From: Steroidobacteraceae bacterium
Lineage (GTDB): Bacteria; Pseudomonadota; Gammaproteobacteria; Steroidobacterales; Steroidobacteraceae
DNA length: 64,000 nucleotides
Assembly: GCA_025458865.1 (NCBI GenBank)
Contig: JALORP010000006.1
Location: forward strand, 1-64,000
Direction of reading: 5' to 3'
The position numbers and the translations under genes are program-made. Each line of letters begins with the position of its first letter. The first letter of the stretch is position 1. The notes beneath the pieces were generated by a model. That model was not told where the DNA came from. It ran no database searches and was given only the letters and a program-made list of their open reading frames with translations. This document shows positions 1-64,000 of this stretch, in pieces.

Positions 1-58
1 TGTCGCTCAGGCCCTTCAGCCAGGAGTCGAACTCGGGCAGCGTCTTTATGAAGTACAC
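1..58 (-). CDS. HigB/RelE-like toxin, N-terminal fragment (runs off window)
   Basis: Reading leftward from a GTG at 58, the frame encodes VYFIKTLPEFDSWLKGLSD before the window ends. That pattern (short beta strand, then an x-EFDxWLxGL helix) is typical of the N-terminus of RelE-superfamily addiction-module killer proteins (HigB/COG3657 type), which are ribosome-dependent mRNA interferases usually encoded just before an HTH antitoxin. A TAA stop lies in frame upstream, so the start cannot be far away. No Shine-Dalgarno is visible and a sigma-70-like promoter ends only a few bases before the GTG, so a leaderless start is possible. Only 19 residues are visible and the antitoxin lies outside, so the assignment is tentative. 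Confidence 0.5.
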   Translation of the reverse strand, partial: MYFIKTLPEFDSWLKGLSD

Positions 59-64
59 GCGACA

Positions 65-93
65 ATCGTAATCGTTCGATTACATCTTGGCAA
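65..93 (-). promoter_or_regulatory. Promoter and palindromic operator of the toxin gene
   Basis: On the minus strand a TTGCCA -35 (88-93) and a TACGAT -10 (65-70) are separated by 17 bases. Between them and overlapping the -10 lies a 7-bp inverted repeat, GTAATCG-TT-CGATTAC (68-83). This layout fits autorepression by a toxin-antitoxin complex, as in higBA-type loci. The elements are seen directly; their function is inferred. Confidence 0.5.
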
Positions 94-110
94 GATCGCC
101 ATGAACGACG

Positions 111-130
111 AAGGGCCCCGCAGGGCCCTT
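111..130 (-). terminator. Hairpin downstream of tRNA-Gly
   Basis: Perfect 8-bp inverted repeat AAGGGCCC / GGGCCCTT with a 4-base CGCA loop, 18 bases beyond the encoded CCA end of the tRNA. There is no long U tract, but it is a plausible intrinsic terminator for the tRNA transcript and separates it from the toxin promoter. Confidence 0.55.
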
Positions 131-148
131 CTAACTGTCTGAATCATC

Positions 149-222
149 TGGAGCGGGTGATGGGAATCGAACCCACGTTAGCAGCTTGGGAAGCTGCAGT
201 TCTACCATTGAACTACACCCGC
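149..222 (-). tRNA. tRNA-Gly (anticodon CCC)
   Basis: The minus strand folds as a full cloverleaf. The acceptor arms GCGGGTG and CACCCGC pair, the anticodon stem is GCAGC/GCTGC around loop TTCCCAA (anticodon CCC, reading GGG), the T-loop is GGTTCGATTCCC, and a CCA end is encoded at 149-151. Length is 74 nt with CCA. It appears as a single transcription unit with its own promoter and hairpin terminator. Confidence 0.95.
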
Positions 223-233
223 TTCGAGCTGCG

Positions 234-262
234 ATTCTAGGCAGGATCCCGGCCGCCCGCAA
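234..262 (-). promoter_or_regulatory. Sigma-70-like promoter of tRNA-Gly
   Basis: Minus-strand TTGCGG (257-262), a 17-base spacer and TAGAAT (234-239), placing the start about 6 bases before the tRNA 5' end at 222. Spacing and position are right for a strong stable-RNA promoter. Confidence 0.6.
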
Positions 263-338
263 ATCGGTGGCGCCGCATCCGGCCGTTTCGCGGACGCGCC
301 GCGCGGCGGCTCCTCGCGGGTGGCAACGCCGGCGACGC

Positions 339-3300
339 TCAGCCGGCGACGCGGGCCGGCGCGAAGCGCTCGCGCCACTTCAGCAGCTCGACCAGCAGGG
401 CGGGCAGCGCGGTGAGGGAGATGACCGTCGAGCAGACGAGGCCGGAAAGCACCACTACGCCGAGCCCGCGATACAGCTCGGTGCCCGCGCCCGGGATCAG
501 CACCAGCGGCGCAAGGCCGAAGGCCGTCGTCAGCGTCGTCATGAGGATGGGCCGCAGCCTCGACGCCACCGCCTGCCGCACGGCCTCGACGGCCGTCACC
601 GCGCCGTCGCGCAGCAGTTCCCGGGTACGGTCCACCACGAGGATCGGGTTGTTGACGACAGTGCCGAGCAGGATCAGGAAGCCGAGCATGGTGATCATGT
701 CGAACGGCAGGCGGATGCCGACGCCATTCATCAGCGCCAACCCGAGGATTCCTCCGGCGAGGCCAAGCGGGACGGTGACGAGGATCAGGAGCGGCCAGCC
801 CCAGTGCCTGAACACCGCCACCAGCAGCAGGTAGCTGAGCGCGGTCGCGAGCAGGAAGTTGGCCCCGAGCGAGCGGCGCGTCTCGTCGAGCTGGTCGGCG
901 GCGCCCGACACCTCGAGCGTCATGCCCGGCGTGACCAGCCTCTCGGCGGACAGCCGCGGCAGGAGTTGTGACTCGACGACGCCCACCGCCGTCTCGAGCG
1001 CCACGTCGGGCGGCGGAACGATGCTGACGGTCACGGTACGACGCCCGTCCACCCGCCGGATCGCATCGGTGTCCACGGTGTCGTCGAGCCGCGCCAGCGA
1101 CTCGAGCGGCAGCACCGCCCCGTTCGGCGCAGCGACCGGCAGCCGGCGAAGCGCGTCGATGTCCTGCGAGGAGCCTGCCTCGCTGTAGAGCCTGATGTCG
1201 ATCTTCTCGTCGCCGAGCACGAACTCGTCCACGAAGGCGCCATCCGACAGCGCGGCCACCGCGAACCCGAAACCCTGGGCGTTGAAGCCGAGCTCCGCGA
1301 GCCGCTCCCAGTCCGGCCGGATCTCGAGCAGAGGCTGGTCGAGCGACAGAGACGACGGGTCTGAATTCACCTGAGGGCGCTCGAAAATCTCCTCGGCGGC
1401 GCGGAACGCACCGTCGGCCGCGGCGTACAGCTCGGCGAGGTCCTGGCCGGCGATGTCGATGTTGACGCTGCGCGTGCCGCCGTCGTTGCTCGAGATGATC
1501 GAGCCGCGCGAGGCGAAGGCTCGCATGCCGGGCTCCTCGCGGAAGCGCTCGTTGAAAGCGTCCATCAGCGCATCCACGTCGCGCGGGCGAACCGGCTCGG
1601 CGACGACGAACAGGCTGCGCGCGCTGACGTTGAGGTTGACCGTCGCGAGCGGCGGGAAGCGGCTCTCGCCGCGGTCGAAGCTTGCCGGGTCGGCGTCCAC
1701 CAGTTCGGCCAGCTCGGCGTTGATCGGCGTGGCGATGCGGTGCATCTCGGCGATGTTGTAGCCCGGCGGCGCGATCATGCGTGCGAAGACCTTCGGCTCC
1801 TCGCCCTCCGGCAGGTACTCGGCCGGCGGCACCAGCGCAGCGACCAGCGCCAGCAACGCGACCGGCAGGCCGAACGCCGCGACCCGCCGCAATGCGCGGG
1901 AGGCGAGCAGCCGGTCGACCTGCGCGAGCAGCCACAGGTGCAGGCGGCTGTCGCGGCGCTCGGCCGCCTTCCCGGAAAAACCAAGCCGCGCGATCGTCGC
2001 CGGGACGACCGAGATCGCCACCGCCATCGAGGCAATGATCGCAGCGGAGATCGCGATCGCGATATCGGAGAAGAGCTGGCCCGCCTCCTGCTCCACGAAC
2101 AGGATCGGTGCGAAGACGATCACGGTGGTGAGCGTGGAGGCCAGCACCGCCGGCCAGACTTCCCGCACCCCGGCGACCGTGGCCTGCAGCCGCGCCATTC
2201 CCGTGCGGCGCAGCCGCTCGATGTTCTCCAGCACGACGATGGTGTTGTCCACCGTCATGCCGATCGCGAAGGCGATTCCGGCAAGCGAGATCACGTTGAT
2301 CGTGCGCCCGAATACCAGCAGACCGACGAAGGCCGCCAGCGTGCTGAGCGGGATGCCCAGCACGCCGACGAGTGTCGCCGGGCCGGAGCGCAGGAACAGG
2401 TACATGACGAAGGTGGCCAGCGCCGCGCCCAGCGCGAGGTTGCGGAAGACGTTTCCGACCGATTCCTCGACGTACCTGACGTCGTCGCTGACGAGACGCA
2501 GCTCGAGGCCGCTGCGGTCGAGCAGGTTGCGGTTCAGGTCCTCGACCACCGACCCCATCGCGCGCTTGATCGCGATGACGTTCGAGCCCGCCTCGCGCCG
2601 CACGGAGAGATTCAGGGTGCGCTGGCCGGCGGTAAAGGCGATGGAGCGCAGCTCGGCGTGGCCGAGGTTGACGGTGGCGACGTCGGCCAGGCGCGTGATC
2701 GAGTCGCCGCGCCGGCTGAGGATCAGGTTCTCGACGTCCTCCACGGTCTCGAAGCGGCCGAGCGTGCGCACGAGGTAGCGGCGCTTGCCGCTGTCGATGT
2801 CGCCGCCGGAGGCGTCGCGGTTGCGCGCCCGCACCGCTTCGCGCAGCTCGAGCAGCGTGATGCCGCGCTCCGCGAGCCGGGCCGCGTCCACCTCGATGCG
2901 CACCTCGCGCGGCGCGCCGCCGCCGACGTCCACGCGCGACACGCCCGGCACCCGCTCCATGCGCGGGCGGATGTAGTCCTCCGCGAAGTCCTGCATCCGG
3001 TTGAGGTCGAGGCCGAGCGGATTGCCGTCGCGCGCAATCAGCCGGTAGAACATGAACGGATTCTCGGAGAACGAGCTGGTGGACAGCCGCGGCTCGTCGG
3101 TGTTCTCCGGGTAGGCGGGCACCTGGCTCAGGGCGTTGTTGACGCGGATCAACGCGTCGTTGATGTCCACGCCGAAGGGGAACTCGAGCCGGATCGTGGC
3201 GCGGCCGGTCTCGGCCGAGGACACCATGCGCCGCAGGTTGGGCACGGTCCGCAGGAAGCGCTCCTGCTCGATCAGGATCTCCTTCTCGATGTCCTGCGGC

Positions 3301-3458
3301 GTCGCGCCAGGCCAGTCCGTGTCTACGGTGACGGTACGAATCTCGAGGTCCGGGATCATCTGCACCGGCATGCGCAACGCGGCCGCGACGGCCAGCACGC
3401 AGAAGACGAGGACGGCGACGGCCAGCAGCGTGCCGTGGCGGATGATCCCATCGAACAT
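339..3458 (-). CDS. RND-family efflux transporter permease
   Basis: A 1039-residue inner-membrane proton antiporter of the AcrB/HAE1 superfamily, the pump of a tripartite efflux system. It shows TM1 at the N-terminus, the porter region after it (VPGVSRVDVGGG near residue 185), TM clusters around residues 335-500 and 850-1020, and the usual internal duplication. The TM4 motif reads GMTVDNTIVVLENIER, so the canonical Asp-Asp proton relay is Asp-Asn. The TM10 position normally held by Lys reads GTVVNNP. It therefore belongs to a subfamily with a changed relay. It follows its membrane-fusion gene by 2 bases (TGAGCATG), so the two are co-transcribed. No outer-membrane channel gene is adjacent. The substrate is unknown. 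Confidence 0.9.
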   Translation of the reverse strand: MFDGIIRHGTLLAVAVLVFCVLAVAAALRMPVQMIPDLEIRTVTVDTDWPGATPQDIEKEILIEQERFLRTVPNLRRMVSSAETGRATIRLEFPFGVDINDALIRVNNALSQVPAYPENTDEPRLSTSSFSENPFMFYRLIARDGNPLGLDLNRMQDFAEDYIRPRMERVPGVSRVDVGGGAPREVRIEVDAARLAERGITLLELREAVRARNRDASGGDIDSGKRRYLVRTLGRFETVEDVENLILSRRGDSITRLADVATVNLGHAELRSIAFTAGQRTLNLSVRREAGSNVIAIKRAMGSVVEDLNRNLLDRSGLELRLVSDDVRYVEESVGNVFRNLALGAALATFVMYLFLRSGPATLVGVLGIPLSTLAAFVGLLVFGRTINVISLAGIAFAIGMTVDNTIVVLENIERLRRTGMARLQATVAGVREVWPAVLASTLTTVIVFAPILFVEQEAGQLFSDIAIAISAAIIASMAVAISVVPATIARLGFSGKAAERRDSRLHLWLLAQVDRLLASRALRRVAAFGLPVALLALVAALVPPAEYLPEGEEPKVFARMIAPPGYNIAEMHRIATPINAELAELVDADPASFDRGESRFPPLATVNLNVSARSLFVVAEPVRPRDVDALMDAFNERFREEPGMRAFASRGSIISSNDGGTRSVNIDIAGQDLAELYAAADGAFRAAEEIFERPQVNSDPSSLSLDQPLLEIRPDWERLAELGFNAQGFGFAVAALSDGAFVDEFVLGDEKIDIRLYSEAGSSQDIDALRRLPVAAPNGAVLPLESLARLDDTVDTDAIRRVDGRRTVTVSIVPPPDVALETAVGVVESQLLPRLSAERLVTPGMTLEVSGAADQLDETRRSLGANFLLATALSYLLLVAVFRHWGWPLLILVTVPLGLAGGILGLALMNGVGIRLPFDMITMLGFLILLGTVVNNPILVVDRTRELLRDGAVTAVEAVRQAVASRLRPILMTTLTTAFGLAPLVLIPGAGTELYRGLGVVVLSGLVCSTVISLTALPALLVELLKWRERFAPARVAG

Positions 3459-3460
3459 GC

Positions 3461-4534
3461 TCAGGCCCCGCCGGCGATGCGGACCGGCTGGCCGTTGCGC
3501 AGCCGCTCGTTGCCGCGGATCACCACCCGGTCACCCGGTGCGAGGCCCTCGAGCACCTCCACCTGGGCGCCGCCGCGGCCGAGGCGCACGCGGCGCTCCT
3601 CGGCGATGGTGCGCCCCTCGGACACGCGCAGGACGAACACGCTGTGCGTGCCGTCGGGGTATCGCAGCAGCGCGTCGCGCGGCACGGCCAGCGCCTGCTG
3701 CGCGCCCGCCAGGCCGATCACCGCGGCCGCGGAGGTGCCTGGCAGCAGCCTGCCGGCCGCGCCCTCGATGAGGATCCGCACGAGGAAGGTTCGCGCGGTG
3801 GGATCACTGACGGGCACCTTCGCGACGATCCGGCCCGTGAGCGGCTCCGGGCCGCTGGCGTCGGCAATGACCTGTACCGGCGAGTCCTCGCGGATGTCGT
3901 TGAAGCGCTCCTGTGGGGCCTGCACGTCGAGACGGATCCGGTCCGTTGCAACCAGCTCCAGCACCGGCGTGCCGCGGGCGACCCACTCGCCGACGTCGGT
4001 CAGCCGTCGCGCGACCACGCCTGCGAACGGCGCCGGCACCACGTGGCGGCGGACGAGCTCGGCCTGTTCGCGCTCGGCCGCCTTGCTGGCCGCGAGCGCG
4101 GCGGCGGCCAGCGTAGCCTCCGCTTCGCGGCGCTCGAGTTCCGTTCGGGGCAGGTGCCGCTCTGCGACCAGGCGGCGCGCCTCCTCCGCGAGCCGCTGCG
4201 CCTCGGCCGAGCGCGCCTCCGCCTCCGCCGTGCCGGCCTGCGCGCGCTGAAGCGCGAGCCGCGCCACCGCGGCATCGAGTTCCAGCAAGGGCGCGCCGGC
4301 CTTGACGCGGTCGCCCGCATCCACCTGCACCCGGGCCACGAGCCCATCCACCCGTGGCGACAACCGGGCGCTGCGCTCGGCGGTCAGCGTGCCGGTCAGC
4401 CGAACCTGCTCGCTGACCTCGACCTGCTTTGGGGTCACCACGGTCACGGGGACCGCATCCTGGGCCAGCGCAGGAACGGCCAGTGCGGCAGCGACGACCG
4501 CACCCGCAGCGATGCGGCTCAAGCGTCGGGACAT
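3461..4534 (-). CDS. RND efflux periplasmic adaptor (membrane fusion protein)
   Basis: A 357-residue HlyD/AcrA-family adaptor that links the downstream RND pump to an outer-membrane channel. It has an N-terminal Sec signal ending VPALA-Q near residue 25, a lipoyl/biotinyl half-motif (GLVARVQVDAGDRVKAGAPL) near residue 68, an Ala/Glu/Arg-rich coiled-coil hairpin around 90-150, the second lipoyl half (PAPFAGVVARR) near 160, then beta-barrel and membrane-proximal domains. The start ATG at 4534 has GAGGAG about 9 bases upstream. It is the first gene of a two-gene operon. Confidence 0.9.
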   Translation of the reverse strand: MSRRLSRIAAGAVVAAALAVPALAQDAVPVTVVTPKQVEVSEQVRLTGTLTAERSARLSPRVDGLVARVQVDAGDRVKAGAPLLELDAAVARLALQRAQAGTAEAEARSAEAQRLAEEARRLVAERHLPRTELERREAEATLAAAALAASKAAEREQAELVRRHVVPAPFAGVVARRLTDVGEWVARGTPVLELVATDRIRLDVQAPQERFNDIREDSPVQVIADASGPEPLTGRIVAKVPVSDPTARTFLVRILIEGAAGRLLPGTSAAAVIGLAGAQQALAVPRDALLRYPDGTHSVFVLRVSEGRTIAEERRVRLGRGGAQVEVLEGLAPGDRVVIRGNERLRNGQPVRIAGGA

Positions 4535-4677
4535 GTATCTGGCTCCTCGCTCTGCCCGCCGGCCGGCGGCTGGTTCGCGGTCAAGCTTATGGTGACCGCG
4601 GACCGCGGGGGAAGTTCATGGCCGAGGCAGAAGCCGCGGGGCCGCCTCGGAGTTCGCCCGGGGACCTGCGATCGGCG

Positions 4678-5400
4678 TCACCGCAGCAGCATCGCCAGCG
4701 CGACGCCGGCGAGCGCCAGCGCGCCGAGCAGGCTGTCGAACCGGTCCAGTACGCCGCCCTGACCCGGCAGCAGCGCCGAATAGTCCTTGAGCCCCGCGCG
4801 GCGCTTGACCCATGAGGCGGAGAGGTCGCCGGCGAGGCCGGACAGGCCGATGGCCGCGCCCAGCGCCGCGGCCGCCAGCACGGGCAACGGGATCAGGGCA
4901 CGCGCCAGCACGGCGACCGCAGCCGCGGCGACGAGCCCGCCCAACAGTCCCTCGACCGTCTTGCCCGGGCTCAGGACCGGCGCGAGCTTCTGCCTTCCGA
5001 GCCACTGCCCCACGACCTGGCTGAAGCCATCGCAGGCCGCGGTGACAATGAAGAGGAATGCGAAGACCGCGGGGCTCAGGAGCGAGGTGGCCCAAAGGCC
5101 AAGAGCGGCGGCCGCGAGGTACACGCCCCAGACGCGCGTCGGCCGCGGCGCGGCCATGCGCCGCCACGCGCCGGCAAGCTCCCAGGCGCCGACGCCGAGG
5201 ATCACGAGCAACAGCGCCACGACCCACGCACGGCCAAGCGCCGCGGCGCCGAGCACCGCGTGCACGATGAAGCCGAACACGACGAGCTTGAGCCACCGCG
5301 CTCGCGCGACATCGGCCGCCACCCGGCGATTCGCGAGCATCATGACGATCGCGCCGAGCGCGAAGCCCGGCAGCGTCACCTGGATGATCGAGCCGATCAT
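4678..5400 (-). CDS. CdsA-like phosphatidate cytidylyltransferase (YnbB-like)
   Basis: A 240-residue polytopic membrane protein of the CDP-diglyceride synthase family, which makes CDP-diacylglycerol from CTP and phosphatidic acid. The C-terminal signature is present as SWVKRRAGLKDYSALLPGQGG followed by DRFDS (residues about 196-224). The usual His in PxHGG is Gln here, and the protein is shorter than housekeeping CdsA (about 285 residues), both fitting the COG4589/YnbB branch. The ATG overlaps the stop of the lipid kinase gene (ATGA). It is the third gene of the phospholipid operon. Activity despite the His-to-Gln change is inferred, not shown. Confidence 0.8.
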   Translation of the reverse strand: MIGSIIQVTLPGFALGAIVMMLANRRVAADVARARWLKLVVFGFIVHAVLGAAALGRAWVVALLLVILGVGAWELAGAWRRMAAPRPTRVWGVYLAAAALGLWATSLLSPAVFAFLFIVTAACDGFSQVVGQWLGRQKLAPVLSPGKTVEGLLGGLVAAAAVAVLARALIPLPVLAAAALGAAIGLSGLAGDLSASWVKRRAGLKDYSALLPGQGGVLDRFDSLLGALALAGVALAMLLR

Positions 5401-6266
5401 CCCGAACCCGCCACGCAGCGAGCCGCGCCGGCCCTGCACTCCACGTTCACGCGGACGACGCCAGGCAGCAGCTCGCCGTCGGCCATGACGGTCGTGGGTT
5501 CGCCGAATGCCAGCCCCACGCCGGCCACCTGCCGCGTGGCCAGTGGCCCGAAACGGCGACTTCCGGCGAGCACCGACAGGTTGTGCAGCAGCTGGCGCGG
5601 CCAGCCGCCCTCGAGCTCCATCACGTCGAGCAGGCCGTCGCGCACGCTCGCATCCGGGAGCCCGCGGAAATTCGACAGATACATCGTGTTGTTGACGACG
5701 ACGCCCGTCCGCCGCTGCGGCTCGCCCGAGGGCGCGAAACTCACCACGAACGATCTTGGCACCGTCAGCATGGCGGCGACCGCATAGGCGGCGCTGCCCA
5801 GCCACCCAAGCCTCGCGCGCCCCGTCGTGACGATCTCCGTGACGTAGCCCGCAGCGAGCGTGCTCGCGCACCAGCGGCGCTCCTCGCGGCCGTCGCTGAA
5901 CGTGATGCGGGCTTCGAGAAGATCGAGGGACTCGACCTGCGCGCGCCGCAACGCGTCGAGCGCCGGGCGCAGGCAGCCGACGCGGAGGTCGCGCGCGAGG
6001 CAGTTGCCGTGTCCGGCGGGGAGCACCGCCAGCACCTGCCGCCCGAGCGCCATGCCGTTGATGATCTCGCCGATCGTGCCGTCGCCGCCGACCGCGATGA
6101 GCCCGTCGAACCCGCTCGATTCGCGCGCGATGCGGGTGGCGTCGCCCGGACCGCGGGTCTCGGCCACTTGGCAGGCAAGGTCGGGCACGCGCGCGAGGGC
6201 GGCCACCGCCCGCTGTACCTGCCGCGGCCGCCCGGCGGCGGGGTTGGCGATCGCGAGCCATCTCAA
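5397..6266 (-). CDS. Diacylglycerol/sphingosine-kinase-like lipid kinase (YegS/BmrU type)
   Basis: A 289-residue cytosolic DAGK-catalytic-domain protein expected to phosphorylate diacylglycerol or a similar lipid with ATP. It has AIANPAAG at the N-terminus, the nucleotide-binding GGDGTIGEIINGMA near residue 60, PAGHGNCLARDL near 85, and a C-terminal beta-sandwich ending VNVEC. The start is a TTG at 6266 that overlaps the TGA of the upstream gene (TTGA), giving the natural first strand LRWLAIANP; longer upstream extensions are out-of-character Arg/Gly-rich sequence. It is the middle gene of the operon. Confidence 0.8.
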   Translation of the reverse strand: MRWLAIANPAAGRPRQVQRAVAALARVPDLACQVAETRGPGDATRIARESSGFDGLIAVGGDGTIGEIINGMALGRQVLAVLPAGHGNCLARDLRVGCLRPALDALRRAQVESLDLLEARITFSDGREERRWCASTLAAGYVTEIVTTGRARLGWLGSAAYAVAAMLTVPRSFVVSFAPSGEPQRRTGVVVNNTMYLSNFRGLPDASVRDGLLDVMELEGGWPRQLLHNLSVLAGSRRFGPLATRQVAGVGLAFGEPTTVMADGELLPGVVRVNVECRAGAARCVAGSG

Positions 6267-6835
6267 GCGGCACCGCCCCTGCGCTCGCGCAGCACCCACC
6301 ACAGGCCGCGCACGTCGGCGCGCCACTCGGGCAGCAGCGCCAGCAGCACCAGCTCCTCGAGGTTGCCGAGCACGCTCACGCCGACGGCGAGGTACAGCAG
6401 CCACGGCTGGAAACCGAAGACGAACAGGGTGCCGATGAAGATCCCCAGCAGGTAGCCGGCGGCCTTGGACGCATACGTGTGGAAACTGGACAGGCGGCCG
6501 TAGCGCAGCAGGGCCGCGACGTTCTCGGTGACCCAGGCGCCGATAAACACGAGTCCCAGGACAGCGTATTCCCGGACGACGTCCGGGTGGAAAACCCAGA
6601 TTCCGTAGAGCGCGGCAAAGAGCAGCAGTGTGTCTCCGATCGAGTCGAGCAGCGCGCCGAGCTTCGACTGCAGCCTGAACACGCGCGCGATCAATCCGTC
6701 GGCGATGTCGGACAGCAGCGCCAGCACCAGCAGCCAGGTGAAGGGCTGCAGCGACTCCTGCCACGCGAGCAGCGCGAGCACGGGGGCTGCCGCGATGCGG
6801 GCGGCGCTCAGCACGTTGGGCAGCTGGCGGAACAT
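6263..6835 (-). CDS. CDP-alcohol phosphatidyltransferase (PgsA/YnbA-like)
   Basis: A 190-residue integral membrane enzyme that moves a phosphatidyl group from CDP-diacylglycerol to an alcohol acceptor. The family signature D-G-x2-A-R-x8-G-x3-D-x3-D is intact in SDIADGLIARVFRLQSKLG followed by ALLDSIGD (residues about 42-70). Several hydrophobic helices follow. The acceptor (glycerol phosphate, inositol or other) cannot be told from sequence. As the first gene of a kinase/cytidylyltransferase/transferase operon it recalls E. coli ynbAB rather than housekeeping pgsA. A 13-nt palindrome (CGCGAT-T-ATCGCG, 6840-6852) lies just upstream of the ATG. Confidence 0.85.
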   Translation of the reverse strand: MFRQLPNVLSAARIAAAPVLALLAWQESLQPFTWLLVLALLSDIADGLIARVFRLQSKLGALLDSIGDTLLLFAALYGIWVFHPDVVREYAVLGLVFIGAWVTENVAALLRYGRLSSFHTYASKAAGYLLGIFIGTLFVFGFQPWLLYLAVGVSVLGNLEELVLLALLPEWRADVRGLWWVLRERRGGAA

Positions 6836-6896
6836 TTGCCGCGATTATCGCGCGCCACCTGCCGGCCGTCGCGACCCTGTAGGATCGTGTTCCAGC

Positions 6897-7502
6897 ATGG
6901 CCCGATCCGAGACACCCCAACTGCCAGACCGGGTCGCGGCTTGGTGGCTCCCAGCTGCGATCGCTGCGGCGTGCGTCGTGGTCGCGCTGACGGACAGCTG
7001 GCCGGCGCTGCGCTACGAGCGGTCGCTGCTCGGCGGCGAGCCTTGGCGCCTCCTCACCGGCCACTTCACGCACCTCGGCTGGACCCACCTCGCCCTGAAC
7101 CTCGCCGGCCTCGCCGCGGTGTGGGCCCTGCTCGGCGCCCTGCTGCGCCCGACCGCCTGGCTGGCAGTACTCCTGGGGTGCGCGCTCGGCGTGAGCTGCG
7201 GGCTCTATTTCCTCGATCCCGGTCTCGCCTGGTACGTCGGCCTGTCCGGCGTGCTGCACGGGATGTTCGTCGGCGGCGCGCTGGCCGGGCTCGGCCGGGC
7301 GCGGCTCTTCCATGCGCTGCTGCTCGTCGGCGTCGTGGCGAAGGTCGCCTACGAGCAGGTCGCCGGGGCGGACGTCGGCTCCGCCGAACTGGTCGGCGGA
7401 GCCGTCGTCGTCAACTCACACCTTTACGGAGTGCTGGCAGGCTTCGCCTGCCTGCCGATCGCGTGGCGGGGCCGGACCTCGCCGGACGCCTCCACGCCCT
7501 GA
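6897..7502 (+). CDS. rrtA: Rhombosortase (RrtA-like rhomboid intramembrane serine protease)
   Basis: A 201-residue rhomboid-family membrane protein with about six hydrophobic segments. The catalytic Ser lies in GLSG (S117) and the His in NSHLYG (H175); the conserved early His/Asn pair is in WTHLALN (H64, N68). Small size and compact rhomboid core fit rhombosortase, which cleaves C-terminal GlyGly-CTERM tails of exported proteins. The convergent neighbour ends in exactly such a tail and stops 5 bases away, which strongly supports this call. The start ATG at 6897 was preferred over the longer frame because upstream codons overlap the divergent gene. Alternative: a generic rhomboid protease. Confidence 0.8.
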   Translation: MARSETPQLPDRVAAWWLPAAIAAACVVVALTDSWPALRYERSLLGGEPWRLLTGHFTHLGWTHLALNLAGLAAVWALLGALLRPTAWLAVLLGCALGVSCGLYFLDPGLAWYVGLSGVLHGMFVGGALAGLGRARLFHALLLVGVVAKVAYEQVAGADVGSAELVGGAVVVNSHLYGVLAGFACLPIAWRGRTSPDASTP

Positions 7503-7507
7503 ACCGC

Positions 7508-8788
7508 TCAGCCGAGGCGCCGGGTCGCCACCAGGAACGGCCGTGCCGCAAACGCGGCGAGCATCGCGAGCATCGCCCACAGGCTGGTCGCACCGCCACC
7601 GCCACTGTCGCCACTGCTGGCCGAGGCCGAGCCGCTCGGGTTGGCCGAGCCGACCGGCGAGCCACCCGCGCCCGCCGGCTGCAGGTTGGCGCACTGGTCC
7701 TCCCGGTTGCCCGCAACGCGGTTGTTGCCGCCGGTCGGCGCGGGGTTGTTGCTCTTGCACTGGAGGTTGCCGCCGATGCCGTTGTCGGAGATCAGCACGC
7801 CACCGGTGTTCGTGAAGGCCTGGACGTCACCGCCCACGCCGTTGCCCTGCACCTCGAGCCGGGAACGGTTGTCCTTCAGCTGGATGTTGCCGCCGACGTC
7901 GTTGCCAGCCATCCGGCTGCGGTCGCCGACCAGGCCGTCGAGCTGGAGGTTGCCGATCACTCGGCTGGCTTCCACGTCCACGAAGTCGGCGCGCTCGGCC
8001 TGGATGTTGCCCTCGACGCGGATGCTGCGCGCCACCACCGAGCCACCCGAGTACAGCAGCACGTTGCCCTTTACACGCGTGCCGTCGAGGCGGCAGGCCG
8101 AGGTCACCAGCACGTTGCCGTCCACGGTCACGGCGCCAAGGTTGGGCGGGCAGTAGACGTCACCGGAGATCATCCCGCCGCCACCGCTGCCGCCGCCGCC
8201 ACTACCACCACCACCGCCGGACTCGGGCTGCAGGCTGGCGCACTGGTCTTCCTTGTTGCCGGAAACGCGGTTGTTGCCGCCCGCCGGAGCCGGGCTGTTG
8301 CTCTTGCACTGCAGGTTACCGTCGACGTCGTTGTCCGCAATCACGACGCCGCCGGTGTTGCTGAAGGCCTGGATGTCGCCGCCGACGTCGTTGCCGAGCA
8401 CCTCGAGCCGGGACCGATTGTCCTTCAGCTGGATGTTGCCGCCGACGCGGGTGCCGGTGACGACGCTGGTGCCGCCGCCGACGACGTCCAGCTGGATGTC
8501 ACCATTGACCGAGCTGCGATCCACGTCGACAAAGCTCGCGCGCTCCGCCTGGATGTTGCCCTCGACGCGGATGTTTCGAGCAATCAGCGAGCCGCCCGAG
8601 TAGAGCAGCACGTTGCCCTTGACCGTCGTGCCCTCGAGCTTGCAGGCGTTCCTGATGATGACGTTGCCGTCGACGGTGGTGGCGCCGAGATTTGGCGGGC
8701 AGGCCACGTCGTCCGCCGACGCGGCACCCGGAATTACGCCGAGCGCGAGACACGCGACGACGGGCAGGGACAGATGGGACAGCTTCAT
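7508..8788 (-). CDS. GlyGly-CTERM surface protein with two tandem beta-solenoid domains
   Basis: A 426-residue exported protein. Residues 1-25 form a Sec signal (LALGVIPGAASA). Two equal 158-residue domains, C30-Q187 and C213-Q370, are clear duplicates; each carries repeated GN(I/V/L)Q or GDIQ turns about every 20 residues, suggesting a right-handed beta-helix, with Cys at both ends (ACPPNLG..., ...CKSN, EDQC). A Gly/Ser linker (189-208) joins them. The tail has a Ser/Gly stretch, GGGGATSLW, a hydrophobic helix and ATRRLG: a GlyGly-CTERM sorting signal, the substrate type of rhombosortase. ATG 8788 has AAGGAG upstream; a GTG at 8818 would overlap the preceding stop. The biochemical role is unknown. 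Confidence 0.8.
   Translation of the reverse strand: MKLSHLSLPVVACLALGVIPGAASADDVACPPNLGATTVDGNVIIRNACKLEGTTVKGNVLLYSGGSLIARNIRVEGNIQAERASFVDVDRSSVNGDIQLDVVGGGTSVVTGTRVGGNIQLKDNRSRLEVLGNDVGGDIQAFSNTGGVVIADNDVDGNLQCKSNSPAPAGGNNRVSGNKEDQCASLQPESGGGGGSGGGGSGGGGMISGDVYCPPNLGAVTVDGNVLVTSACRLDGTRVKGNVLLYSGGSVVARSIRVEGNIQAERADFVDVEASRVIGNLQLDGLVGDRSRMAGNDVGGNIQLKDNRSRLEVQGNGVGGDVQAFTNTGGVLISDNGIGGNLQCKSNNPAPTGGNNRVAGNREDQCANLQPAGAGGSPVGSANPSGSASASSGDSGGGGATSLWAMLAMLAAFAARPFLVATRRLG
7679..8701. repeat. Tandem intragenic duplication (2 x 474 bp)
   Basis: The two solenoid domains occupy 8228-8701 and 7679-8152, each exactly 474 bp, offset by 549 bp. Stretches such as tggatgttgccctcgacgcg recur identically in both copies (about 7991 and 8540). 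This indicates an in-frame duplication within the gene, with the Gly-rich linker between copies. Confidence 0.85.
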
Positions 8789-8817
8789 GAGCCTCGCTCC
8801 TTGGATTATGGATGTCA

Positions 8818-10314
8818 CTATTCCAGCTCGACTTCTTCGGCCAGGACGAACGCGCCGGTCCAGCGGCCTTCGACCTCGAACCGACGACCGGCGGCGGCGG
8901 AGAAGAACTCCGCTCGTGAGATGTCGTCGAACTCGGTCTGCGAATCGGTCACGATGCGGATGCCGCCGATGCGGAACTCCGGGTCGGCGAGGTTCGCGAC
9001 CGGGCCCTCGATCTGGACCTCGCCGCCGTCGTCGTCGCGCTCCACGCGTACCGCGACGAAGCGACCCTCGGAGAGGTAGCCGGCAATCTCAACCTCGTCG
9101 CCCGCGCGCAGGTCGGCGAGCGAAAGCCGCTCGTCGTCATCGTCGTAGAAACGGGTACGCGCGGTCGTGTGAACCGTGATGCCGAGCAGCTGGAGCGTGC
9201 CGGCCGCGGCATCGACGCCATCGAGGCGGGCCTCGATGAGCGTGTCGGCCGGCGGCAGTCGCTCGACGCGGTCCGCCACGAGGCGGCCTTCGCCATCGCG
9301 CTTGCCCTGGACGTCGAGGAAGTCGTCTGCCTTGAGGCTGCCGGCGGTCGTCGCGACGTAGCGGGTCGCGGAGTTGGTCAGCACGCGCTGACCCCCCACT
9401 TCGAAGTCCGCGGCCGACCCAAGGCGCGTCACGATGCCCTCGACATTGACGTTGTCGTCGGTGGCCGCGACCACGCCGGTGGCGCGCCAGGACACGGCGG
9501 TCGCGATCAGGGTGCCAGTGCCGGATGGCGCCGCGCCTCGCACGCGGACCGTCTCGCCGTTGGCAGGACCACCGCCGGGAAAGCCGTCGAGGTTGGCCGC
9601 GGCGTAGTCGACGACGAGGCCGTTGATACTGAAGCGCCGGCCACCCGCGTCGAGCCCCGACACGACGCCCACGATCTCGGCCGTGCCGGGCGCAGGGTCG
9701 CGATCGATGCGCGAGGCCTGCAGTCGGCCGGCGGAATCGAGGAACCCGCTGATGACCAGGCCATCCCCTGCACCGATGGCGGCCAGGCCGTCCGAGGACA
9801 GGCCGTCGCCGTAGATCGTGGCCAGCGTCACCCGCACGTCCTGGCCGAGCAACCGCAGCGAGTTCGTCAATGCGTCGACCTGCTGCACCGTGCCTCGCAG
9901 CGAGCTCTCATAGTCCACGCGCTCGGCGACGCCGGTCGCGCCGCCGACCGCCACGTCGCCCAGGACGCGCAGTACGAGGCCGGGCTTGAGATCGGCTTCC
10001 CCGCCGGGTGCTCCGTTCACGGTGATGACCGCGGCGCCGGTGTCGAAGCGCACGCCGTTGACGAACACGCTCCCGAGGCGCGAGGCCGAACCCTGCGACA
10101 CCCAGCGCCCGCCGCCGTTGATGCCGCCGGTGCCTTCGCCCGGGGTCGGGGCGGTCCCACCGCCCCCGCCACCACCACCGCCACCGCCACCGCCACCGCC
10201 AGTTCCGCCGCTGCCTGGACTGCCTGCGGTCGAGCCACCGCCCCCGCCGCCACAGGCGACCGCGAGGCCCGCCACGCAGGCCACGGCGAACATCCTCAAT
10301 GCGCTGGTCTTCAT
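8818..10314 (-). CDS. DUF5666-type repeat lipoprotein
   Basis: A 498-residue exported lipoprotein. The signal ends in a lipobox (GLAVAC), followed by a poly-Gly tether (residues about 22-60) encoded by a GCC/ACC trinucleotide tract. The rest is about six repeats of roughly 65-75 residues, each with the pattern (I/L)xGxV..D...F.V.G..V....T.....LxxGDxVxVxG...GRLxAxRVE, resembling OB-like DUF5666 modules. The repeats are acidic near the C-terminus (DDDDE). The ATG overlaps the DUF6502 stop (ATGA) and the gene runs into the GlyGly-CTERM gene, so all three form one operon. No function is established; a surface scaffold or ligand binder is possible. Confidence 0.75.
   Translation of the reverse strand: MKTSALRMFAVACVAGLAVACGGGGGGSTAGSPGSGGTGGGGGGGGGGGGGGGTAPTPGEGTGGINGGGRWVSQGSASRLGSVFVNGVRFDTGAAVITVNGAPGGEADLKPGLVLRVLGDVAVGGATGVAERVDYESSLRGTVQQVDALTNSLRLLGQDVRVTLATIYGDGLSSDGLAAIGAGDGLVISGFLDSAGRLQASRIDRDPAPGTAEIVGVVSGLDAGGRRFSINGLVVDYAAANLDGFPGGGPANGETVRVRGAAPSGTGTLIATAVSWRATGVVAATDDNVNVEGIVTRLGSAADFEVGGQRVLTNSATRYVATTAGSLKADDFLDVQGKRDGEGRLVADRVERLPPADTLIEARLDGVDAAAGTLQLLGITVHTTARTRFYDDDDERLSLADLRAGDEVEIAGYLSEGRFVAVRVERDDDGGEVQIEGPVANLADPEFRIGGIRIVTDSQTEFDDISRAEFFSAAAGRRFEVEGRWTGAFVLAEEVELE
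10158..10210. repeat. GCC/ACC trinucleotide tract encoding poly-Gly
   Basis: A run of ccaccg/ccacca units encodes the uninterrupted Gly tether of the DUF5666 lipoprotein on the minus strand. Because the unit is a multiple of three, length changes would alter the linker length without shifting the frame. Confidence 0.8.
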
Positions 10315-11138
10315 CGCTGCGCTCCTCGCGCTGGTTCATCCTGAAGGTGATAGACGCCGACGCCGAGGCGCACGCGCGTGCCTGGCGCCGCTGGGTCGTT
10401 GCGCTCGTGGTTGCTGAGCCATTCGTCCACGCGCTCGAGGAGGGCCATGCCCTCGCGCTCGAGGAAATCCTGGAATTCGGGCACGTCGCGCAGATCGATG
10501 GACGCATTCTCGGCGCGACGCTCGAAGCGCAGTCGCGCCGTGGCGGGCGCGGTCAGGTCGAAGACGACCGTGTTGCCGAGGTCCTCGAGCACGCTGCCTG
10601 CACGCAGGATCTTCTCGGGATCGAGGCGCGCCTGGATGTAGCTGCGCATCTTCGCGCGCAGGCGGCCGTCGACCTCCTGCTCCACTGCGCCGACCCGACG
10701 GAACTCCCGCAACAGGGCAGACGCCGGCATGTCGCCCGCATAGCGCCGGCAGAGGTCATGGAAGGAAAGTGCCGGACCCGACTCGGGAAGCAGCTGCGGC
10801 GCACCCTGCTCGTCCAGGTAATCCGGGTCCTGGTGCCAGCCCGACAGGACGCGCTGCGCCGCGCCCATGTAGGCGGGCGCCGGCAGTTGGGTGCTCGCCA
10901 GCTGCTCCTGCTGGCGACGAACCTCGTGCCGATTGATGCCGGTCATGAGCGCGACCTTCGACGCGTTGGTCGGCCGTCCGCGGATGCCGAACTCCCGGGT
11001 CGCTACTTCGACGAAGGCCGTCTTCGACAACTCGGCGAACTCCTTCCAGTTCATCCCCGCTTTCAGCAGCAGGCGCACGATGGGCCGCAGGAGTTGCCTG
11101 CAGGCGGCGGCGACCTTTGCTTTATGCGTTGATTCCAT
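10311..11138 (-). CDS. DUF6502 family protein, probable DNA-binding regulator
   Basis: A 275-residue cytosolic protein with the DUF6502 layout. An N-terminal helical part (RQLLRPIVRLLLKAGMNWKEF) leads into a winged-helix-like stretch, GRPTNASKVALMTGINRHEVRR, around residues 53-76; the C-terminal half is helical and charged. The HTH reading is by eye. It is the first gene of the operon with the DUF5666 lipoprotein and the GlyGly-CTERM protein. Its start codon is the end of a perfect 10-bp inverted repeat that also covers the -10 element, so autoregulation by this protein is a sensible guess. No enzymatic motif was seen. Confidence 0.75.
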   Translation of the reverse strand: MESTHKAKVAAACRQLLRPIVRLLLKAGMNWKEFAELSKTAFVEVATREFGIRGRPTNASKVALMTGINRHEVRRQQEQLASTQLPAPAYMGAAQRVLSGWHQDPDYLDEQGAPQLLPESGPALSFHDLCRRYAGDMPASALLREFRRVGAVEQEVDGRLRAKMRSYIQARLDPEKILRAGSVLEDLGNTVVFDLTAPATARLRFERRAENASIDLRDVPEFQDFLEREGMALLERVDEWLSNHERNDPAAPGTRVRLGVGVYHLQDEPARGAQR

Positions 11139-11187
11139 ATTTGGTTACTTACAAACCAAATATAGGCAAGATGCCCCGCCCCGTCAA
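11137..11187 (-). promoter_or_regulatory. Sigma-70 promoter overlapped by a 10-bp palindromic operator (DUF6502 operon)
   Basis: On the minus strand TTGACG (11182-11187), a 17-base spacer and TATATT (11159-11164) form a near-consensus promoter, unusual in this GC-rich DNA. A perfect inverted repeat, ATATTTGGTT and AACCAAATAT around a 7-base centre (11137-11163), spans the -10, the expected start site and the first bases of the ATG. A bound protein would block initiation. Confidence 0.75.
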
Positions 11188-11316
11188 TACCTGCGTCGCG
11201 GTCCCGTCCTGTACAAACCCTCAGGCGCGCGTCCCCTGGGGCACGCCCGGCTTTCGCGGAAGTAACACGTCGCTTTTTCGGTGGGGGCCCCGAATCCCCG
11301 GTGCTAACTTGCTCGC

Positions 11317-12369
11317 ATGCAGACCCTGCCCCCGCCCGCCGAGATGCGCCGCGCGTTCCTGTCGGGGGACGCCAGCTACGACGGCGTGTTCTTCACCGGG
11401 GTGCGCACCACGGGCATCTTCTGCAAACCGTCGTGCACGGCGAGGAAGCCGCGCCCGGAGAACGTCGAGTTCTTCGCGACCCCGCGGCAGGCGCTGTCCT
11501 CCGGCTACCGCCCCTGCAAGCGCTGCCGCCCGCTCGAGGCGGACGGGCGTCCGCCGGCCTGGGTCGAGACCCTGGTGGCGCGCATCGAGGCGGACCCGGG
11601 CCTGCGCCTGAAAGCCGGCGACCTGCGCGCCGCGGGCGTGGACCCGGCGCGGGCGCGGCGCTGGTTCCTGAAGCACCACGGCATGACGTTCCAGGCCTGG
11701 TGCCGCGCGCGGCGGCTCGCCCAGGCTTTCCGTTCGATCCAGGAGGGCAGTTCCGTGACCAGCGTGGCGATGGATTCCGGATTCGAGTCGGAGAGCGGCT
11801 TTCGCTCAGCCTTCGCGCGGCTCTTCGGCGGCACGCCGAAGCAGGCGGCATCGGGCGAGCCGATCCTGCTCGACTGGGCGCCCTCGCCCGTCGGGCCGCT
11901 CGTGCTCGGCGCGACCGAAGACGGCCTGTGCCTGCTCGAGTTCGGCGACCGCCGGATGCTCGAGGGCAAGTTCGACGCGCTCGCCGCGCGCCTCGGCGCC
12001 CCGCTCGCCCCTGGCCGCAACCGCTGGATCGAGGCGGCGCGAGCCCAGCTCGCCGAGTACTTCCGGGGCGAGCGCCGCGACTTCGAGCTGCCGCTCGTCG
12101 TACGCGGCACGGCCTTCCAGGAAAAGGTCTGGCGGGCGCTCCTGGAGATTCCCTACGGCGAGACCTGGTCCTACCGCGACGTCGCCACCCGCATCGGCAC
12201 GCCGTCCGCGACGCGCGCGGTCGGCACCGCCAACGGCCGCAACCGCCTCGCCATCATCATCCCCTGCCACCGGGTCGTGAACGCCGACGGCAAGCTCGGC
12301 GGCTACGGCGGCGGCCTGTGGCGCAAGCAGCACCTGCTCGACCTCGAGCGCAGCCACCGCCCGGGCTGA
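11317..12369 (+). CDS. ada: Bifunctional Ada: methyl-phosphotriester sensor, AraC domain and O6-methylguanine methyltransferase
   Basis: A 350-residue alkylation-response regulator and suicide repair protein. The N-terminal zinc domain has the four Cys (C36, C40, C67, C70 in FCKPSC and PCKRC); C36 would be the phosphotriester acceptor. An AraC-type HTH region follows (about 90-175, KHHGMTFQAWCRARRLAQAF, SVAMDSGFESESGFRSAF). The C-terminal methyltransferase domain carries the active-site PCHRV (C318) and the RAVGTANGRN Arg-finger/Asn-hinge region. Length matches E. coli Ada (354). Ada normally activates itself and alkB; an alkB-like gene lies 0.7 kb downstream on the other strand. Confidence 0.95.
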   Translation: MQTLPPPAEMRRAFLSGDASYDGVFFTGVRTTGIFCKPSCTARKPRPENVEFFATPRQALSSGYRPCKRCRPLEADGRPPAWVETLVARIEADPGLRLKAGDLRAAGVDPARARRWFLKHHGMTFQAWCRARRLAQAFRSIQEGSSVTSVAMDSGFESESGFRSAFARLFGGTPKQAASGEPILLDWAPSPVGPLVLGATEDGLCLLEFGDRRMLEGKFDALAARLGAPLAPGRNRWIEAARAQLAEYFRGERRDFELPLVVRGTAFQEKVWRALLEIPYGETWSYRDVATRIGTPSATRAVGTANGRNRLAIIIPCHRVVNADGKLGGYGGGLWRKQHLLDLERSHRPG

Positions 12370-12387
12370 CGCCGGCGGTTACCGGCG
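12370..12387 (+). terminator. Short hairpin after ada
   Basis: CGCCGG / CCGGCG arms with a 6-base loop (CGGTTA) starting at the last base of the ada stop region. It lacks a U tract, so it is a weak candidate. Confidence 0.3.
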
Positions 12388-12456
12388 CGCGGCCATAGCG
12401 ATTGGCCGCAATGCCATGACGCTTCTGCGGGTGCCCAGCGGCGCGCCGGCGTGGTA

Positions 12457-12480
12457 TCCCTGTCGCCGGTGACAGGGAGG
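12457..12480 (+). promoter_or_regulatory. Hairpin that sequesters the hemG ribosome-binding site
   Basis: A perfect 8-bp stem TCCCTGTC / GACAGGGA (12457-12464 and 12471-12478) with loop GCCGGT. The Shine-Dalgarno GGGAGG (12475-12480), 6 bases before the hemG ATG, lies largely in the 3' arm, so folding would block ribosome entry. The structure is seen; a role as thermometer or translational switch is inferred. Confidence 0.5.
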
Positions 12481-12486
12481 CAGGCA

Positions 12487-13023
12487 ATGACCTCGGTACT
12501 GGTCCTGTACATGAGCCGACAGGGGCACACGGCGCGGATCGCGCGCCACATCTGCCAAAGCATCGAGGCCGCGGGCAGCCGGGCGGCGATGATGGACGTC
12601 GTCGAAGCGACCCACGAGGGCGTGGACTGGGACCGCCACGACGTGGTGGCCCTCGGCGCGCCGGTGCTCTACGGCACCTACGACAAGTCCTTCCTCGAGT
12701 TCGTGGCCGCACACGAGGCCGACCTCTCGAAGAAGCCGAACAGCTTCTTCAACGTGTCGGTGGTCGCGCGCACGCCCGAGAAGGCGACGGTCGCGGGCAA
12801 TCGCTACATGCAGAAATTCCTCGAGCTGTCGCCCTGGAAGCCGAAGGATCTCAAGGTCATCGCGGGCAAGGTGGACTACCCGTCCTGGGCCTGGCACGAG
12901 CGTTTCATGATCCGCCTGATCATGAAGTACACCGACGGCCCGACGGACCCGACCACGGTGATCGACTACACCGACTGGGACGACGTCGCGGCCTATGGCC
13001 GCCACCTGCTGACGCTGCGCTGA
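12487..13023 (+). CDS. hemG: HemG-type protoporphyrinogen IX dehydrogenase (flavodoxin family)
   Basis: A 178-residue flavodoxin-like protein that oxidises protoporphyrinogen IX to protoporphyrin IX with FMN, passing electrons to the quinone pool. The FMN phosphate loop is YMSRQGHTARIA (residues about 9-20). VVALGAPVLYGTYDKSFLEFV and the PNSFFNVSVVARTPEKATV loop typical of HemG follow, and WHERFMIRLIMKYTDGPTD near the C-terminus matches the family. The ATG at 12487 has GGGAGG 6 bases upstream. Length is normal (E. coli 181). It stands alone between ada and alkB. Confidence 0.9.
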   Translation: MTSVLVLYMSRQGHTARIARHICQSIEAAGSRAAMMDVVEATHEGVDWDRHDVVALGAPVLYGTYDKSFLEFVAAHEADLSKKPNSFFNVSVVARTPEKATVAGNRYMQKFLELSPWKPKDLKVIAGKVDYPSWAWHERFMIRLIMKYTDGPTDPTTVIDYTDWDDVAAYGRHLLTLR

Positions 13024-13035
13024 CCTGGCCCCGCG

Positions 13036-13725
13036 TCAGCGCCCCGGCGCGACGATGCGCCGGAACGTAAGGTTGATGCGCTCCCCGACGGGGCGCGCCG
13101 TCTTCGGTACCGCGTGCACCCAGTGGTGCTGGGTCGCGCCTTCCATCGTAAGCAGGCTGCCGTGGACGAGTTCGAGGTCCACGGTCAGCTCCTTGCGGCG
13201 GCGGTGCCGCATGCGGAAGCGGCGCGTCGCGCCGAGCGAGACGGATGCAACCACGGGGTTGCGACCCAGCTCGGGCTCGTCGTCGGCGTGCCAGCCCATG
13301 CCATCGGCGCCGCCGCGGTAGAGGTTGAGCAGCACCGCGTTGAAGGCGTGCCCCGACAGCGCCTCGACCCGGGCCCGGATCTCGCCGAGCGCCTCGTTCC
13401 ACGGCTCGGGTTCGTGCGGCACGCCTGAATAGGTGTACGCGGCGCCCGCATCGCCGTGCCAGGCGACGAGGCGCGGCACGCGCTTGCGCTCGCCGAAGAT
13501 CACGATCTCCTCCTGCCGCCACGCGATGCACTCGCGCAGGCCGATGAACAGGCGATCGGCCTCGGCCGTCGTGAATGCGTCGGTCCAGTAGCGGGCCGAG
13601 CCGTCGGCCAGCGCGAGTTCCTGGCACGGGGATCGGGGCGAGAGTTCCACCGGCCAAGCATACCCGCTCGGCAACCGGGTTGAGCCGCGGCAGGCAGGCT
13701 GCCGCCCGAGAACTGGGACAGACAT
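13036..13725 (-). CDS. alkB: AlkB-like 2-oxoglutarate/Fe(II) DNA dealkylase
   Basis: A 229-residue oxidative demethylase of the AlkB family (closer to short ABH2/ABH3-type forms) that repairs 1-methyladenine and 3-methylcytosine. It shows NLYRGGADGMGWHADDE with the iron ligands HxD, a later H in TQHHWVHAVPKT, and the 2-oxoglutarate-binding RINLTFRRI at the end. The start is uncertain: ATG 13725 leaves 37 bases to the divergent EAL-HDOD gene, and GTG 13650 is an alternative giving VELSPRSP. Together with ada it makes an alkylation-repair neighbourhood. Confidence 0.88.
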   Translation of the reverse strand: MSVPVLGRQPACRGSTRLPSGYAWPVELSPRSPCQELALADGSARYWTDAFTTAEADRLFIGLRECIAWRQEEIVIFGERKRVPRLVAWHGDAGAAYTYSGVPHEPEPWNEALGEIRARVEALSGHAFNAVLLNLYRGGADGMGWHADDEPELGRNPVVASVSLGATRRFRMRHRRRKELTVDLELVHGSLLTMEGATQHHWVHAVPKTARPVGERINLTFRRIVAPGR

Positions 13726-13762
13726 CCCGTCAGGCCGTCCGCCCCGTGGAGACAATTTCCGG

Positions 13763-15019
13763 ATGAACCTCCAGCAGCACGCCGGGCTGGGCCTGCCCGC
13801 CATCGCCCGGCAGCCCATCTTCGACCTCGAAGAGCGTCTCTACGGCTACGAACTCCTGTATCGCCGCGGCACCGCGGCCGAGACCACCGACGGCGACGAG
13901 ATGACCGCGCGCGTCATGGTCGGCGCGCTCGCCGGGACCGACCTCGAGCTGCTGTCGGCCCAGCGACCGGTCTTCATCAACGCGACACGAACGCTGCTGA
14001 TGGGAGACCTGCTGCGCCTGCTGGCTCCGCAGCGCGTGATCCTCGAGATCCTGGAGAACGTCGAGCCCGACCCGTCGCTGCTCGCCCGGCTGGCCGACCT
14101 TGCGGCGCGCGGCTACCGCTTCGCGCTCGACGACGTACTCGACCTCGAGCCGCGCCGTCCCTTCCTCGATTTCGTCGAAATCATCAAGGTAGACGTCGCC
14201 GGCGCGGGCATCGGGCGCCTCGCCGCGCAGGCGGATGAGCTGCAGGCGACCGGCAAGCTGCTCCTGGCCGAGAAGGTCGAGACGCCAGAGGAGCACGCCA
14301 GCCTCTACGCGATGGGGTTCCACCTTTTCCAGGGCTATTTCTTCGCGCGCCCGGAACAGACCGGCCCCACCGGCATCCCGACGAACAAGCTGGTCGTGAT
14401 GCAGCTTCTGGCGAAGGTCGCCGATCCAGGGATCACGCTGCAGGAGCTCGCGACGATCATCCAGACCGACGTCGCGCTCAGCCTCGGCGTGCTGCGCTGG
14501 GCAAACTCTCCCTTGAGCGGCCTGCGCTCCAAGGTGGACTCGATCGAGCGCGCGGTGATCGTGCTCGGCATCGAGACCGTGCGCAGCCTCGTGTCCCTGC
14601 TCGCCCTCGCCCGGCTCGGCACCACGCCGAGCGAGCTGCTGACGCTGATCCTGGTGCGGGCGCGGCTGTGCGAATTGCTGGCGCGCGCCTCCGGCGAGCC
14701 CAATCCGGCGACCTATTTCATGGTCGGGCTGCTGTCCGGCCTCGACGCCGTCATGAACCGTCCGATGGAGACGGTGCTGAGGGATCTGCCCATCGATGCG
14801 CCGGTCGCGCTTGCGCTGCTCGCGCGCGAGGGTGCGCTCGGCGCCACGCTCGCGGCCGTGGAGAGGCTCGAGGCGGGCGCATTCGACGCTTTCGGGCTCC
14901 CCACCGTCGGCATCGACGAGGCCTGCGCGCTGTACCGCGACGCGGTGCGGTGGGCCACGGAGATCAACCTGCTCGTGCCGTCAGCCGGCAGTCGGCGGCC
15001 GGCGGCCAGTTCCGCCTGA
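13763..15019 (+). CDS. EAL-HDOD signalling protein (YuxH/CdgJ family)
   Basis: A 418-residue cytosolic protein with an N-terminal EAL-like domain (about 12-205) and a C-terminal HDOD domain (about 210-400). The EAL part reads YELLYRR, FINATRTLL, ILEILENV, FALDDVLDL, IIKVDVAG, LLAEKVET and FHLFQGYFFARP, so several metal-site acidic residues (the DD pair, Glu positions) and the final Gln remain, although EAL itself is ELL and DDFG is DDVL. In characterised relatives such as CdgJ these domains affect motility, often without phosphodiesterase activity. ATG 13763 has GGAGA upstream. Its last 39 bases overlap the convergent gene. Confidence 0.88.
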   Translation: MNLQQHAGLGLPAIARQPIFDLEERLYGYELLYRRGTAAETTDGDEMTARVMVGALAGTDLELLSAQRPVFINATRTLLMGDLLRLLAPQRVILEILENVEPDPSLLARLADLAARGYRFALDDVLDLEPRRPFLDFVEIIKVDVAGAGIGRLAAQADELQATGKLLLAEKVETPEEHASLYAMGFHLFQGYFFARPEQTGPTGIPTNKLVVMQLLAKVADPGITLQELATIIQTDVALSLGVLRWANSPLSGLRSKVDSIERAVIVLGIETVRSLVSLLALARLGTTPSELLTLILVRARLCELLARASGEPNPATYFMVGLLSGLDAVMNRPMETVLRDLPIDAPVALALLAREGALGATLAAVERLEAGAFDAFGLPTVGIDEACALYRDAVRWATEINLLVPSAGSRRPAASSA

Positions 15020-16165
15020 GCGACTGCAGAATTCGACGAACCCGCGGATCTTCTCGCGGTCGGCCGCGGTGGCGACGTTCACCGCGTACTCGTAGCGCCG
15101 CCCGCTGGCGGTGACCGCGAGGCCAAGTTCTCCCGCGGAGGGCAGTCGCCCGGCGAGGGCCGGGGCCACGGCAAGGGCGGCCCTGAACTCCCCGCCCTGC
15201 ACGGACCACGAGGAGGCCGAGGTCCGCGGGTCCACCGGCACGCGCTCGTCGCCCAGGGTCCAGTGGATTGCGGACACCACGACCGTGTCCCGCCAGTCCT
15301 CATCGAAGTGCTGGCTCGAGACGTGGATCTCGACCGGCTCGCCGCAGCGAAGCGTGACCGCGGCGCCGTTGGCCAGGCGCTCCTGGCGCCCGGCGAGAAC
15401 GACCTCGTCTTCCAGGATTTCGAGGTCCCACGACGGCGGCATCCTGCCGTCGTTCACCACGCCCATGCGCCGCAGGTCTGCCATGCCAAGGTAATCGAGG
15501 TCTGCGTGCGGCCTTGCGCTCATCCGGTCGAAGAACTCGACATCCACGCCCGCATGCCGGATGTAGCCGACCAGCAGCGCCGCCAGGGCCTGGGTTTCCG
15601 CCTCGACCTCGCGTGGCGAATCCTCTCCAGGCGCACGCTCGGTCGAGAATCGGTGCACGGCGAAGCGCGCGCCCGGGTCGAGGTACCGGTACTTGCCACC
15701 GAGGTACGCCACCGCGCAGGCGCTCAGGCACTGGCCAGGCACGAACCTGCCCCAGGCGCCGCCGAAGGCCGCGACCTCGGTGACGAACTCCTTCTCCCGG
15801 AGGTAATAGCCGATCTCGATCGCGGCCAGGAGGTCCCCGCCGCGCGAGTCGAAGCGGACCCGCGCCGCCGTGAGGCCCTGCTCGTCCACCAGCTGCCGCA
15901 GCTGCGTGAAGGTGGAGTCGCCGATGGCACCCTCGACGTAGATCTCCGGAAGCGCTCCGGCGAAGCCCGACTGTCCAGGCGGAAGCGGGACGAAGCGGAC
16001 GACCGGCTCCTGCGGCGTTTCGGTCCTGCGATCCGCCTCCGCGCCGGCGACGAGGACCGTCGCGATCGCGCCCGGGAAGACCAGCAGCGACAGCAGGGCC
16101 GGCGGCCTCGGCGCGAAGCGGCGCGCTGCCCCGGACGACTCCCGCTCATGGGGCTGCCGGCGCAT
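14981..16165 (-). CDS. Periplasmic ClpP/crotonase-fold protein (COG3904-like)
   Basis: A 394-residue protein with an N-terminal signal or anchor (ALLSLLVFPGAIATVLVAGA, about 18-37) and a ClpP-like domain. Motifs are EIYVEGAIGDSTF, RFDSRGGDLLAAIEIGYYLRE, then GQCLSACAVAYLGG, where the Ser stands at the ClpP-type nucleophile position, and RFAVHRF, which may supply the His. The C-terminal 130 residues form a separate beta-rich domain of unknown role. The start at 16165 leaves only 19 bases to the divergent SDR gene. Whether it is a true protease is unknown. Confidence 0.7.
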   Translation of the reverse strand: MRRQPHERESSGAARRFAPRPPALLSLLVFPGAIATVLVAGAEADRRTETPQEPVVRFVPLPPGQSGFAGALPEIYVEGAIGDSTFTQLRQLVDEQGLTAARVRFDSRGGDLLAAIEIGYYLREKEFVTEVAAFGGAWGRFVPGQCLSACAVAYLGGKYRYLDPGARFAVHRFSTERAPGEDSPREVEAETQALAALLVGYIRHAGVDVEFFDRMSARPHADLDYLGMADLRRMGVVNDGRMPPSWDLEILEDEVVLAGRQERLANGAAVTLRCGEPVEIHVSSQHFDEDWRDTVVVSAIHWTLGDERVPVDPRTSASSWSVQGGEFRAALAVAPALAGRLPSAGELGLAVTASGRRYEYAVNVATAADREKIRGFVEFCSRSGGTGRRPPTAG

Positions 16166-16184
16166 ACTGGGAACCTGTTCCGCA

Positions 16185-17006
16185 ATGGATCTGTGCGCCA
16201 GCGTGACCCCGAAGGCCGCCACACGCAAGCCGGTGACCGTCGTCACCGGCGCTTCCTCGGGCATCGGCCGCGCCATCGCCCGCGAGTTCGCCGCGCACGG
16301 CTACGATCTCGTCATCGTCGCGCGCCGCCGGGCGCGGCTCGAGGCGCTGAAGCGGGAACTGGTGAACGACTACGCCGTGCGGGTGCGCGTCGTCGAGGCG
16401 GACCTCTACGACCCCGCCACGCCGGACCGCCTCGCGCGGCTGCTCGCGCGTGAGCCGATCGGCATCATCGTCAACAACGCGGGCACGCTCGAGGGCGGGA
16501 GCTTCGCCTCGATGCCGCGCGGGCGCGTGCTCGAGATGCTGCAGCTCAACGTGACGGCGCTGGTGACGCTCACCCACGCGATGCTGCCGCGCCTATTGGC
16601 GCGGGGCGGCGGGCGCATCGTCAACGTCGCCTCCATTGCCGCCTTCGCGCCGATTCCCTGGCTTGGCGTCTACGCGGCGACGAAGGCCTTCGTGCTGTCC
16701 TTCGGTGAGTCGCTCGGCGAGGAACTCCGCGAGCGTGGCGTCACCGTCACGACGGTATGCCCGGGGCTCACCGACTCCGAGATGGCGGATGCGGCGCTGG
16801 AGCGCGCACCGGGCCTGAAGCCCTGGCGCGGCCAGCTCTTCGCGCCGGCCACGGAGGTTGCGCGCGCGGCCTACGGTGGCTGCATGTCCGCAGACCCCGT
16901 GGTCGTTCCGGGCCTCACCAATCGCGCCTATGACGGGCTGATGCAGGCCGCGCCGCGGCCGCTGCGCCGCTTCCTTTCGCGCTACATCGCCCGCTCGCTG
17001 CGCTGA
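16185..17006 (+). CDS. Short-chain dehydrogenase/reductase
   Basis: A 273-residue classical SDR using NAD(P)H. It has TGASSGIGRAIA (cofactor loop), NNAGTLEGG, the catalytic Ser in NVASIAAFAP, and YAATKA with the Tyr-Lys pair. The extended C-terminus (YDGLMQAAPRPLRRFLSRYIARS) is typical of the YqjQ/DltE-like branch. The substrate is not inferable. ATG 16185 is used; its promoter must overlap the divergent gene because only 19 bases separate the two starts. Confidence 0.85.
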   Translation: MDLCASVTPKAATRKPVTVVTGASSGIGRAIAREFAAHGYDLVIVARRRARLEALKRELVNDYAVRVRVVEADLYDPATPDRLARLLAREPIGIIVNNAGTLEGGSFASMPRGRVLEMLQLNVTALVTLTHAMLPRLLARGGGRIVNVASIAAFAPIPWLGVYAATKAFVLSFGESLGEELRERGVTVTTVCPGLTDSEMADAALERAPGLKPWRGQLFAPATEVARAAYGGCMSADPVVVPGLTNRAYDGLMQAAPRPLRRFLSRYIARSLR

Positions 17007-17024
17007 GCGCGCACCGCGCGCGGG

Positions 17025-18206
17025 TCAGAGGATCGGCGCCTCGTGCTTCTCGCCACGCTCGTACACGACGTGCGCGCGGCCGACCAGCAGCGGATCTATC
17101 GGCCCGATGCGGGTGAGGTCCTTGTTGGCGTAGGGCAGCTTGTGCAGTACGTAGCGCAGCGCGTTCAGGCGCGCGCGCTTCTTGCAGTCGGACTTCACCA
17201 CCGTCCAGGGCGCATCCGCGGTGTCCGTGTAGAAGAACATCGCCTCCTTCGCCTTGGTGTACTCGTCCCACTTGTCGAGGGAGGCCATGTCGATGGGGGA
17301 CAGCTTCCAGTGCTTGAGGGGGTGGGACTCGCGCTCCTTGAACCGCCGGCGCTGCTCCTCGCGGCTGACCGAGAACCAGAACTTGATGAGGTGCAGGCCG
17401 CTGCGCGCGAGGTTGCGCTCGAACTCGGGCGCCTGGCGCATGAACTCCAGGTACTCGTCGTCGTTGCAGAAACCCATCACGCGCTCGACACCCGCGCGGT
17501 TGTACCAGGAGCGGTCGAACAGCACGACCTCGCCGCGCGTCGGCAGGTGCTCGACGTAGCGCTGGAAATACCACTGGCCACGCTCGGCCTCGGTCGGCTT
17601 GTCCAGCGCGACGACCCTCGCACCGCGGGGGTTGAGGTGCTCCATGAAGCGCTTGATCGTGCCGCCCTTGCCGGCCGCGTCGCGGCCCTCGAAGAGGATC
17701 ACCACGCGCTGGCCGGTCTGCTTGACCCAGGCCTGCAGCTTGAGCAACTCGACCTGCAGCTGGTACTTCGCCTGCTCGTAGCTCCGGCGCGACATGAGAT
17801 TGCGGTAGGGATAGCCGCCATTGCGCCAGTCCCCGGATAGCTCCAGGTCCGCGTCCACACGGCGCTTCCTGCGCGCCGCGCGCTCGCGGTCCTCGAACAG
17901 CTTGCGCAGGGACATGATGTCGTCCGGCGAGGCGCCGGCGAGGATGGCCTGGAAGGACTCCAGCAGCCGGTCGCCGGGCTCGCCCGCGGCTTCGCCGAGA
18001 ATGTCGGTGATGGCGACGGCCTTCTGCTCGGTGGCGGCCGAGATGGCCTCGCCGACCGAGAAGCCCTCGATGCCGGCTGTGGTCAGATCAGGCGGGATGT
18101 CGCCTTCCACCGCGCGGCGGCTACGCCTGGCGGGACGCTTGGATTTGGTCGTCTTCGTCGCCTTTCGGGTCGCCACCTGGTCCACGCGGGTCTCCGGAAT
18201 GAGCAC
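17025..18206 (-). CDS. ppk2: Polyphosphate kinase 2
   Basis: A 393-residue PPK2-family enzyme that phosphorylates nucleoside mono- or diphosphates with polyphosphate. Walker A is FEGRDAAGKGGTIKRF (near residue 180), Walker B VVLFDRSWYNRAG, and the lid region is KFWFSVSREEQRRRFKERE. The N-terminal 70 residues are Lys/Arg-rich and low-complexity. Overall length and core fit class I (ADP to ATP), but class cannot be proved by eye. The start is a GTG with no clear Shine-Dalgarno; an in-frame GTG lies a few codons later. Confidence 0.92.
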   Translation of the reverse strand: MLIPETRVDQVATRKATKTTKSKRPARRSRRAVEGDIPPDLTTAGIEGFSVGEAISAATEQKAVAITDILGEAAGEPGDRLLESFQAILAGASPDDIMSLRKLFEDRERAARRKRRVDADLELSGDWRNGGYPYRNLMSRRSYEQAKYQLQVELLKLQAWVKQTGQRVVILFEGRDAAGKGGTIKRFMEHLNPRGARVVALDKPTEAERGQWYFQRYVEHLPTRGEVVLFDRSWYNRAGVERVMGFCNDDEYLEFMRQAPEFERNLARSGLHLIKFWFSVSREEQRRRFKERESHPLKHWKLSPIDMASLDKWDEYTKAKEAMFFYTDTADAPWTVVKSDCKKRARLNALRYVLHKLPYANKDLTRIGPIDPLLVGRAHVVYERGEKHEAPIL

Positions 18207-18322
18207 TGATCACGAAACGCTAAGCGCAAGCATGGCCGGATGCCTCCGCAGAATCCGAGACAGGCGGTTGCTGCCCGGCGTTACCGAGACGTGGGTCACG
18301 GGATGCGGCCGGGCCTCGGCCA

Positions 18323-18778
18323 CTAGCCCGGGTCGGCGGTCCGCTCGCCGGCTTCCTCCGGCACATGGCGGATGAGCCGGGCGATCGTCGCGCCACGCTC
18401 GTCGATGAGATAGAGGTACGGTTCCTTCACGAGCGCGCCGCGCGTGTTGCCGAGCACGGCGTTGAAGCGCTGCTCCTGGTCCATCACGGCCTCGGGGCAC
18501 ATGCGGCGCGTCGCGGCGACCAAGCCGAATCGCAACCCTGGGCCCGACTGCTCGTAGGAGGTCGTGAAGCGGTTGCAGGCGAGGTTACCCGCCACGGCGC
18601 CGCGCTCGCCGAACTCCAGCGTGGACTGCACGCGGTCGATCACGCCGCGCCCCTCGAGGTCCTCGACCAGCCAGCGGGTGTTGGCGAGGTCGGGCGGCAC
18701 CGAGCCGGTCACGGGCGCGCAACCCGACAGGAGGAGCGTGGCGGCGAGTGTGGAAAGGACCAGGCTGTAGAGGCGCAT
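18323..18778 (-). CDS. META-domain (HslJ-like) lipoprotein
   Basis: A 151-residue lipoprotein: signal and lipobox LLLSGC (Cys near 20), then a META domain with the hallmark GNLACNRFTTSYE and RRMCPEAVMDQEQRFNAVL. META/HslJ proteins sit at the outer membrane and are linked to stress or novobiocin tolerance, but have no known enzyme activity. ATG 18778 has GGAGAA upstream. A second META domain occurs in the NlpE fusion at 58140-59231. Confidence 0.8.
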   Translation of the reverse strand: MRLYSLVLSTLAATLLLSGCAPVTGSVPPDLANTRWLVEDLEGRGVIDRVQSTLEFGERGAVAGNLACNRFTTSYEQSGPGLRFGLVAATRRMCPEAVMDQEQRFNAVLGNTRGALVKEPYLYLIDERGATIARLIRHVPEEAGERTADPG

Positions 18779-18847
18779 ATGCGGATTCTCCGTGTCACGT
18801 ACCCGATCATAACCCGGCCGCGGCGGCCTGCCCGGCCGGCCGCGGGA

Positions 18848-18884
18848 TTCATCGGGCGTTCATTCCCGGTTCAAGGCCGATTCA
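18848..18884 (+). promoter_or_regulatory. Four phased TTCA repeats upstream of the small exported protein
   Basis: TTCA occurs at 18848, 18859, 18870 and 18881, that is, with an exact 11-bp period, ending 52 bases before the ATG at 18936. Direct repeats one helical turn apart are how OmpR/PhoB/PhoP-type response regulators bind. Which regulator, if any, uses these is unknown. Confidence 0.45.
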
Positions 18885-18935
18885 GGCGCCGCATTCCAAT
18901 CTCGGGCCGTGTTCCACGCGCACCGGAGACGACCC

Positions 18936-19427
18936 ATGAGGATCCTGCTGGCACTGCTGCTGACGCTTTTCACCCTTCCTGCCTTCGCGGACCCCTCGGC
19001 CCACTATGGCCGCGGCCCCTCGCGCGAACTGCTGCATGCGAGCCGGCAGCTCGACCAGGCGGCTCACGGCCTGTACGGCCAGGTTCGCCACGACCGGGGG
19101 CGGTCCGAGGCGACCTCGCGGGCGCGCGACCTCGCCGAGGCCACGCGCGACTTCGAGCGCCTCGTCGCGCGCAACGCGCCGCCGCGCAAGCTCCAGGAGA
19201 GCTTCCGCCGCGTCGAGCAGCGCTACGGCCGGCTGGCCCGGCACATCACGACGCCACGCCTCCTGATCAAGCGCAGCCCGATCGTCGCCAGCCTTCGGGA
19301 CGTCGACCGCGCCGCGCAGCACGTGGAGCGGGCGCTCGAACGGCGCCACTACGCCTACCGGGATGACCGTGGCTACGACCCGCGGCACCGGCCCGACGAC
19401 CGCCGCGACCCCTGGCCCTACCGCTGA
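18936..19427 (+). CDS. Small exported Arg/His-rich protein, unknown function
   Basis: A 163-residue protein with a clear Sec signal (RILLALLLTLFTLPAFA) and a basic mature part rich in Arg, His and Tyr. The central region (about 35-120) looks helical, with regularly placed Leu and Arg (SRQLDQAAHGLYGQVRH, ARDLAEATRDFERLVARN), and the tail is RDDRGYDPRHRPDDRRDPWPYR. I recognise no family. ATG 18936 with GGAGA upstream fits the signal start. Its 3' end overlaps convergent modC by 10 bases. Phased TTCA repeats upstream suggest two-component control. Confidence 0.65.
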   Translation: MRILLALLLTLFTLPAFADPSAHYGRGPSRELLHASRQLDQAAHGLYGQVRHDRGRSEATSRARDLAEATRDFERLVARNAPPRKLQESFRRVEQRYGRLARHITTPRLLIKRSPIVASLRDVDRAAQHVERALERRHYAYRDDRGYDPRHRPDDRRDPWPYR

Positions 19428-20530
19428 GGAGACGCGTGTGCGGCCTCGTGCGGAAGCAGGTGCACGGCCGAAGCCTTGAACAGCGCCGACACCTGCTCGC
19501 CCGGCGCAAGGCCGAGTTCCTCGCAGCCCGGGCGGGTGACCCAGGCGAAAAGCGGGAAGCCGGCGTCCAGCTCGATGCGTGTCAGCGGCACGGCGGGCTG
19601 GACGCCGACCACCCGCGCGGCGAGCCGGTTGCGCACGCTGCTCGCCGGCCCCGGCTCGCGCTGCAGGATCACGTCCTCGCCCCGCAGGCAGACCAGCACG
19701 TCCCGTGGGATTCCCGGAGGCGCCACGGCCATGATCCGCGCGGTGCCGACCTCGACTTCGGCGACCCCGTCGTGGAGCGCCACCACCCGCCCGGGCTGGC
19801 GCGTCTCGACGCCGACGATGCGGGCGGCCTCTGCGTCCGCCGGACGGTTGAAGACTTCGAGCACCGGTCCGGACTGCAGCACCCGGCCTTCGTTCATCAA
19901 GACCATGTCATCGCCCAGCACCAGCGCCTCGTTGCGGTCGTGCGTGACCACGAGGGCCGGAATGCCGGCCTGCAGCAGCAGTTGCCTGAGTTCGTCGCGC
20001 AGGGACTCGCGCAGCGCCGCGTCCAGCGCGGCGAGCGGCTCGTCGAGCAGCAGCAGGCGCGGCTCGCGCACGAGGGCCCGCGCCAGCGCCACGCGCTGCT
20101 GCTGGCCACCCGACAGCTCGCGCGGCCTCCGACCGGCGAGGCCGCCGAGGTCGAGCCGGTCGAGCATCGCCGCGACGCGCTCGCGCCGCGCGGCGGCCGG
20201 CATCCGGCCGAGCCCGAATCCGACGTTGCCGGCCACGTCGAGGTGCGGGAACAGCGCGTAGTCCTGGAAGACGAAGCCGACGCCGCGGCGCTGCGGCGGC
20301 AGCAACAGCCGGGTCGCGGCATCGAACCAGCGCTCGTCGCCGAAGTGGATCTCGCCCTCGTCCGGCCGCTCGAGGCCGGCCAGGCAGCGCAGGACCGTGG
20401 TCTTGCCGCAGCCGGACGGGCCGAACAGCACGGTGACGCGCGGCGGATCGAGGGGCAGGTCGAGGGCGGCGGCGACCACCGGCCCGCCGGCGAAGCGCCG
20501 CGTGAAATCCGCCTTCAGCGAACCGGCCAT
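19418..20530 (-). CDS. modC: Molybdate ABC transporter ATPase ModC
   Basis: A 370-residue ABC ATPase that powers molybdate import. Walker A is FGPSGCGKTT (near 35), then the Q-loop in FVFQDYALFPHLDVAGN, signature LSGGQQQR, Walker B LLLLDEPLAALD and H-loop VVTHDRNEA. A C-terminal oxyanion-sensing TOBE-type domain follows (RNRLAARVVGVQPAVPLTRI). The ATG at 20530 lies inside the modB 3' end (16-base overlap). It is the last gene of modABC. Confidence 0.93.
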   Translation of the reverse strand: MAGSLKADFTRRFAGGPVVAAALDLPLDPPRVTVLFGPSGCGKTTVLRCLAGLERPDEGEIHFGDERWFDAATRLLLPPQRRGVGFVFQDYALFPHLDVAGNVGFGLGRMPAAARRERVAAMLDRLDLGGLAGRRPRELSGGQQQRVALARALVREPRLLLLDEPLAALDAALRESLRDELRQLLLQAGIPALVVTHDRNEALVLGDDMVLMNEGRVLQSGPVLEVFNRPADAEAARIVGVETRQPGRVVALHDGVAEVEVGTARIMAVAPPGIPRDVLVCLRGEDVILQREPGPASSVRNRLAARVVGVQPAVPLTRIELDAGFPLFAWVTRPGCEELGLAPGEQVSALFKASAVHLLPHEAAHASPQR

Positions 20531-21189
20531 GCCTGCACGAAGCGCCGCTGCAGCGCGTAGGTCGCGAGCAGCACGGCGAAGGAGAACACCAGCAGGATCG
20601 CGGACGTCCTTCCGGCCGCCGCGTAATCGAGCGCCTGCACCTCGTCGTAGATCGCGATCGAGATGGTGCGCGTCTCGCCCGGGATGTTTCCGCCGATCAT
20701 CAGCACCACGCCGAACTCGCCGAGGGTGTGCGCAAACGACAGCACGATCCCGGTCAGCACGCCGGGCCACGCGAGCGGCAGGCACACCTTGAAGAACGTC
20801 GCGAGCCGGCCTGCGCCGAGGCACCATGCGGCCTCCTCGAGGCGCCGGTCGAGCGTCGCGAAGGCCGCGGCGAAGGGCTGAACGGCGAACGGCAGGCTGT
20901 AGAGGACGGAGGCGACGAGCAGTCCCTCGAAAGTGAAGACCAGCCCCTGGCCGAATAGCCGCTCCCAGGCGGCGCCGACGGGACTCGCCGGTCCGAGCGC
21001 CACCAGCACGTAGAAGCCCAGCACCGTCGGGGGGAGGACGATGGGCAGCGCGACGATCGCCTCGACGATCGCGCGGCCGCGCCAGCGCGTGCGCGCCAGC
21101 CAGTAGGCGAGCGGCAGGCCGAGCGCGAGCAGCACCGCGGTGGTCGCAGCGGCGAGCTCGACGCTCAGCCGGATGGCTTGCCAGTCCAC
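20515..21189 (-). CDS. modB: Molybdate ABC transporter permease ModB
   Basis: A 224-residue inner-membrane permease with five to six TM segments. It has LPIVLPPTVLGFYVLVALG, typical of ModB, and the ABC-coupling EAA loop EEAAWCLGAGRLATFFKVCLP. It overlaps modA by 25 bases and modC by 16, so the three are translationally coupled. Confidence 0.93.
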   Translation of the reverse strand: MDWQAIRLSVELAAATTAVLLALGLPLAYWLARTRWRGRAIVEAIVALPIVLPPTVLGFYVLVALGPASPVGAAWERLFGQGLVFTFEGLLVASVLYSLPFAVQPFAAAFATLDRRLEEAAWCLGAGRLATFFKVCLPLAWPGVLTGIVLSFAHTLGEFGVVLMIGGNIPGETRTISIAIYDEVQALDYAAAGRTSAILLVFSFAVLLATYALQRRFVQAWPVR

Positions 21190-21974
21190 GGCAGGACGAA
21201 TCCGTAGCGCTCGAGGATCGCGCGGCCCGCGGGCCCGAGCATGTAGTCGCGCAAGGCGCGCGCCGCGGCCGCATCACGCGCCCAGGGCGTGATCATGCCT
21301 CCCTGCTCCATCGTCGGGTAAGCCTCCAGTGGAATCTCCCAGTAGCGCCCCTGGCCGCGCATGGGCGGCGCGACGACGAGCGACAGCGCGATGATGCCGG
21401 CGTCGGCGGCGCGACTCTGCACGAACTGGGCGGTCTGTGCGACGTTCTCGCCGAGCACCAGGCGCCCGGCGACCGCGTCGTACACGCCGAGCGAGCGCAG
21501 CGCCGCCTCGGCCGCGACGCCGTAAGGCGCGTGGCGAGGGTTCGCGATCGCGATCCGGCGCACCGACGGATCGAGGAGCGCGCGGATGCCCAGCCTGTCG
21601 ACTTCGAGCGGCGAACTCCCCGGCACCCAGAGCACGATGCGGCCGACCGCGTAGGCGAACACCTCGCTGCCGAGCGCCAGCCCGTCGTCGGCGAGGCGGC
21701 GCGGGTAGAGGAGATCCGCCGAGAGGAAGACGTCGAACGGCGCGCGGCTGCGCAACTGCGCGTAGAAATTTCCCGAAGAGCCGTAGGTGACCCTGACGGC
21801 AACGTCCGGACGCTCCGCGCGAAAAGCCAGCATGATCTCGTCGAACGCGTACTTGAGGTCGGCGGCGGCGGCGACGCGGACCTCACCGCCGTGGGACGGC
21901 AAAGCGACGACAGAAACCGCCAGCAAGACGGCGAGCAGCAGGTTTCGCAGGACACGGGTCAAGTTTGTCGGCAC
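21165..21974 (-). CDS. modA: Molybdate-binding periplasmic protein ModA
   Basis: A 269-residue solute-binding protein with an N-terminal signal (LLLAVLLAVSVVALPSHG). Family motifs are VAAAADLKYAFDEI, YGSSGNFYAQL, APFDVFLSAD, IANPRHAPYG and ADAGIIALSLV, which contribute to oxyanion binding. The start is a GTG at 21974 without an obvious Shine-Dalgarno; an in-frame TTG four codons on is an alternative. It is first in the modABC operon. The 168 bases upstream (21975-22142) hold no gene and no ModE box or Moco riboswitch that I can recognise. Confidence 0.92.
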   Translation of the reverse strand: MPTNLTRVLRNLLLAVLLAVSVVALPSHGGEVRVAAAADLKYAFDEIMLAFRAERPDVAVRVTYGSSGNFYAQLRSRAPFDVFLSADLLYPRRLADDGLALGSEVFAYAVGRIVLWVPGSSPLEVDRLGIRALLDPSVRRIAIANPRHAPYGVAAEAALRSLGVYDAVAGRLVLGENVAQTAQFVQSRAADAGIIALSLVVAPPMRGQGRYWEIPLEAYPTMEQGGMITPWARDAAAARALRDYMLGPAGRAILERYGFVLPWTGKPSG

Positions 21975-22142
21975 CGGCTCGTCGACGCTAAGCGCGCCGG
22001 CGCCGGCATCCTCGGGCAGCCTCCCGCGGCGGTCAAGGCATCCGGCAACCGGGCCGGAGTCCGCCCCATGCCGGAGCGCGCGGCCGACTACCTCCCTGAC
22101 GGTGCCGCGGGCGCCCGCCAGGGATGGGCTTTCGACGCTCCC

Positions 22143-22643
22143 TCAGGCATCCCGGTCGAGCGGGATGCGGATCTTCTGGCCGGGGAAGATCTTGTCCGGG
22201 TCGAGGATCACCTCGCGGTTCGCCTCGAACACATCCTTCCAGCGGCTGGCGCGGCCGTAGTAGCGCTGCGCGATGTGCGAGAGCGTGTCGCCCTTCACGA
22301 TCACGTAGTACTCCTCGCGCGGCGCGGCAGGGGTCTCCTGGGCATGCTGGTGAGGACCGCCGACCGGCACTTCCTGCGGCCTGGGCGCCACGAAGGGCGT
22401 GAGCGCCGAGGCATACACGTCCACCACGCCCTCGACGTTGCCCGCCATGAGCACGCACTTCTGCCACGCATCCGGGCGCGTGCAGCGCCCCGTGAGGCCC
22501 ACGATCCCGCGGTCGAAGGTCACTTCGAGACCCTCCACGCCGGGATTGTTGGCCAGGATGTGCTCCTTGATCTTGTCGGCGGCCTCCTCGTCCTTCCGGA
22601 ACAGCCGGCGGCCGACGTCCTTGACGAATCCGAACAGGTCCAT
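22143..22643 (-). CDS. BON-LysM protein (Kbp/YgaU-like)
   Basis: A 166-residue protein with an N-terminal BON domain (about 18-85, IKEHILANNPGVEGLEVTFDRGIVGLTG) and a C-terminal LysM domain (about 112-160, YVIVKGDTLSHIAQRYYG, FPGQKIRIP). E. coli Kbp of the same layout binds potassium; peptidoglycan contact through LysM is also possible. There is no signal peptide, as in Kbp. ATG 22643 has a perfect AAGGAGG upstream. It stands alone and diverges from the ABC importer operon. Confidence 0.85.
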   Translation of the reverse strand: MDLFGFVKDVGRRLFRKDEEAADKIKEHILANNPGVEGLEVTFDRGIVGLTGRCTRPDAWQKCVLMAGNVEGVVDVYASALTPFVAPRPQEVPVGGPHQHAQETPAAPREEYYVIVKGDTLSHIAQRYYGRASRWKDVFEANREVILDPDKIFPGQKIRIPLDRDA

Positions 22644-22709
22644 GGCGTCCTCCTTCGCTGCGTGACGGGCATCCTAGCGCCGCGCGGCGGGGCTGTGTAT
22701 GGTGGCTTG

Positions 22710-24533
22710 GTGCAGTTCGCCGCGCGCGTTTCCCTCGGCTTCACAGCTTTTCTTGCCGCCGTGCTTCTCGCTGGCTGCGGTGAGTCGCGCACGCCCGCCG
22801 GCGATGCGTCCGCCGGCCGCAAGGTCTACCGCCACTCCATGGACGAGGCGCCCTCGAGCCTCGACCCCGTGCAGGCCGCAAACGTCTACGCCAACCACGT
22901 CGCGATCAATGTCTACGACACGCTCTACTCCTACAAGTATCTCGCCCGGCCCTACGAGCTGAAGCCGAACCTTGCCGACGGCTGGCCGGAAATCTCCGAG
23001 GACCTGCTGACCTACACGATCAGGATCAAGCCGGGCGTCCACTTCATCGACGACCCCGCCTTCGAGGGCGGCGTCGGCCGCGAGCTGACCGCCGAGGACG
23101 TCGTCTACTCCATCAAGCGGCACTTCGATCCGGCGACGCTCCCGCAGGGTGCCTGGCTGTGGCAGGGTCGCGTGGCGGGGCTGCAGGAATGGAAAGCAGC
23201 CGGCTCCGACTACGACCAGCCCGCCAGCGGCCTCGTCGCGCTCGACCGCTACACGCTGCGCATCCAGCTCGCGAAGCCCTATCCGCAGCTGCTCGACTCG
23301 CTCGCACAGGGCTACGCCGCCGTGGTGCCACGCGAGGCGGTCGAACGCTACGGCGCCCAGTTCGCCATGCGCCCCGTAGGCTCGGGCCCGTTCCGGCTCG
23401 TGTCCTTCGACACTTCGCGCATCCTGCTCGAACGCAACCCGAAGTTCCGCCAGGAGCCGGTGGATCTCGAGGCCGAGGGCTACGACCCGGCGACACAGGG
23501 CGGCTACGGCCTCGAGCGCATCGCCGGCCGCTCGCCGCCGTTCGTGGACCTGCTGGAGATGGACTTCATCAACGAACCCTCCGCGCGCTGGAATTCCTTC
23601 ACCAAGGGCGACGAGGTCCAGTACACGACCGTCCCCAACGAGCAGCTCGACCGCGTGCTGGCCTCGCGCTCCCCGGTCAGGCTCAAGCCCGAGTACGAGG
23701 AGCGCTACCACAGCTTCGCGGCCATCGAGGCCGGGTTCATCTTCCAGGTCTTCAACCTGAACTTCCCGGAGTTCGGCTACCACCCGGACCCCGGGCAGGA
23801 GCGGCGCAACAAGGCGCTGCGCTGCGCCATCATCAAGGCCTTCGACTGGGAGGCCCGCAACGAGAGCTTCTACGGCGGCATTGGCGAGGTGTACCCCGGC
23901 ATCATCGTGCCCGTCGTTCCCGAGTTCGACCCGGACACGCCGCGCGACAGCATAACCCGCGACGTCGAGGGCGCCCGCCGATTGCTTGCTGAGCACGGCT
24001 GGAATGCGCAGAACCTGCCGGTCCTGACCTACGGCACCACCGGCAGCGTGGTCATGCGGCTTATGTTCGAGCAGTTCCGGGCGTGGCTCAAGGAGATCGG
24101 CTATCCGACCTCCAAGGTCGTGCTCAGGCAGTATGCGACCTTCGGCGACATCAGCCGCGCCTGGAAGCAGAGCGAGCTGCCGTGGATCGCCAAGGGCTGG
24201 GGCCTCGACTATCCCGACGCCGAGAACACCCTGCAGCTCTTCTACGGCCCGAACGGATCGCCCGGATCCAACGATGCCAACTACCGCAATCCCGAGTACG
24301 ACCGCCTGTACGAGCAGGCGAGCGTGATGCTGGCCTCGCCTGAGCGCACCGGGATCTATCGGCGCATGAACCGCATGCTGATCGACGACTGCGTGGCCGT
24401 CACCGGCCTGTCCCGCAAGCGCATCCACCTGTGGCATCGCGACGTCATCGCGCTGCCGGATCGCGAGATCGTGGGCGGCTTCTTCCTCAAGTACGTGGAC
24501 GTGCTGGACAAGCCGGCGGCAGGAGGTCGCTGA
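22710..24533 (+). CDS. Family-5 extracellular solute-binding lipoprotein (oligopeptide type)
   Basis: About 607 residues. A lipobox VLLAGC near residue 23 marks it as a lipoprotein. The mature protein has family SBP_bac_5 features: SLDPVQAANVYANHVAINVYDTL, LKPNLADGWPEIS, YTIRIKPGVHF, LTAEDVVYSIKRHFDP and GSGPFRLV, later KGWGLDYPDAENTLQLFYGPN. It would deliver peptides or a similar ligand to the permeases that follow. There is no ATG; GTG 22710 gives a normal signal peptide, and GTG 22695 is possible. It is first in a five-gene operon. Confidence 0.88.
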   Translation: MQFAARVSLGFTAFLAAVLLAGCGESRTPAGDASAGRKVYRHSMDEAPSSLDPVQAANVYANHVAINVYDTLYSYKYLARPYELKPNLADGWPEISEDLLTYTIRIKPGVHFIDDPAFEGGVGRELTAEDVVYSIKRHFDPATLPQGAWLWQGRVAGLQEWKAAGSDYDQPASGLVALDRYTLRIQLAKPYPQLLDSLAQGYAAVVPREAVERYGAQFAMRPVGSGPFRLVSFDTSRILLERNPKFRQEPVDLEAEGYDPATQGGYGLERIAGRSPPFVDLLEMDFINEPSARWNSFTKGDEVQYTTVPNEQLDRVLASRSPVRLKPEYEERYHSFAAIEAGFIFQVFNLNFPEFGYHPDPGQERRNKALRCAIIKAFDWEARNESFYGGIGEVYPGIIVPVVPEFDPDTPRDSITRDVEGARRLLAEHGWNAQNLPVLTYGTTGSVVMRLMFEQFRAWLKEIGYPTSKVVLRQYATFGDISRAWKQSELPWIAKGWGLDYPDAENTLQLFYGPNGSPGSNDANYRNPEYDRLYEQASVMLASPERTGIYRRMNRMLIDDCVAVTGLSRKRIHLWHRDVIALPDREIVGGFFLKYVDVLDKPAAGGR

Positions 24534-24535
24534 CG

Positions 24536-25489
24536 GTGGAGATGCTGCAGTACTCGCTGCGCAAGCTGCTCGCGGGCATCCCGCTGATCCTCGGCGTGAC
24601 GCTGGTCAGCTTCCTGTTGATGGTCTACTTCGGCCCGGACCAGACCTACACGCTGCTCGGCAAGAACCCCACGCCCGAGCAGATCGCCGAGGTCCGCGCC
24701 CAGCTCGGTTACGACCAACCCTTCGTCACCCGCTACGCCGGCTACCTGCGCGAGCTGGCCACCCTCGATTTCGGCAGCTCGCACTCGACCGGCGAGCCCG
24801 TCTCGGCCCTGCTGGGGCGCACCGCGCCGGTGTCGCTGGCGCTCGTGGCGCCGGGCTTCGTCCTCGGCAACGTCCTCGCCATCCTGCTCGCACTGCTGGC
24901 GGCCCACCACCGCAGCCGCTGGCCCGACAAGGCGATCATGGGGCTCGCCGTCGTCGGCATGAGCATCAGCTTCCTGATCGTGATCGTCGCTTTCCAGATC
25001 GTGTTCTCCTCGGCCTCGGGGCTCAACATGTTCCCGGTCCGGGGCTGGGGCGCCTCGAGCTTGCGCGAGTACCTGCACTTCGTGACGGTGCCGACGCTCG
25101 CGATCGTGTTCGTCTCGCTCGGCTACAACACGCGGTTCTATCGCTCGGTGATCGTGGAGGAAATGACGCGCGACCATGTGCGCACGGCACGCGCCTTCGG
25201 CACGCCGCCTGCGCGATTGATGCTGCGCAACGTCCTTGCCAACTGCCTCATCCCGATCGTCACGCGCATCGTATTCTCGATCCCGCTGATCGCCATCAGC
25301 GGCTCGCTGATCGTCGAGAGCTACTTCGGCATCCCGGGCATCGGCAAGGCGACCTACGACGCCATCATGGTCGGCGACCAGCCGGTGCTGAAGGCGGTGG
25401 TCGGCCTCACCGCCGTGCTGTTCGTGCTCGCACAGCTCTTCGTGGACATCCTCTACCGCGCCGTGGACCCGCGGGTCTCGCTGCAATGA
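24536..25489 (+). CDS. ABC importer permease 1 (DppB/OppB type)
   Basis: A 317-residue inner-membrane permease: N-terminal helix (LLAGIPLILGVTLVSFLLMVYF), periplasmic stretch with LGYDQPFVTRYAGYL, then five further TM segments and the EAA coupling loop EEMTRDHVRTARAFGTPPARLMLRN. The GTG at 24536 has AGGAGG 9 bases upstream and is preferred to the ATG at 24542, 15 bases away. It is co-transcribed with the solute-binding gene (2-base gap) and permease 2 (ATGA overlap). Confidence 0.92.
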   Translation: MEMLQYSLRKLLAGIPLILGVTLVSFLLMVYFGPDQTYTLLGKNPTPEQIAEVRAQLGYDQPFVTRYAGYLRELATLDFGSSHSTGEPVSALLGRTAPVSLALVAPGFVLGNVLAILLALLAAHHRSRWPDKAIMGLAVVGMSISFLIVIVAFQIVFSSASGLNMFPVRGWGASSLREYLHFVTVPTLAIVFVSLGYNTRFYRSVIVEEMTRDHVRTARAFGTPPARLMLRNVLANCLIPIVTRIVFSIPLIAISGSLIVESYFGIPGIGKATYDAIMVGDQPVLKAVVGLTAVLFVLAQLFVDILYRAVDPRVSLQ

Positions 25490-26388
25490 ACGCACCGGCC
25501 GCCAGCGCGGTGGATGCAAACGGCGCACCCGCCGCGTCGCGCCGCGAGACACTCTGGCACAAGGCGCTGTGGAAGCTCCGCCGCGACCGCGCCGGCATGG
25601 CAGGCCTGGCGGTCGTGATGCTCTACTTCCTCGCGGCCATCGGCGTCTGGCTCGGCTGGTGGGCCACCGGCTGGGCCGAGGTCGCCGGCGGCAAGTGGGA
25701 GGCGCCCTCGGCCGCACACTGGTTCGGGACCAACCTGATCGGCCAGGACATCTTTGCCCGCTCCGTCTACAGCATCAGCACGGCCTTCGAGGTGGGGCTC
25801 GTGGTCGCGGTGCTGGCCACGCTGCTGGGCGGCGTGCTTGGGGCGCTGGCCGGCTTCTTCGCCGGGCGCTTCACCGACGAGCTGGTCGTCTGGCTGATGG
25901 GCGTGCTGGACTCCATTCCCTTCTACCTGCTGGTCGCCGCCATCGCCTTCGCCATGGCGGGCAACCCCTACGCCATGCACGTGGCGATGATCTCGACGTT
26001 CTGGATCACCACCGCCCGCCTCGTGCGCGGCGAGGTGATCAAGCTGCGCCAGCTGGAGTTCGTCGAGGCCGCCCACGCGATCGGCGTGCCCGAGTACACC
26101 ATCGTCTTCCGCCACATCCTGCCGAACACGCTGCACATCCTGCTGGTGCAGTCCACGATCACCTTCGTGGCGGCGATCAAGTCCGAGGTGATCCTCTCCT
26201 TCCTCGGGCTCGGGGTGAAGGACGGCATGAGCTGGGGCCTGATGATCGCGGAGAGCACCATTGAGGTGCTGGCAGGCTTCTTTGGCAACTTCCTCGCGGC
26301 CTCCCTGCTGATGTTCGGCCTCGTAATGGCCTTCAACTTCCTGTCGGACGCGCTGCAGGACGCGCTCGACCCGAGGCAGGTGTCGTGA
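25486..26388 (+). CDS. ABC importer permease 2 (DppC/OppC type)
   Basis: A 300-residue permease with the cytosolic N-terminus typical of DppC, a first TM ([19 protein letters not shown]), [19 protein letters not shown], and the EAA loop [24 protein letters not shown]. The C-terminal TM bundle ends [15 protein letters not shown], the normal end for this family. It overlaps its neighbours on both sides by 4 bases. Confidence 0.93.
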
Positions 26389-27361
26389 GCGCGCCGCTCC
26401 TGTCCGTCCGCGACCTCGTCATCGAGTTCACGACCGAGCAGGGCGTGGTACGGGCCGTGGACGGCATAAGCTTCGACGTCTTCCCGAACGAGACCGTGGG
26501 GCTCGTCGGCGAGTCCGGCTGCGGCAAGACGGTCACCGGACTCTCCATCCTCGGCCTGGTGCCGAGGCCACCGGGGCGCATTGCGGGTGGACGCATCGAG
26601 TTCGAGGGCCGCGACCTGGTCGGGCTGGACGAGTCCGAGCTGCGGGCGATCCGCGGCCGCGACATCGCGATGATCTTCCAGGAGCCGATGACGGCGCTGA
26701 ACCCGGTGTTCACGGTGGGCAGCCAGATGACCGACGTGCTGCGCCGCTACAAGGGCCTGTCCCGGCGCCAGGCGCGCGCGGCGGCCATCGAGCTGCTCGC
26801 GCGGGTGGGCATCCCGGCCCCGGATCGCCGGGTGGACGAGTACCCGCACCAGCTGTCCGGCGGCATGCGCCAGCGGGTGGTGATCGCCATGGCGCTGTCC
26901 TGCGACCCGAAGCTGATCGTGGCCGACGAACCGACCACCGCCCTCGACGTGACCACCCAGGCCCAGGTGCTGGAGCAGCTGGTGCGCCTGCAGGAGGAGT
27001 TCCGCATGGCGATGATCCTGGTGACGCACGACCTCGGCGTGATCGCCGAGGCCTGCGACCGGGCGATGGTCATGTACTGCGGCCGGATCGTCGAGCAGGC
27101 CCCGATCGAGGAGCTGTTCGCTCGACCGCGACACCCCTACTCCGCCGGGCTGCTCGCGTCCATCCCCGCCCGCGTCGACGACGAGCGCCGCGAGCTGCCG
27201 GTGATCCCGGGCATGGTGCCTGACCTTCTGCACCTGCCGCCCGGCTGCCGCTTCGCCGACCGCTGCGGCCGGCGGTTGGCGCGCTGCGACGTGGAACAGC
27301 CGGGCCTCGCGCCGGCTGGCGAGAGCCGCGTCGCCTGCTTCAACCCGGTGGAGACGCCGCG

Positions 27362-27365
<4 letters not shown>
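26385..27365 (+). CDS. ABC importer ATPase 1 (DppD/OppD type)
   Basis: A 326-residue ATPase. Walker A is [15 protein letters not shown]-loop [12 protein letters not shown], signature [15 protein letters not shown], Walker [13 protein letters not shown] and H-loop [14 protein letters not shown]. The C-terminal extension carries the PPGCRF...DRC...CD...P Cys cluster that in OppD/DppD-type subunits can bind an iron-sulfur cluster. It starts with GTG in a GTGA overlap. Confidence 0.93.
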
Positions 27366-28336
<971 letters not shown>

Positions 28337-28353
28337 CTTTGCCTTCCCGCGCC

Positions 28354-28377
28354 CGGCCCGTGCACGAAGGCGGGCCG
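28354..28377 (+). terminator. Hairpin after the importer operon
   Basis: CGGCCCG / CGGGCCG, 7-bp arms with a 10-base loop, 18 bases after the last stop. There is no U tract, so it is a modest candidate. The remaining bases to 28434 show nothing else. Confidence 0.4.
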
Positions 28378-28434
28378 AAGGCGCTCGCCGCGTCGGTAGC
28401 GCCCCCGCGAACGGGCGGCAGGCATTGCAGCGCG

Positions 28435-29385
28435 TCAGCCGGGCGCGTCTACCGGCTCACCGAAGGGCAGCTCGTCCGCGGCCGGATCGGCGGCCTGCTC
28501 CCAGCAGCACGAGCGATTGCGCCCGGCCGCCTTGGCCATCAGCAGCGCCTGGTCGGCCCGGTCGATGCACTCCTCGACGCTGAGGGGCGGGTCCAGCAGG
28601 GCAAGGCCGAAGGAGGCAGTCACGTGGACCGGCGGGCCGTCCGGCGGGCCGAGCGGCAGCGCCGCCAGGCCCTCGCGAACGCGCTCTATCACGGCACGGC
28701 CGGCGGCGAAGTCGGCGCCGGGCATGCAGATCAGGAACTCGTCGCCGCCGTAGCGGAACACCTTGTCGAACGGCCGCAAGTGCTTCATCACGAAGCTCGC
28801 GGCCCCAGCAAGCACGTCGTCACCCACACGATGGCCTTGCGTGTCGTTGACGGACTTGAACCGGTCGAGGTCCATGAAGGCGATGCAGCAGCTCTGGATG
28901 CCGCGACGGGAGAGCTCGAGGCATTGGCGAAGCTCCCCGAGCAGGTCGAGGCGCCGGTGGGCGCCGGTGAGCGCGTCCCGGCTCCCGAGGAAGCCGTCGA
29001 TCTCGTGCCGCAGCGAGTCCAGCTCGAGCATCAGCCGCTCGCGGGCGGCGACGTATTCATCGAAATCCCCGGGCGCCACCGGGGCGCCGGCCGCGGACGT
29101 GCGCATCACGCGCGCCGCCACGCGATGAACCCGCTCGTGCTCGGCCGCCATCACGGCGAAGGCCGGATGATCCCGCAACTCCGAGGGTGGGTGCTGGTGA
29201 TACCAGCGCCCGAACGCGCACTGGAGATGGGAATCCTCGCGAAGGTCACGCGGATCCGCCGGAAGGCGACATAGCACCACGCGGCCAACCTGCTGCTGCC
29301 ACCGCTCGTGGGACTCACTGACCTCCTGAAGCTCCTCCAGCAGCTGCCGCAGCCTTCCCGGATCCAAGCCCAGCATGCCTGACAT
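28435..29385 (-). CDS. dgcZ: Zinc-sensing diguanylate cyclase (CZB-GGDEF, DgcZ-like)
   Basis: A 316-residue soluble enzyme that makes c-di-GMP from two GTP. The N-terminal four-helix CZB domain has H26, C56, H83 and H87, whose spacing (30, 27, 4) equals that of the zinc ligands H22, C52, H79 and H83 of E. coli DgcZ. The GGDEF domain (about 135-300) has an intact RYGGDEF active site and the product-inhibition I-site RPFD five residues before it. Zinc is expected to inhibit it allosterically. ATG 29385 touches GAGG; the ATG three codons on (29376) has better Shine-Dalgarno spacing. It is monocistronic. Confidence 0.9.
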   Translation of the reverse strand: MSGMLGLDPGRLRQLLEELQEVSESHERWQQQVGRVVLCRLPADPRDLREDSHLQCAFGRWYHQHPPSELRDHPAFAVMAAEHERVHRVAARVMRTSAAGAPVAPGDFDEYVAARERLMLELDSLRHEIDGFLGSRDALTGAHRRLDLLGELRQCLELSRRGIQSCCIAFMDLDRFKSVNDTQGHRVGDDVLAGAASFVMKHLRPFDKVFRYGGDEFLICMPGADFAAGRAVIERVREGLAALPLGPPDGPPVHVTASFGLALLDPPLSVEECIDRADQALLMAKAAGRNRSCCWEQAADPAADELPFGEPVDAPG

Positions 29386-29490
29386 CCCTCACAGCGCCGG
29401 TCACCCGATGCGGCGGCCGTGCGCAACCTCTTTTTTGTAGCACCCCGAATCGCCTGGGGACATCGGGACTATCCGGCATCGTGACGCCGC

Positions 29491-30372
29491 TCAGCGCAGG
29501 TGCTTCTCGAAGAACGTCAGCGTCCGGTCCCAGGCGAGCTTCGCCGCCGCTTCGTCGTAGCGGGGCGTCGAGTTGTTGTGGAAGCCGTGCCTCGTGCCCG
29601 GGTAGAAGTGCGCCTCGTAGGGCGTGCCGTTCGCCTTCAGTGCAGCCTCGTAGGCGGGCCACATCGCGTTGATGCGCTCGTCCTCCTCGGCGTACTGGAT
29701 CAGCAGCGGGGTCTTCACCTTGTCCATGTCCTGCGCGGCGGGCGCGGCGCCGTAGAAGGGGACGCCTGCCGAGAGCTCGGCGCCGAGCACCACAGCGAGG
29801 TGGTTGACCATGCCGCCGCCCCAGCAGAACCCCACGGCGCCGAGCTTGCCGTTCGACTGGGCGTGAGCCTTCAGGTACCGCGCGCTGTTGACCATGTCCT
29901 GGCGCAGCTTCGCCTGGTCCAGCTTCGCCTGCAGCTCACGGCCGGCATCGTCGTTGCCGGGATATCCGCCGACCGGGGCCAGGCCATCCGGCGCGAGCGC
30001 CAGGAACCCGGCGACGGCCGCGCGCCGCGCCACATCCTCGATGTAGGGGTTGAGCCCCCGGTTCTCGTGGATCACCAGCACCGCCGGGAAGGGCCCGGTC
30101 CCGGCCGGGGTGGCAAGGTAGCCGCGCATCCGGCCGGAGCTGCCGCCGGGGGACGGGTACTCGACATAGAGGCCCTTCATGCGCTCGTCGGTGAATGAAA
30201 TCGTCTGCGCCTGGGCGTAGCTCGGCAGCAGCGCCTCGGCCATCGCGAGCGCCGAGGCGCCGCCGACGGTGATCGCCGCGGCGCGGCGGAAGAACTCGCG
30301 GCGGTCGATGCGCCCGTGGCAGTACTCGTCGTAAAGATCGTAGACGGAGGAATCGATACTCGGGTCGGGCAT
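29491..30372 (-). CDS. Tat-exported dienelactone hydrolase family protein
   Basis: A 293-residue alpha/beta hydrolase. The N-terminus carries a twin-arginine-like signal (DRREFFRRAAAITVGGASAL, about 22-41) ending before AQAQT, so it probably acts in the periplasm. The hydrolase core shows VLVIHENRGLNPYIED, the nucleophile Cys in VGFCWGGG, an acidic residue in YAEEDERIN and the His in TRHGFHN, the Cys-Asp-His triad of dienelactone hydrolases. ATG 30372 has GGGAGAGAG upstream and leaves normal spacing to the divergent radical SAM gene. The substrate is unknown. Confidence 0.88.
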   Translation of the reverse strand: MPDPSIDSSVYDLYDEYCHGRIDRREFFRRAAAITVGGASALAMAEALLPSYAQAQTISFTDERMKGLYVEYPSPGGSSGRMRGYLATPAGTGPFPAVLVIHENRGLNPYIEDVARRAAVAGFLALAPDGLAPVGGYPGNDDAGRELQAKLDQAKLRQDMVNSARYLKAHAQSNGKLGAVGFCWGGGMVNHLAVVLGAELSAGVPFYGAAPAAQDMDKVKTPLLIQYAEEDERINAMWPAYEAALKANGTPYEAHFYPGTRHGFHNNSTPRYDEAAAKLAWDRTLTFFEKHLR

Positions 30373-30535
30373 GGCTCTCTCTCCCGGTGGCACGCTGCGG
30401 GGCCGCCTGGCGGCGGGCGATTTCGAGGCCCAGCATACAGGCGCGGCAATCCGGTATGGCATCGCCGGGCCGCCTCGGCCAGCCTGTAGACCCGAACCGC
30501 GACAGGAATTTCCCGCCGTGGCCTCGAATCCGCCC

Positions 30536-32239
30536 ATGGACCTGCTGCTGCTTCACCCGCCGAGCGTCTACGACTTCCGCGAGAAGTCGATCCTGTACGG
30601 CCCGGTCAGCGACATGGTGCCGTCCTCGGTGGTATTCGAGATCTACCCGATCGGCTTCCTCACCATCGCCGGCTACCTGCAGCAGCAGGGCCTGCAGGTG
30701 CGCATCGTCAACCTGGCGCTCAGGATGCTGACGGACCGCCGCTTCGACGTGCCCGCGTTCCTGGCAGCGCAGAATCCCAGGGCCATCGGCATCGACCTGC
30801 ACTGGATGCCGCATTGCCACGGCGCGATCGAGATCGCCCGCATCGCCAAGCAGGTGCACCCCGGCGTGCCGGTGATCTTCGGCGGGCTGTCGTCGACCTA
30901 CTTCCACCGCCAGCTGCTGGAGGAATACCCGGAGATAGACTTCGTGCTGCGTGGCGACAGCACCGAGCCGCCGCTGCACCAGCTCCTCTCGGCGCTGCGC
31001 GAGGGCGGCCCGCTGGACGGGATCCCGAACCTGACCTGGCGCAAGGACGGGGAAGTGCGCGTCAACCAGATGGCCTTCATCCCGCAGACACTCGACTACG
31101 TGGACGTGCGGCCCGAGTTGCTGATCGAGATGGCGGTGCGATACCGCGACTTCGCGAGCGTGCTGCCCTTCAACGGCTGGCTGCGCAACCCGACGACCAT
31201 GGTGCTGCCGCTCAAGGGCTGCGCCCACGAGTGCGTGACCTGCGGCAGCTCCGCGATCACCTGCACGCACCTGACGCTGCGCCGCAGGCCGGTGTTCAGG
31301 AGCCCGGCCAGCCTTGCGGGCAACCTCGCGGCGATCGGGCGATTCTCGCGCGGCCCGATCATCATCCCCGGCGACCTGCTGCAGGGCGGAAAGGACTACG
31401 CCTGCGCGGTCATCGACGAGATCGCGGCGGCTGGCGTCACGAATCCGGTCTGCTTCGAGTTCTTCGACGTCCCGCCCATCGGCTTCCTGAAGCACATCGA
31501 CGCCCGGCTGCCGAACTGGAGCTTCGAGATCAGCCCGGAGAGCCACGACCACCCGGTCCGCCGGGCGATGGAGGGCGAGACCGGCTACGACAACGAGGCC
31601 TTCGAGGCATTCCTGCGCGAGGCGCTCGACCTCGGCTGCCGCCGCATGGATGTGTTCTTCATGATAGGGCTGCCGGGGCAGACCTACGAATCGGTGATGC
31701 AGACTGTCGACTACTGCGAGCACCTGTTCGGCTGGAGCGACGCGCGCCTGCAGTGCTTCATCTCGCCGATGGGTCCCTTCCTGGACCCAGGCAGCCGGAT
31801 CTTCGAGGACCCCGCGCGCTTCGGCTACCGGAAGTTCGCGCACACGGTGGAGGAACACCGCCAGCTGCTCGTCCAGCCGAGCTGGGAGCAGATCCTCAAC
31901 TACGAGACGGAGTGGATGACGCGGGCGCAGCTGGTGGACGCCACCTACGATGCGGCGGAGCGGCTCAACGCGCTCAAGCTGCGCTACGGCCGGATTTCCG
32001 CCAGGACCGCGAGGGGTGTCGCAGATGGCATCGCCGAGGCGCGGCGGCTGCGTGCCCGCCTGGCCGCCTCCGAACGCGGCGAGTTGGACCCGGCGGACGC
32101 CGAGCGGCTGCGCGGCGAGATCGCGCGCTTCAGCCAGTCGACCGTCTGCGACAAGCGCGAGCTGTTCTGGCAGCGCCACCTCATGAGCTTCCGGCTGCCG
32201 GCCATAGCCCGGGTGGCGGCGGGCGCGCTGAGGGGCTAG
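30536..32239 (+). CDS. B12-binding-domain radical SAM protein
   Basis: A 567-residue protein with an N-terminal cobalamin-binding-like domain (about 1-150, LLLLHPPSVYDFREKS, GIDLHWMPHCHG, VIFGGLSSTYF) followed by a radical SAM core. The 4Fe-4S loop is CAHECVTC (CxxxCxxC), later FEISPESHD and FFMIGLPGQTYESV. It resembles the TIGR04190-type uncharacterised B12/radical SAM family. Possible chemistry is methyl transfer or rearrangement, but no substrate gene is adjacent. GTG 30518 with AGGAA upstream is an alternative start adding six residues. A short C-terminal helical domain holds RLRARLAASERGEL. Confidence 0.82.
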   Translation: MDLLLLHPPSVYDFREKSILYGPVSDMVPSSVVFEIYPIGFLTIAGYLQQQGLQVRIVNLALRMLTDRRFDVPAFLAAQNPRAIGIDLHWMPHCHGAIEIARIAKQVHPGVPVIFGGLSSTYFHRQLLEEYPEIDFVLRGDSTEPPLHQLLSALREGGPLDGIPNLTWRKDGEVRVNQMAFIPQTLDYVDVRPELLIEMAVRYRDFASVLPFNGWLRNPTTMVLPLKGCAHECVTCGSSAITCTHLTLRRRPVFRSPASLAGNLAAIGRFSRGPIIIPGDLLQGGKDYACAVIDEIAAAGVTNPVCFEFFDVPPIGFLKHIDARLPNWSFEISPESHDHPVRRAMEGETGYDNEAFEAFLREALDLGCRRMDVFFMIGLPGQTYESVMQTVDYCEHLFGWSDARLQCFISPMGPFLDPGSRIFEDPARFGYRKFAHTVEEHRQLLVQPSWEQILNYETEWMTRAQLVDATYDAAERLNALKLRYGRISARTARGVADGIAEARRLRARLAASERGELDPADAERLRGEIARFSQSTVCDKRELFWQRHLMSFRLPAIARVAAGALRG

Positions 32240-32258
32240 CGCCCGGGACGCACGGGCG
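32240..32258. terminator. Hairpin between convergent genes
   Basis: CGCCCG / CGGGCG with a 7-base loop directly after the radical SAM stop and 10 bases from the rlmE stop; it could act in both directions. No U tract. Confidence 0.35.
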
Positions 32259-32267
32259 GCGTCCGAC

Positions 32268-32888
32268 TCAGCCCTTGAAGTCCTTCGCCACCACGTAGAC
32301 CTCGCGGGACCGCGAGCGGGACGCCGCGGGCTTGCGGATCGCCACCTTCCGGAAAGCGGCGCGCACGGCCTTGAGGTACTCGTCGGAGCCTTCGCCCTGG
32401 AACAGCTTCGCGACGAACGTTCCGCCGGGCTTCAGTACCCGCCGGACCATGTCGAGCGCGAGTTCGAGCAGGTAGATCGAGGCGGCCTGGTCGGCCGAGC
32501 TGATGCCGCTGATGTTCGGCGACATGTCCGACAGCACCAGGTCGGCCTTCTCGTCGCCGAGGTGATCGAGGATCTGGTCGAGCACGGCCTGCTCGCGGAA
32601 ATCGCCCTGGATGAAGTCCACGTTCCGGATTGCATCCATCGGCAGGATATCCGTGGCGAGGACATGGCCCTTGTCGCCGACCTGGGACGCCGCCACCTGC
32701 GACCAGCCCCCGGGCGCCGAGCCGAGGTCTACCACCCGCATGCCCGGGCGGAGCAGCCGGTCCTTCTCGTCGAGCTCGAGCAGCTTGTAGCTCGAACGCG
32801 CGCGATAGCCGTCCTTCTGCGCGCGCTTGACGTAAGGATCGCTGACGTGTTCCTGCAGCCAGCGGCTGCTGCTCTTCGATCGCGCCAC
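32268..32888 (-). CDS. rlmE: 23S rRNA (uridine-2552-2'-O) methyltransferase RlmE
   Basis: A 206-residue FtsJ/RrmJ methyltransferase that methylates U2552 of 23S rRNA in the peptidyl-transferase A-loop. It has the conserved [25 protein letters not shown]... entry with [12 protein letters not shown] motif [23 protein letters not shown] and FVAKLFQG, matching the K-D-K-E catalytic set. Length equals E. coli RlmE (209). The start is a GTG at 32888 with GGTGG upstream. It is not linked to ftsH here. Confidence 0.95.
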
Positions 32889-32954
32889 GGGTTATGAGCC
32901 ACCGGGAAAAGCGGGCAAGGCTGCCCTGACCTGCGGGAACGCGGAAAAGGCCGC

Positions 32955-32960
32955 TACAAT
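32955..32960 (+). promoter_or_regulatory. Probable -10 element upstream of the FAD dehydrogenase
   Basis: TACAAT lies 50 bases before the TTG start in the divergent 121-base gap. The -35 is not convincing. Confidence 0.35.
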
Positions 32961-33009
32961 TCCCGCGACATTCTATCCCTCTGCCGGGGACACCGGCCAG
33001 GAACCGGCC

Positions 33010-34659
33010 TTGATCCGCATCACCGAGCTGTCGCTGCCCCTCGACCACCCGGCCGAGGCCCTGCGCCAGGCCATCGTCAAGCGCCTCGGGATGGACGATG
33101 CGGACCTGCTGGGCTTTACCGTCTTCAAGCGCAGCTACGACGCGCGCAAGAAGAACAGCACGATCACCTTCGTCTACATCGTCGACGTCGAGGTCCGGGA
33201 CGAGGCGGCGATGCTGCGGCGCCTGGCCCGCGATCCGCACGTCCTGCCGGCGCCGGACATGAGCTATCGGCCCGCGGGGCAGGCGCCGGCGAACCTGCGG
33301 GAGCGGCCGCTCGTCGTCGGCTTCGGCCCCTGCGGGCTGTTCGCGGCGCTCGTCCTGGCGCAGGCCGGGTTCCGGCCGATCGTGCTGGAGCGCGGGCGGG
33401 ACGTCAGGCGCCGCACCCAGGACACTTGGGGCCTGTGGCGGAAGAGCGTCCTGACACCGGAGTCGAACGTGCAGTTCGGCGAGGGCGGCGCGGGCCTCTT
33501 CTCCGACGGCAAGCTCTACAGCCAGATCAAGGACCCGAGGTTCTACGGCCGCAAGGTGATGCAGGAGTTCGTGCGCGCCGGGGCGCCGCCGGAGATCCTG
33601 TACGTCAGCAAGCCGCACATCGGCACGTTCCGCCTGACCGGCGTCGTGGCGGCCATGCGCAAGGAAATCCAGGCCCTCGGCGGCGAGGTCCGCTTCGAGT
33701 CGCGCGTCACCGACCTGCTGCTCGACGACGGCCGCATCGAGGGCGTGGTGCTGGCGGACGGGGAAACCTTGCGCAGCCGCCACGTGGTGCTGGCGCTGGG
33801 CCACAGCTCCCGCGACACCTTCCGCGTGCTGCATCGCTGCGGCGTGTTCATCGAGCCGAAGCCGTTCGCGGTGGGCTTCCGGATCGAGCACCCGCAGTCC
33901 ATGATCGACCGGGCCCGGCTCGGCAAGTACGCCGGGCACCCGGCGCTGGGCGCCGCCGACTACAAGCTGGTGCACCACGCGAGGAATGGCCGCGCCGTCT
34001 ACAGCTTCTGCATGTGCCCCGGCGGCACGGTCGTCGCCGCGACGTCCGAACCGGACCGCGTGGTGACGAACGGCATGAGCCAGTACTCGCGCAACGAACG
34101 CAACGCCAATGCGGGCATCGTCGTCGGGATCGCGCCGGAGCGGGATTTCCCAAGCGGCCCGCTGGCCGGCGTGGAGCTGCAGGAGCGCCTCGAGTCGCTT
34201 GCCTGGGAACTGGGGGGTCGCGATTACCGCGCACCCGGGCAGCTCATCGGTGATTTCCTGCGGGGCGACGCCTCCCGGGAGTTCGGCGAGGTGCTGCCCT
34301 CCTACAAGCCCGGCGTGACGCCGACCGACCTGTCCTCGCTGCTGCCGGACTATGCGATCGAGGCGATCCGCGAGGCGATCCCCGTGTTCGGCCGCCAGAT
34401 CCGCGGCTTCGACCGCGAGGATGCGGTCTTCACCGGCGTCGAGTCGCGCACGTCCTCGCCAATCCGCGTGACGCGCGACGAGGCGACGATGCAGAGCCTC
34501 AACGTGCGCGGGCTGTACCCCGCGGGCGAGGGCGCCGGCTACGCGGGCGGCATCCTCTCGGCCGGCGTGGACGGCATCAAGGTCGCCGAGGCGGTGATCC
34601 GGTCCCTGCTGGACGCCGGCGGCGGATCCGCAATGGCCACCGGGGCCGACCGCGCATGA
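33010..34659 (+). CDS. NAD(P)/FAD-dependent dehydrogenase (COG2509 type)
   Basis: A 549-residue flavoprotein. An N-terminal 75-residue domain with RSYDARKKNSTITFVYIVDVEV precedes the Rossmann FAD motif VVGFGPCGLFAALVLAQAG (near 100). NVQFGEGGAGLFSDGKLYSQ, GTFRLTGVVAAMRKEI and the C-terminal GLYPAGEGAGYAGGILSAG..DG follow. This architecture is the uncharacterised FAD-dependent dehydrogenase family COG2509; the reaction is unknown. The start is a TTG with AGGAA upstream. Its stop overlaps the ATG of the methyltransferase gene (ATGA), so the two are coupled. Confidence 0.85.
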   Translation: MIRITELSLPLDHPAEALRQAIVKRLGMDDADLLGFTVFKRSYDARKKNSTITFVYIVDVEVRDEAAMLRRLARDPHVLPAPDMSYRPAGQAPANLRERPLVVGFGPCGLFAALVLAQAGFRPIVLERGRDVRRRTQDTWGLWRKSVLTPESNVQFGEGGAGLFSDGKLYSQIKDPRFYGRKVMQEFVRAGAPPEILYVSKPHIGTFRLTGVVAAMRKEIQALGGEVRFESRVTDLLLDDGRIEGVVLADGETLRSRHVVLALGHSSRDTFRVLHRCGVFIEPKPFAVGFRIEHPQSMIDRARLGKYAGHPALGAADYKLVHHARNGRAVYSFCMCPGGTVVAATSEPDRVVTNGMSQYSRNERNANAGIVVGIAPERDFPSGPLAGVELQERLESLAWELGGRDYRAPGQLIGDFLRGDASREFGEVLPSYKPGVTPTDLSSLLPDYAIEAIREAIPVFGRQIRGFDREDAVFTGVESRTSSPIRVTRDEATMQSLNVRGLYPAGEGAGYAGGILSAGVDGIKVAEAVIRSLLDAGGGSAMATGADRA

Positions 34660-35423
34660 AGCTCGAGGACGTCCGCAAGCTGCACCAGAAGAAGTTCCGC
34701 GACGAGCTGGGCCACTTCCTGCTGGAAGGTGAGCACCTCGTCCTGGAGCTGCAGAAGGCGGTGCAGCACATCCCGGCGCTGCGGGCCTCCCGGCTGTACG
34801 TGACCCACGAGCACGCGGATTGGCGCAGTCCGTTCGAGACGCAGGTGGTCACCAGCCGCCAGATGTCGGCGATCTCGGATACGCGCAGTCCACAGGGCCT
34901 CGTCGCGGTCGTGCCGATGCTGCCCACGCCCGCGCCTCGGGAGGGCGAGCGTGCGATCTACCTGCACGAGGCCCAGGATCCGGGCAACGTGGGCACCATC
35001 CTGCGCACGCTGGCGTGGTTCGGCGGGTTTCGCTGCCTGCTCGGCCCCGGCAGCGTGGATCCCTGCAACCCGAAGGTCGTGCGGGCCAGCATGGGCGCGA
35101 TCTTCCACGTGCCCGTCGAGGCCGACGTCACGCTGGAGTCACTGCCCGGCCGCTTCGGGCGGATCGCCTGCCTTGACATGGACGGAGAGCCGCTGCCCTC
35201 CAGCCGCTTCCAGGCGCACGACTGCTATCTCTTCGGCAACGAGGCCCGCGGCGTGCCTCGCGAAGCGCTGGCAGGCCTCAATGCAGATCCCTTCACCGTG
35301 CCTGGCTGCGGCGCCATCGAGTCGCTGAACCTGGCGTCGGCGGTGAACATCTGCATTTACGAGCTGAAACGCCAGCGGAGCGCTCAGGCGGACGGCGACC
35401 AGCCATCGCGGCCGATCCGGTAG
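34656..35423 (+). CDS. SpoU/TrmH-family RNA 2'-O-methyltransferase
   Basis: A 255-residue SPOUT methyltransferase. An N-terminal substrate-binding segment (KLHQKKFRDELGHFLLEGEHLV) precedes the trefoil-knot domain with motifs LHEAQDPGNVGTILRTLAWFG (motif 1), LFGNEARGVPREAL (motif 2) and IPG-like VPGCGAIESLNLASAVNICIYE (motif 3). It probably methylates a ribose in rRNA or tRNA; the target is unknown. Its 3' end overlaps the convergent GNAT gene by 40 bases. Confidence 0.9.
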   Translation: MKLEDVRKLHQKKFRDELGHFLLEGEHLVLELQKAVQHIPALRASRLYVTHEHADWRSPFETQVVTSRQMSAISDTRSPQGLVAVVPMLPTPAPREGERAIYLHEAQDPGNVGTILRTLAWFGGFRCLLGPGSVDPCNPKVVRASMGAIFHVPVEADVTLESLPGRFGRIACLDMDGEPLPSSRFQAHDCYLFGNEARGVPREALAGLNADPFTVPGCGAIESLNLASAVNICIYELKRQRSAQADGDQPSRPIR

Positions 35424-35929
35424 TAAACGTAATCCTGGAGCACACCGCCGTGCTCGCGCTGCGTCTCCCGGGCCAGCTCCGCGCCGAGCTTCTCCATCGC
35501 GCGACGCGAACGGTGGTTGTCCTTGCCCACGTGGAACCACGCAGTGTCTGCCCAGCGGAAGGCGTGGTCGAGCATGAGGCGCTTCATCTCGCGGTTCGCG
35601 GCGCCGCCCCAGTGGCTGCGCGCGAGGAAGGTGTAGCCGATCGCGACGGAGCGCTCCGCCGGGTTCCAGTCGTAATAGCGCGAGGAGCCAATCACCGTCC
35701 CGCTTGCCCGGTCGGTCGCGAGCAGCGCGCCCCGCGAGGCCAGCGCAGCCGTGAAGAACCCCTCGAACACCAGACGCTGGAAACGCGTTGGCTCGGGGTG
35801 CTGGTCCCAGATCGCAGGGTCCGCGGCGACGGCATAGAGCGCATCGAAGTCCTCGACGCGCAGCGGACGAAGATGCAGCGTCTCGCCTTCGAGCGTCGGC
35901 TGCAGGTCCATCCCGGCGCTGCCGTCCAT
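35384..35929 (-). CDS. GNAT-family N-acetyltransferase (RimJ/RimL-like)
   Basis: A 181-residue acetyltransferase of the Acetyltransf_3 type: LHLRPLRVEDFDALYAVAADPAIWDQHP at the start, VIGSSRYYDWNPAERSVAIGYTFL in the centre, then RSHWGGAANREMKRLMLDHAF and FHVGKDNHRSRRAMEKLGAEL for acetyl-CoA and helix alpha4. The ATG at 35929 has AAGGAG 9 bases upstream; a GTG at 35947 is also in frame. It follows the MDR gene by 29 bases on the same strand, so it is probably co-transcribed. Confidence 0.85.
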   Translation of the reverse strand: MDGSAGMDLQPTLEGETLHLRPLRVEDFDALYAVAADPAIWDQHPEPTRFQRLVFEGFFTAALASRGALLATDRASGTVIGSSRYYDWNPAERSVAIGYTFLARSHWGGAANREMKRLMLDHAFRWADTAWFHVGKDNHRSRRAMEKLGAELARETQREHGGVLQDYVYYRIGRDGWSPSA

Positions 35930-35958
35930 CCGGTCGATCTCCTTCACGGGGCCACGCC

Positions 35959-36969
35959 TCAGGCGACGATCACGACCTTGCCTGCGTGCCCGGCGCCGGC
36001 GAGGTGCTCGTAGGCGGCGCGCGCCTCGTCGAAGCTGAAGCTCCTGTCGATGTGCGGGCGCATTCGCGCGGCCGCGATCGCTCGGTTCATTTCCTCGAAC
36101 ATCGCGCGCGAACCAACGTAGATGCCGCTGACACGGATCAGGCCGCCCAGGATCGCCGCGGTATTGATCGGTGCGCTGATGCCCGCGAGCACGCCGATCA
36201 CGCACACGCGGCCGCCGATGCGCAAGGCGGACACGGACTGGTCGAACGTACCGGCGCCGCCGACCTCGAGCACGACGTCGGCGCCGCGGCCACCGGTGAA
36301 CTCGCGCACGGCGGCCGGCCAGTCAGGCGTGGCCCTGTAGTTGACCGTCGCATCGGCGCCCATCCGGCGGGCGAGCTCGAGCTTGGTGTCGCTGCTCGAG
36401 GTGATCAGGGCGCGCGCGCCGTGCATCTTGGCGAACTGCAGGCCGAACAGCGACACGCCGCCGGTGCCGAGCAGCACGACGGTGTCGCCGGCCTTGAGCT
36501 GCGACTCGCGCACCAGCGCGTTCCACGCGGTGAGCGCGGCGCAGGGCAGGCAGGCCGCCTCCGCGTCGCTGAGGTGCGCCGGGACCCTGACAAGCCCATG
36601 CTCCTGCAGCACCACGTACTCGGCGAGGACACCGTCGATGCCGCCACCCAGCGCACTGCCGGCAGCCTCGGGCGTCAGCTCGCCGTCGATCCAGTCCTGC
36701 AGGAAAGCACCGGCGACTCTCTCACCGGCCTTGACCCGCGTGACGCCGGGGCCGGTCTCCTCGACCACGCCGACGCCGTCGGACAGCGGGACGATCACTT
36801 CGCCCGAGGAGCGCCCGTACAGCCCCTGGGCCACCAGCAGGTCGCGATAATTGAGCGACCAGGCACGCATCCGCACGAGGACCTGCCCGGGGCCGGGCCG
36901 GGGGATCCCGCGCTCGACGCGAAAAATGCTGTCGAGACCCTTACGGTCGTGGAGCTCATAGGCTTGCAT
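35959..36969 (-). CDS. Zinc-independent MDR oxidoreductase (quinone-reductase-like)
   Basis: A 336-residue medium-chain dehydrogenase/reductase. The GroES-like domain contains MRAWSLNYRDLLVAQGLYG and the NAD(P)-binding domain has VVLLGTGGVSLFGLQFAKMHGA. The catalytic and structural zinc Cys sets are absent (CLPCAA at residues about 143-148 is not a zinc cluster), so it belongs to the quinone oxidoreductase side of the family. ATG 36969 opens a divergent 286-base gap with rhlE. Confidence 0.85.
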   Translation of the reverse strand: MQAYELHDRKGLDSIFRVERGIPRPGPGQVLVRMRAWSLNYRDLLVAQGLYGRSSGEVIVPLSDGVGVVEETGPGVTRVKAGERVAGAFLQDWIDGELTPEAAGSALGGGIDGVLAEYVVLQEHGLVRVPAHLSDAEAACLPCAALTAWNALVRESQLKAGDTVVLLGTGGVSLFGLQFAKMHGARALITSSSDTKLELARRMGADATVNYRATPDWPAAVREFTGGRGADVVLEVGGAGTFDQSVSALRIGGRVCVIGVLAGISAPINTAAILGGLIRVSGIYVGSRAMFEEMNRAIAAARMRPHIDRSFSFDEARAAYEHLAGAGHAGKVVIVA

Positions 36970-37097
36970 GCGATCCTCGTGAGAGTGTCGGCGCCGGCTG
37001 CGCGGGAACGGAGCATGAGCAACCGTCGCCCCGCTGTCGAGGGGCCTGGCCGCCGGGCACCATCGCAGAAATCCGGGCAGAGTCCACCCGCGGCCGG

Positions 37098-37103
37098 TAT
37101 GAT
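37098..37103 (+). promoter_or_regulatory. Probable -10 element of rhlE with a long leader
   Basis: TATGAT at 37098-37103 is the best -10 in the 286-base gap, although the -35 is poor. Transcription from it would give a leader of about 145 bases before the rhlE ATG. Long leaders are common for cold-shock DEAD-box helicase genes. Nothing else recognisable lies in 36970-37255. Confidence 0.35.
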
Positions 37104-37255
37104 GCGCGCCATCAAATGAGGGTCGCGCGGTCAGCGCCCCCTTTGGCTCGAAGCCAGCGCCCCTGCGGCGCGCTCGATTCCAGCAACCTCCCCTCGCTAC
37201 TGACCGCCCCGGAGCCAGTCTCCGTGCAGCGAGTCTCGTACCAAGGATTTTTTTC

Positions 37256-38581
<1,326 letters not shown>

Positions 38582-38601
38582 CGTCGCCCTGCTTCGATCC
38601 G

Positions 38602-38633
38602 GGACGGGGCCTTCCCCAGCAGGGGCCCCGTCC
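38602..38633 (+). terminator. Terminator hairpin after rhlE
   Basis: A strong inverted repeat GGACGGGGCC / GGCCCCGTCC separated by 12 bases that can themselves form CCCC/GGGG, 20 bases after the rhlE stop. It lacks a U tract but is by far the most stable structure in the gap. Confidence 0.6.
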
Positions 38634-38713
38634 AATGCCTTCCACAACCCCCTTTCTAGCCCCTTCTCCCGTTCCGGGTGTATCGTGGCGCCGCGTCCTC
38701 GATGACGCGGATC

Positions 38714-38732
38714 CCGCCCGTCCAACGGGCGG
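38714..38732 (+). other. Hairpin in the leader of the FAD-linked oxidase gene
   Basis: Perfect 8-bp arms CCGCCCGT / ACGGGCGG with a 3-base loop, 52 bases before the ATG at 38785. It could be a leader structure or a dyad operator; no ligand or protein is known. Confidence 0.35.
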
Positions 38733-38784
38733 ATACGAAGAAGACGACAGCGGCGGTCCGCAGGGAACGCCCCGAGGGGGAGAC

Positions 38785-40281
38785 ATGATTCGCATGAACA
38801 GGCGCGAGTTCTTCAGGTCGTCGCTGGCGGCAGCCGTGGCCGCGGCGCTGCCGTACGAGCGACTGATCGCCGCCGACCAGCCGGTACTGACCGGAATCGA
38901 GGCCGTCACCGGCACGGGCGGCAAGGTCGCACTCGATCGCACCGCCGTGCAGGAACTGAAGGACAGCCTGCGCGGTGCGCTGCTGCTGCCGGGCGAGCCC
39001 GGCTACGACACCGCGCGGCGGGTGCTGAACCAGTCGATCGACAAGCATCCAGCCCTCGTCGTGCAGCCGACCGGCGTCGCCGACATACGCAACGCGGTGA
39101 GCTTCGCGCGCGACCACCAGCTGCTGCTGGCGGTGAAGTGCGGCGGCCACAGCTACTCGGGCAAGTCCACCTGCGACGGCGGCATGCAGATCGACCTGTC
39201 GCGCTTCAGGGCGGTGCGCGTCGACCCGCTCGCCCGCGTCGCCTACGTCGCGGGCGGCAGCCTGCTCGGAGAGCTCGACCACGAGACCATGGCACTCGGG
39301 CTGGTGACGACCGCGGGCACCGTGTCGCACACCGGCGTCGGCGGCCTCACGCTGGGCGCCGGGTTCGGCCGGCTCGCGCGCCGTTTCGGCCTGGCGCTGG
39401 ACAACGTGCGTGGCGTGGACATCGTCACGGCCGACGGCCGGCTGCTGCACGCCAGCGCCGAAGAGAATCCGGACCTCTTCTGGGGTGTCCGCGGCGGCGG
39501 CGGCAACTTCGGCGTCGTCACCTCCTTCGAGTTCAACCTGCACCCGATGCAGCGGCAGGTGGTCGGCGGCAACATCGTGTTCCCGATCGCGCGCGCGCGC
39601 GAGCTGCTGGCCGTCTACTCAGAGTACAGCCTCGGTGCTCCGGATGAACTCTATGCCGACGCGGCGATGATCGCCCCGCTGAGCGGCAAGGACGGCATGT
39701 TCATGTTCCACGTCTGCTGGTCGGGCGACGCAGGCGATGCCGAGAAGGTGCTGGCGCCGCTGCGCAAGCTCGGCACACCGCTCGCCGACACCGTCAAGGC
39801 CGTGGACTACGTCGCCCTGCAGCGCAGCTGGGACGACACCGATCCGCGCAACGAGGGCGAGTACCTCAAGTCGGGCTTCATCAACGGCTTCCCGCCCGCG
39901 CTCGTCGAGACGATCGCGTCCGGCTTCGAGGCGGATGCAGGTCGCGGCACGACGATCTTCTTCCAGCACTCCGGCGGGGCGATCGGCCGGGTCTCGACCG
40001 ACGCCACGGCCTTCCCGCACCGCCGCTCGCGGCTCAACATGCTCGCCTCGGTGAACTGGCCGGTCACGACCGAGGCGGCGCCCCATGTCCGCTACATCAA
40101 GGACTACTGGTCGAAGCTCGAGCGCTTCACCGACGGCTACTACACCAACGAGGTCGCCGACGAGGGCCAGCGCGTCGTGGACGAAAACTATCAGGGCAAC
40201 CTGCCGCGGCTGCGGCAGATCAAGGCCAAGTACGATCCGGCCAACCTTTTCCGGCTGAATGCGAACGTCAAGCCGGCCTGA
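38785..40281 (+). CDS. FAD-linked oxidase with BBE domain (berberine-bridge type), Tat-exported
   Basis: A 498-residue PCMH-type flavoprotein oxidase. The N-terminus has a twin-arginine signal (MNRREFFRSSLAAAVAAAL). The FAD domain shows VKCGGHSYSGKSTCDGG, with the His expected to bind FAD covalently. The second Cys site of bicovalent members is missing (GTVSHTGVGGLTLGAG instead of a Cys-containing loop), so the flavin is probably linked only once. The C-terminal BBE segment ends NYQGNLPRLRQIKAKYDPANLF. Relatives oxidise sugars or alkaloids; the substrate is unknown here. Start ATG with GAGGGGGA upstream. It is monocistronic. Confidence 0.85.
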   Translation: MIRMNRREFFRSSLAAAVAAALPYERLIAADQPVLTGIEAVTGTGGKVALDRTAVQELKDSLRGALLLPGEPGYDTARRVLNQSIDKHPALVVQPTGVADIRNAVSFARDHQLLLAVKCGGHSYSGKSTCDGGMQIDLSRFRAVRVDPLARVAYVAGGSLLGELDHETMALGLVTTAGTVSHTGVGGLTLGAGFGRLARRFGLALDNVRGVDIVTADGRLLHASAEENPDLFWGVRGGGGNFGVVTSFEFNLHPMQRQVVGGNIVFPIARARELLAVYSEYSLGAPDELYADAAMIAPLSGKDGMFMFHVCWSGDAGDAEKVLAPLRKLGTPLADTVKAVDYVALQRSWDDTDPRNEGEYLKSGFINGFPPALVETIASGFEADAGRGTTIFFQHSGGAIGRVSTDATAFPHRRSRLNMLASVNWPVTTEAAPHVRYIKDYWSKLERFTDGYYTNEVADEGQRVVDENYQGNLPRLRQIKAKYDPANLFRLNANVKPA

Positions 40282-40283
40282 GG

Positions 40284-40315
40284 AGGCTTGAAGGCCTGAA
40301 CGGGCACGCAAGCCT
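40284..40315. terminator. Inverted repeat between convergent genes
   Basis: AGGCTTG / CAAGCCT, 7-bp arms around 18 bases, located just after the oxidase stop and before the cytochrome b561 stop. Weak candidate for a bidirectional terminator. Confidence 0.3.
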
Positions 40316-40342
40316 GCCTGCCATGCGCCGAGCGCCCAGCGC

Positions 40343-40879
40343 CTATCGCCGCGAGCCGCGCATCATGCGCCGCAGGGTGTCGTCGCCGCGGAGGTAGTGA
40401 TGGCCGAGCGCGGCAGCGGCATGCAGTCCGATGATCCAGTAACCGGCGGTCCCGGCCGACTCATGGAGACCCTCGACGAGCTCCGCCAGCTCCTTGTCAG
40501 GCGCGACGAGCGGCGGCAGCGTCAGGCCGAAGTACGGAACCGGCTTGCCCTCGGCGCTCAGGATGGTCCAGCCCGCGATCGGCATGAGGATCATCAGCAG
40601 GTAGAGCAGCAGGTGCACTGCCCTTGCGGACAGGCGCTGCCACGCCGGGGGAGGCGGAACGATCGGTGGCGTGCCGCCGTGCCATCGCGCGGCGATGCGC
40701 ACCCACACCAGCAGGAAGACCGTCAGGCCGAGCATGAAGTGCCAGGTCTTGAGCAGGTCGCGCGGCTCGCTACCGCGCGGGTACAGCTCACGCAGCTCGA
40801 TGCAGGCGTAGACGGCCGCCAGCAGCGCCAGCATGATCCAGTGCAGAGCGATGCTGAGCGTCCCGTAGCGGTCTTTCAT
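40343..40879 (-). CDS. Cytochrome b561 (YodB/CybB family)
   Basis: A 178-residue diheme membrane cytochrome with four TM helices. Candidate heme ligands are the His in IALHWIML, KTWHFMLG, RAVHLLLYLLM and IIGLHAAAALGHHYL. It moves electrons from the quinone pool, possibly to superoxide as in CybB. The ATG overlaps the patatin stop (ATGA), so it is the second gene of a two-gene operon. Confidence 0.88.
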   Translation of the reverse strand: MKDRYGTLSIALHWIMLALLAAVYACIELRELYPRGSEPRDLLKTWHFMLGLTVFLLVWVRIAARWHGGTPPIVPPPPAWQRLSARAVHLLLYLLMILMPIAGWTILSAEGKPVPYFGLTLPPLVAPDKELAELVEGLHESAGTAGYWIIGLHAAAALGHHYLRGDDTLRRMMRGSRR

Positions 40880-41859
40880 GCTGGCACCTGTCCCGCCGCG
40901 GCCTCGAGCGCGCTCGCGGCAGCCTCGTAACCGATCTGGATCGTCTCGGCCGCACGATGGAAGTCCATCAGCTGCAGGTGGCCGAGCTGCGGGCTGATCG
41001 CGAGGTTTGGCGGATCGCTGGCCATCCGGCTGCGCGCGATCTGGTCCTGCATGATGTGGATCGAACCGGCCATCACATCGAACAGACCCGGGTCGGAGGT
41101 CGCTTCGGACCTGATGCTCTCGACCAGCCCCCCGAGCAGGTCGCTCCAGCGATCGAGCGTCGCCCAGCTGGCTTCCACAGGCTCCTCCGTCTTCGCTACA
41201 GCCAGCCTGGCGGCCGCCTGCTTCGCCGCCGCCTCGTTCCTGAGCTGCGTGAGCCAGCGCTCGCGTACCGGAACGTTCAGATTGACCGCGATCACGTAGT
41301 CCGCACCGAGCGCCCGGCACAGCGACACCGGAACGGGGTTGACCACGCCGCCGTCGATCATCCAGCGGTCCTGGTACCAGAACGGCGTGAACAGGCCCGG
41401 CATGCCGCTCGAGGCGCGCACGGCCTTGAGCATCGATCCTGTGCGCAGCCAGATCTCCTCGCCCGTATTGAGGTCGGCGGCGACGGCCGCGAAAGCGACG
41501 GACAGCTCCTCGATCTGCCGGTCCTGGATCTGTTCGCGGATCGCCTGCATCAGGCGATTGCCGCGCATCACGCCGCCGCCTCGAAAGGTGGTGTCGAGCA
41601 GCCGCCAGACGTCCACGCGGGTGAGCGTGCGCACCCAGGCCTCCAGCTCCTGCCACTGGTCGCTCGCGTAGGCCGCGGCGACCAGCGCGCCGACCGAGGC
41701 GCCGGTGACGGCGACCGGCCGGATGCCGCGCTCCTCCAGGGCATGCAGCACACCGAGGTGGGCCCAGCCGCGCGCGGAGCCGCTGCCAAAAGCGATGCCG
41801 ATGCGCGGCCCGGAGGCCTGCGCGGCGGGATTCAAGGGTCCGGACGGTGCGGGGCTCAT
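40876..41859 (-). CDS. Patatin-like phospholipase (RssA type)
   Basis: A 327-residue serine acyl hydrolase. The oxyanion loop is GSGSARGWAHLGVLHAL, the nucleophile elbow GASVGALVAA (GxSxG) and the Asp of the Ser-Asp dyad DGGVVNPVPV. It lacks a signal peptide and is probably cytosolic or membrane-attached, acting on phospholipids. A C-terminal extension of about 120 residues is helical. The start ATG at 41859 lacks a strong Shine-Dalgarno. First of two genes with cytochrome b561. Confidence 0.87.
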   Translation of the reverse strand: MSPAPSGPLNPAAQASGPRIGIAFGSGSARGWAHLGVLHALEERGIRPVAVTGASVGALVAAAYASDQWQELEAWVRTLTRVDVWRLLDTTFRGGGVMRGNRLMQAIREQIQDRQIEELSVAFAAVAADLNTGEEIWLRTGSMLKAVRASSGMPGLFTPFWYQDRWMIDGGVVNPVPVSLCRALGADYVIAVNLNVPVRERWLTQLRNEAAAKQAAARLAVAKTEEPVEASWATLDRWSDLLGGLVESIRSEATSDPGLFDVMAGSIHIMQDQIARSRMASDPPNLAISPQLGHLQLMDFHRAAETIQIGYEAAASALEAAAGQVPA

Positions 41860-41940
41860 GGCGGGACCGGTGGTGGCTTTCCGATTCTGCCGGGAAAAGC
41901 CGCGGCGGTGTAAATTGCGGAAAACGACGGGGGACCTCCC

Positions 41941-43539
41941 ATGGAGCGCTGGCAGGCGGACGTGGTCGTGGCGGGCGGCGGCATTGCCGGCATCTGCGCG
42001 GCGATCGAACTCCTTGGCCGCGGCCGGCGCGTGCTGCTGCTCGACCGCGACGCCGAGGAGAACCTCGGCGGGCTCGCCAAGGAGAGCTTCGGCGGCGTCT
42101 GGTTCGCCGGCACCCCGCTGCAGCGCCGCTACGGCATTCGGGACAATCCCGCGCTGGGTCTGGCCGACTGGCTCGCTTTCGGCGAGCTGCCGCCCGAGGC
42201 CCGCTGGCCGCGCGCCTGGGCCGAGGCCTACGTCGAGCGCTGCGTGCCGGAAGTCTACGACTGGCTGCTGGCGCAGGGCCTCGAGTTCATGCCGATGCCG
42301 ATGTGGGTCGAGCGCGGCCTGCACGTGCCGGGCAACTCGGTCCCGCGCTGGCACATCGTCTGGGGCACCGGCCACGAGCTCGCGGTCGTGCTCGCGCAGC
42401 GCTTGCTCGAGCACCCGCGGCGTGAGCTGCTGACCGCGCGCTTCGGCTGCCGCGTGGATGGGTTCTTCACGCAGCAAGGCCGCGTCGCCGGCTGCCGCGG
42501 CGTGATCGAGGAGACGGACGTTCCCTTCGAGGCCACCGCCGAGGCCGTGATCATTGCCGCCGGCGGCATCAACGGCGACCTCGACCGCGTGCGCCAGCAC
42601 TGGCACGCCGACTGGGGCCGGCCGCCGGGGGTCATCCTGAACGGCTCGCACAAGTTCGCCGACGGCACCCTGCACGATGCCGCCGGGCACCTGGGCGCGG
42701 CCATCACCCACCTCGACTGGCAGTGGAACTACGCCGCCGGCGTCCGCCACTGGCGGCCGCGCAAGCCCTCGCACGGGCTTTCTCTCGTGCCTCCCAAGTC
42801 GGCCCTGTGGCTCAACTGGCGCGGCGAGCGCATTGGCCCGATGCCGCTCGTGACAGGCTTCGATACCCACGACCTCGTCGCGCAGGTCTGCCGGCAGGAG
42901 CGCGCCTATTCCTGGCAGCTGCTGAACAAGCGCATCGCGCTGAAGGAACTCGCCGTGTCAGGCGCGGAGTTCAACCCGGCCTTCCGCGACAAGCGGCGGC
43001 TCGCGGTCGCTCGCGACCTGCTGCTCGGCAACCGCTGGCTGTGGGACGAGCTGACCCGCAACTGCGAGGATTTCGTGGTGGCGGACTCGCTGCCCGAGCT
43101 GGTCGAGCGCATGAACGCGCTCGTCGGCGACGACTCGGTGGACCTCGCGGCGGTTACCGGGGCGGCCACCCGCTACGACGAGCGCATCGGCCTCGGCCAC
43201 CGCTTCCACAACGACGAGCAGCTGAGGCGGATAGAATTCGCGCGGCGCTGGCCGGGCGATCGGCTCAGGACCTGCAAGAACCAGCCGATCCTGGACCCGA
43301 AGGCCGGGCCGCTGCTCGCCATCCGGGAGTTCATCATCAGCCGCAAGAGCATGGGCGGCTTGGCGACCGACCTCGAGTCGCGGGTGCTCGACGGTCATGG
43401 CCACACGATCCCGGGCCTGTTCGCCGCCGGCGAGGCGGCGGGCTTCGGCGGCGGCGGCATGAACGGCAAGCGCGGCCTCGAAGGGACATTCCTCGGCGGC
43501 TGCATCCTCGGTGGGCGAATCGCTGGACAGGTGGCGTGA
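41941..43539 (+). CDS. FAD-binding dehydrogenase (COG3573/KstD-like)
   Basis: A 532-residue flavoprotein of the FAD_binding_2 group. It has the N-terminal dinucleotide motif VVVAGGGIAGICAAIELLGRG, LLLDRDAEENLGGLAKESFGG, VIIAAGGINGD in the middle, and the C-terminal FAD motif GLFAAGEAAGFGGGGMNGKRGLEG with GCILGGRIAG. The family is annotated as ketosteroid-dehydrogenase-like but has no proven substrate. The start ATG has a G-rich upstream (GGGGGA). It is followed after one base by the hydroxyacid oxidase gene. Confidence 0.85.
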   Translation: MERWQADVVVAGGGIAGICAAIELLGRGRRVLLLDRDAEENLGGLAKESFGGVWFAGTPLQRRYGIRDNPALGLADWLAFGELPPEARWPRAWAEAYVERCVPEVYDWLLAQGLEFMPMPMWVERGLHVPGNSVPRWHIVWGTGHELAVVLAQRLLEHPRRELLTARFGCRVDGFFTQQGRVAGCRGVIEETDVPFEATAEAVIIAAGGINGDLDRVRQHWHADWGRPPGVILNGSHKFADGTLHDAAGHLGAAITHLDWQWNYAAGVRHWRPRKPSHGLSLVPPKSALWLNWRGERIGPMPLVTGFDTHDLVAQVCRQERAYSWQLLNKRIALKELAVSGAEFNPAFRDKRRLAVARDLLLGNRWLWDELTRNCEDFVVADSLPELVERMNALVGDDSVDLAAVTGAATRYDERIGLGHRFHNDEQLRRIEFARRWPGDRLRTCKNQPILDPKAGPLLAIREFIISRKSMGGLATDLESRVLDGHGHTIPGLFAAGEAAGFGGGGMNGKRGLEGTFLGGCILGGRIAGQVA

Positions 43540-43540
43540 A

Positions 43541-44671
43541 GTGGGATTCGAGCGGGCGGTGAACATCGACGAGCTGCGGGCAATCGCGAGGCGCCGGCTG
43601 CCGCGCTTCGTGTTCGACTACGTGGACGGCGGCTCGGAGGACGAGCGCACCCTTGCCGGCAACCGCGCGGCCTTCGAACGGCTGCGCTGGCGGCCGAGGA
43701 CCCTGGTGGACGTCTCGGCGCGCAGCAGCGAGACGACGATCCTCGGGCTCCCCGCCGCCCTGCCCGCGGTCGTCGGGCCGACGGGCCTCAACGGCCTCGA
43801 CTGGCGCGACGGCGACCTCGCGCTCGCCCGCGCGACCGCGGCGGCCGGCCTGCCGTTCGCAATGTCCACGGTGTGCATGAGCTACATCGAGGACATCGCC
43901 AAGGTCGCGACCCGCGGGCTGTGGCTGCAGGCCTACGTGTTCCGTGAGCGGGCGATCACCGATCGGCTGCTGGATCACGCCGCCGCCGCGGGCTGCGACA
44001 CGGTGATGTTGACGAGCGACTTCCCCGTCGCCGGCAAGCGCGAGCGCGACTACAGGAGCGGCCTGCTGCCGAAGCAGCGCTTCACCCTCGCGACCAAGCT
44101 GGACATCCTGCGCCACCCGCGCTGGCTGCTCTCGGTCGCGACCCGCAAGCCGCGCTTCGTCAACGTCGAGCGCGAGCTCGGCCCGGGACGCAACGTCAAC
44201 GAGTTCGTCGGCCATGGCATGTTCGACCCGAGCCTCGACTGGGACGACCTCGCCCGCTACCGCGACCGCTGGCGCGGCAAGCTGCTGCTGAAGGGCGTGC
44301 TGCGCGCCGACGACGCGCTGCGGGCCGCCGCCATCGGCGTGGACGGCGTAGTGCTCTCCAACCACGGCGGGCGCCAGCTCGACTCCGCCATCAGCGGCAT
44401 GGACGCGCTGCCGGACGTGGCCGAGGCGGTCGGCAACCGCTGCGCCGTGCTCGTGGACGGCGGCGTGCGCCGAGGCAGCGACATCGCCAAGGCGGTCGCG
44501 CTCGGCGCGCAGGCCGTGCTGCTCGGCCGCGCGCCGCTCTATGGACTCGCGGCCGGCGGCGAGGCCGGCGCACGGCACGCGCTTGCGATCCTCGCGGAGG
44601 AGTTCGACCGGACGCTCGCGCTCACGGGCAGCCGCGCGGTCGCAGAGCTCACGCGCGACCTCCTCGCCTGA
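43541..44671 (+). CDS. FMN-dependent alpha-hydroxyacid oxidase/dehydrogenase
   Basis: A TIM-barrel flavoprotein of about 376 residues in the lactate/mandelate dehydrogenase family. It opens with VNIDELRAIARRRLPRFVFDYVDGGSEDE, continues with RPRTLVDVSARSSETTILG and FAMSTVCMSYIE, and has the catalytic His in VLSNHGGRQLDS and phosphate-site VDGGVRRGSDIAKAVALGAQAVLLGR. The start is uncertain: GTG 43541 follows the previous stop by one base and has AGGTGG upstream; GTG 43559 would begin exactly at VNIDEL. The reaction is 2-hydroxyacid to 2-oxoacid; the substrate is unproven. Confidence 0.88.
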   Translation: MGFERAVNIDELRAIARRRLPRFVFDYVDGGSEDERTLAGNRAAFERLRWRPRTLVDVSARSSETTILGLPAALPAVVGPTGLNGLDWRDGDLALARATAAAGLPFAMSTVCMSYIEDIAKVATRGLWLQAYVFRERAITDRLLDHAAAAGCDTVMLTSDFPVAGKRERDYRSGLLPKQRFTLATKLDILRHPRWLLSVATRKPRFVNVERELGPGRNVNEFVGHGMFDPSLDWDDLARYRDRWRGKLLLKGVLRADDALRAAAIGVDGVVLSNHGGRQLDSAISGMDALPDVAEAVGNRCAVLVDGGVRRGSDIAKAVALGAQAVLLGRAPLYGLAAGGEAGARHALAILAEEFDRTLALTGSRAVAELTRDLLA

Positions 44672-45339
44672 TGCAGCCGATCCGCAGCTTCGTGCGCCGC
44701 GGCGGGCGCGTGACCGGTGCGCAGGAACGCGCCCTGGCCGAAGTCTGGCCGCGCTTCGGCGTGGAGTACGCGCCCGAAATCCTCGACCTCGACGGCCTGT
44801 TCGGCCGCCGCGCGCCGAGGATCCTCGAGATCGGCTTCGGCAACGGCGACACGCTCGTCGAGCTGGCGGCACGCCGGCCCGAGGCCGACTTCATCGGCGT
44901 CGAGGTGCACCCGCCGGGCGTCGGCCGCTGCCTGCTCGGCATCGAGAGCCAGTCGCTTACGAACGTGAGGGTCATTTCCCACGACGCCGTCGAGGTGCTG
45001 GGCCGGATGATCCCGGACGCCTCGCTCGACGAGGTGCTGCTGTACTTCCCCGACCCCTGGCCCAAGAAGCGCCACCACAAGCGCCGGATCGTGCAGCCGG
45101 AGTTCGCCGAACTCGTCGCCCGCAAGATCGCGCCCGGCGGCGCGTGGCGGCTCGCCACCGACTGGGCGCCCTATGCCGCGCACATGCTCGAGGTGCTGAC
45201 GGCGGCGCCCGGCTTCGTCAACGCCGCCTCCGGGGGCGGCTTCGTGCCTCGCCCCGACAGCCGCCCCGAGACGAAGTTCGAGCGCCGCGGCCAGCGCCTC
45301 GGGCACGAGGTCTTCGACCTCGAGTTCCGGCGCCGCTGA
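44671..45339 (+). CDS. trmB: tRNA (guanine-N7)-methyltransferase TrmB
   Basis: A 222-residue SAM methyltransferase that makes m7G46 in tRNA. Motifs are IRSFVRRGGRVTGAQERAL at the N-terminus, SAM loop LEIGFGNGDTLVELA, LLYFPDPWPKKRHHKRRIVQPEF (family hallmark) and a C-terminal ETKFERRGQRLGH. Start and preceding stop overlap as TGATG. Confidence 0.95.
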   Translation: MQPIRSFVRRGGRVTGAQERALAEVWPRFGVEYAPEILDLDGLFGRRAPRILEIGFGNGDTLVELAARRPEADFIGVEVHPPGVGRCLLGIESQSLTNVRVISHDAVEVLGRMIPDASLDEVLLYFPDPWPKKRHHKRRIVQPEFAELVARKIAPGGAWRLATDWAPYAAHMLEVLTAAPGFVNAASGGGFVPRPDSRPETKFERRGQRLGHEVFDLEFRRR

Positions 45340-45340
45340 A

Positions 45341-45374
45341 GGGACACGGGCGCCTCCCTGGCGTCCACGTGCCC
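45341..45374. terminator. Long imperfect hairpin between trmB and the TonB receptor gene
   Basis: About 13 base pairs with two small bulges (GGGACACGGGCGCC paired with GGCGTCCACGTGCCC around TCCCT), placed just after the trmB stop in a convergent gap of 119 bases. Probably a shared terminator. Confidence 0.5.
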
Positions 45375-45458
45375 TGCTGGAGAATCCGGGGCGCTGTCCG
45401 TCTTCGGAACCCGAGGAAACGGTCAGCGTCCCCGGCCTTCCCGGCGTTCGCCCCGGAC

Positions 45459-47801
45459 TCAGAACTTCAGGTTCACGGCCGCGTAGATCGACCGGCCTGC
45501 GCCCGGAACCGCCGTCCCCCAGCGAGGCTGGTTAGGCGCCGGCGGGATGGTCATGGTGGTGCCCTGGCCCACGTACGCGCCGCCGAGCGGGTGCTCGTAA
45601 AAGCGATCGAGAACGTTCTCGACGCCGAGCTCCGCATTCCAGCGGCCGGCTTCGTAGCGGCTGCGAAGGTGCAGCAGCCCGTAGCCCGCGGTCCGGATCT
45701 CGTTGCGGACCTGCGAGAGCTCGTCCTTCGACGCGACGAACTCACCTTCGAGGGTGTTCCGCCAGCGCCCGAGCTCCTGCGTCAGCGACAGCGTCGCATT
45801 GAGCGGCATAACGCTATAAAGGTTGTCGCCCGTGTCGTCGTTCTCGCCACGCGCGTAGCTGCCGACCAGGCCGGCCGAGAACCTTCCGTAGCGGTCGCTG
45901 TCCGCCAGGCGTCCCACGGCCGAGAAATCCACGCCGTACAGCGTGGCGTCCTGGTTCACGTAGCGCAGCACCGTAAAGTTGCCCACGACCGGCACGGCGC
46001 GCGGCACGTTGTTCGCCGAATCCCACTGAACGGCGTCGATGTAGTCATCCACCCTGGTGTAGTACGGCGTGATGCGCAGGTTCCACGACTCGCCATCGGC
46101 ATCATGCCAGTCGGCTGTGACGCTCAAGGTCCGCGCCACCTCGGGCTTCAGGTCCGCGTCGCCAAAGTAGCCGTTGCCGTCGCCCACGAAGTTGTTCATG
46201 AGCGCCGCCATCTGCCAGCTCGACCAGGTGTAGCGCTCATACAGGTTGGGCGAGCGCGTCTTCTGCGCCAGTCCGAACTCGTAGGTCTGCGTCGCCGACG
46301 GCGTGAAGCCCGCGATCCAGGAAGCGTCCCAGTTGTCGTCGCTCCTGTTGCGCGACTGGCCGTTGAACAGCGCCGCGTCGCGCGTCTGGTTGCCCATGCC
46401 CCCCGCGCCGCTGACCGGGAAGGAGTTCGTGTTGTACCCGTGCACGGGGCCTGCATCGGTGGCGATATGCTCGTAGCGCAGGCCGACGATGTGCTGCCAG
46501 CGTCCACGCTGCATCTCCCACTCGCCGTAGGCGGCGTAACGGTCGCGCTCGCCGTCGTTGATGTTCAGGAACTCGTAGGGCCACATGCCGGCGCCCGACG
46601 GAGGCCACCAGTCGTCGAGACGGAAGCCTACGTACTCCCCGCCGATGCGCAGCAGTCCGCGTCCGGCAAGCCGGATCGCGGTGTTCACCGCGAGGCCCGT
46701 CGTGCTGCCATCGGCCAGCATCGGCATGCCGGCCGCGCAGCCGACCATCTGCCCGGCCACCATCATCGTCCCCGAGATTGGCGAGCAAGGCGCGCCGTTG
46801 ACGGCCGTGTCGCCACCCGAGCCGGCTGGGGGCGCACCAGGGCCGTACCAGAAGCGCTTGTCGGGCCCGAAGTCCATCTCGTGCTCCGTCTCCTGGTAGT
46901 AGGCGCGCGCCTGCAAGGTGCCCCAGCCGAGGCTGCCGGTGTAGGCGAGGTTGAATTTGCTGGCGGTGTTGCCCGTCATGTCCATGCGCTGGTTCGGGTA
47001 CAGCTGCTCGGAGACGTCCTGGAAGCTGTATCCAAAGTCGAACAGGTGCTGGCCGCTGCGCCAGGCGAGCCGCACCGCATGATTGGTCGTCTCGTAGGCC
47101 GTCGAGCCGACCTCGTCGGTCGGCAGGGTGTGGCCCTCGCGCCCGGTGAACGTGTAGCCCTTGAACGCGCCGCCGGCCTTGTAGTTGCCGGACTTCGCAT
47201 AGGCGCCGGTGTAACCGGCGCTGAATCGGTCGGTGGCATAGTTGCCCGCGAGACTGCCGCCCCAGCCTTCACCGATGCTCCTGTAGAAGGTCCCGGCCTG
47301 CCCCCCGAGCAGGCTGACGTCGGCGGTCGCGAACGCAGGATCGGCGGAGCGCACGAGAATGGTGCCGCCGATGCTGTCGCCGCCGACGCTGACCGGCGTG
47401 ACGCCGGCGTACACATCGATCGCCGCGACAGCCGTGGGGTCGATGTAGGAAAGCGGCGGGTTCATGTGGTTCGGGCAGGCCGCCGCGACGTCGACGCCGT
47501 CGACCTGCGTCCGCAGGCGGTCGTCGGCGAGGCCGCGGATGACGGGCAGGCCCGATGCGCCGCCGGCGCCGCGCACCGCGACGCCGGGCACTCCCTTCAG
47601 GAGGCTGGCCGTGTCGTCGGTGCGCGCATGGCGCTGCTCGATCCTGGCCGCATCGAGGGAGTCTACGCCAACATCGGGGGTGAGCATGCGACGGGCGGTG
47701 ACGGTCAATTCCTCGAGCGTGGCGCCGTCGTCCGCCGCGAGGCCGGGCGCCGACTGCAGCGCCAGCGCCACGGCCAGGGGGATCATTCTGAATCCGGTCA
47801 T
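45459..47801 (-). CDS. Copper-type TonB-dependent receptor (OprC/NosA-like)
   Basis: A 780-residue outer-membrane receptor: Sec signal (LAVALALQSAPGLA), TonB box region EELTVTARR, plug domain, then a 22-strand barrel ending YAAVNLKF with a terminal Phe. The plug holds CPNHM (C109-x3-M113) and an extracellular region holds HEM (H307-x-M309), together the CxxxM-HxM copper site described for OprC. A Met/Cys-rich loop (GTMMVAGQMVGC, AAGMPM) adds to this. It therefore probably imports copper. ATG 47801 has GGAG 8 bases upstream; a TTG at 47816 is less likely. A DUF2946 gene precedes it. Confidence 0.85.
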   Translation of the reverse strand: MTGFRMIPLAVALALQSAPGLAADDGATLEELTVTARRMLTPDVGVDSLDAARIEQRHARTDDTASLLKGVPGVAVRGAGGASGLPVIRGLADDRLRTQVDGVDVAAACPNHMNPPLSYIDPTAVAAIDVYAGVTPVSVGGDSIGGTILVRSADPAFATADVSLLGGQAGTFYRSIGEGWGGSLAGNYATDRFSAGYTGAYAKSGNYKAGGAFKGYTFTGREGHTLPTDEVGSTAYETTNHAVRLAWRSGQHLFDFGYSFQDVSEQLYPNQRMDMTGNTASKFNLAYTGSLGWGTLQARAYYQETEHEMDFGPDKRFWYGPGAPPAGSGGDTAVNGAPCSPISGTMMVAGQMVGCAAGMPMLADGSTTGLAVNTAIRLAGRGLLRIGGEYVGFRLDDWWPPSGAGMWPYEFLNINDGERDRYAAYGEWEMQRGRWQHIVGLRYEHIATDAGPVHGYNTNSFPVSGAGGMGNQTRDAALFNGQSRNRSDDNWDASWIAGFTPSATQTYEFGLAQKTRSPNLYERYTWSSWQMAALMNNFVGDGNGYFGDADLKPEVARTLSVTADWHDADGESWNLRITPYYTRVDDYIDAVQWDSANNVPRAVPVVGNFTVLRYVNQDATLYGVDFSAVGRLADSDRYGRFSAGLVGSYARGENDDTGDNLYSVMPLNATLSLTQELGRWRNTLEGEFVASKDELSQVRNEIRTAGYGLLHLRSRYEAGRWNAELGVENVLDRFYEHPLGGAYVGQGTTMTIPPAPNQPRWGTAVPGAGRSIYAAVNLKF

Positions 47802-47954
47802 GTAGAAGCTCCGCAAGGTGGTTCGAAGTCACCGACGCGGCGCAAGCGGGGCGTCGGAGTTCCAGACCCCGTGGAAGACCGGCGGGAGACACGCGTCTCG
47901 CTGACGCAGTGAGGCACTGCGGCAGCCGCCGGCAAAGGGGGTGTCAGCGCTGGA

Positions 47955-48362
47955 TCAGGCGAGGCCCGGCGGGGCGCGCGGCTGCGGGCGGAGCGACGGA
48001 GCCGCGGCCGGTAGGAGCAACAACGTGCGGGCGGCGACGCGGGCTGCTCCCGGGACGGGAGCGTCGGGCGCGGCGATGTCGGGCGCCAGAGCCGGGCTCG
48101 CGCCTGCCGCGAAGGCACAGGGCTCGTGGCTGCCGGTGCCGTGCTGACCCGACGGCGCGCCCTCGCCTTCGTAGACCGCGAATACGCTGCCAAACCCTGC
48201 GGACGAGCACAGCTCGAGCGCGAGGGCCGGCCCGGCGCCTGGCATGAAGCCGACGGGGATCAGCGCCCGGAAGACCAGCGCCGGGAGCAGCCACAGCAGC
48301 ACCCGTTCGCGCAGTCGCATCCGTCGCCAGGCGGAGAGTCGCATATCGGTAGTGTGCCGCAT
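47955..48362 (-). CDS. DUF2946 small exported protein
   Basis: A 135-residue protein with an N-terminal hydrophobic segment (RVLLWLLPALVFRALIPVGFMP) and the DUF2946 pattern ALIPxGFMP...LELCSSAGF, then HEPCAFAAG; paired Cys/His suggest metal binding. DUF2946 genes are often found beside copper receptors and copper chaperones. Starts at 48362 (ATG) or 48344 (ATG) are possible; neither has a clear Shine-Dalgarno. It heads a probable operon with the receptor, 153 bases apart, a gap in which I see no feature. Confidence 0.65.
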   Translation of the reverse strand: MRHTTDMRLSAWRRMRLRERVLLWLLPALVFRALIPVGFMPGAGPALALELCSSAGFGSVFAVYEGEGAPSGQHGTGSHEPCAFAAGASPALAPDIAAPDAPVPGAARVAARTLLLLPAAAPSLRPQPRAPPGLA

Positions 48363-48396
48363 TCGGGGAGGTCACAAAATTTACAGATATCCATAT

Positions 48397-48413
48397 ATTG
48401 ACATGGTGTCAAT
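48397..48413. promoter_or_regulatory. Perfect palindrome with TTGACA on both strands (shared operator)
   Basis: ATTGACA-TGG-TGTCAAT. Each arm contains a consensus -35 hexamer, one reading toward the TetR gene (48398-48403) and one toward DUF2946/TonB receptor (48412-48407). The -10 elements are weaker (CACACT/CACTAT on plus, TATCTG on minus). The local AT richness contrasts with the surroundings. The position, 20 bases before the TetR ATG, fits a TetR-dimer operator that represses both directions. Confidence 0.65.
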
Positions 48414-48433
48414 TTGATGCGCACACTATCGCC

Positions 48434-49072
48434 ATGTCCTATATCGCCGCCCGCCGCGAGGAGGAGAAGGAGCGCCGCCGGCTCGAGATCGTCGAGGCTG
48501 CGGAACAGCTCTACGCCGAGCACGGCTGGGACGCGGTCACCATGGACCAGGTTGCCCGTCGCGCCCGCCTCTCGCGCGCCCTGCTCTACGTCTACTTCCG
48601 CGACAAGGAAGACCTTCTGTTCGCCATCACCGAGCGCGCGCTCGGCGAGCTGCGCCGGCGCTTCGAAGCCGCCGCCGGAGAGCACGAGCTCGGCATCGAC
48701 CAGGTCTCCGCGATGGGGCTCGCCTACACGCTGTTCCAGCAGGAGCGGCCGTTCCAGTTCGACGCCTGCACCCGGTACCACGCGCACCAGACCCACGAGG
48801 GCGCGCCCAACGAAGCGGCCTGCGCCGCTGGGGGCGACGCGGTGATGGCGGTGATGGTGCGTTCGCTGCAGCGCGGTATCGAGGACGGCTCCATCCGCCG
48901 GGACATCGGGGAGCCGATAAAGATCTGCGTCATGCTGTGGGCCTTTACCCACGGATTGATCCAGATCGCGACCACCAAGGCGCAGGAGATCGCCCGCCGC
49001 GGCATCGAGGCAGGCAAGTTCATGGAGGAAGGCCGGGCCAAGCTGCGCGAGCTGCTTGCTCCGCGCGCCTGA
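48434..49072 (+). CDS. TetR/AcrR-family transcriptional regulator
   Basis: A 212-residue repressor with an N-terminal HTH (RRRLEIVEAAEQLYAEHGWDAVTMDQVARRARLSRALLYVYFRDKED split over about 15-60) and a helical ligand domain. The start ATG at 48434 gives the usual short lead-in MSYIAARREEEKERR; no Shine-Dalgarno is seen, and transcription from the nearby promoter would make it nearly leaderless. It is first in the operon with the TolC-MFP-RND genes, whose expression it most likely controls through the palindrome at 48397-48413. Confidence 0.9.
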   Translation: MSYIAARREEEKERRRLEIVEAAEQLYAEHGWDAVTMDQVARRARLSRALLYVYFRDKEDLLFAITERALGELRRRFEAAAGEHELGIDQVSAMGLAYTLFQQERPFQFDACTRYHAHQTHEGAPNEAACAAGGDAVMAVMVRSLQRGIEDGSIRRDIGEPIKICVMLWAFTHGLIQIATTKAQEIARRGIEAGKFMEEGRAKLRELLAPRA

Positions 49073-49101
49073 GACGGTTCTCTTGGGCCAAGGATTGACA
49101 G

Positions 49102-50559
49102 GTGTCCAAGCATTCGACGCTCGCCATGACTGGGTTCCTCGCCGTTGCGCTCTGCGCGGCGGCGACGGCCCTTGCAGAGCCTGAAGCGCCCGCCGCGCCC
49201 GTCGATGAGGTGCTGGCCGCGCTGGTCGACGAGGCCCAACAGGCGAACCTCGAGCTCGCCGGCTTCGAGGCGGGTGTCGCCGGCCGCCTCGCCATTCTCG
49301 ACCAGGCGCGCGCCCGCTTCCTGCCGGCGGTGGACTTCGCCATGCGGTACTCGCAGGCCGACGGCGGCCGCGAAATCGACATCCCGGTCGGTGATCTGCT
49401 GAACCCGGTCTACGCGACGCTGAACTCCCTGCTCGAGGCGAGCGGCCAGCCCGCCCCGTTCACGCCGATCCAGAACCAGACCATCCCCTTCCTGCGCGAC
49501 CGCGAGCAACAGACCGTCTTCACGCTGGTGCAGCCGGTCTACGACGCGCGCATCCCGGCGGCCGCCCGTGCCGCCGGTGCGGAATACGATGCGGCCCGCC
49601 AGGGCTACGCGGCGCTGCGCTCGCGCGTGCGACGCGACGTGCAGCAAGCCTACCTGCGCTGGCTCGGCGCCTCCGGGACGAGGCTGATCCTGGAGGCTGC
49701 GATCGAGACGGCCGAGGAGAACCGCCGCGTCAACGAGAGCCTGCACCGGAACGGAAAGGTAACCCGCGACCTCGTGCTGCGCGCCGAGGCGGAACTGCTC
49801 GAGCTCGAGCAGCAGCGCATCGCCGTCGAGGGGGCCGAGCGCATGGCGCGCCGCTACGTGAACCTGCTGCTCAACGCGCCCCTCGAAGCGCCGCTGCCGG
49901 CCGCCGAGGTCGCCGACGGGGACATCGCGCGGCTGCGCGACCGGATGACCGCCGCCGCCGGCGCGGCCGCCCGGGACGAGTCCGTGCTGCAGGGCGCGGC
50001 GGTCGAGCGGCGCGCGGAGCTTCGCCAGCTGGATGCGGGCCTCGAGGCCGCCGCGGCCGCGGAGGACGTCGCGCGCGCGGCCTTCAAGCCGCAGCTGGTG
50101 TTTGCGATGGACGCCGGCATCCAGGACGACCAGTTCCGCTTCAGCGGCGACGAGCAGTTCGTGCTCGCCTCGCTCGTGCTGCGATTCAACCTGTTCCGCG
50201 GCGGCGCCGACCAGGCGGCGCTGCGCGAGGCACGCTCCCGCAGCGAGCAGCTGCGCGCGAGCCGGGCGCTCGCAGAGCAGCAGATCCGCCTCGAGGTCCT
50301 GGGTGCCCTCACCGACTTCCGGGTCGCCGAGGCCTCGCTGGCGACGGCCGCAAAGCGCGTCGAGGCGGCGGACGGCGCCTACCGCATCGTCAGCCGCAAG
50401 CGCGACCTCGGGCAGATTGCACAGGTCGAGTACATCGACGCGCGGCGCGAACTGACGCGCGCGCAGATTACCCGCAACATCAGCCGCTTCGACGCGCTCG
50501 CCGCGCTCGCCGCCGTCGAGTACGCGGTCGGGGCGAGCCTGCTGGAGACCCGACCATGA
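49102..50559 (+). CDS. TolC-family outer-membrane efflux channel
   Basis: A 485-residue outer-membrane factor. Sec signal (GFLAVALCAAATALA), then two repeats of long Ala/Arg/Glu-rich coiled-coil helices (about 200-260 and 415-465) flanking beta strands (VDFAMRYSQADGG, LVFAMDAGIQDDQFRF). It forms the exit duct for the adaptor and pump downstream. The start is GTG with AAGGA 7 bases upstream. It overlaps the adaptor gene (ATGA). Confidence 0.9.
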   Translation: MSKHSTLAMTGFLAVALCAAATALAEPEAPAAPVDEVLAALVDEAQQANLELAGFEAGVAGRLAILDQARARFLPAVDFAMRYSQADGGREIDIPVGDLLNPVYATLNSLLEASGQPAPFTPIQNQTIPFLRDREQQTVFTLVQPVYDARIPAAARAAGAEYDAARQGYAALRSRVRRDVQQAYLRWLGASGTRLILEAAIETAEENRRVNESLHRNGKVTRDLVLRAEAELLELEQQRIAVEGAERMARRYVNLLLNAPLEAPLPAAEVADGDIARLRDRMTAAAGAAARDESVLQGAAVERRAELRQLDAGLEAAAAAEDVARAAFKPQLVFAMDAGIQDDQFRFSGDEQFVLASLVLRFNLFRGGADQAALREARSRSEQLRASRALAEQQIRLEVLGALTDFRVAEASLATAAKRVEAADGAYRIVSRKRDLGQIAQVEYIDARRELTRAQITRNISRFDALAALAAVEYAVGASLLETRP

Positions 50560-51623
50560 GCCGTATCCCGACCGCTTGGCGGCTGCCCGCGGCAGCCGCG
50601 GCGCTCGCCCTCGGCCTCGCCGGCTGCGGCGAGGCGCCGCAGCAGGACGCGCCCCGCGCCACGCCCGTGCGCGTCGTGGAAGTGGAGCGCTCGCCGCTCG
50701 CAGCGGGCATCCGCGCCGTCGGCACGGTCGCGCCGGCCGAGGAGGTCCGCCTGTCGTTCAAGACCGGCGGCGTGGTCGCCGCCATCGACGTGGCTCAGGG
50801 AGAACGCATCCGCGCCGGCCAGCGCCTCGCATCCGTGGCGCGCGACGAGGTGGAAGCTGCCGTCGCGCAGGCGCGGGCGATGGTCGACAAGGCGGGCCGC
50901 GACCTCGAGCGCGGCGAGGCGCTCTACGCCGACGAGGTCGCGACGCGCGAGCAGGTCGAGGACCTGCGCACCGCGCGCGACGTGGCCGCCGCCTCGCTGC
51001 GTGCCGCCGAGTTCAACGCGCGTTTCGCGGTCATCACCGCCCCTGGCGACGGCGTGGTGCTCAGGCGCCTCGCCGAGCCGGGCGAGCTGGTTGCGGCCGG
51101 CCAGCCGGTGCTCGTCGTCGGCAACACCCGCGGGGGCTGGATCGTCCGCGCGCACCTGCCGGACCGCGACATCGTCCGCGTCGAGGCAGGTGAAGTCGCC
51201 CGCGTGACGCTGGACGCGTTTCCAGGCCGCAGCTTCGAGGCCACCGTCACGGAGGTCTCCTCGGCCGCGGACCCGCTAACCGGCACCTACGAGGTCAAGC
51301 TCGCGATCGACCCGCAGGGACTGCGCTTCGTGCAGGGCCTCGTCGCCAAGATCGAGCTGCCCGGCGAGGACGGCGCCGCGGCGCTGCCGGTCGTGCCGGT
51401 GGAATCGCTGCTCGAGGCGAACGGCTCCACGGCCGTGGTGTTCCTCGTCGCGGCCGGCGACACGGAGGACGACGTCGCGAGGCGCGTCGAGGTCCGGCTC
51501 GGCCAGTGGGTCGGGACGCGCGTCGAGGTGCTGGAGGGCGTGACGGAGGGCGACCGCGTGGTCACCGAGGGCGCCGCCTACCTGCACGACGGCGAAGCCG
51601 TCCGCATCCTGCCGCGGGCCTGA
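50556..51623 (+). CDS. RND efflux adaptor lipoprotein (membrane fusion protein)
   Basis: A 355-residue HlyD-family adaptor with a lipobox (LGLAGC, Cys near 25). Lipoyl halves are GGVVAAIDVAQGERIRAGQRL and FAVITAPGDGVVLRRLAEPGE, separated by a short hairpin, followed by a beta-barrel (TLDAFPGRSFEATVTEVSSAAD) and a membrane-proximal domain. The pump gene follows after 3 bases. Confidence 0.9.
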   Translation: MSRIPTAWRLPAAAAALALGLAGCGEAPQQDAPRATPVRVVEVERSPLAAGIRAVGTVAPAEEVRLSFKTGGVVAAIDVAQGERIRAGQRLASVARDEVEAAVAQARAMVDKAGRDLERGEALYADEVATREQVEDLRTARDVAAASLRAAEFNARFAVITAPGDGVVLRRLAEPGELVAAGQPVLVVGNTRGGWIVRAHLPDRDIVRVEAGEVARVTLDAFPGRSFEATVTEVSSAADPLTGTYEVKLAIDPQGLRFVQGLVAKIELPGEDGAAALPVVPVESLLEANGSTAVVFLVAAGDTEDDVARRVEVRLGQWVGTRVEVLEGVTEGDRVVTEGAAYLHDGEAVRILPRA

Positions 51624-51626
51624 GCC

Positions 51627-54600
51627 ATGAGCCTGTGGAGTTTCGCCGTCAGGCGCTGGCAGTTCACGCTGGTGCTCTTCACGCTGCTGGTCGCGACCGG
51701 CATCACGGCGCTCAACTCGATCCCGCGGCTGGAGGATCCGTCCCTCGCCTTCCCGGGCTCGTTCATCGTGGTCGCCTACCCCGGCGCCGACCCGGAGGAC
51801 ATCGAGCAGCTCGTAGTCGACCCCATCGAGGAAGTGCTGAACGGCCTCGACGACGTGAAGAAGATCGAGAGCGAAGCCCAGGACGGCTTCGCGATGATCC
51901 AGATCGAGTTCACCTGGGGCAGCGACCCGGACCGCAAGTACGACGAGGTGATCCGCGAGATCAACCGCCTGCGGCCCACGCTGCCGCCCGACATCCTCGA
52001 CATCGACATCCGCCAGTTCAAGCCGAGCCTGACCAACTTCATCCAGCTCGCCCTGGTGAGCGACTCGGCCGACTGGCGCCAGCTGAAGGAGATCGCCGAG
52101 GACCTCGAGGAGGCGATCGAGGTCGTGCCCGGCGTGCGCCGCGCCGACAGCTGGGCCTTCCCCGAGCCGGAGGTGCAGGTCGCAATCGATCTCGAGCGCC
52201 TCGGCGCGGCCGGGGTCACGCTCGGCCAGGTCACGCAGGCCATCGGCGGCGAGGCAGCCAGCATCCCGGGCGGCGCGGTCGAGGCGGGCCTGCGCCGCTA
52301 CAACGTCAAGACCTCGGGCAGCTACGGCACAATCGAGGAAGTGGCCGACACCGTCGTGGGCAGCCGCGGCGGGCGGACGGTGCGCCTGCGGGACGTCGCC
52401 GAGGTGTCCTGGGGCGTCGGCGAGGAGCGCCACCTCGGGCGCTTCAACGGCCAGCGCGCGGTGTTCGTCACCGCCAACATGAAGGACAACCAGAACGTCT
52501 TCGACGTGCGCAACGCCGCGTACGTCGAACTCGACCGGTTCGAGGCCGGGCTGCCCGCCGGCGTCACCCTCGAGCGCGGCTTCGACCAGTCGCGCAACGT
52601 GGACAAGCGTCTCTCCCGCCTGGAGTTCGACTTCACGGTCGCGATCAGCCTCGTGGCGCTCACGCTGCTGCCGCTCGGGCTGCGCGCCGCCGGCATCGTG
52701 ATGGTGTCCATCCCGCTGTCGCTCGCGATCGGCCTGGCCCTGCTCTACTTCAGCGGCTTCTCGCTCAACCAGCTGTCCATCGCGGGCTTCGTGGTCGCGC
52801 TCGGCCTGCTGGTGGACGACTCCATCGTCGTCGTCGAGAACATCGCTCGCCACATCCGCGAGGGAATGCCGCGGCGCGAGGCAGCCATCCGCGCCACCGA
52901 CCAGATCTGGCTCGCGGTGCTCGGCTGCACCGCGACCCTCATGCTCGCGTTCCTGCCGCTCCTGTTCCTGCCCGAGGCCTCGGGGGAGTTCGTCCGCTCG
53001 CTGCCGGCGGCGGTGCTCTACACCGTCATCGCCTCGATGTTCGTGGCGCTCACCATCATTCCCTTCCTCGCGAGCCGGCTGCTGCGCGGCAGCACGCCGC
53101 CCCCCGAACGCCGGCCCTGGCTGGGCCGCCTGCTCACGGCCGGGGGACGCGTCGTCGAAGCCTCCGACCGGCTCGGCGACCGCGCGCTCGCCGCCGTCAT
53201 GCGCGGCATCCACGCGTTCTACGGCCCGGCGCTTCGCAAGGCGCTCGCCTGGCCGCGCGCCACCTTCACGCTGGCGATGTCGGTCTTCGCCGGCGCGGTG
53301 CTGCTCGCGGTGTTCGGCCTCGGTGTGAGCCTGTTCCCTGTCGCGGACATCCCGCAGTTCCGCGTGCGCGTCGAGGCGCCGGACGGCGCGAGCCTCGCGG
53401 AGACGGACCGCGCGTTGCGCTTCGTCGAGGAGGAGCTGGCGCGCCGGCCCGAGGTGAAGTACTGGTTCGCGAACCTCGGCCACGACAACCCGCGCGTCTA
53501 CTACAACATCGTGCCCAAGACCTTCGCGGCGAACGTCGGCGAGGTGTTCGCGGAGGTCAAGAACTACCATCCCCAGCGCACCAACGAGATGCTCGACGAG
53601 CTGCGCGCGATCTTCGCCGACTACCCGGCGGCCAGGATCACGGTGCGCCAGTTCGAGAACGGCCCGCCGATCAACGCGCCGATCGAGATCCGGATCATCG
53701 GCCCCGACCTCGACCGGCTGCGCGCGGTGGCCGCGGACGTCGAGGCCGTCGTCCGCTCTGTCGAGGGCACCCGGGACGTCAACAACCCGCTGCGCCTGCA
53801 GCGCACGGACCTCGACCTCGGGGTCGATTCGCAGAAGGCGGCGCTGTTCGGCGTGCCCGCCATCGAGGTGGACCGCACGGTGCGCATGGCGGTCGCCGGC
53901 CTGCCGGTCGGCAGCTTCCGCGAGCCGGACGGCGACGAGTATCCGATCATGCTGCGCCTGCCGATCGAGGGCCGGCCGACGCTCGACCTCCTCGACGCCA
54001 TACAGGTGTCGGCGGCAACCGGCGCCCAGGTGCCGCTGCGGCAGCTCACCGACCCGCAGTTCCGGGCAGCCCCGAACGTCATCCGGCGCTACGATCGCGA
54101 GCGCTCGATCAGCGTCACCGCCTGGCCGCAGACCGGCTACAACACGAACGAGCTCACCACCCAGGTGATGAAGCGGCTCGAGGACTACGAGTGGCCCGCG
54201 GGCTACCGCTACATGGCCGCGGGCGAAGTGGAGGCGCGCGAAGAGGCGTTCGGCGGCCTCGGCGTGGCGCTGCTGGTCGCGATGTTCGGGATCCTGGCGG
54301 TGCTGGTCCTCGAATTCGGCAGCTTCCGCTCGACGCTGATCGTGTTCGGCGTGGTCCCGCTCGGCATGGTGGGCGCGATCGCGGCCCTGTTCATCACCGG
54401 CTACACGCTGTCGTTCACGGCGCTCATCGGGATGATTGCCCTCATCGGCATCGAGATCAAGAACTCGATCCTGCTGGTGGACTTCACCAACCAGCTGCGC
54501 GAGGCCGGCGTGCCGCTCGACGAGGCGATCGAGCGCGCAGGCGAGGTCCGCTTCTTCCCGATCCTGCTCACGGCGCTCACCGCCATCGGCGGCCTGATGC

Positions 54601-54785
54601 CGCTCGCCGTCCAGGGTTCCGGGCTCTACTCGCCGCTCGCGGTGGTTATCATCGGCGGGTTGATCTCCTCCACGCTGCTCGCGCGGCTGGTGACGCCGGT
54701 GATGTACAAGCTGCTGCCGCCGGCGATCGAGCCGCGCAAGGTGGCGGCGCTGGGTGCCGCTCGCGCCCTGCCCGGGGAGGGCTGA
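51627..54785 (+). CDS. RND-family efflux transporter permease
   Basis: A 1052-residue AcrB-superfamily pump. Here the proton relay is canonical: GLLVDDSIVVVENIARHI (Asp-Asp) in TM4 and IEIKNSILLVDFTNQL (Lys) in TM10, unlike the pump at 339-3458. The pattern SIPRLEDPSLAFPGSFIVVAYPGADPEDIE at the N-terminus fits HAE1-type pumps close to the TriC/MexK side rather than CzcA, so hydrophobic substrates are likelier than metal ions. Last gene of the TetR-TolC-MFP-RND operon. Confidence 0.92.
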   Translation: MSLWSFAVRRWQFTLVLFTLLVATGITALNSIPRLEDPSLAFPGSFIVVAYPGADPEDIEQLVVDPIEEVLNGLDDVKKIESEAQDGFAMIQIEFTWGSDPDRKYDEVIREINRLRPTLPPDILDIDIRQFKPSLTNFIQLALVSDSADWRQLKEIAEDLEEAIEVVPGVRRADSWAFPEPEVQVAIDLERLGAAGVTLGQVTQAIGGEAASIPGGAVEAGLRRYNVKTSGSYGTIEEVADTVVGSRGGRTVRLRDVAEVSWGVGEERHLGRFNGQRAVFVTANMKDNQNVFDVRNAAYVELDRFEAGLPAGVTLERGFDQSRNVDKRLSRLEFDFTVAISLVALTLLPLGLRAAGIVMVSIPLSLAIGLALLYFSGFSLNQLSIAGFVVALGLLVDDSIVVVENIARHIREGMPRREAAIRATDQIWLAVLGCTATLMLAFLPLLFLPEASGEFVRSLPAAVLYTVIASMFVALTIIPFLASRLLRGSTPPPERRPWLGRLLTAGGRVVEASDRLGDRALAAVMRGIHAFYGPALRKALAWPRATFTLAMSVFAGAVLLAVFGLGVSLFPVADIPQFRVRVEAPDGASLAETDRALRFVEEELARRPEVKYWFANLGHDNPRVYYNIVPKTFAANVGEVFAEVKNYHPQRTNEMLDELRAIFADYPAARITVRQFENGPPINAPIEIRIIGPDLDRLRAVAADVEAVVRSVEGTRDVNNPLRLQRTDLDLGVDSQKAALFGVPAIEVDRTVRMAVAGLPVGSFREPDGDEYPIMLRLPIEGRPTLDLLDAIQVSAATGAQVPLRQLTDPQFRAAPNVIRRYDRERSISVTAWPQTGYNTNELTTQVMKRLEDYEWPAGYRYMAAGEVEAREEAFGGLGVALLVAMFGILAVLVLEFGSFRSTLIVFGVVPLGMVGAIAALFITGYTLSFTALIGMIALIGIEIKNSILLVDFTNQLREAGVPLDEAIERAGEVRFFPILLTALTAIGGLMPLAVQGSGLYSPLAVVIIGGLISSTLLARLVTPVMYKLLPPAIEPRKVAALGAARALPGEG

Positions 54786-54788
54786 GCC

Positions 54789-56000
54789 CTACTCGTGCCG
54801 CAGCGCCTCGATCGGGTCCATCCTGGCGGCCCGGCGAGCCGGCATCAGGCCGAACAGCACGCCGACCGCGGCGCTGAAGCCGAAGGCCAGCAGCACGGAA
54901 TCGGCCGTCACCGCGGTCTGCCAGCCGGCGAACTTCGCGAGCAGACCCGCGAGGCCGGCGCCGAGGGCGATGCCGAGCAGGCCGCCGAGCAGGCACAGCG
55001 TCACCGACTCCACCAGGAACTGCGCCATGATCGCGCCGCGCGTGGCGCCGAGTGCCTTGCGGATGCCGATCTCGCGCGTCCGCTCGGTGACCGTCACCAG
55101 CATGATGTTCATGATCCCGATTCCGCCGACGAGCAGGCTCACGCCGGCGATGCCGGCGAGCAGGTAGCCGAGGATGCCGGCCGCCTGGGCGCGCGTGTTG
55201 AGGATGGTCTTCCGGTCGAAGATGGCGAAGTCGTTGTCGCGCCCCGGCGGGATGCCGTGCGCGCGGCGCAGGAGCCGCTCCACGTCCACCATCGCCTGCT
55301 CCGCGGTCGAGCCGGGCGCCACCTCGACGCCGATGGACTGCAGCGTGTCGCTGCCGGTGACGCGGTGGCGCGCCGTCTGCAGCGGGATGAATGCGCCATT
55401 GTCGCCGGACATTCCCGGCGCGAAGTCGCCCTTGCGCTCGAAGACGCCGATCACCTCGAAGGGGACGGCCTTTATCAGGAGCGTGCGGCCGATCATCGCG
55501 GCCGCGTCCGCCTCGAACTGGGACGGGACGTCGCCGCCGAGCACGACCACGCGCCGGCGCGCCGAGTCGTCGGCTGAGGTGAACATGCGGCCCGCGGCGA
55601 TGCGGTAGGCCTGCAGGTCGGCGTAGTTCGCCGTGGTGCCCGTGATGCGCAGGTTCAGGTTGCGGTTGCCGAGCTTGACCTGGTCGCGCAGGGTCATCTC
55701 GGGGGCGACGCCGGCGAGGTGCCGCGACTCCCGCGCCAGCAGCTCGGCGTCGTCGAGCTTCAGCGTGTCCTGCTGGCGCGACACGCCGCGCAGGAACCAC
55801 GGGCCGGGCCCGATGGTGAGCACGTTCCCGCCGAGCGAGCGCAGCTGGTCGTCGATGGCCCGCTGCGCGCCCGAGCCCAGCGCGACCATGGTGATCACCG
55901 CCGCCACGCCGATGATGACGCCGAGCATGGTCAGCATCGCCCGGAACAGGTTGGCCCGGATGGAGCCGAGCGCGATCGCGAACACCTCGAGGACGGGCAC
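54789..56000 (-). CDS. MacB-like ABC transporter permease (FtsX domain)
   Basis: A 403-residue permease with the MacB topology: TM1 near residue 25 (MLTMLGVIIGVAAVITMVALGSGAQ), a large periplasmic domain (about 45-270), then three TM helices (ILGYLLAGIAGVSLLVGGIGIMNIMLV..., VTLCLLGGLLGIALGAGLAGLL, ...GVLFGLMPARRAARMDPIEALRHE). The cytosolic ERTREIGIRKALGATR motif couples to the ATPase. In MacB itself this domain is fused to the ATPase; here they are separate genes. Last of a four-gene operon, facing the RND operon. Confidence 0.9.
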   Translation of the reverse strand: MPVLEVFAIALGSIRANLFRAMLTMLGVIIGVAAVITMVALGSGAQRAIDDQLRSLGGNVLTIGPGPWFLRGVSRQQDTLKLDDAELLARESRHLAGVAPEMTLRDQVKLGNRNLNLRITGTTANYADLQAYRIAAGRMFTSADDSARRRVVVLGGDVPSQFEADAAAMIGRTLLIKAVPFEVIGVFERKGDFAPGMSGDNGAFIPLQTARHRVTGSDTLQSIGVEVAPGSTAEQAMVDVERLLRRAHGIPPGRDNDFAIFDRKTILNTRAQAAGILGYLLAGIAGVSLLVGGIGIMNIMLVTVTERTREIGIRKALGATRGAIMAQFLVESVTLCLLGGLLGIALGAGLAGLLAKFAGWQTAVTADSVLLAFGFSAAVGVLFGLMPARRAARMDPIEALRHE

Positions 56001-56008
56001 GACGGTCT

Positions 56009-57441
56009 TCAGCGCTGCTGCTCGCCCTGCGGGCGCTGGGCGATGCCGGGCACGCCGCCGATGCGGGTCTGGATGAAGTTCTGCAGCTCCTGCTGGGTCT
56101 CGACAAGGTGGGTGCTCGGCAGCAGCATGACCAGGTCGCCCTCGGCGAGGCCCGACACCACCTCGGCGCGGTCGAGGTCGGTCAGGCCGGTCTGCACCGG
56201 CACCGGCACCCGCTCGTCGCCGCGCTGGACGACCACCCAGAACTGGCTTCCGAACTGGTAGCCGCCCGCCTGAGCGCCGCTGCCGCCGCCGCCACCGCCC
56301 TGGAAGACCCTGCGCATGAGCGCCCGCTCGTCGGGGGTCAGCTCCTGCCCGGCGCGACGCTTCGCCATCGCCGCGCGCACCTGCTCGGCCGTCACGCCCT
56401 CGGGCAGCTCCACCGTGCGGTCGCCGAGCGTGATCGTCCTCAGCGCAACCTCGGGGACTGCACCCTCCGCGCCCGGCGGCGCGAGCTTCGCCGAGAGCTC
56501 GTCCTCCGACAGGCCCAGGATCTGCGCGGTCGTGCGCAGGTCGCGCTGCGTGCGCAGCGCCGCGACGGGCACCGTCAGCACCTGCCCGGCCCGCGCCACG
56601 CTGATCGTGACCTCGGCGTTCATGCCGGGCTTCAGCAGCCCCTGCCGGTTGTCGATGGACACGAGCACTCCGAACAGGGTGACGTTCTGCTCGACGACGG
56701 CCTGTGGCTCGACCTTGAGCACCTCGCCCTCGAAGGGCTGGTTCGGATAGGCGGACACGCGCACGGAGGCGGGCAGACCCGGCCGGATCTTGCCGATGTC
56801 GGTCTCGTCCACCGACACCCGCACCTGCACGTGGCCGAGGTCCGCCATCCTGAGCAGCAGCGTGCCGCCGCCGACGTCCTGCGTCGGCGACGAGATCACC
56901 TGCCCCTTCTCGACGCGCTTCTCGATGATGGTGCCGGCATCCGGCGCCCGTATCATCGTGTCCGCGAGCGAGATGCGGGCGTTCTCGACGGCCACCTGGC
57001 TCGCCACGACCTGCGCCTGCGCCTGGGCCAGCTCGAGCGCCGCCTTCTCGTAGTCGGGCTTGCTCAGCACGCCCTGGTCACGCAGCACGACGGCGCGCTC
57101 CTGCTGGGCGCGCGCGATCGAAAGCCGGGCGCGCGCCGATTCCAGGTCGGCCTCCGACTGCGCGAGGCGGTTGCGCGCCGTCCGCGGGTCGATGCGAACC
57201 AGCAGGTCGCCCTGTTTCACCACGTCGCCCGTCTCGGCAGTGATCTCGAGCACCTCGCCGGAGGCCTTGGACTTCAGCTCGATGGTGGCGATCGGCTCCA
57301 GCGTGCCGGCCGCCTCGACGGAAACGGCGATGTCGCGCCGGTCCACGGCCACCGTGTCGTAGAGCGGGGCGGTGGACTCCTCGGCGCCGCCGCAGCCGGC
57401 AAGCGCAAGGATGGAGCCAAGGATCAGCAGGTCGCGGAATT

Positions 57442-57445
<4 letters not shown>
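56009..57445 (-). CDS. MacA-like efflux adaptor lipoprotein
   Basis: A 478-residue membrane fusion protein with a lipobox (ALAGCGG, Cys near 19). Lipoyl halves [20 protein letters not shown] and [20 protein letters not shown] flank a long coiled-coil ([21 protein letters not shown]...). An insertion of roughly 70 residues near 345-415 ([16 protein letters not shown]..., [18 protein letters not shown], then a poly-Gly run) makes it longer than MacA (371). The start is a TTG overlapping the TGA of the ATPase gene (TTGA). Confidence 0.88.
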
Positions 57446-58139
<694 letters not shown>

Positions 58140-58143
<4 letters not shown>

Positions 58144-59231
58144 TCAGTCGCAGGCTGCGCCTGGAAGCGCGCCACGACCGCGCCGGCGGCGTCGAAGAGT
58201 TCGAGCTGAACGCCCATGGCGCGGTAGCGCGCCGTCGCGCCGAGAGCCTTCGTGAAGCGCTGCGCCTCCTCCATGCCATCCGCGCAGGCCATCATGGTCG
58301 AGGCCAGCTGCGCGAACGCCAGCGAATCACCGTCACGCCGGAATCCGCCCATGAAACGGTTGCAGCCGTCCGTGCCGGACACCCGCGATTCCGCAGCGTC
58401 GAGCGTCATGCTGGGGCCCGGCCGGCTGGCGGGAGGCGTGACGGCCTCACCGCCGAGGCCGACCAGCCGCCACGCCGTGCCCTCGAGCGGCATGGTCGCG
58501 AAGCGCGGCGGGCAGGACTCGCCCGGCATGAGTCGCAGGAAGCGCTCCGGGACCAGCGTCGGCACCGGACCCGGGCCTTCCATCGGCATGCGCATCGCGA
58601 TCCGGCCCTCGACGAGGGCCATCACCGGCGCAAGCGGCTCCGGCCGCTGCTCGCCGTAGGCGCGCTCGAGCGCGGCATTGTCGGCTTCCATCGCCACCGG
58701 CATTCGCCTGCCGGTCGAGCACTCGTCGAACAGCCCGGCATCCGCCATGTAGCGGTACAGGCCGCGCAGGTTGAGCCGCGGCTCCAGCGGCGCGAGCCCG
58801 GAGGCGCGCCTGAGCGAGTAGTTCAGCTTCGAGTCGATCGGCTGGCCGGAAACGTCCAGGAGCCGGATTTCGTCGGCGGACTCGATCGAGAAGCGCAGCG
58901 GCGCCTCGCGGCCGCCCTGCGCGATGAGGGCGCGGCGATCGGACGACCAGTCGAAGCTGCCGACATCGTCGAAGTCGCCCGGCGTGCGGCCGCGATAGGT
59001 CGTCCGAAGGAAGAAGGAGCGGTCCTCGAACAGGTCGAGCCGGTAGTCGACGCCCTCGCAATCGGCGCAGGGCAGCGTGCCAGTGAAGCTGGCCGGCAGC
59101 GTCAGCGGGACAGGCCCAGCGCTGCGGCCCGTCGAGACCAGGCCGTTGGCGGCCGGCGCCGCGGACGGGCCCGCCGCACAGCCGGCGATGCCGGCCAAGG
59201 CAATGGTGACGAAGGCGATCGCGATACGCAC
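58140..59231 (-). CDS. NlpE-META fusion lipoprotein
   Basis: A 363-residue lipoprotein: lipobox GIAGC (Cys near 18); NlpE N-terminal-like domain (about 45-130) with TLPCADCEG (CxxC), [19 protein letters not shown] and [12 protein letters not shown]; a middle segment with [16 protein letters not shown]; then a META domain (about 265-350) with [27 protein letters not shown] and [17 protein letters not shown]. NlpE senses copper or surface contact in E. coli. The GTG start at 59231 has AGGAG upstream. It leads the MacAB-like operon with an ATGA overlap, so it may report on or assist that efflux system. Confidence 0.82.
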
Positions 59232-59364
59232 GGCGGCTCCTGTGCCGATGGTCTCCGGGGACAGGCGCGATGGTCGCACAAGTGGCGCCGGTCCGGCATC
59301 CGCGCCTCTCGCGGGCCGATGCTGCTAGGCTGCGCCGAAGCATCCACGACAGCGAGGATTCGCC

Positions 59365-59820
59365 GTGACCCACGCCCGGCCGACGGCCGCAGAACTCAGC
59401 GACTATGCCCGCCGAGTGCCCTTCAACCGCTGGCTCGACCTGCAGGTCCTCGAGGCGAACGAGACGGGGGTCGAGCTACTGATCCCCTGGCGCGAGGAAC
59501 TCGGCGGCGCCCTGGAGACGCTGCATGTCCACGGCGGGGTGCTCGCCTGCATCGTGGACATCGCGGTGGGACTCGGTGCGTTGGCGGCGCTCGGCCACGG
59601 CGGACCCACGGTGGACCTGCGCACGGATTTCATGCGCGGCGCCGTCGCCGGGCCTCTGCGCGCGGCCGGTCGGATTCAGCGCGCGGGCCGGACGCTCGTC
59701 TTCGTGGACGTGTCCATCCGTGATGCGAGGGGCGAAGTGGTCGCCACGGGACGCGGGGTGAGTTACGTCGGCGGCAGCCGGCAGATGCGGCCCGCAGGAC
59801 ACTCGCCGCCGCCCGCCTGA
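59365..59820 (+). CDS. PaaI-type hotdog thioesterase
   Basis: A 151-residue single hotdog domain: PFNRWLDLQVLEANETGVELLIPW, LHVHGGVLACIVDIAVGLGALAALG (the central HGG helix; the acidic residue is D in VDIAVG), TVDLRTDFMRGA and the final GRGVSYVGG. It probably hydrolyses an acyl-CoA. GTG start with GAGGA upstream. It is monocistronic. Confidence 0.85.
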   Translation: MTHARPTAAELSDYARRVPFNRWLDLQVLEANETGVELLIPWREELGGALETLHVHGGVLACIVDIAVGLGALAALGHGGPTVDLRTDFMRGAVAGPLRAAGRIQRAGRTLVFVDVSIRDARGEVVATGRGVSYVGGSRQMRPAGHSPPPA

Positions 59821-59839
59821 AGGCGGCGCGCACGGCCCG

Positions 59840-59861
59840 GCGGCGGGAAGCGACCCGCCGC
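59840..59861 (+). terminator. Hairpin after the thioesterase gene
   Basis: GCGGCGGG / CCCGCCGC, 8-bp arms, loop AAGCGA, 20 bases after the stop. No U tract. The rest of the 160-base gap to 59980 shows only a short repeat of GTGCAAC (59931 and 59945). Confidence 0.5.
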
Positions 59862-59980
59862 GCCACGACATGGTGTTGGACTAACCCGCAAAAAAGGGAT
59901 TGGATTCACCCGAACGGGGCGCGGCGGGCCGGTGCAACAATGCCGTGCAACGCGGTACAAGTTCAAGTGGGGGATGCATC

Positions 59981-60826
59981 ATGACGACCGGAACCTGTCT
60001 CTGCGGCGCCGTGCGCTACGAAGTCGACGGCCCGTTCAGCTTCATGGGCCACTGCCACTGCTCGATGTGCCGCAAGGCGCACGGCTCGATCTTCGTCACC
60101 TGGGCGGCGGCCCCGCTTGCAGGATTCCGCTGGATCCAGGGCGAGGACGCCATCGAGCGCTACGAGTCCTCTCCCGCAGGACACCGCTGCTTCTGCCGCC
60201 ACTGCGGCGCCGCGACGCCGGTTTTCGCGGAGAGTAGCGTCGTGGTCCCGGCCGGCACGCTCGACGGCGATCCTGGAATCCGGCCGCAGCTGCACATGTT
60301 CGCCGCCTCGAAAGCGCCGGGATTCGAGATCACCGACGACCTGCCGCAGTATCCGGAGTGGCCACCCGGCTTCGACGTGCCCGGCGTGCCGCGGCCCGCT
60401 CCAGCGGCGCGAGAGGGCGCCAACGGCAGCAGCTGCCTGTGTGGCGACATGGCCTGGGAGGTGGAGGGACCACCCTCGATGATGTTCCACTGCCATTGCT
60501 CGCGCTGCCGGCACGCGCGCGGCGCGGCGTTCGCGACCAACGCCTTCTATGCGCTCGGCCAGTTCCGCTGGATCCGGGGCGAGGGGCTGGCCGCGACGTA
60601 CAAGGTTCCCGAGGCTCAGTTCTTCACGCAGGTTTTCTGCCGCCGCTGCGGCGGCAAGGGCCCGCGGCTCCTGCCCGAGCACGACCGGGTGGTGCTGCCG
60701 GTCGGTCCCATGGAGGGGCCGCCGGGACGCGCCGTGGACGCGCACATCTACGTCGGCTCGAAGGCGCCCTGGGACCAGATCACCGACTTGCTGCCGCAGT
60801 TCGAGGAGCGGCCGACGCGGCGCTGA
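59981..60826 (+). CDS. Tandem-domain GFA-family zinc protein
   Basis: A 281-residue protein made of two GFA (glutathione-dependent formaldehyde-activating enzyme-like, CENP-V) domains, about 4-125 and 150-270. Each has the zinc motifs CxCG(x)nGP..HCHCSxCR and FCRxCG: in the first TCLCGAVRYEV, HCHCSMCRKAHG, FCRHCGA; in the second SCLCGDMAWEV, HCHCSRCRHARG, FCRRCGG. Most relatives have one domain. No substrate is known for this type. ATG 59981 was chosen over upstream starts because it begins directly before the first zinc motif. Confidence 0.85.
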   Translation: MTTGTCLCGAVRYEVDGPFSFMGHCHCSMCRKAHGSIFVTWAAAPLAGFRWIQGEDAIERYESSPAGHRCFCRHCGAATPVFAESSVVVPAGTLDGDPGIRPQLHMFAASKAPGFEITDDLPQYPEWPPGFDVPGVPRPAPAAREGANGSSCLCGDMAWEVEGPPSMMFHCHCSRCRHARGAAFATNAFYALGQFRWIRGEGLAATYKVPEAQFFTQVFCRRCGGKGPRLLPEHDRVVLPVGPMEGPPGRAVDAHIYVGSKAPWDQITDLLPQFEERPTRR

Positions 60827-60923
60827 GCGCGGGAGCCGGGCCGGGTGTCCGGCGGCACCCGATCGCCCTCGACTTGGCCTAGACTTACGCCCGGGGAGAA
60901 GGGGACCGGGGAGGGTGCACCCG

Positions 60924-61817
60924 ATGCTCGCGACGCTGCGGGGCGCTTTCACGCTGCTGCTGATCGTGCTGAACACGGTGCTGTGGGGCACGCTGCTGCT
61001 GCTGCTCGCGCTCGTGAAGCTCGCCATGCCCGTGCTCGCCTGGCGCGACGGGCTGAGCCGCGGCCTGATTGCGCTCGCCGAGAACTGGATCAGCACCAAC
61101 AACGCGATCCTCGGCCTCGCGACCCCGCTCGAGCTCGAGCTGCGCGGCGGCGACGCGCTCGAGCGCAGCGAGTGGTACCTGATGGTCGCCAACCACCGCT
61201 CCTGGGTGGACATCCTCGCGCTGCAGGCGGCTTTCAACCGCAGGATTCCGTTCCTCAAGTTCTTCATCAAGCAGCAGCTCAAGTGGGTGCCGGTGCTCGG
61301 TCTGGCGTGGTGGGCGCTCGACATGCCCTTCATGCGGCGCCACTCGGCCGCCTACCTCGAGAAGCACCCCGAGGCGCGCGGCCGCGACCTCGCGGCCACG
61401 CGGCAGGCCTGCGAGAAGTTCCGGCGGATCCCGACGACGGTGATCAACTTCGTCGAGGGCACGCGCTTCACGCCCGCCAAGCGCGAGGCAGGCGGCGCGC
61501 CCTACCGCCACCTGCTCGCACCGCGCGCCGGTGGCGTCGCCTTCGTGCTGCAGGCGATGGGCGACATGCTCCACGCGACGCTCGACGTGACCATCGCCTA
61601 CGGCGCGCGCACGCCGACACTGTGGGACCTGTGCTGCGGCCGGGTGCGGCGCGTGGTCGTGGACGTGCGACGCCGCGCCATCGAGCCCTGGATGATCGGC
61701 GACTACGGCGGCGACCCCGACTTCCGCCGCCGGTTCCAGGAGTCGCTCGGCGCGCTGTGGACCGAGAAGGACGCGGTGCTGGACCGGCTGCAGGCCGAAC
61801 TGACCGGGGCGCGCTGA
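60924..61817 (+). CDS. Membrane acyltransferase (YihG/PlsC-like LPLAT)
   Basis: A 297-residue 1-acyl-glycerophosphate-type acyltransferase. An N-terminal TM (FTLLLIVLNTVLWGTLLLLLALVKLAM), catalytic NHRSWVD (HX4D), then the acceptor-binding FVEGTRFTPAKRE and a C-terminal helical part. The pattern fits the YihG group, which acylates lysophosphatidic acid or a similar lipid. The ATG at 60924 has GGGGAGG 9 bases upstream; GTG 60915 is an alternative. The DUF938 gene follows after 1 base. Confidence 0.88.
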   Translation: MLATLRGAFTLLLIVLNTVLWGTLLLLLALVKLAMPVLAWRDGLSRGLIALAENWISTNNAILGLATPLELELRGGDALERSEWYLMVANHRSWVDILALQAAFNRRIPFLKFFIKQQLKWVPVLGLAWWALDMPFMRRHSAAYLEKHPEARGRDLAATRQACEKFRRIPTTVINFVEGTRFTPAKREAGGAPYRHLLAPRAGGVAFVLQAMGDMLHATLDVTIAYGARTPTLWDLCCGRVRRVVVDVRRRAIEPWMIGDYGGDPDFRRRFQESLGALWTEKDAVLDRLQAELTGAR

Positions 61818-61818
61818 C

Positions 61819-62427
61819 GTGCTGCCCTTCTCCGAGGCCTGCGAGCGCAACAAGGGGCCGATCCTCACGATCCTGACGGCCGCCTTCGGGCGCGTCCGGC
61901 AGGCGCTCGAGATCGGCAGCGGAACCGGGCAGCACGCGGTGTACTTCTCCCGGCACCTGCCCCACCTGCGGTGGCAGCCGACCGACCGCAGGGACTGGCT
62001 GGACGACCTCAGGATCCGCGTCGAGCGCGAGGGCAGCTCCAACCTCCTGCGGCCGATCGAGCTCGACGTGCGCCAGCCGGCGTGGCCGGTCGCGGCGGTG
62101 GATGCGGTGTTCACGGCGAACACGCTGCACATCATGTCGTGGACCGAGGTGGAGGCGTTCTTCCTGGGCGTCGGCCGGGTGCTCGAGCCCGGCGGCGTGC
62201 TCGCGGTCTACGGCCCCTTCCGCTACCGCGGGGAATACACCTCGGCGAGCAACGCGGCCTTCGATCTGGCACTGCGCGACCGGGACCCGGCCAGCGGCAT
62301 CCGCGACTTCGAACTCATCTGCGAGATCGCCGACCGCCAGGGCATCGCCTTCGACGTCGACCACGCGATGCCGGCGAACAACCAGCTGCTGCTGTTCAGG
62401 AAGGCTCGAGCTCCAGGCGCCGCCTGA
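61819..62427 (+). CDS. DUF938 SAM-dependent methyltransferase
   Basis: A 202-residue class I methyltransferase of the DUF938 family: FSEACERNKGPIL at the start, SAM loop ALEIGSGTGQHAVYFSRHLPHL, QPTDRRDWLDDLR, VFTANTLHIMSW and LAVYGPFRYRGEYTSASNAAFD. The substrate is unknown. GTG start one base after the acyltransferase stop implies co-transcription. Its last 32 bases overlap the convergent DUF3422 gene. Confidence 0.85.
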   Translation: MLPFSEACERNKGPILTILTAAFGRVRQALEIGSGTGQHAVYFSRHLPHLRWQPTDRRDWLDDLRIRVEREGSSNLLRPIELDVRQPAWPVAAVDAVFTANTLHIMSWTEVEAFFLGVGRVLEPGGVLAVYGPFRYRGEYTSASNAAFDLALRDRDPASGIRDFELICEIADRQGIAFDVDHAMPANNQLLLFRKARAPGAA

Positions 62428-63670
62428 GGCGACGCAGCAGGACCCAGGTCACCATCGCGATCACCGGGATGCTGAGCCACCCGACCAGCTCGGGGTCGAG
62501 CGCCAGGCCGAGCCGGTCGGCGCCCTTGGCGAGGCCTCCCACGAGCGAGCTGCCGTAGTAGGTGATCGCGGCCACCGAGAACGCCTCGACCGCCTGCTGC
62601 AGGCGCAGCTGCAGGCCGAGGCGCTTGTTGAGCGCCGCGAGGATCTGCTTGGACTCCGCCTCGGCAGCGACGTCCACGCGCGTGCGCAGCAGGTCCACCG
62701 TACGCGAGACGCGCCCCGACAGCGCTTCCTGGCGCGCGTCGGCGCTCGAGCAGGTGCGCATCGCGGGTGCGAGGCGCCGGTCGAGGAAGGCGGCCACCGT
62801 CGGCAGCTCGCCGACCGGTGCTTCCTCGAGGCCGTCCACGCGCTGGCGCACGATGGCGTAGTAGGCGTCGGCCGCCGAGAACCGGTACTGGCTGCCGGCG
62901 ACGGAACGCTCCACCCGCGCCGCGAGGTCCACGAGGCGTGCGAGCAGCTCGTCGTCACGCGCGGCGCCCGATGTCAGGCAGTCCTCGGTCAGCTGCGCGA
63001 GCTCAGACTCTGCTCCCGTCACGAACCGGTGCACGTCCCGGGCCAGCGGCAGCGACAGCAAAGCCATCATGCGGTAGCACTCGAGCTCGAGCAGCGCCTG
63101 TGCCAGGCGGCCCGCCTCCCGCGCGGAAAGGCCATCCACCAGGAGCTGGATCGACGAGAAGCCGTGCCGCTCGATCCGAAAACCCGCTCGCACGCGGCCA
63201 CGGCCGCCACAGACCGTGGACTCGGTGGCGACCGGCTCTGCCGGCAGCTGGGCCGTCGCCGACCCGTCCGCGGGCGCCACCAGGAGCCGTGTCGCGACGA
63301 ACAGCTCGCCGGGCAGTTCGGAGAGCGCGATTCCCGGCAGGCTCTCCTCCAGCGTGGCCAGCGTCACGTCCGCGTGCAGGCCCGGCTTGAAGAACACGTA
63401 GTTGGTGAACTCCGTGTGCCGCTCCCACTTGCACAGGTAGCCGCCACCCTCGAGCAGCGCGTGCATGGCGCCCGGGTCGGGCGCGTTCATCTCGTGGGCG
63501 CGCGCAAAGCGCGCGAGCCAGTCGCGCTCGGCCGCCTCGTGCGCCGCCTCGGTCAGGAACGTCAGGCACCACACCGTCTGCGGCGGGGTGAGCAGCACGA
63601 GCGGCCGGGCGTGCAGCTCGTCGCTGAGCGCGTGCCGGGCCGGGTGCTCCTTCAGGTCGGGATTCGTCAC
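62396..63670 (-). CDS. DUF3422 membrane protein
   Basis: A 424-residue protein of the DUF3422 family: HALSDELHARPLVLLTPPQ near the start, WCLTFLT, HFT-like RHTEFTNYVFF, YSGR-like AADAYYAIVRQRV, then a helical stretch RTRVDVAAEAESKQILAALNKRLGLQLRLQQ and two C-terminal TM segments (about 365-415, SIPVIAMVTWVLLRRL). The large N-terminal part is cytosolic. No function is known. GTG 63670 has GGAGA upstream and starts just before VTNPDLKEHP; the longer frame adds Arg/Gly-rich sequence unlike the family. Confidence 0.82.
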   Translation of the reverse strand: MTNPDLKEHPARHALSDELHARPLVLLTPPQTVWCLTFLTEAAHEAAERDWLARFARAHEMNAPDPGAMHALLEGGGYLCKWERHTEFTNYVFFKPGLHADVTLATLEESLPGIALSELPGELFVATRLLVAPADGSATAQLPAEPVATESTVCGGRGRVRAGFRIERHGFSSIQLLVDGLSAREAGRLAQALLELECYRMMALLSLPLARDVHRFVTGAESELAQLTEDCLTSGAARDDELLARLVDLAARVERSVAGSQYRFSAADAYYAIVRQRVDGLEEAPVGELPTVAAFLDRRLAPAMRTCSSADARQEALSGRVSRTVDLLRTRVDVAAEAESKQILAALNKRLGLQLRLQQAVEAFSVAAITYYGSSLVGGLAKGADRLGLALDPELVGWLSIPVIAMVTWVLLRRLRRRLELEPS

Positions 63671-63792
63671 GGCGATCTCCGGGATGCCGCGGCCATCCGG
63701 GGCGCGGCGGAGCGGCAGTCTCCCACAGGCGCGAGCGGCACCCAAGCGGCAATGGCCTCATCCGCCTGCGCCCGCCGTGCGAACATGGGCAG

Positions 63793-64000
63793 GTGAACGC
63801 ACGCCGCACCAGCCGCACCCGGACCCGGGTGCCCACCAGCCGCCTCGGGCGGGTCTTCCGCATGGGAATGATGGCGAGCGAGCTCGCCCTCGGCAGCGCG
63901 CTCGACGGCGCGCGGCAGTGGGTGTCCGGCCGCCGTCCGGAGGCGGCCGCCACGCTGCTCTCGGCGCGAAACGCCCAGGTGCTGGCCCGGGAGCTATCGA
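63793..64000 (+). CDS. ABC1/AarF/UbiB-family atypical kinase, N-terminal fragment
   Basis: An open frame from GTG 63793 to the window end encodes VNARRTSRTRTRVPTSRLGR, then FRMGMMASELALGS, and QVLARELS at the edge. The VPTSRLGRxxxxGxLA pattern followed by a helix and an LLxxxNAxxLAxxLS segment is the start of ABC1/UbiB-type kinases, just before the KxGQ motif that would lie outside. Such proteins act in ubiquinone biosynthesis or lipid homeostasis. Only 69 residues are visible. Confidence 0.7.
   Translation, partial: MNARRTSRTRTRVPTSRLGRVFRMGMMASELALGSALDGARQWVSGRRPEAAATLLSARNAQVLARELS

Follow-up and report, generated by a model that had tools for sequence, protein, structure and literature searches.

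The window, a 64,000-nucleotide stretch of DNA from a Steroidobacteraceae genome, harbours three genes on one strand, encoding a DUF6502 protein, a DUF5666 lipoprotein and a predicted exported beta-solenoid, that run towards a rhombosortase gene on the other strand. The features are as follows:

6897..7503, + strand: rhombosortase (rrtA/rssP type), an intramembrane rhomboid protease (TIGR03902)
7508..8788, - strand: predicted exported two-domain beta-solenoid with a GlyGly-CTERM-like tail (repeat pattern, relatives, tail profile)
7511..7627, - strand: the GlyGly-CTERM-like tail, comprising a Gly-rich motif, a hydrophobic stretch and an RR end (tail profile, TIGR03501)
8818..10314, - strand: lipoprotein with six DUF5666 (OB-fold) repeats and a poly-Gly tether (PF18914, repeat alignment, model)
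10311..11138, - strand: DUF6502 protein, a putative cytoplasmic regulator (PF20112 for the family; the regulatory role is putative)

The original prediction had placed these four genes here and described them in these terms, and profile matches along with sequence anatomy confirmed all four, while the gap between the solenoid and rhombosortase genes, given as 5 bases, actually measures 4 bases between the convergent stop codons (7503/7508). The gene predicted to encode a rhomboid protease with GLSG and NSH motifs indeed specifies a true rhombosortase, as both motifs are present and TIGR03902 matches it with 148.5 bits against a curated cut-off of 84, the best match in its own genome. On the opposite strand, the DUF6502 stop codon overlaps the DUF5666 start codon (ATGA), and the solenoid ATG lies 29 bases past the DUF5666 stop on the same strand with an AAGGAG ahead of it. 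Because of this overlap and of the AAGGAG preceding an ATG only 29 bases on, the three genes likely form one operon, as had been proposed. Beside the rhombosortase gene and divergent from it lies a lipid operon (4678-6835, - strand) encoding a CDP-alcohol phosphatidyltransferase, a DAG kinase and a CTP_transf_1 cytidylyltransferase. We considered this operon as the source of an anchor lipid and rejected it, since relatives of the CDP-alcohol transferase and DAG kinase do not occur near other rhombosortases.

The solenoid protein carries a signal peptide followed by two halves that are 71% identical, in each of which the coils open with V.GN(I/V/L)Q at a period of about 20 residues; this repeat pattern, together with a Pfam match, below the cut-off, to an autotransporter solenoid, suggests a beta-solenoid. 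A Gly4Ser-like linker connects the two halves, and the C-terminus is first Gly-rich, then hydrophobic and finally ends in RR. This C-terminal stretch, SGGGGATSLWAMLAMLAAFAARPFLVATRRLG, has the tripartite layout of a Gly/Ser motif (lacking Cys), a hydrophobic stretch and a basic end, and it is conserved in the solenoid of a Woeseiaceae metagenome-assembled genome (MAG; locus L188). TIGR03501, run at an E-value of 10 and compared with other genomes that bear a rhombosortase, scores the tail at 12.9 bits, under its 15.5 cut-off, yet as the top match genome-wide (at the default E-value nothing was detected in the window's own genome or in the controls), and the two other matches in the genome fall on proteins without such an ending. 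With a profile built from solenoid tails the window tail scores 46 bits and is the only real match in its genome, a score to be read with the window tail itself being a row of that profile, of which TIGR03501 is independent. A pattern scan over 620 kb of the genome revealed no further GlyGly-CTERM-like tail. The solenoid is thus likely the sole GlyGly-CTERM-type target in the genome as judged by these searches, which used weak tail models on a genome that is 87% complete and could therefore be missing further substrates or a secretion system. Sequence searches against solved structures matched P0002 and P0003 through their Gly linkers alone and gave nothing for P0004.

Scanning 84,980 species genomes, we retrieved 59 relatives of the solenoid, which span cyanobacteria, actinobacteria, Chloroflexota and proteobacteria and are nearly all tail-less, most of them ending in GN.EDQCA(R)L. 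This tail-less family with the GN.EDQCA end is widespread in its own right, occurring in cyanobacteria, actinobacteria, Chloroflexota and betaproteobacteria (L186-L244). Its members resemble the window protein in their homologous solenoid domain (mostly 34-53% identity) and conserved GN.EDQCA end, but they mostly have one domain, lack a sorting tail and almost always come from genomes without a rhombosortase. We found seven genomes with a tailed solenoid (the window's, G372 with locus L188, G253, G446, G399, G402 and G479), and a rhombosortase scoring over the cut-off is encoded in 7/7 of them versus 2/47 surveyed genomes with a tail-less solenoid, both of the latter being Acinetobacter. The association yields a Fisher p of 2e-7 when relatedness is ignored, a value that overstates independence because Woeseiaceae account for five of the seven genomes with a tailed solenoid. 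The direction of this co-distribution is that predicted by a substrate relation, and the proposed role of the solenoid as rhombosortase target is now very probable. The solenoid is also probably the only rhombosortase substrate in its own genome: the search for other GlyGly-CTERM proteins that might be the main substrates found no other tail in the 87%-complete assembly.

The opposite possibility, that other proteins are the main substrates of the rhombosortase and that the solenoid's tail only weakly imitates a GlyGly-CTERM, would fit the sub-cut-off TIGR03501 score and the incompleteness of the genome. It is nonetheless very improbable, given that the tail is the top GlyGly-CTERM match genome-wide and the only real match of the tail profile, and that six other solenoids bear a like tail, always with a rhombosortase in the genome.

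In genomes with a single GlyGly-CTERM protein the corresponding gene is usually adjacent to the rhombosortase gene (Haft and Varghese 2011, PMC3237569). The window shares with such dedicated pairs a protease scoring over the cut-off, a single recognisable target and adjacent genes, the one recognisable tail (by weak tail models, in an 87%-complete genome) being encoded by the gene that adjoins the rhombosortase. It departs from them in its target, an undescribed predicted beta-solenoid encoded last in a DUF6502-DUF5666 operon, in the convergent orientation of the two genes and in the lack of any GspD match in the genome. VesB of V. cholerae has been shown to be cut by rhombosortase, conjugated to a glycerophosphoethanolamine-containing moiety and carried to the surface by type II secretion (PMC6219818); its tail and the processing of that tail are enough to associate it with the membrane but do not suffice to move it across the outer membrane (PMC13393428). 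In VesB with its protease RssP (PMC6219818, PMC13393428), as in the window pair, a flexible linker leads into a three-part C-terminal tail, and a rhombosortase is on hand to cleave that tail. However, VesB belongs to the serine proteases, is one substrate among several and requires type II secretion, whereas the window encodes a repeat protein, as one recognisable substrate, and no type II secretin was detected.

Comparison of rhombosortase neighbourhoods (loci L031-L103 and L271) revealed that in 57/72 loci of the window's family the gene is flanked on one side by divergent gspH/I/J/K-type pseudopilin genes and on the other by fabD-fabG-acpP-fabF; both flanks, type II secretion and fab, are present in 58/75 loci when three from outside the family are included. 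A keyword search through the 2011 paper (PMC3237569) gave no mention of this gsp-fabD linkage. The window rhombosortase has neither the type II secretion pseudopilin nor the fab flank. Only one other family rhombosortase locus (L071, in G025) adjoins a clear GlyGly-CTERM gene, an ORF of about 807 aa. A whole-genome search of the window's 87%-complete genome uncovered no GspD (TIGR02517) over the cut-off, the only secretin matched by the model being PilQ of a pilMNOPQ cluster (G000:C25, L317), and GspD scores 527-586 bits in all six other tailed-solenoid genomes. Should the absence be true, the solenoid would either cross the outer membrane by a different step or remain periplasmic. A rhombosortase system working without type II secretion, in which a lone lipid-anchored solenoid is regulated by and assembled with the DUF6502 protein and DUF5666 lipoprotein and either reaches the surface by another way or remains periplasmic, is quite unlikely on present data.

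The other two members of the operon belong to recognised families. The DUF6502 protein matches PF20112 with 168.7 bits and the lipoprotein matches PF18914 with 156.8 bits, both over the gathering scores; Pfam delimits five DUF5666 stretches in the latter and alignment six repeats, with CGGGGGG after the lipobox. When one repeat was modelled together with twelve repeats, the model reached a pLDDT of 93 and adopted an OB fold, with PilY2 (Z 8.9) and the chaperone CusF (Z 8.5; 1.3 A over 58 residues) as best structural matches, so that the lipoprotein may be pictured as about six OB domains strung on a tether. Both matches are periplasmic OB-fold proteins, but they share only about 12% identity with DUF5666, which occurs here as six tandem repeats on a lipoprotein, and the shared fold gives no function to DUF5666. 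Because the modelled repeat contains no methionine, no CusF-type metal site is apparent in it. In the DUF6502 protein we noted by eye an HTH-like stretch at about residues 57-82, and we infer that the protein may be a regulator; its structure model, built from a two-row alignment, was poor (pLDDT 50) and was rejected for fold search. Among 100 genomes of the window's family, DUF6502 is encoded in 66 and DUF5666 in 43, and in 14 further family loci (L167-L180) a DUF6502 gene is followed directly by a DUF5666 gene on the same strand, several of them repeating the 4-base overlap. DUF6502-DUF5666 is thus a conserved gene pair in this family and, by these overlaps, often appears translationally coupled.

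The original prediction had gone further and regarded the locus as one regulated surface system. A protease-substrate pair and a conserved DUF pair were supported, but a conserved linkage between them was not: solenoid, DUF5666 and DUF6502 genes are absent within about 8 kb (less at contig ends) of all 72 other family rhombosortase loci, and neither a solenoid nor a rhombosortase occurs in the examined stretches around the 14 other DUF6502-DUF5666 loci. We therefore rejected rhombosortase-DUF6502 and rhombosortase-DUF5666 as conserved pairs (0/72 loci). Conserved linkage in other genomes is thereby mostly refuted for the four-gene unit (0/72 and 0/14), though not fully, as the three-gene operon recurs once, in the Woeseiaceae MAG at L188, where a DUF6502 gene (43% identity) and a DUF5666 gene (36%) precede a tailed solenoid gene. 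The rhombosortase of this MAG is encoded on another contig, between type II secretion and fab genes, and no rhombosortase lies near the other tailed solenoids either. In the DUF6502 tree the window protein groups with those of L172, L169 and L174 (99/99) and the L188 protein with those of L178 and L179 (100/100), all five from loci without a solenoid. As window and L188 sit on separate branches, the triple either arose on two occasions or is ancient and has been lost many times. The two operon cases hint at a functional link without establishing one, and the link between the DUF pair and the protease-target pair is rare and no more than suggestive.

An integrated four-gene surface system, in which DUF6502 regulates, the lipoprotein and the processed solenoid assemble and the rhombosortase is built in, is a possible reading to which linkage gives no support. 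The tight gene packing would agree with it, as would L188, where a Woeseiaceae MAG whose DUF6502 falls on a separate branch has these three genes in identical order, a recurrence that would fit either repeated functional assembly or an old unit lost elsewhere. The unlinked rhombosortase in the L188 genome, the absence of linkage at 72 rhombosortase and 14 DUF-pair loci, and five further tailed solenoids without DUF neighbours (two of those contigs being short) make it unlikely, however. It is likewise improbable that the genes are chance neighbours, a solenoid-rhombosortase cassette having landed behind a native DUF6502-DUF5666 pair without shared regulation or function. Such an insertion could explain why the window DUF6502 groups with solenoid-less family members and why none of the 99 other family genomes sampled has the solenoid, and the window rhombosortase does group weakly in its tree with the Woeseiaceae and G253 sequences and not with that of its congener. 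Yet the solenoid gene begins 29 bases past DUF5666, shares its strand and has a ribosome site of its own, the same gene order exists in L188, and a clade of the window rhombosortase with the congener's is not rejected (p-AU 0.156). With the grouping weakly supported and the congener clade standing, we also discarded lateral transfer of the rhombosortase from Woeseiaceae.

We favour the interpretation, at a probability of roughly 0.65, that the locus consists of two adjacent modules, a dedicated rhombosortase pair and a coupled DUF6502-DUF5666 pair to which the solenoid gene has been added as third gene. In the first module, the signal peptide would export the solenoid and the GlyGly-CTERM-like tail would hold it in the inner membrane, where, by analogy with V. 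cholerae, the convergently encoded rhombosortase may cut the tail and leave the solenoid lipid-anchored at its new C-terminal glycine, as with VesB. The second module would comprise the likely regulator DUF6502 and the lipoprotein with predicted OB-fold repeats, produced in a coupled fashion. The solenoid gene presumably became the third gene behind this pair, its expression then probably being tied to the pair, and the rhombosortase would be transcribed separately from the other strand. That DUF6502 regulates the operon and that the two exported proteins act jointly we purely infer. The protease-target pair is of a known kind and its substrate family is new, naming a new family of rhombosortase substrates; homologous solenoids that carry a tail where the protease is present offer a natural test of the relation, and the locus provides a simple one-protease, one-substrate arrangement for rhombosortase study, possibly apart from type II secretion.

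The searched literature contained no mention of DUF6502 and listed DUF5666 in gene or domain tables only, and as far as it shows the DUF6502-DUF5666 pair is conserved but undescribed. Two families of unknown function are thus tied into a coupled gene pair, and DUF5666 gains a predicted OB fold. Genes of a second DUF6502 class (L181-L184) are found two or three to a cluster next to pilQ-aroK-aroB-dgt-like genes, and these clusters also include a secreted protein with GIxGxG or IQGTG repeats.
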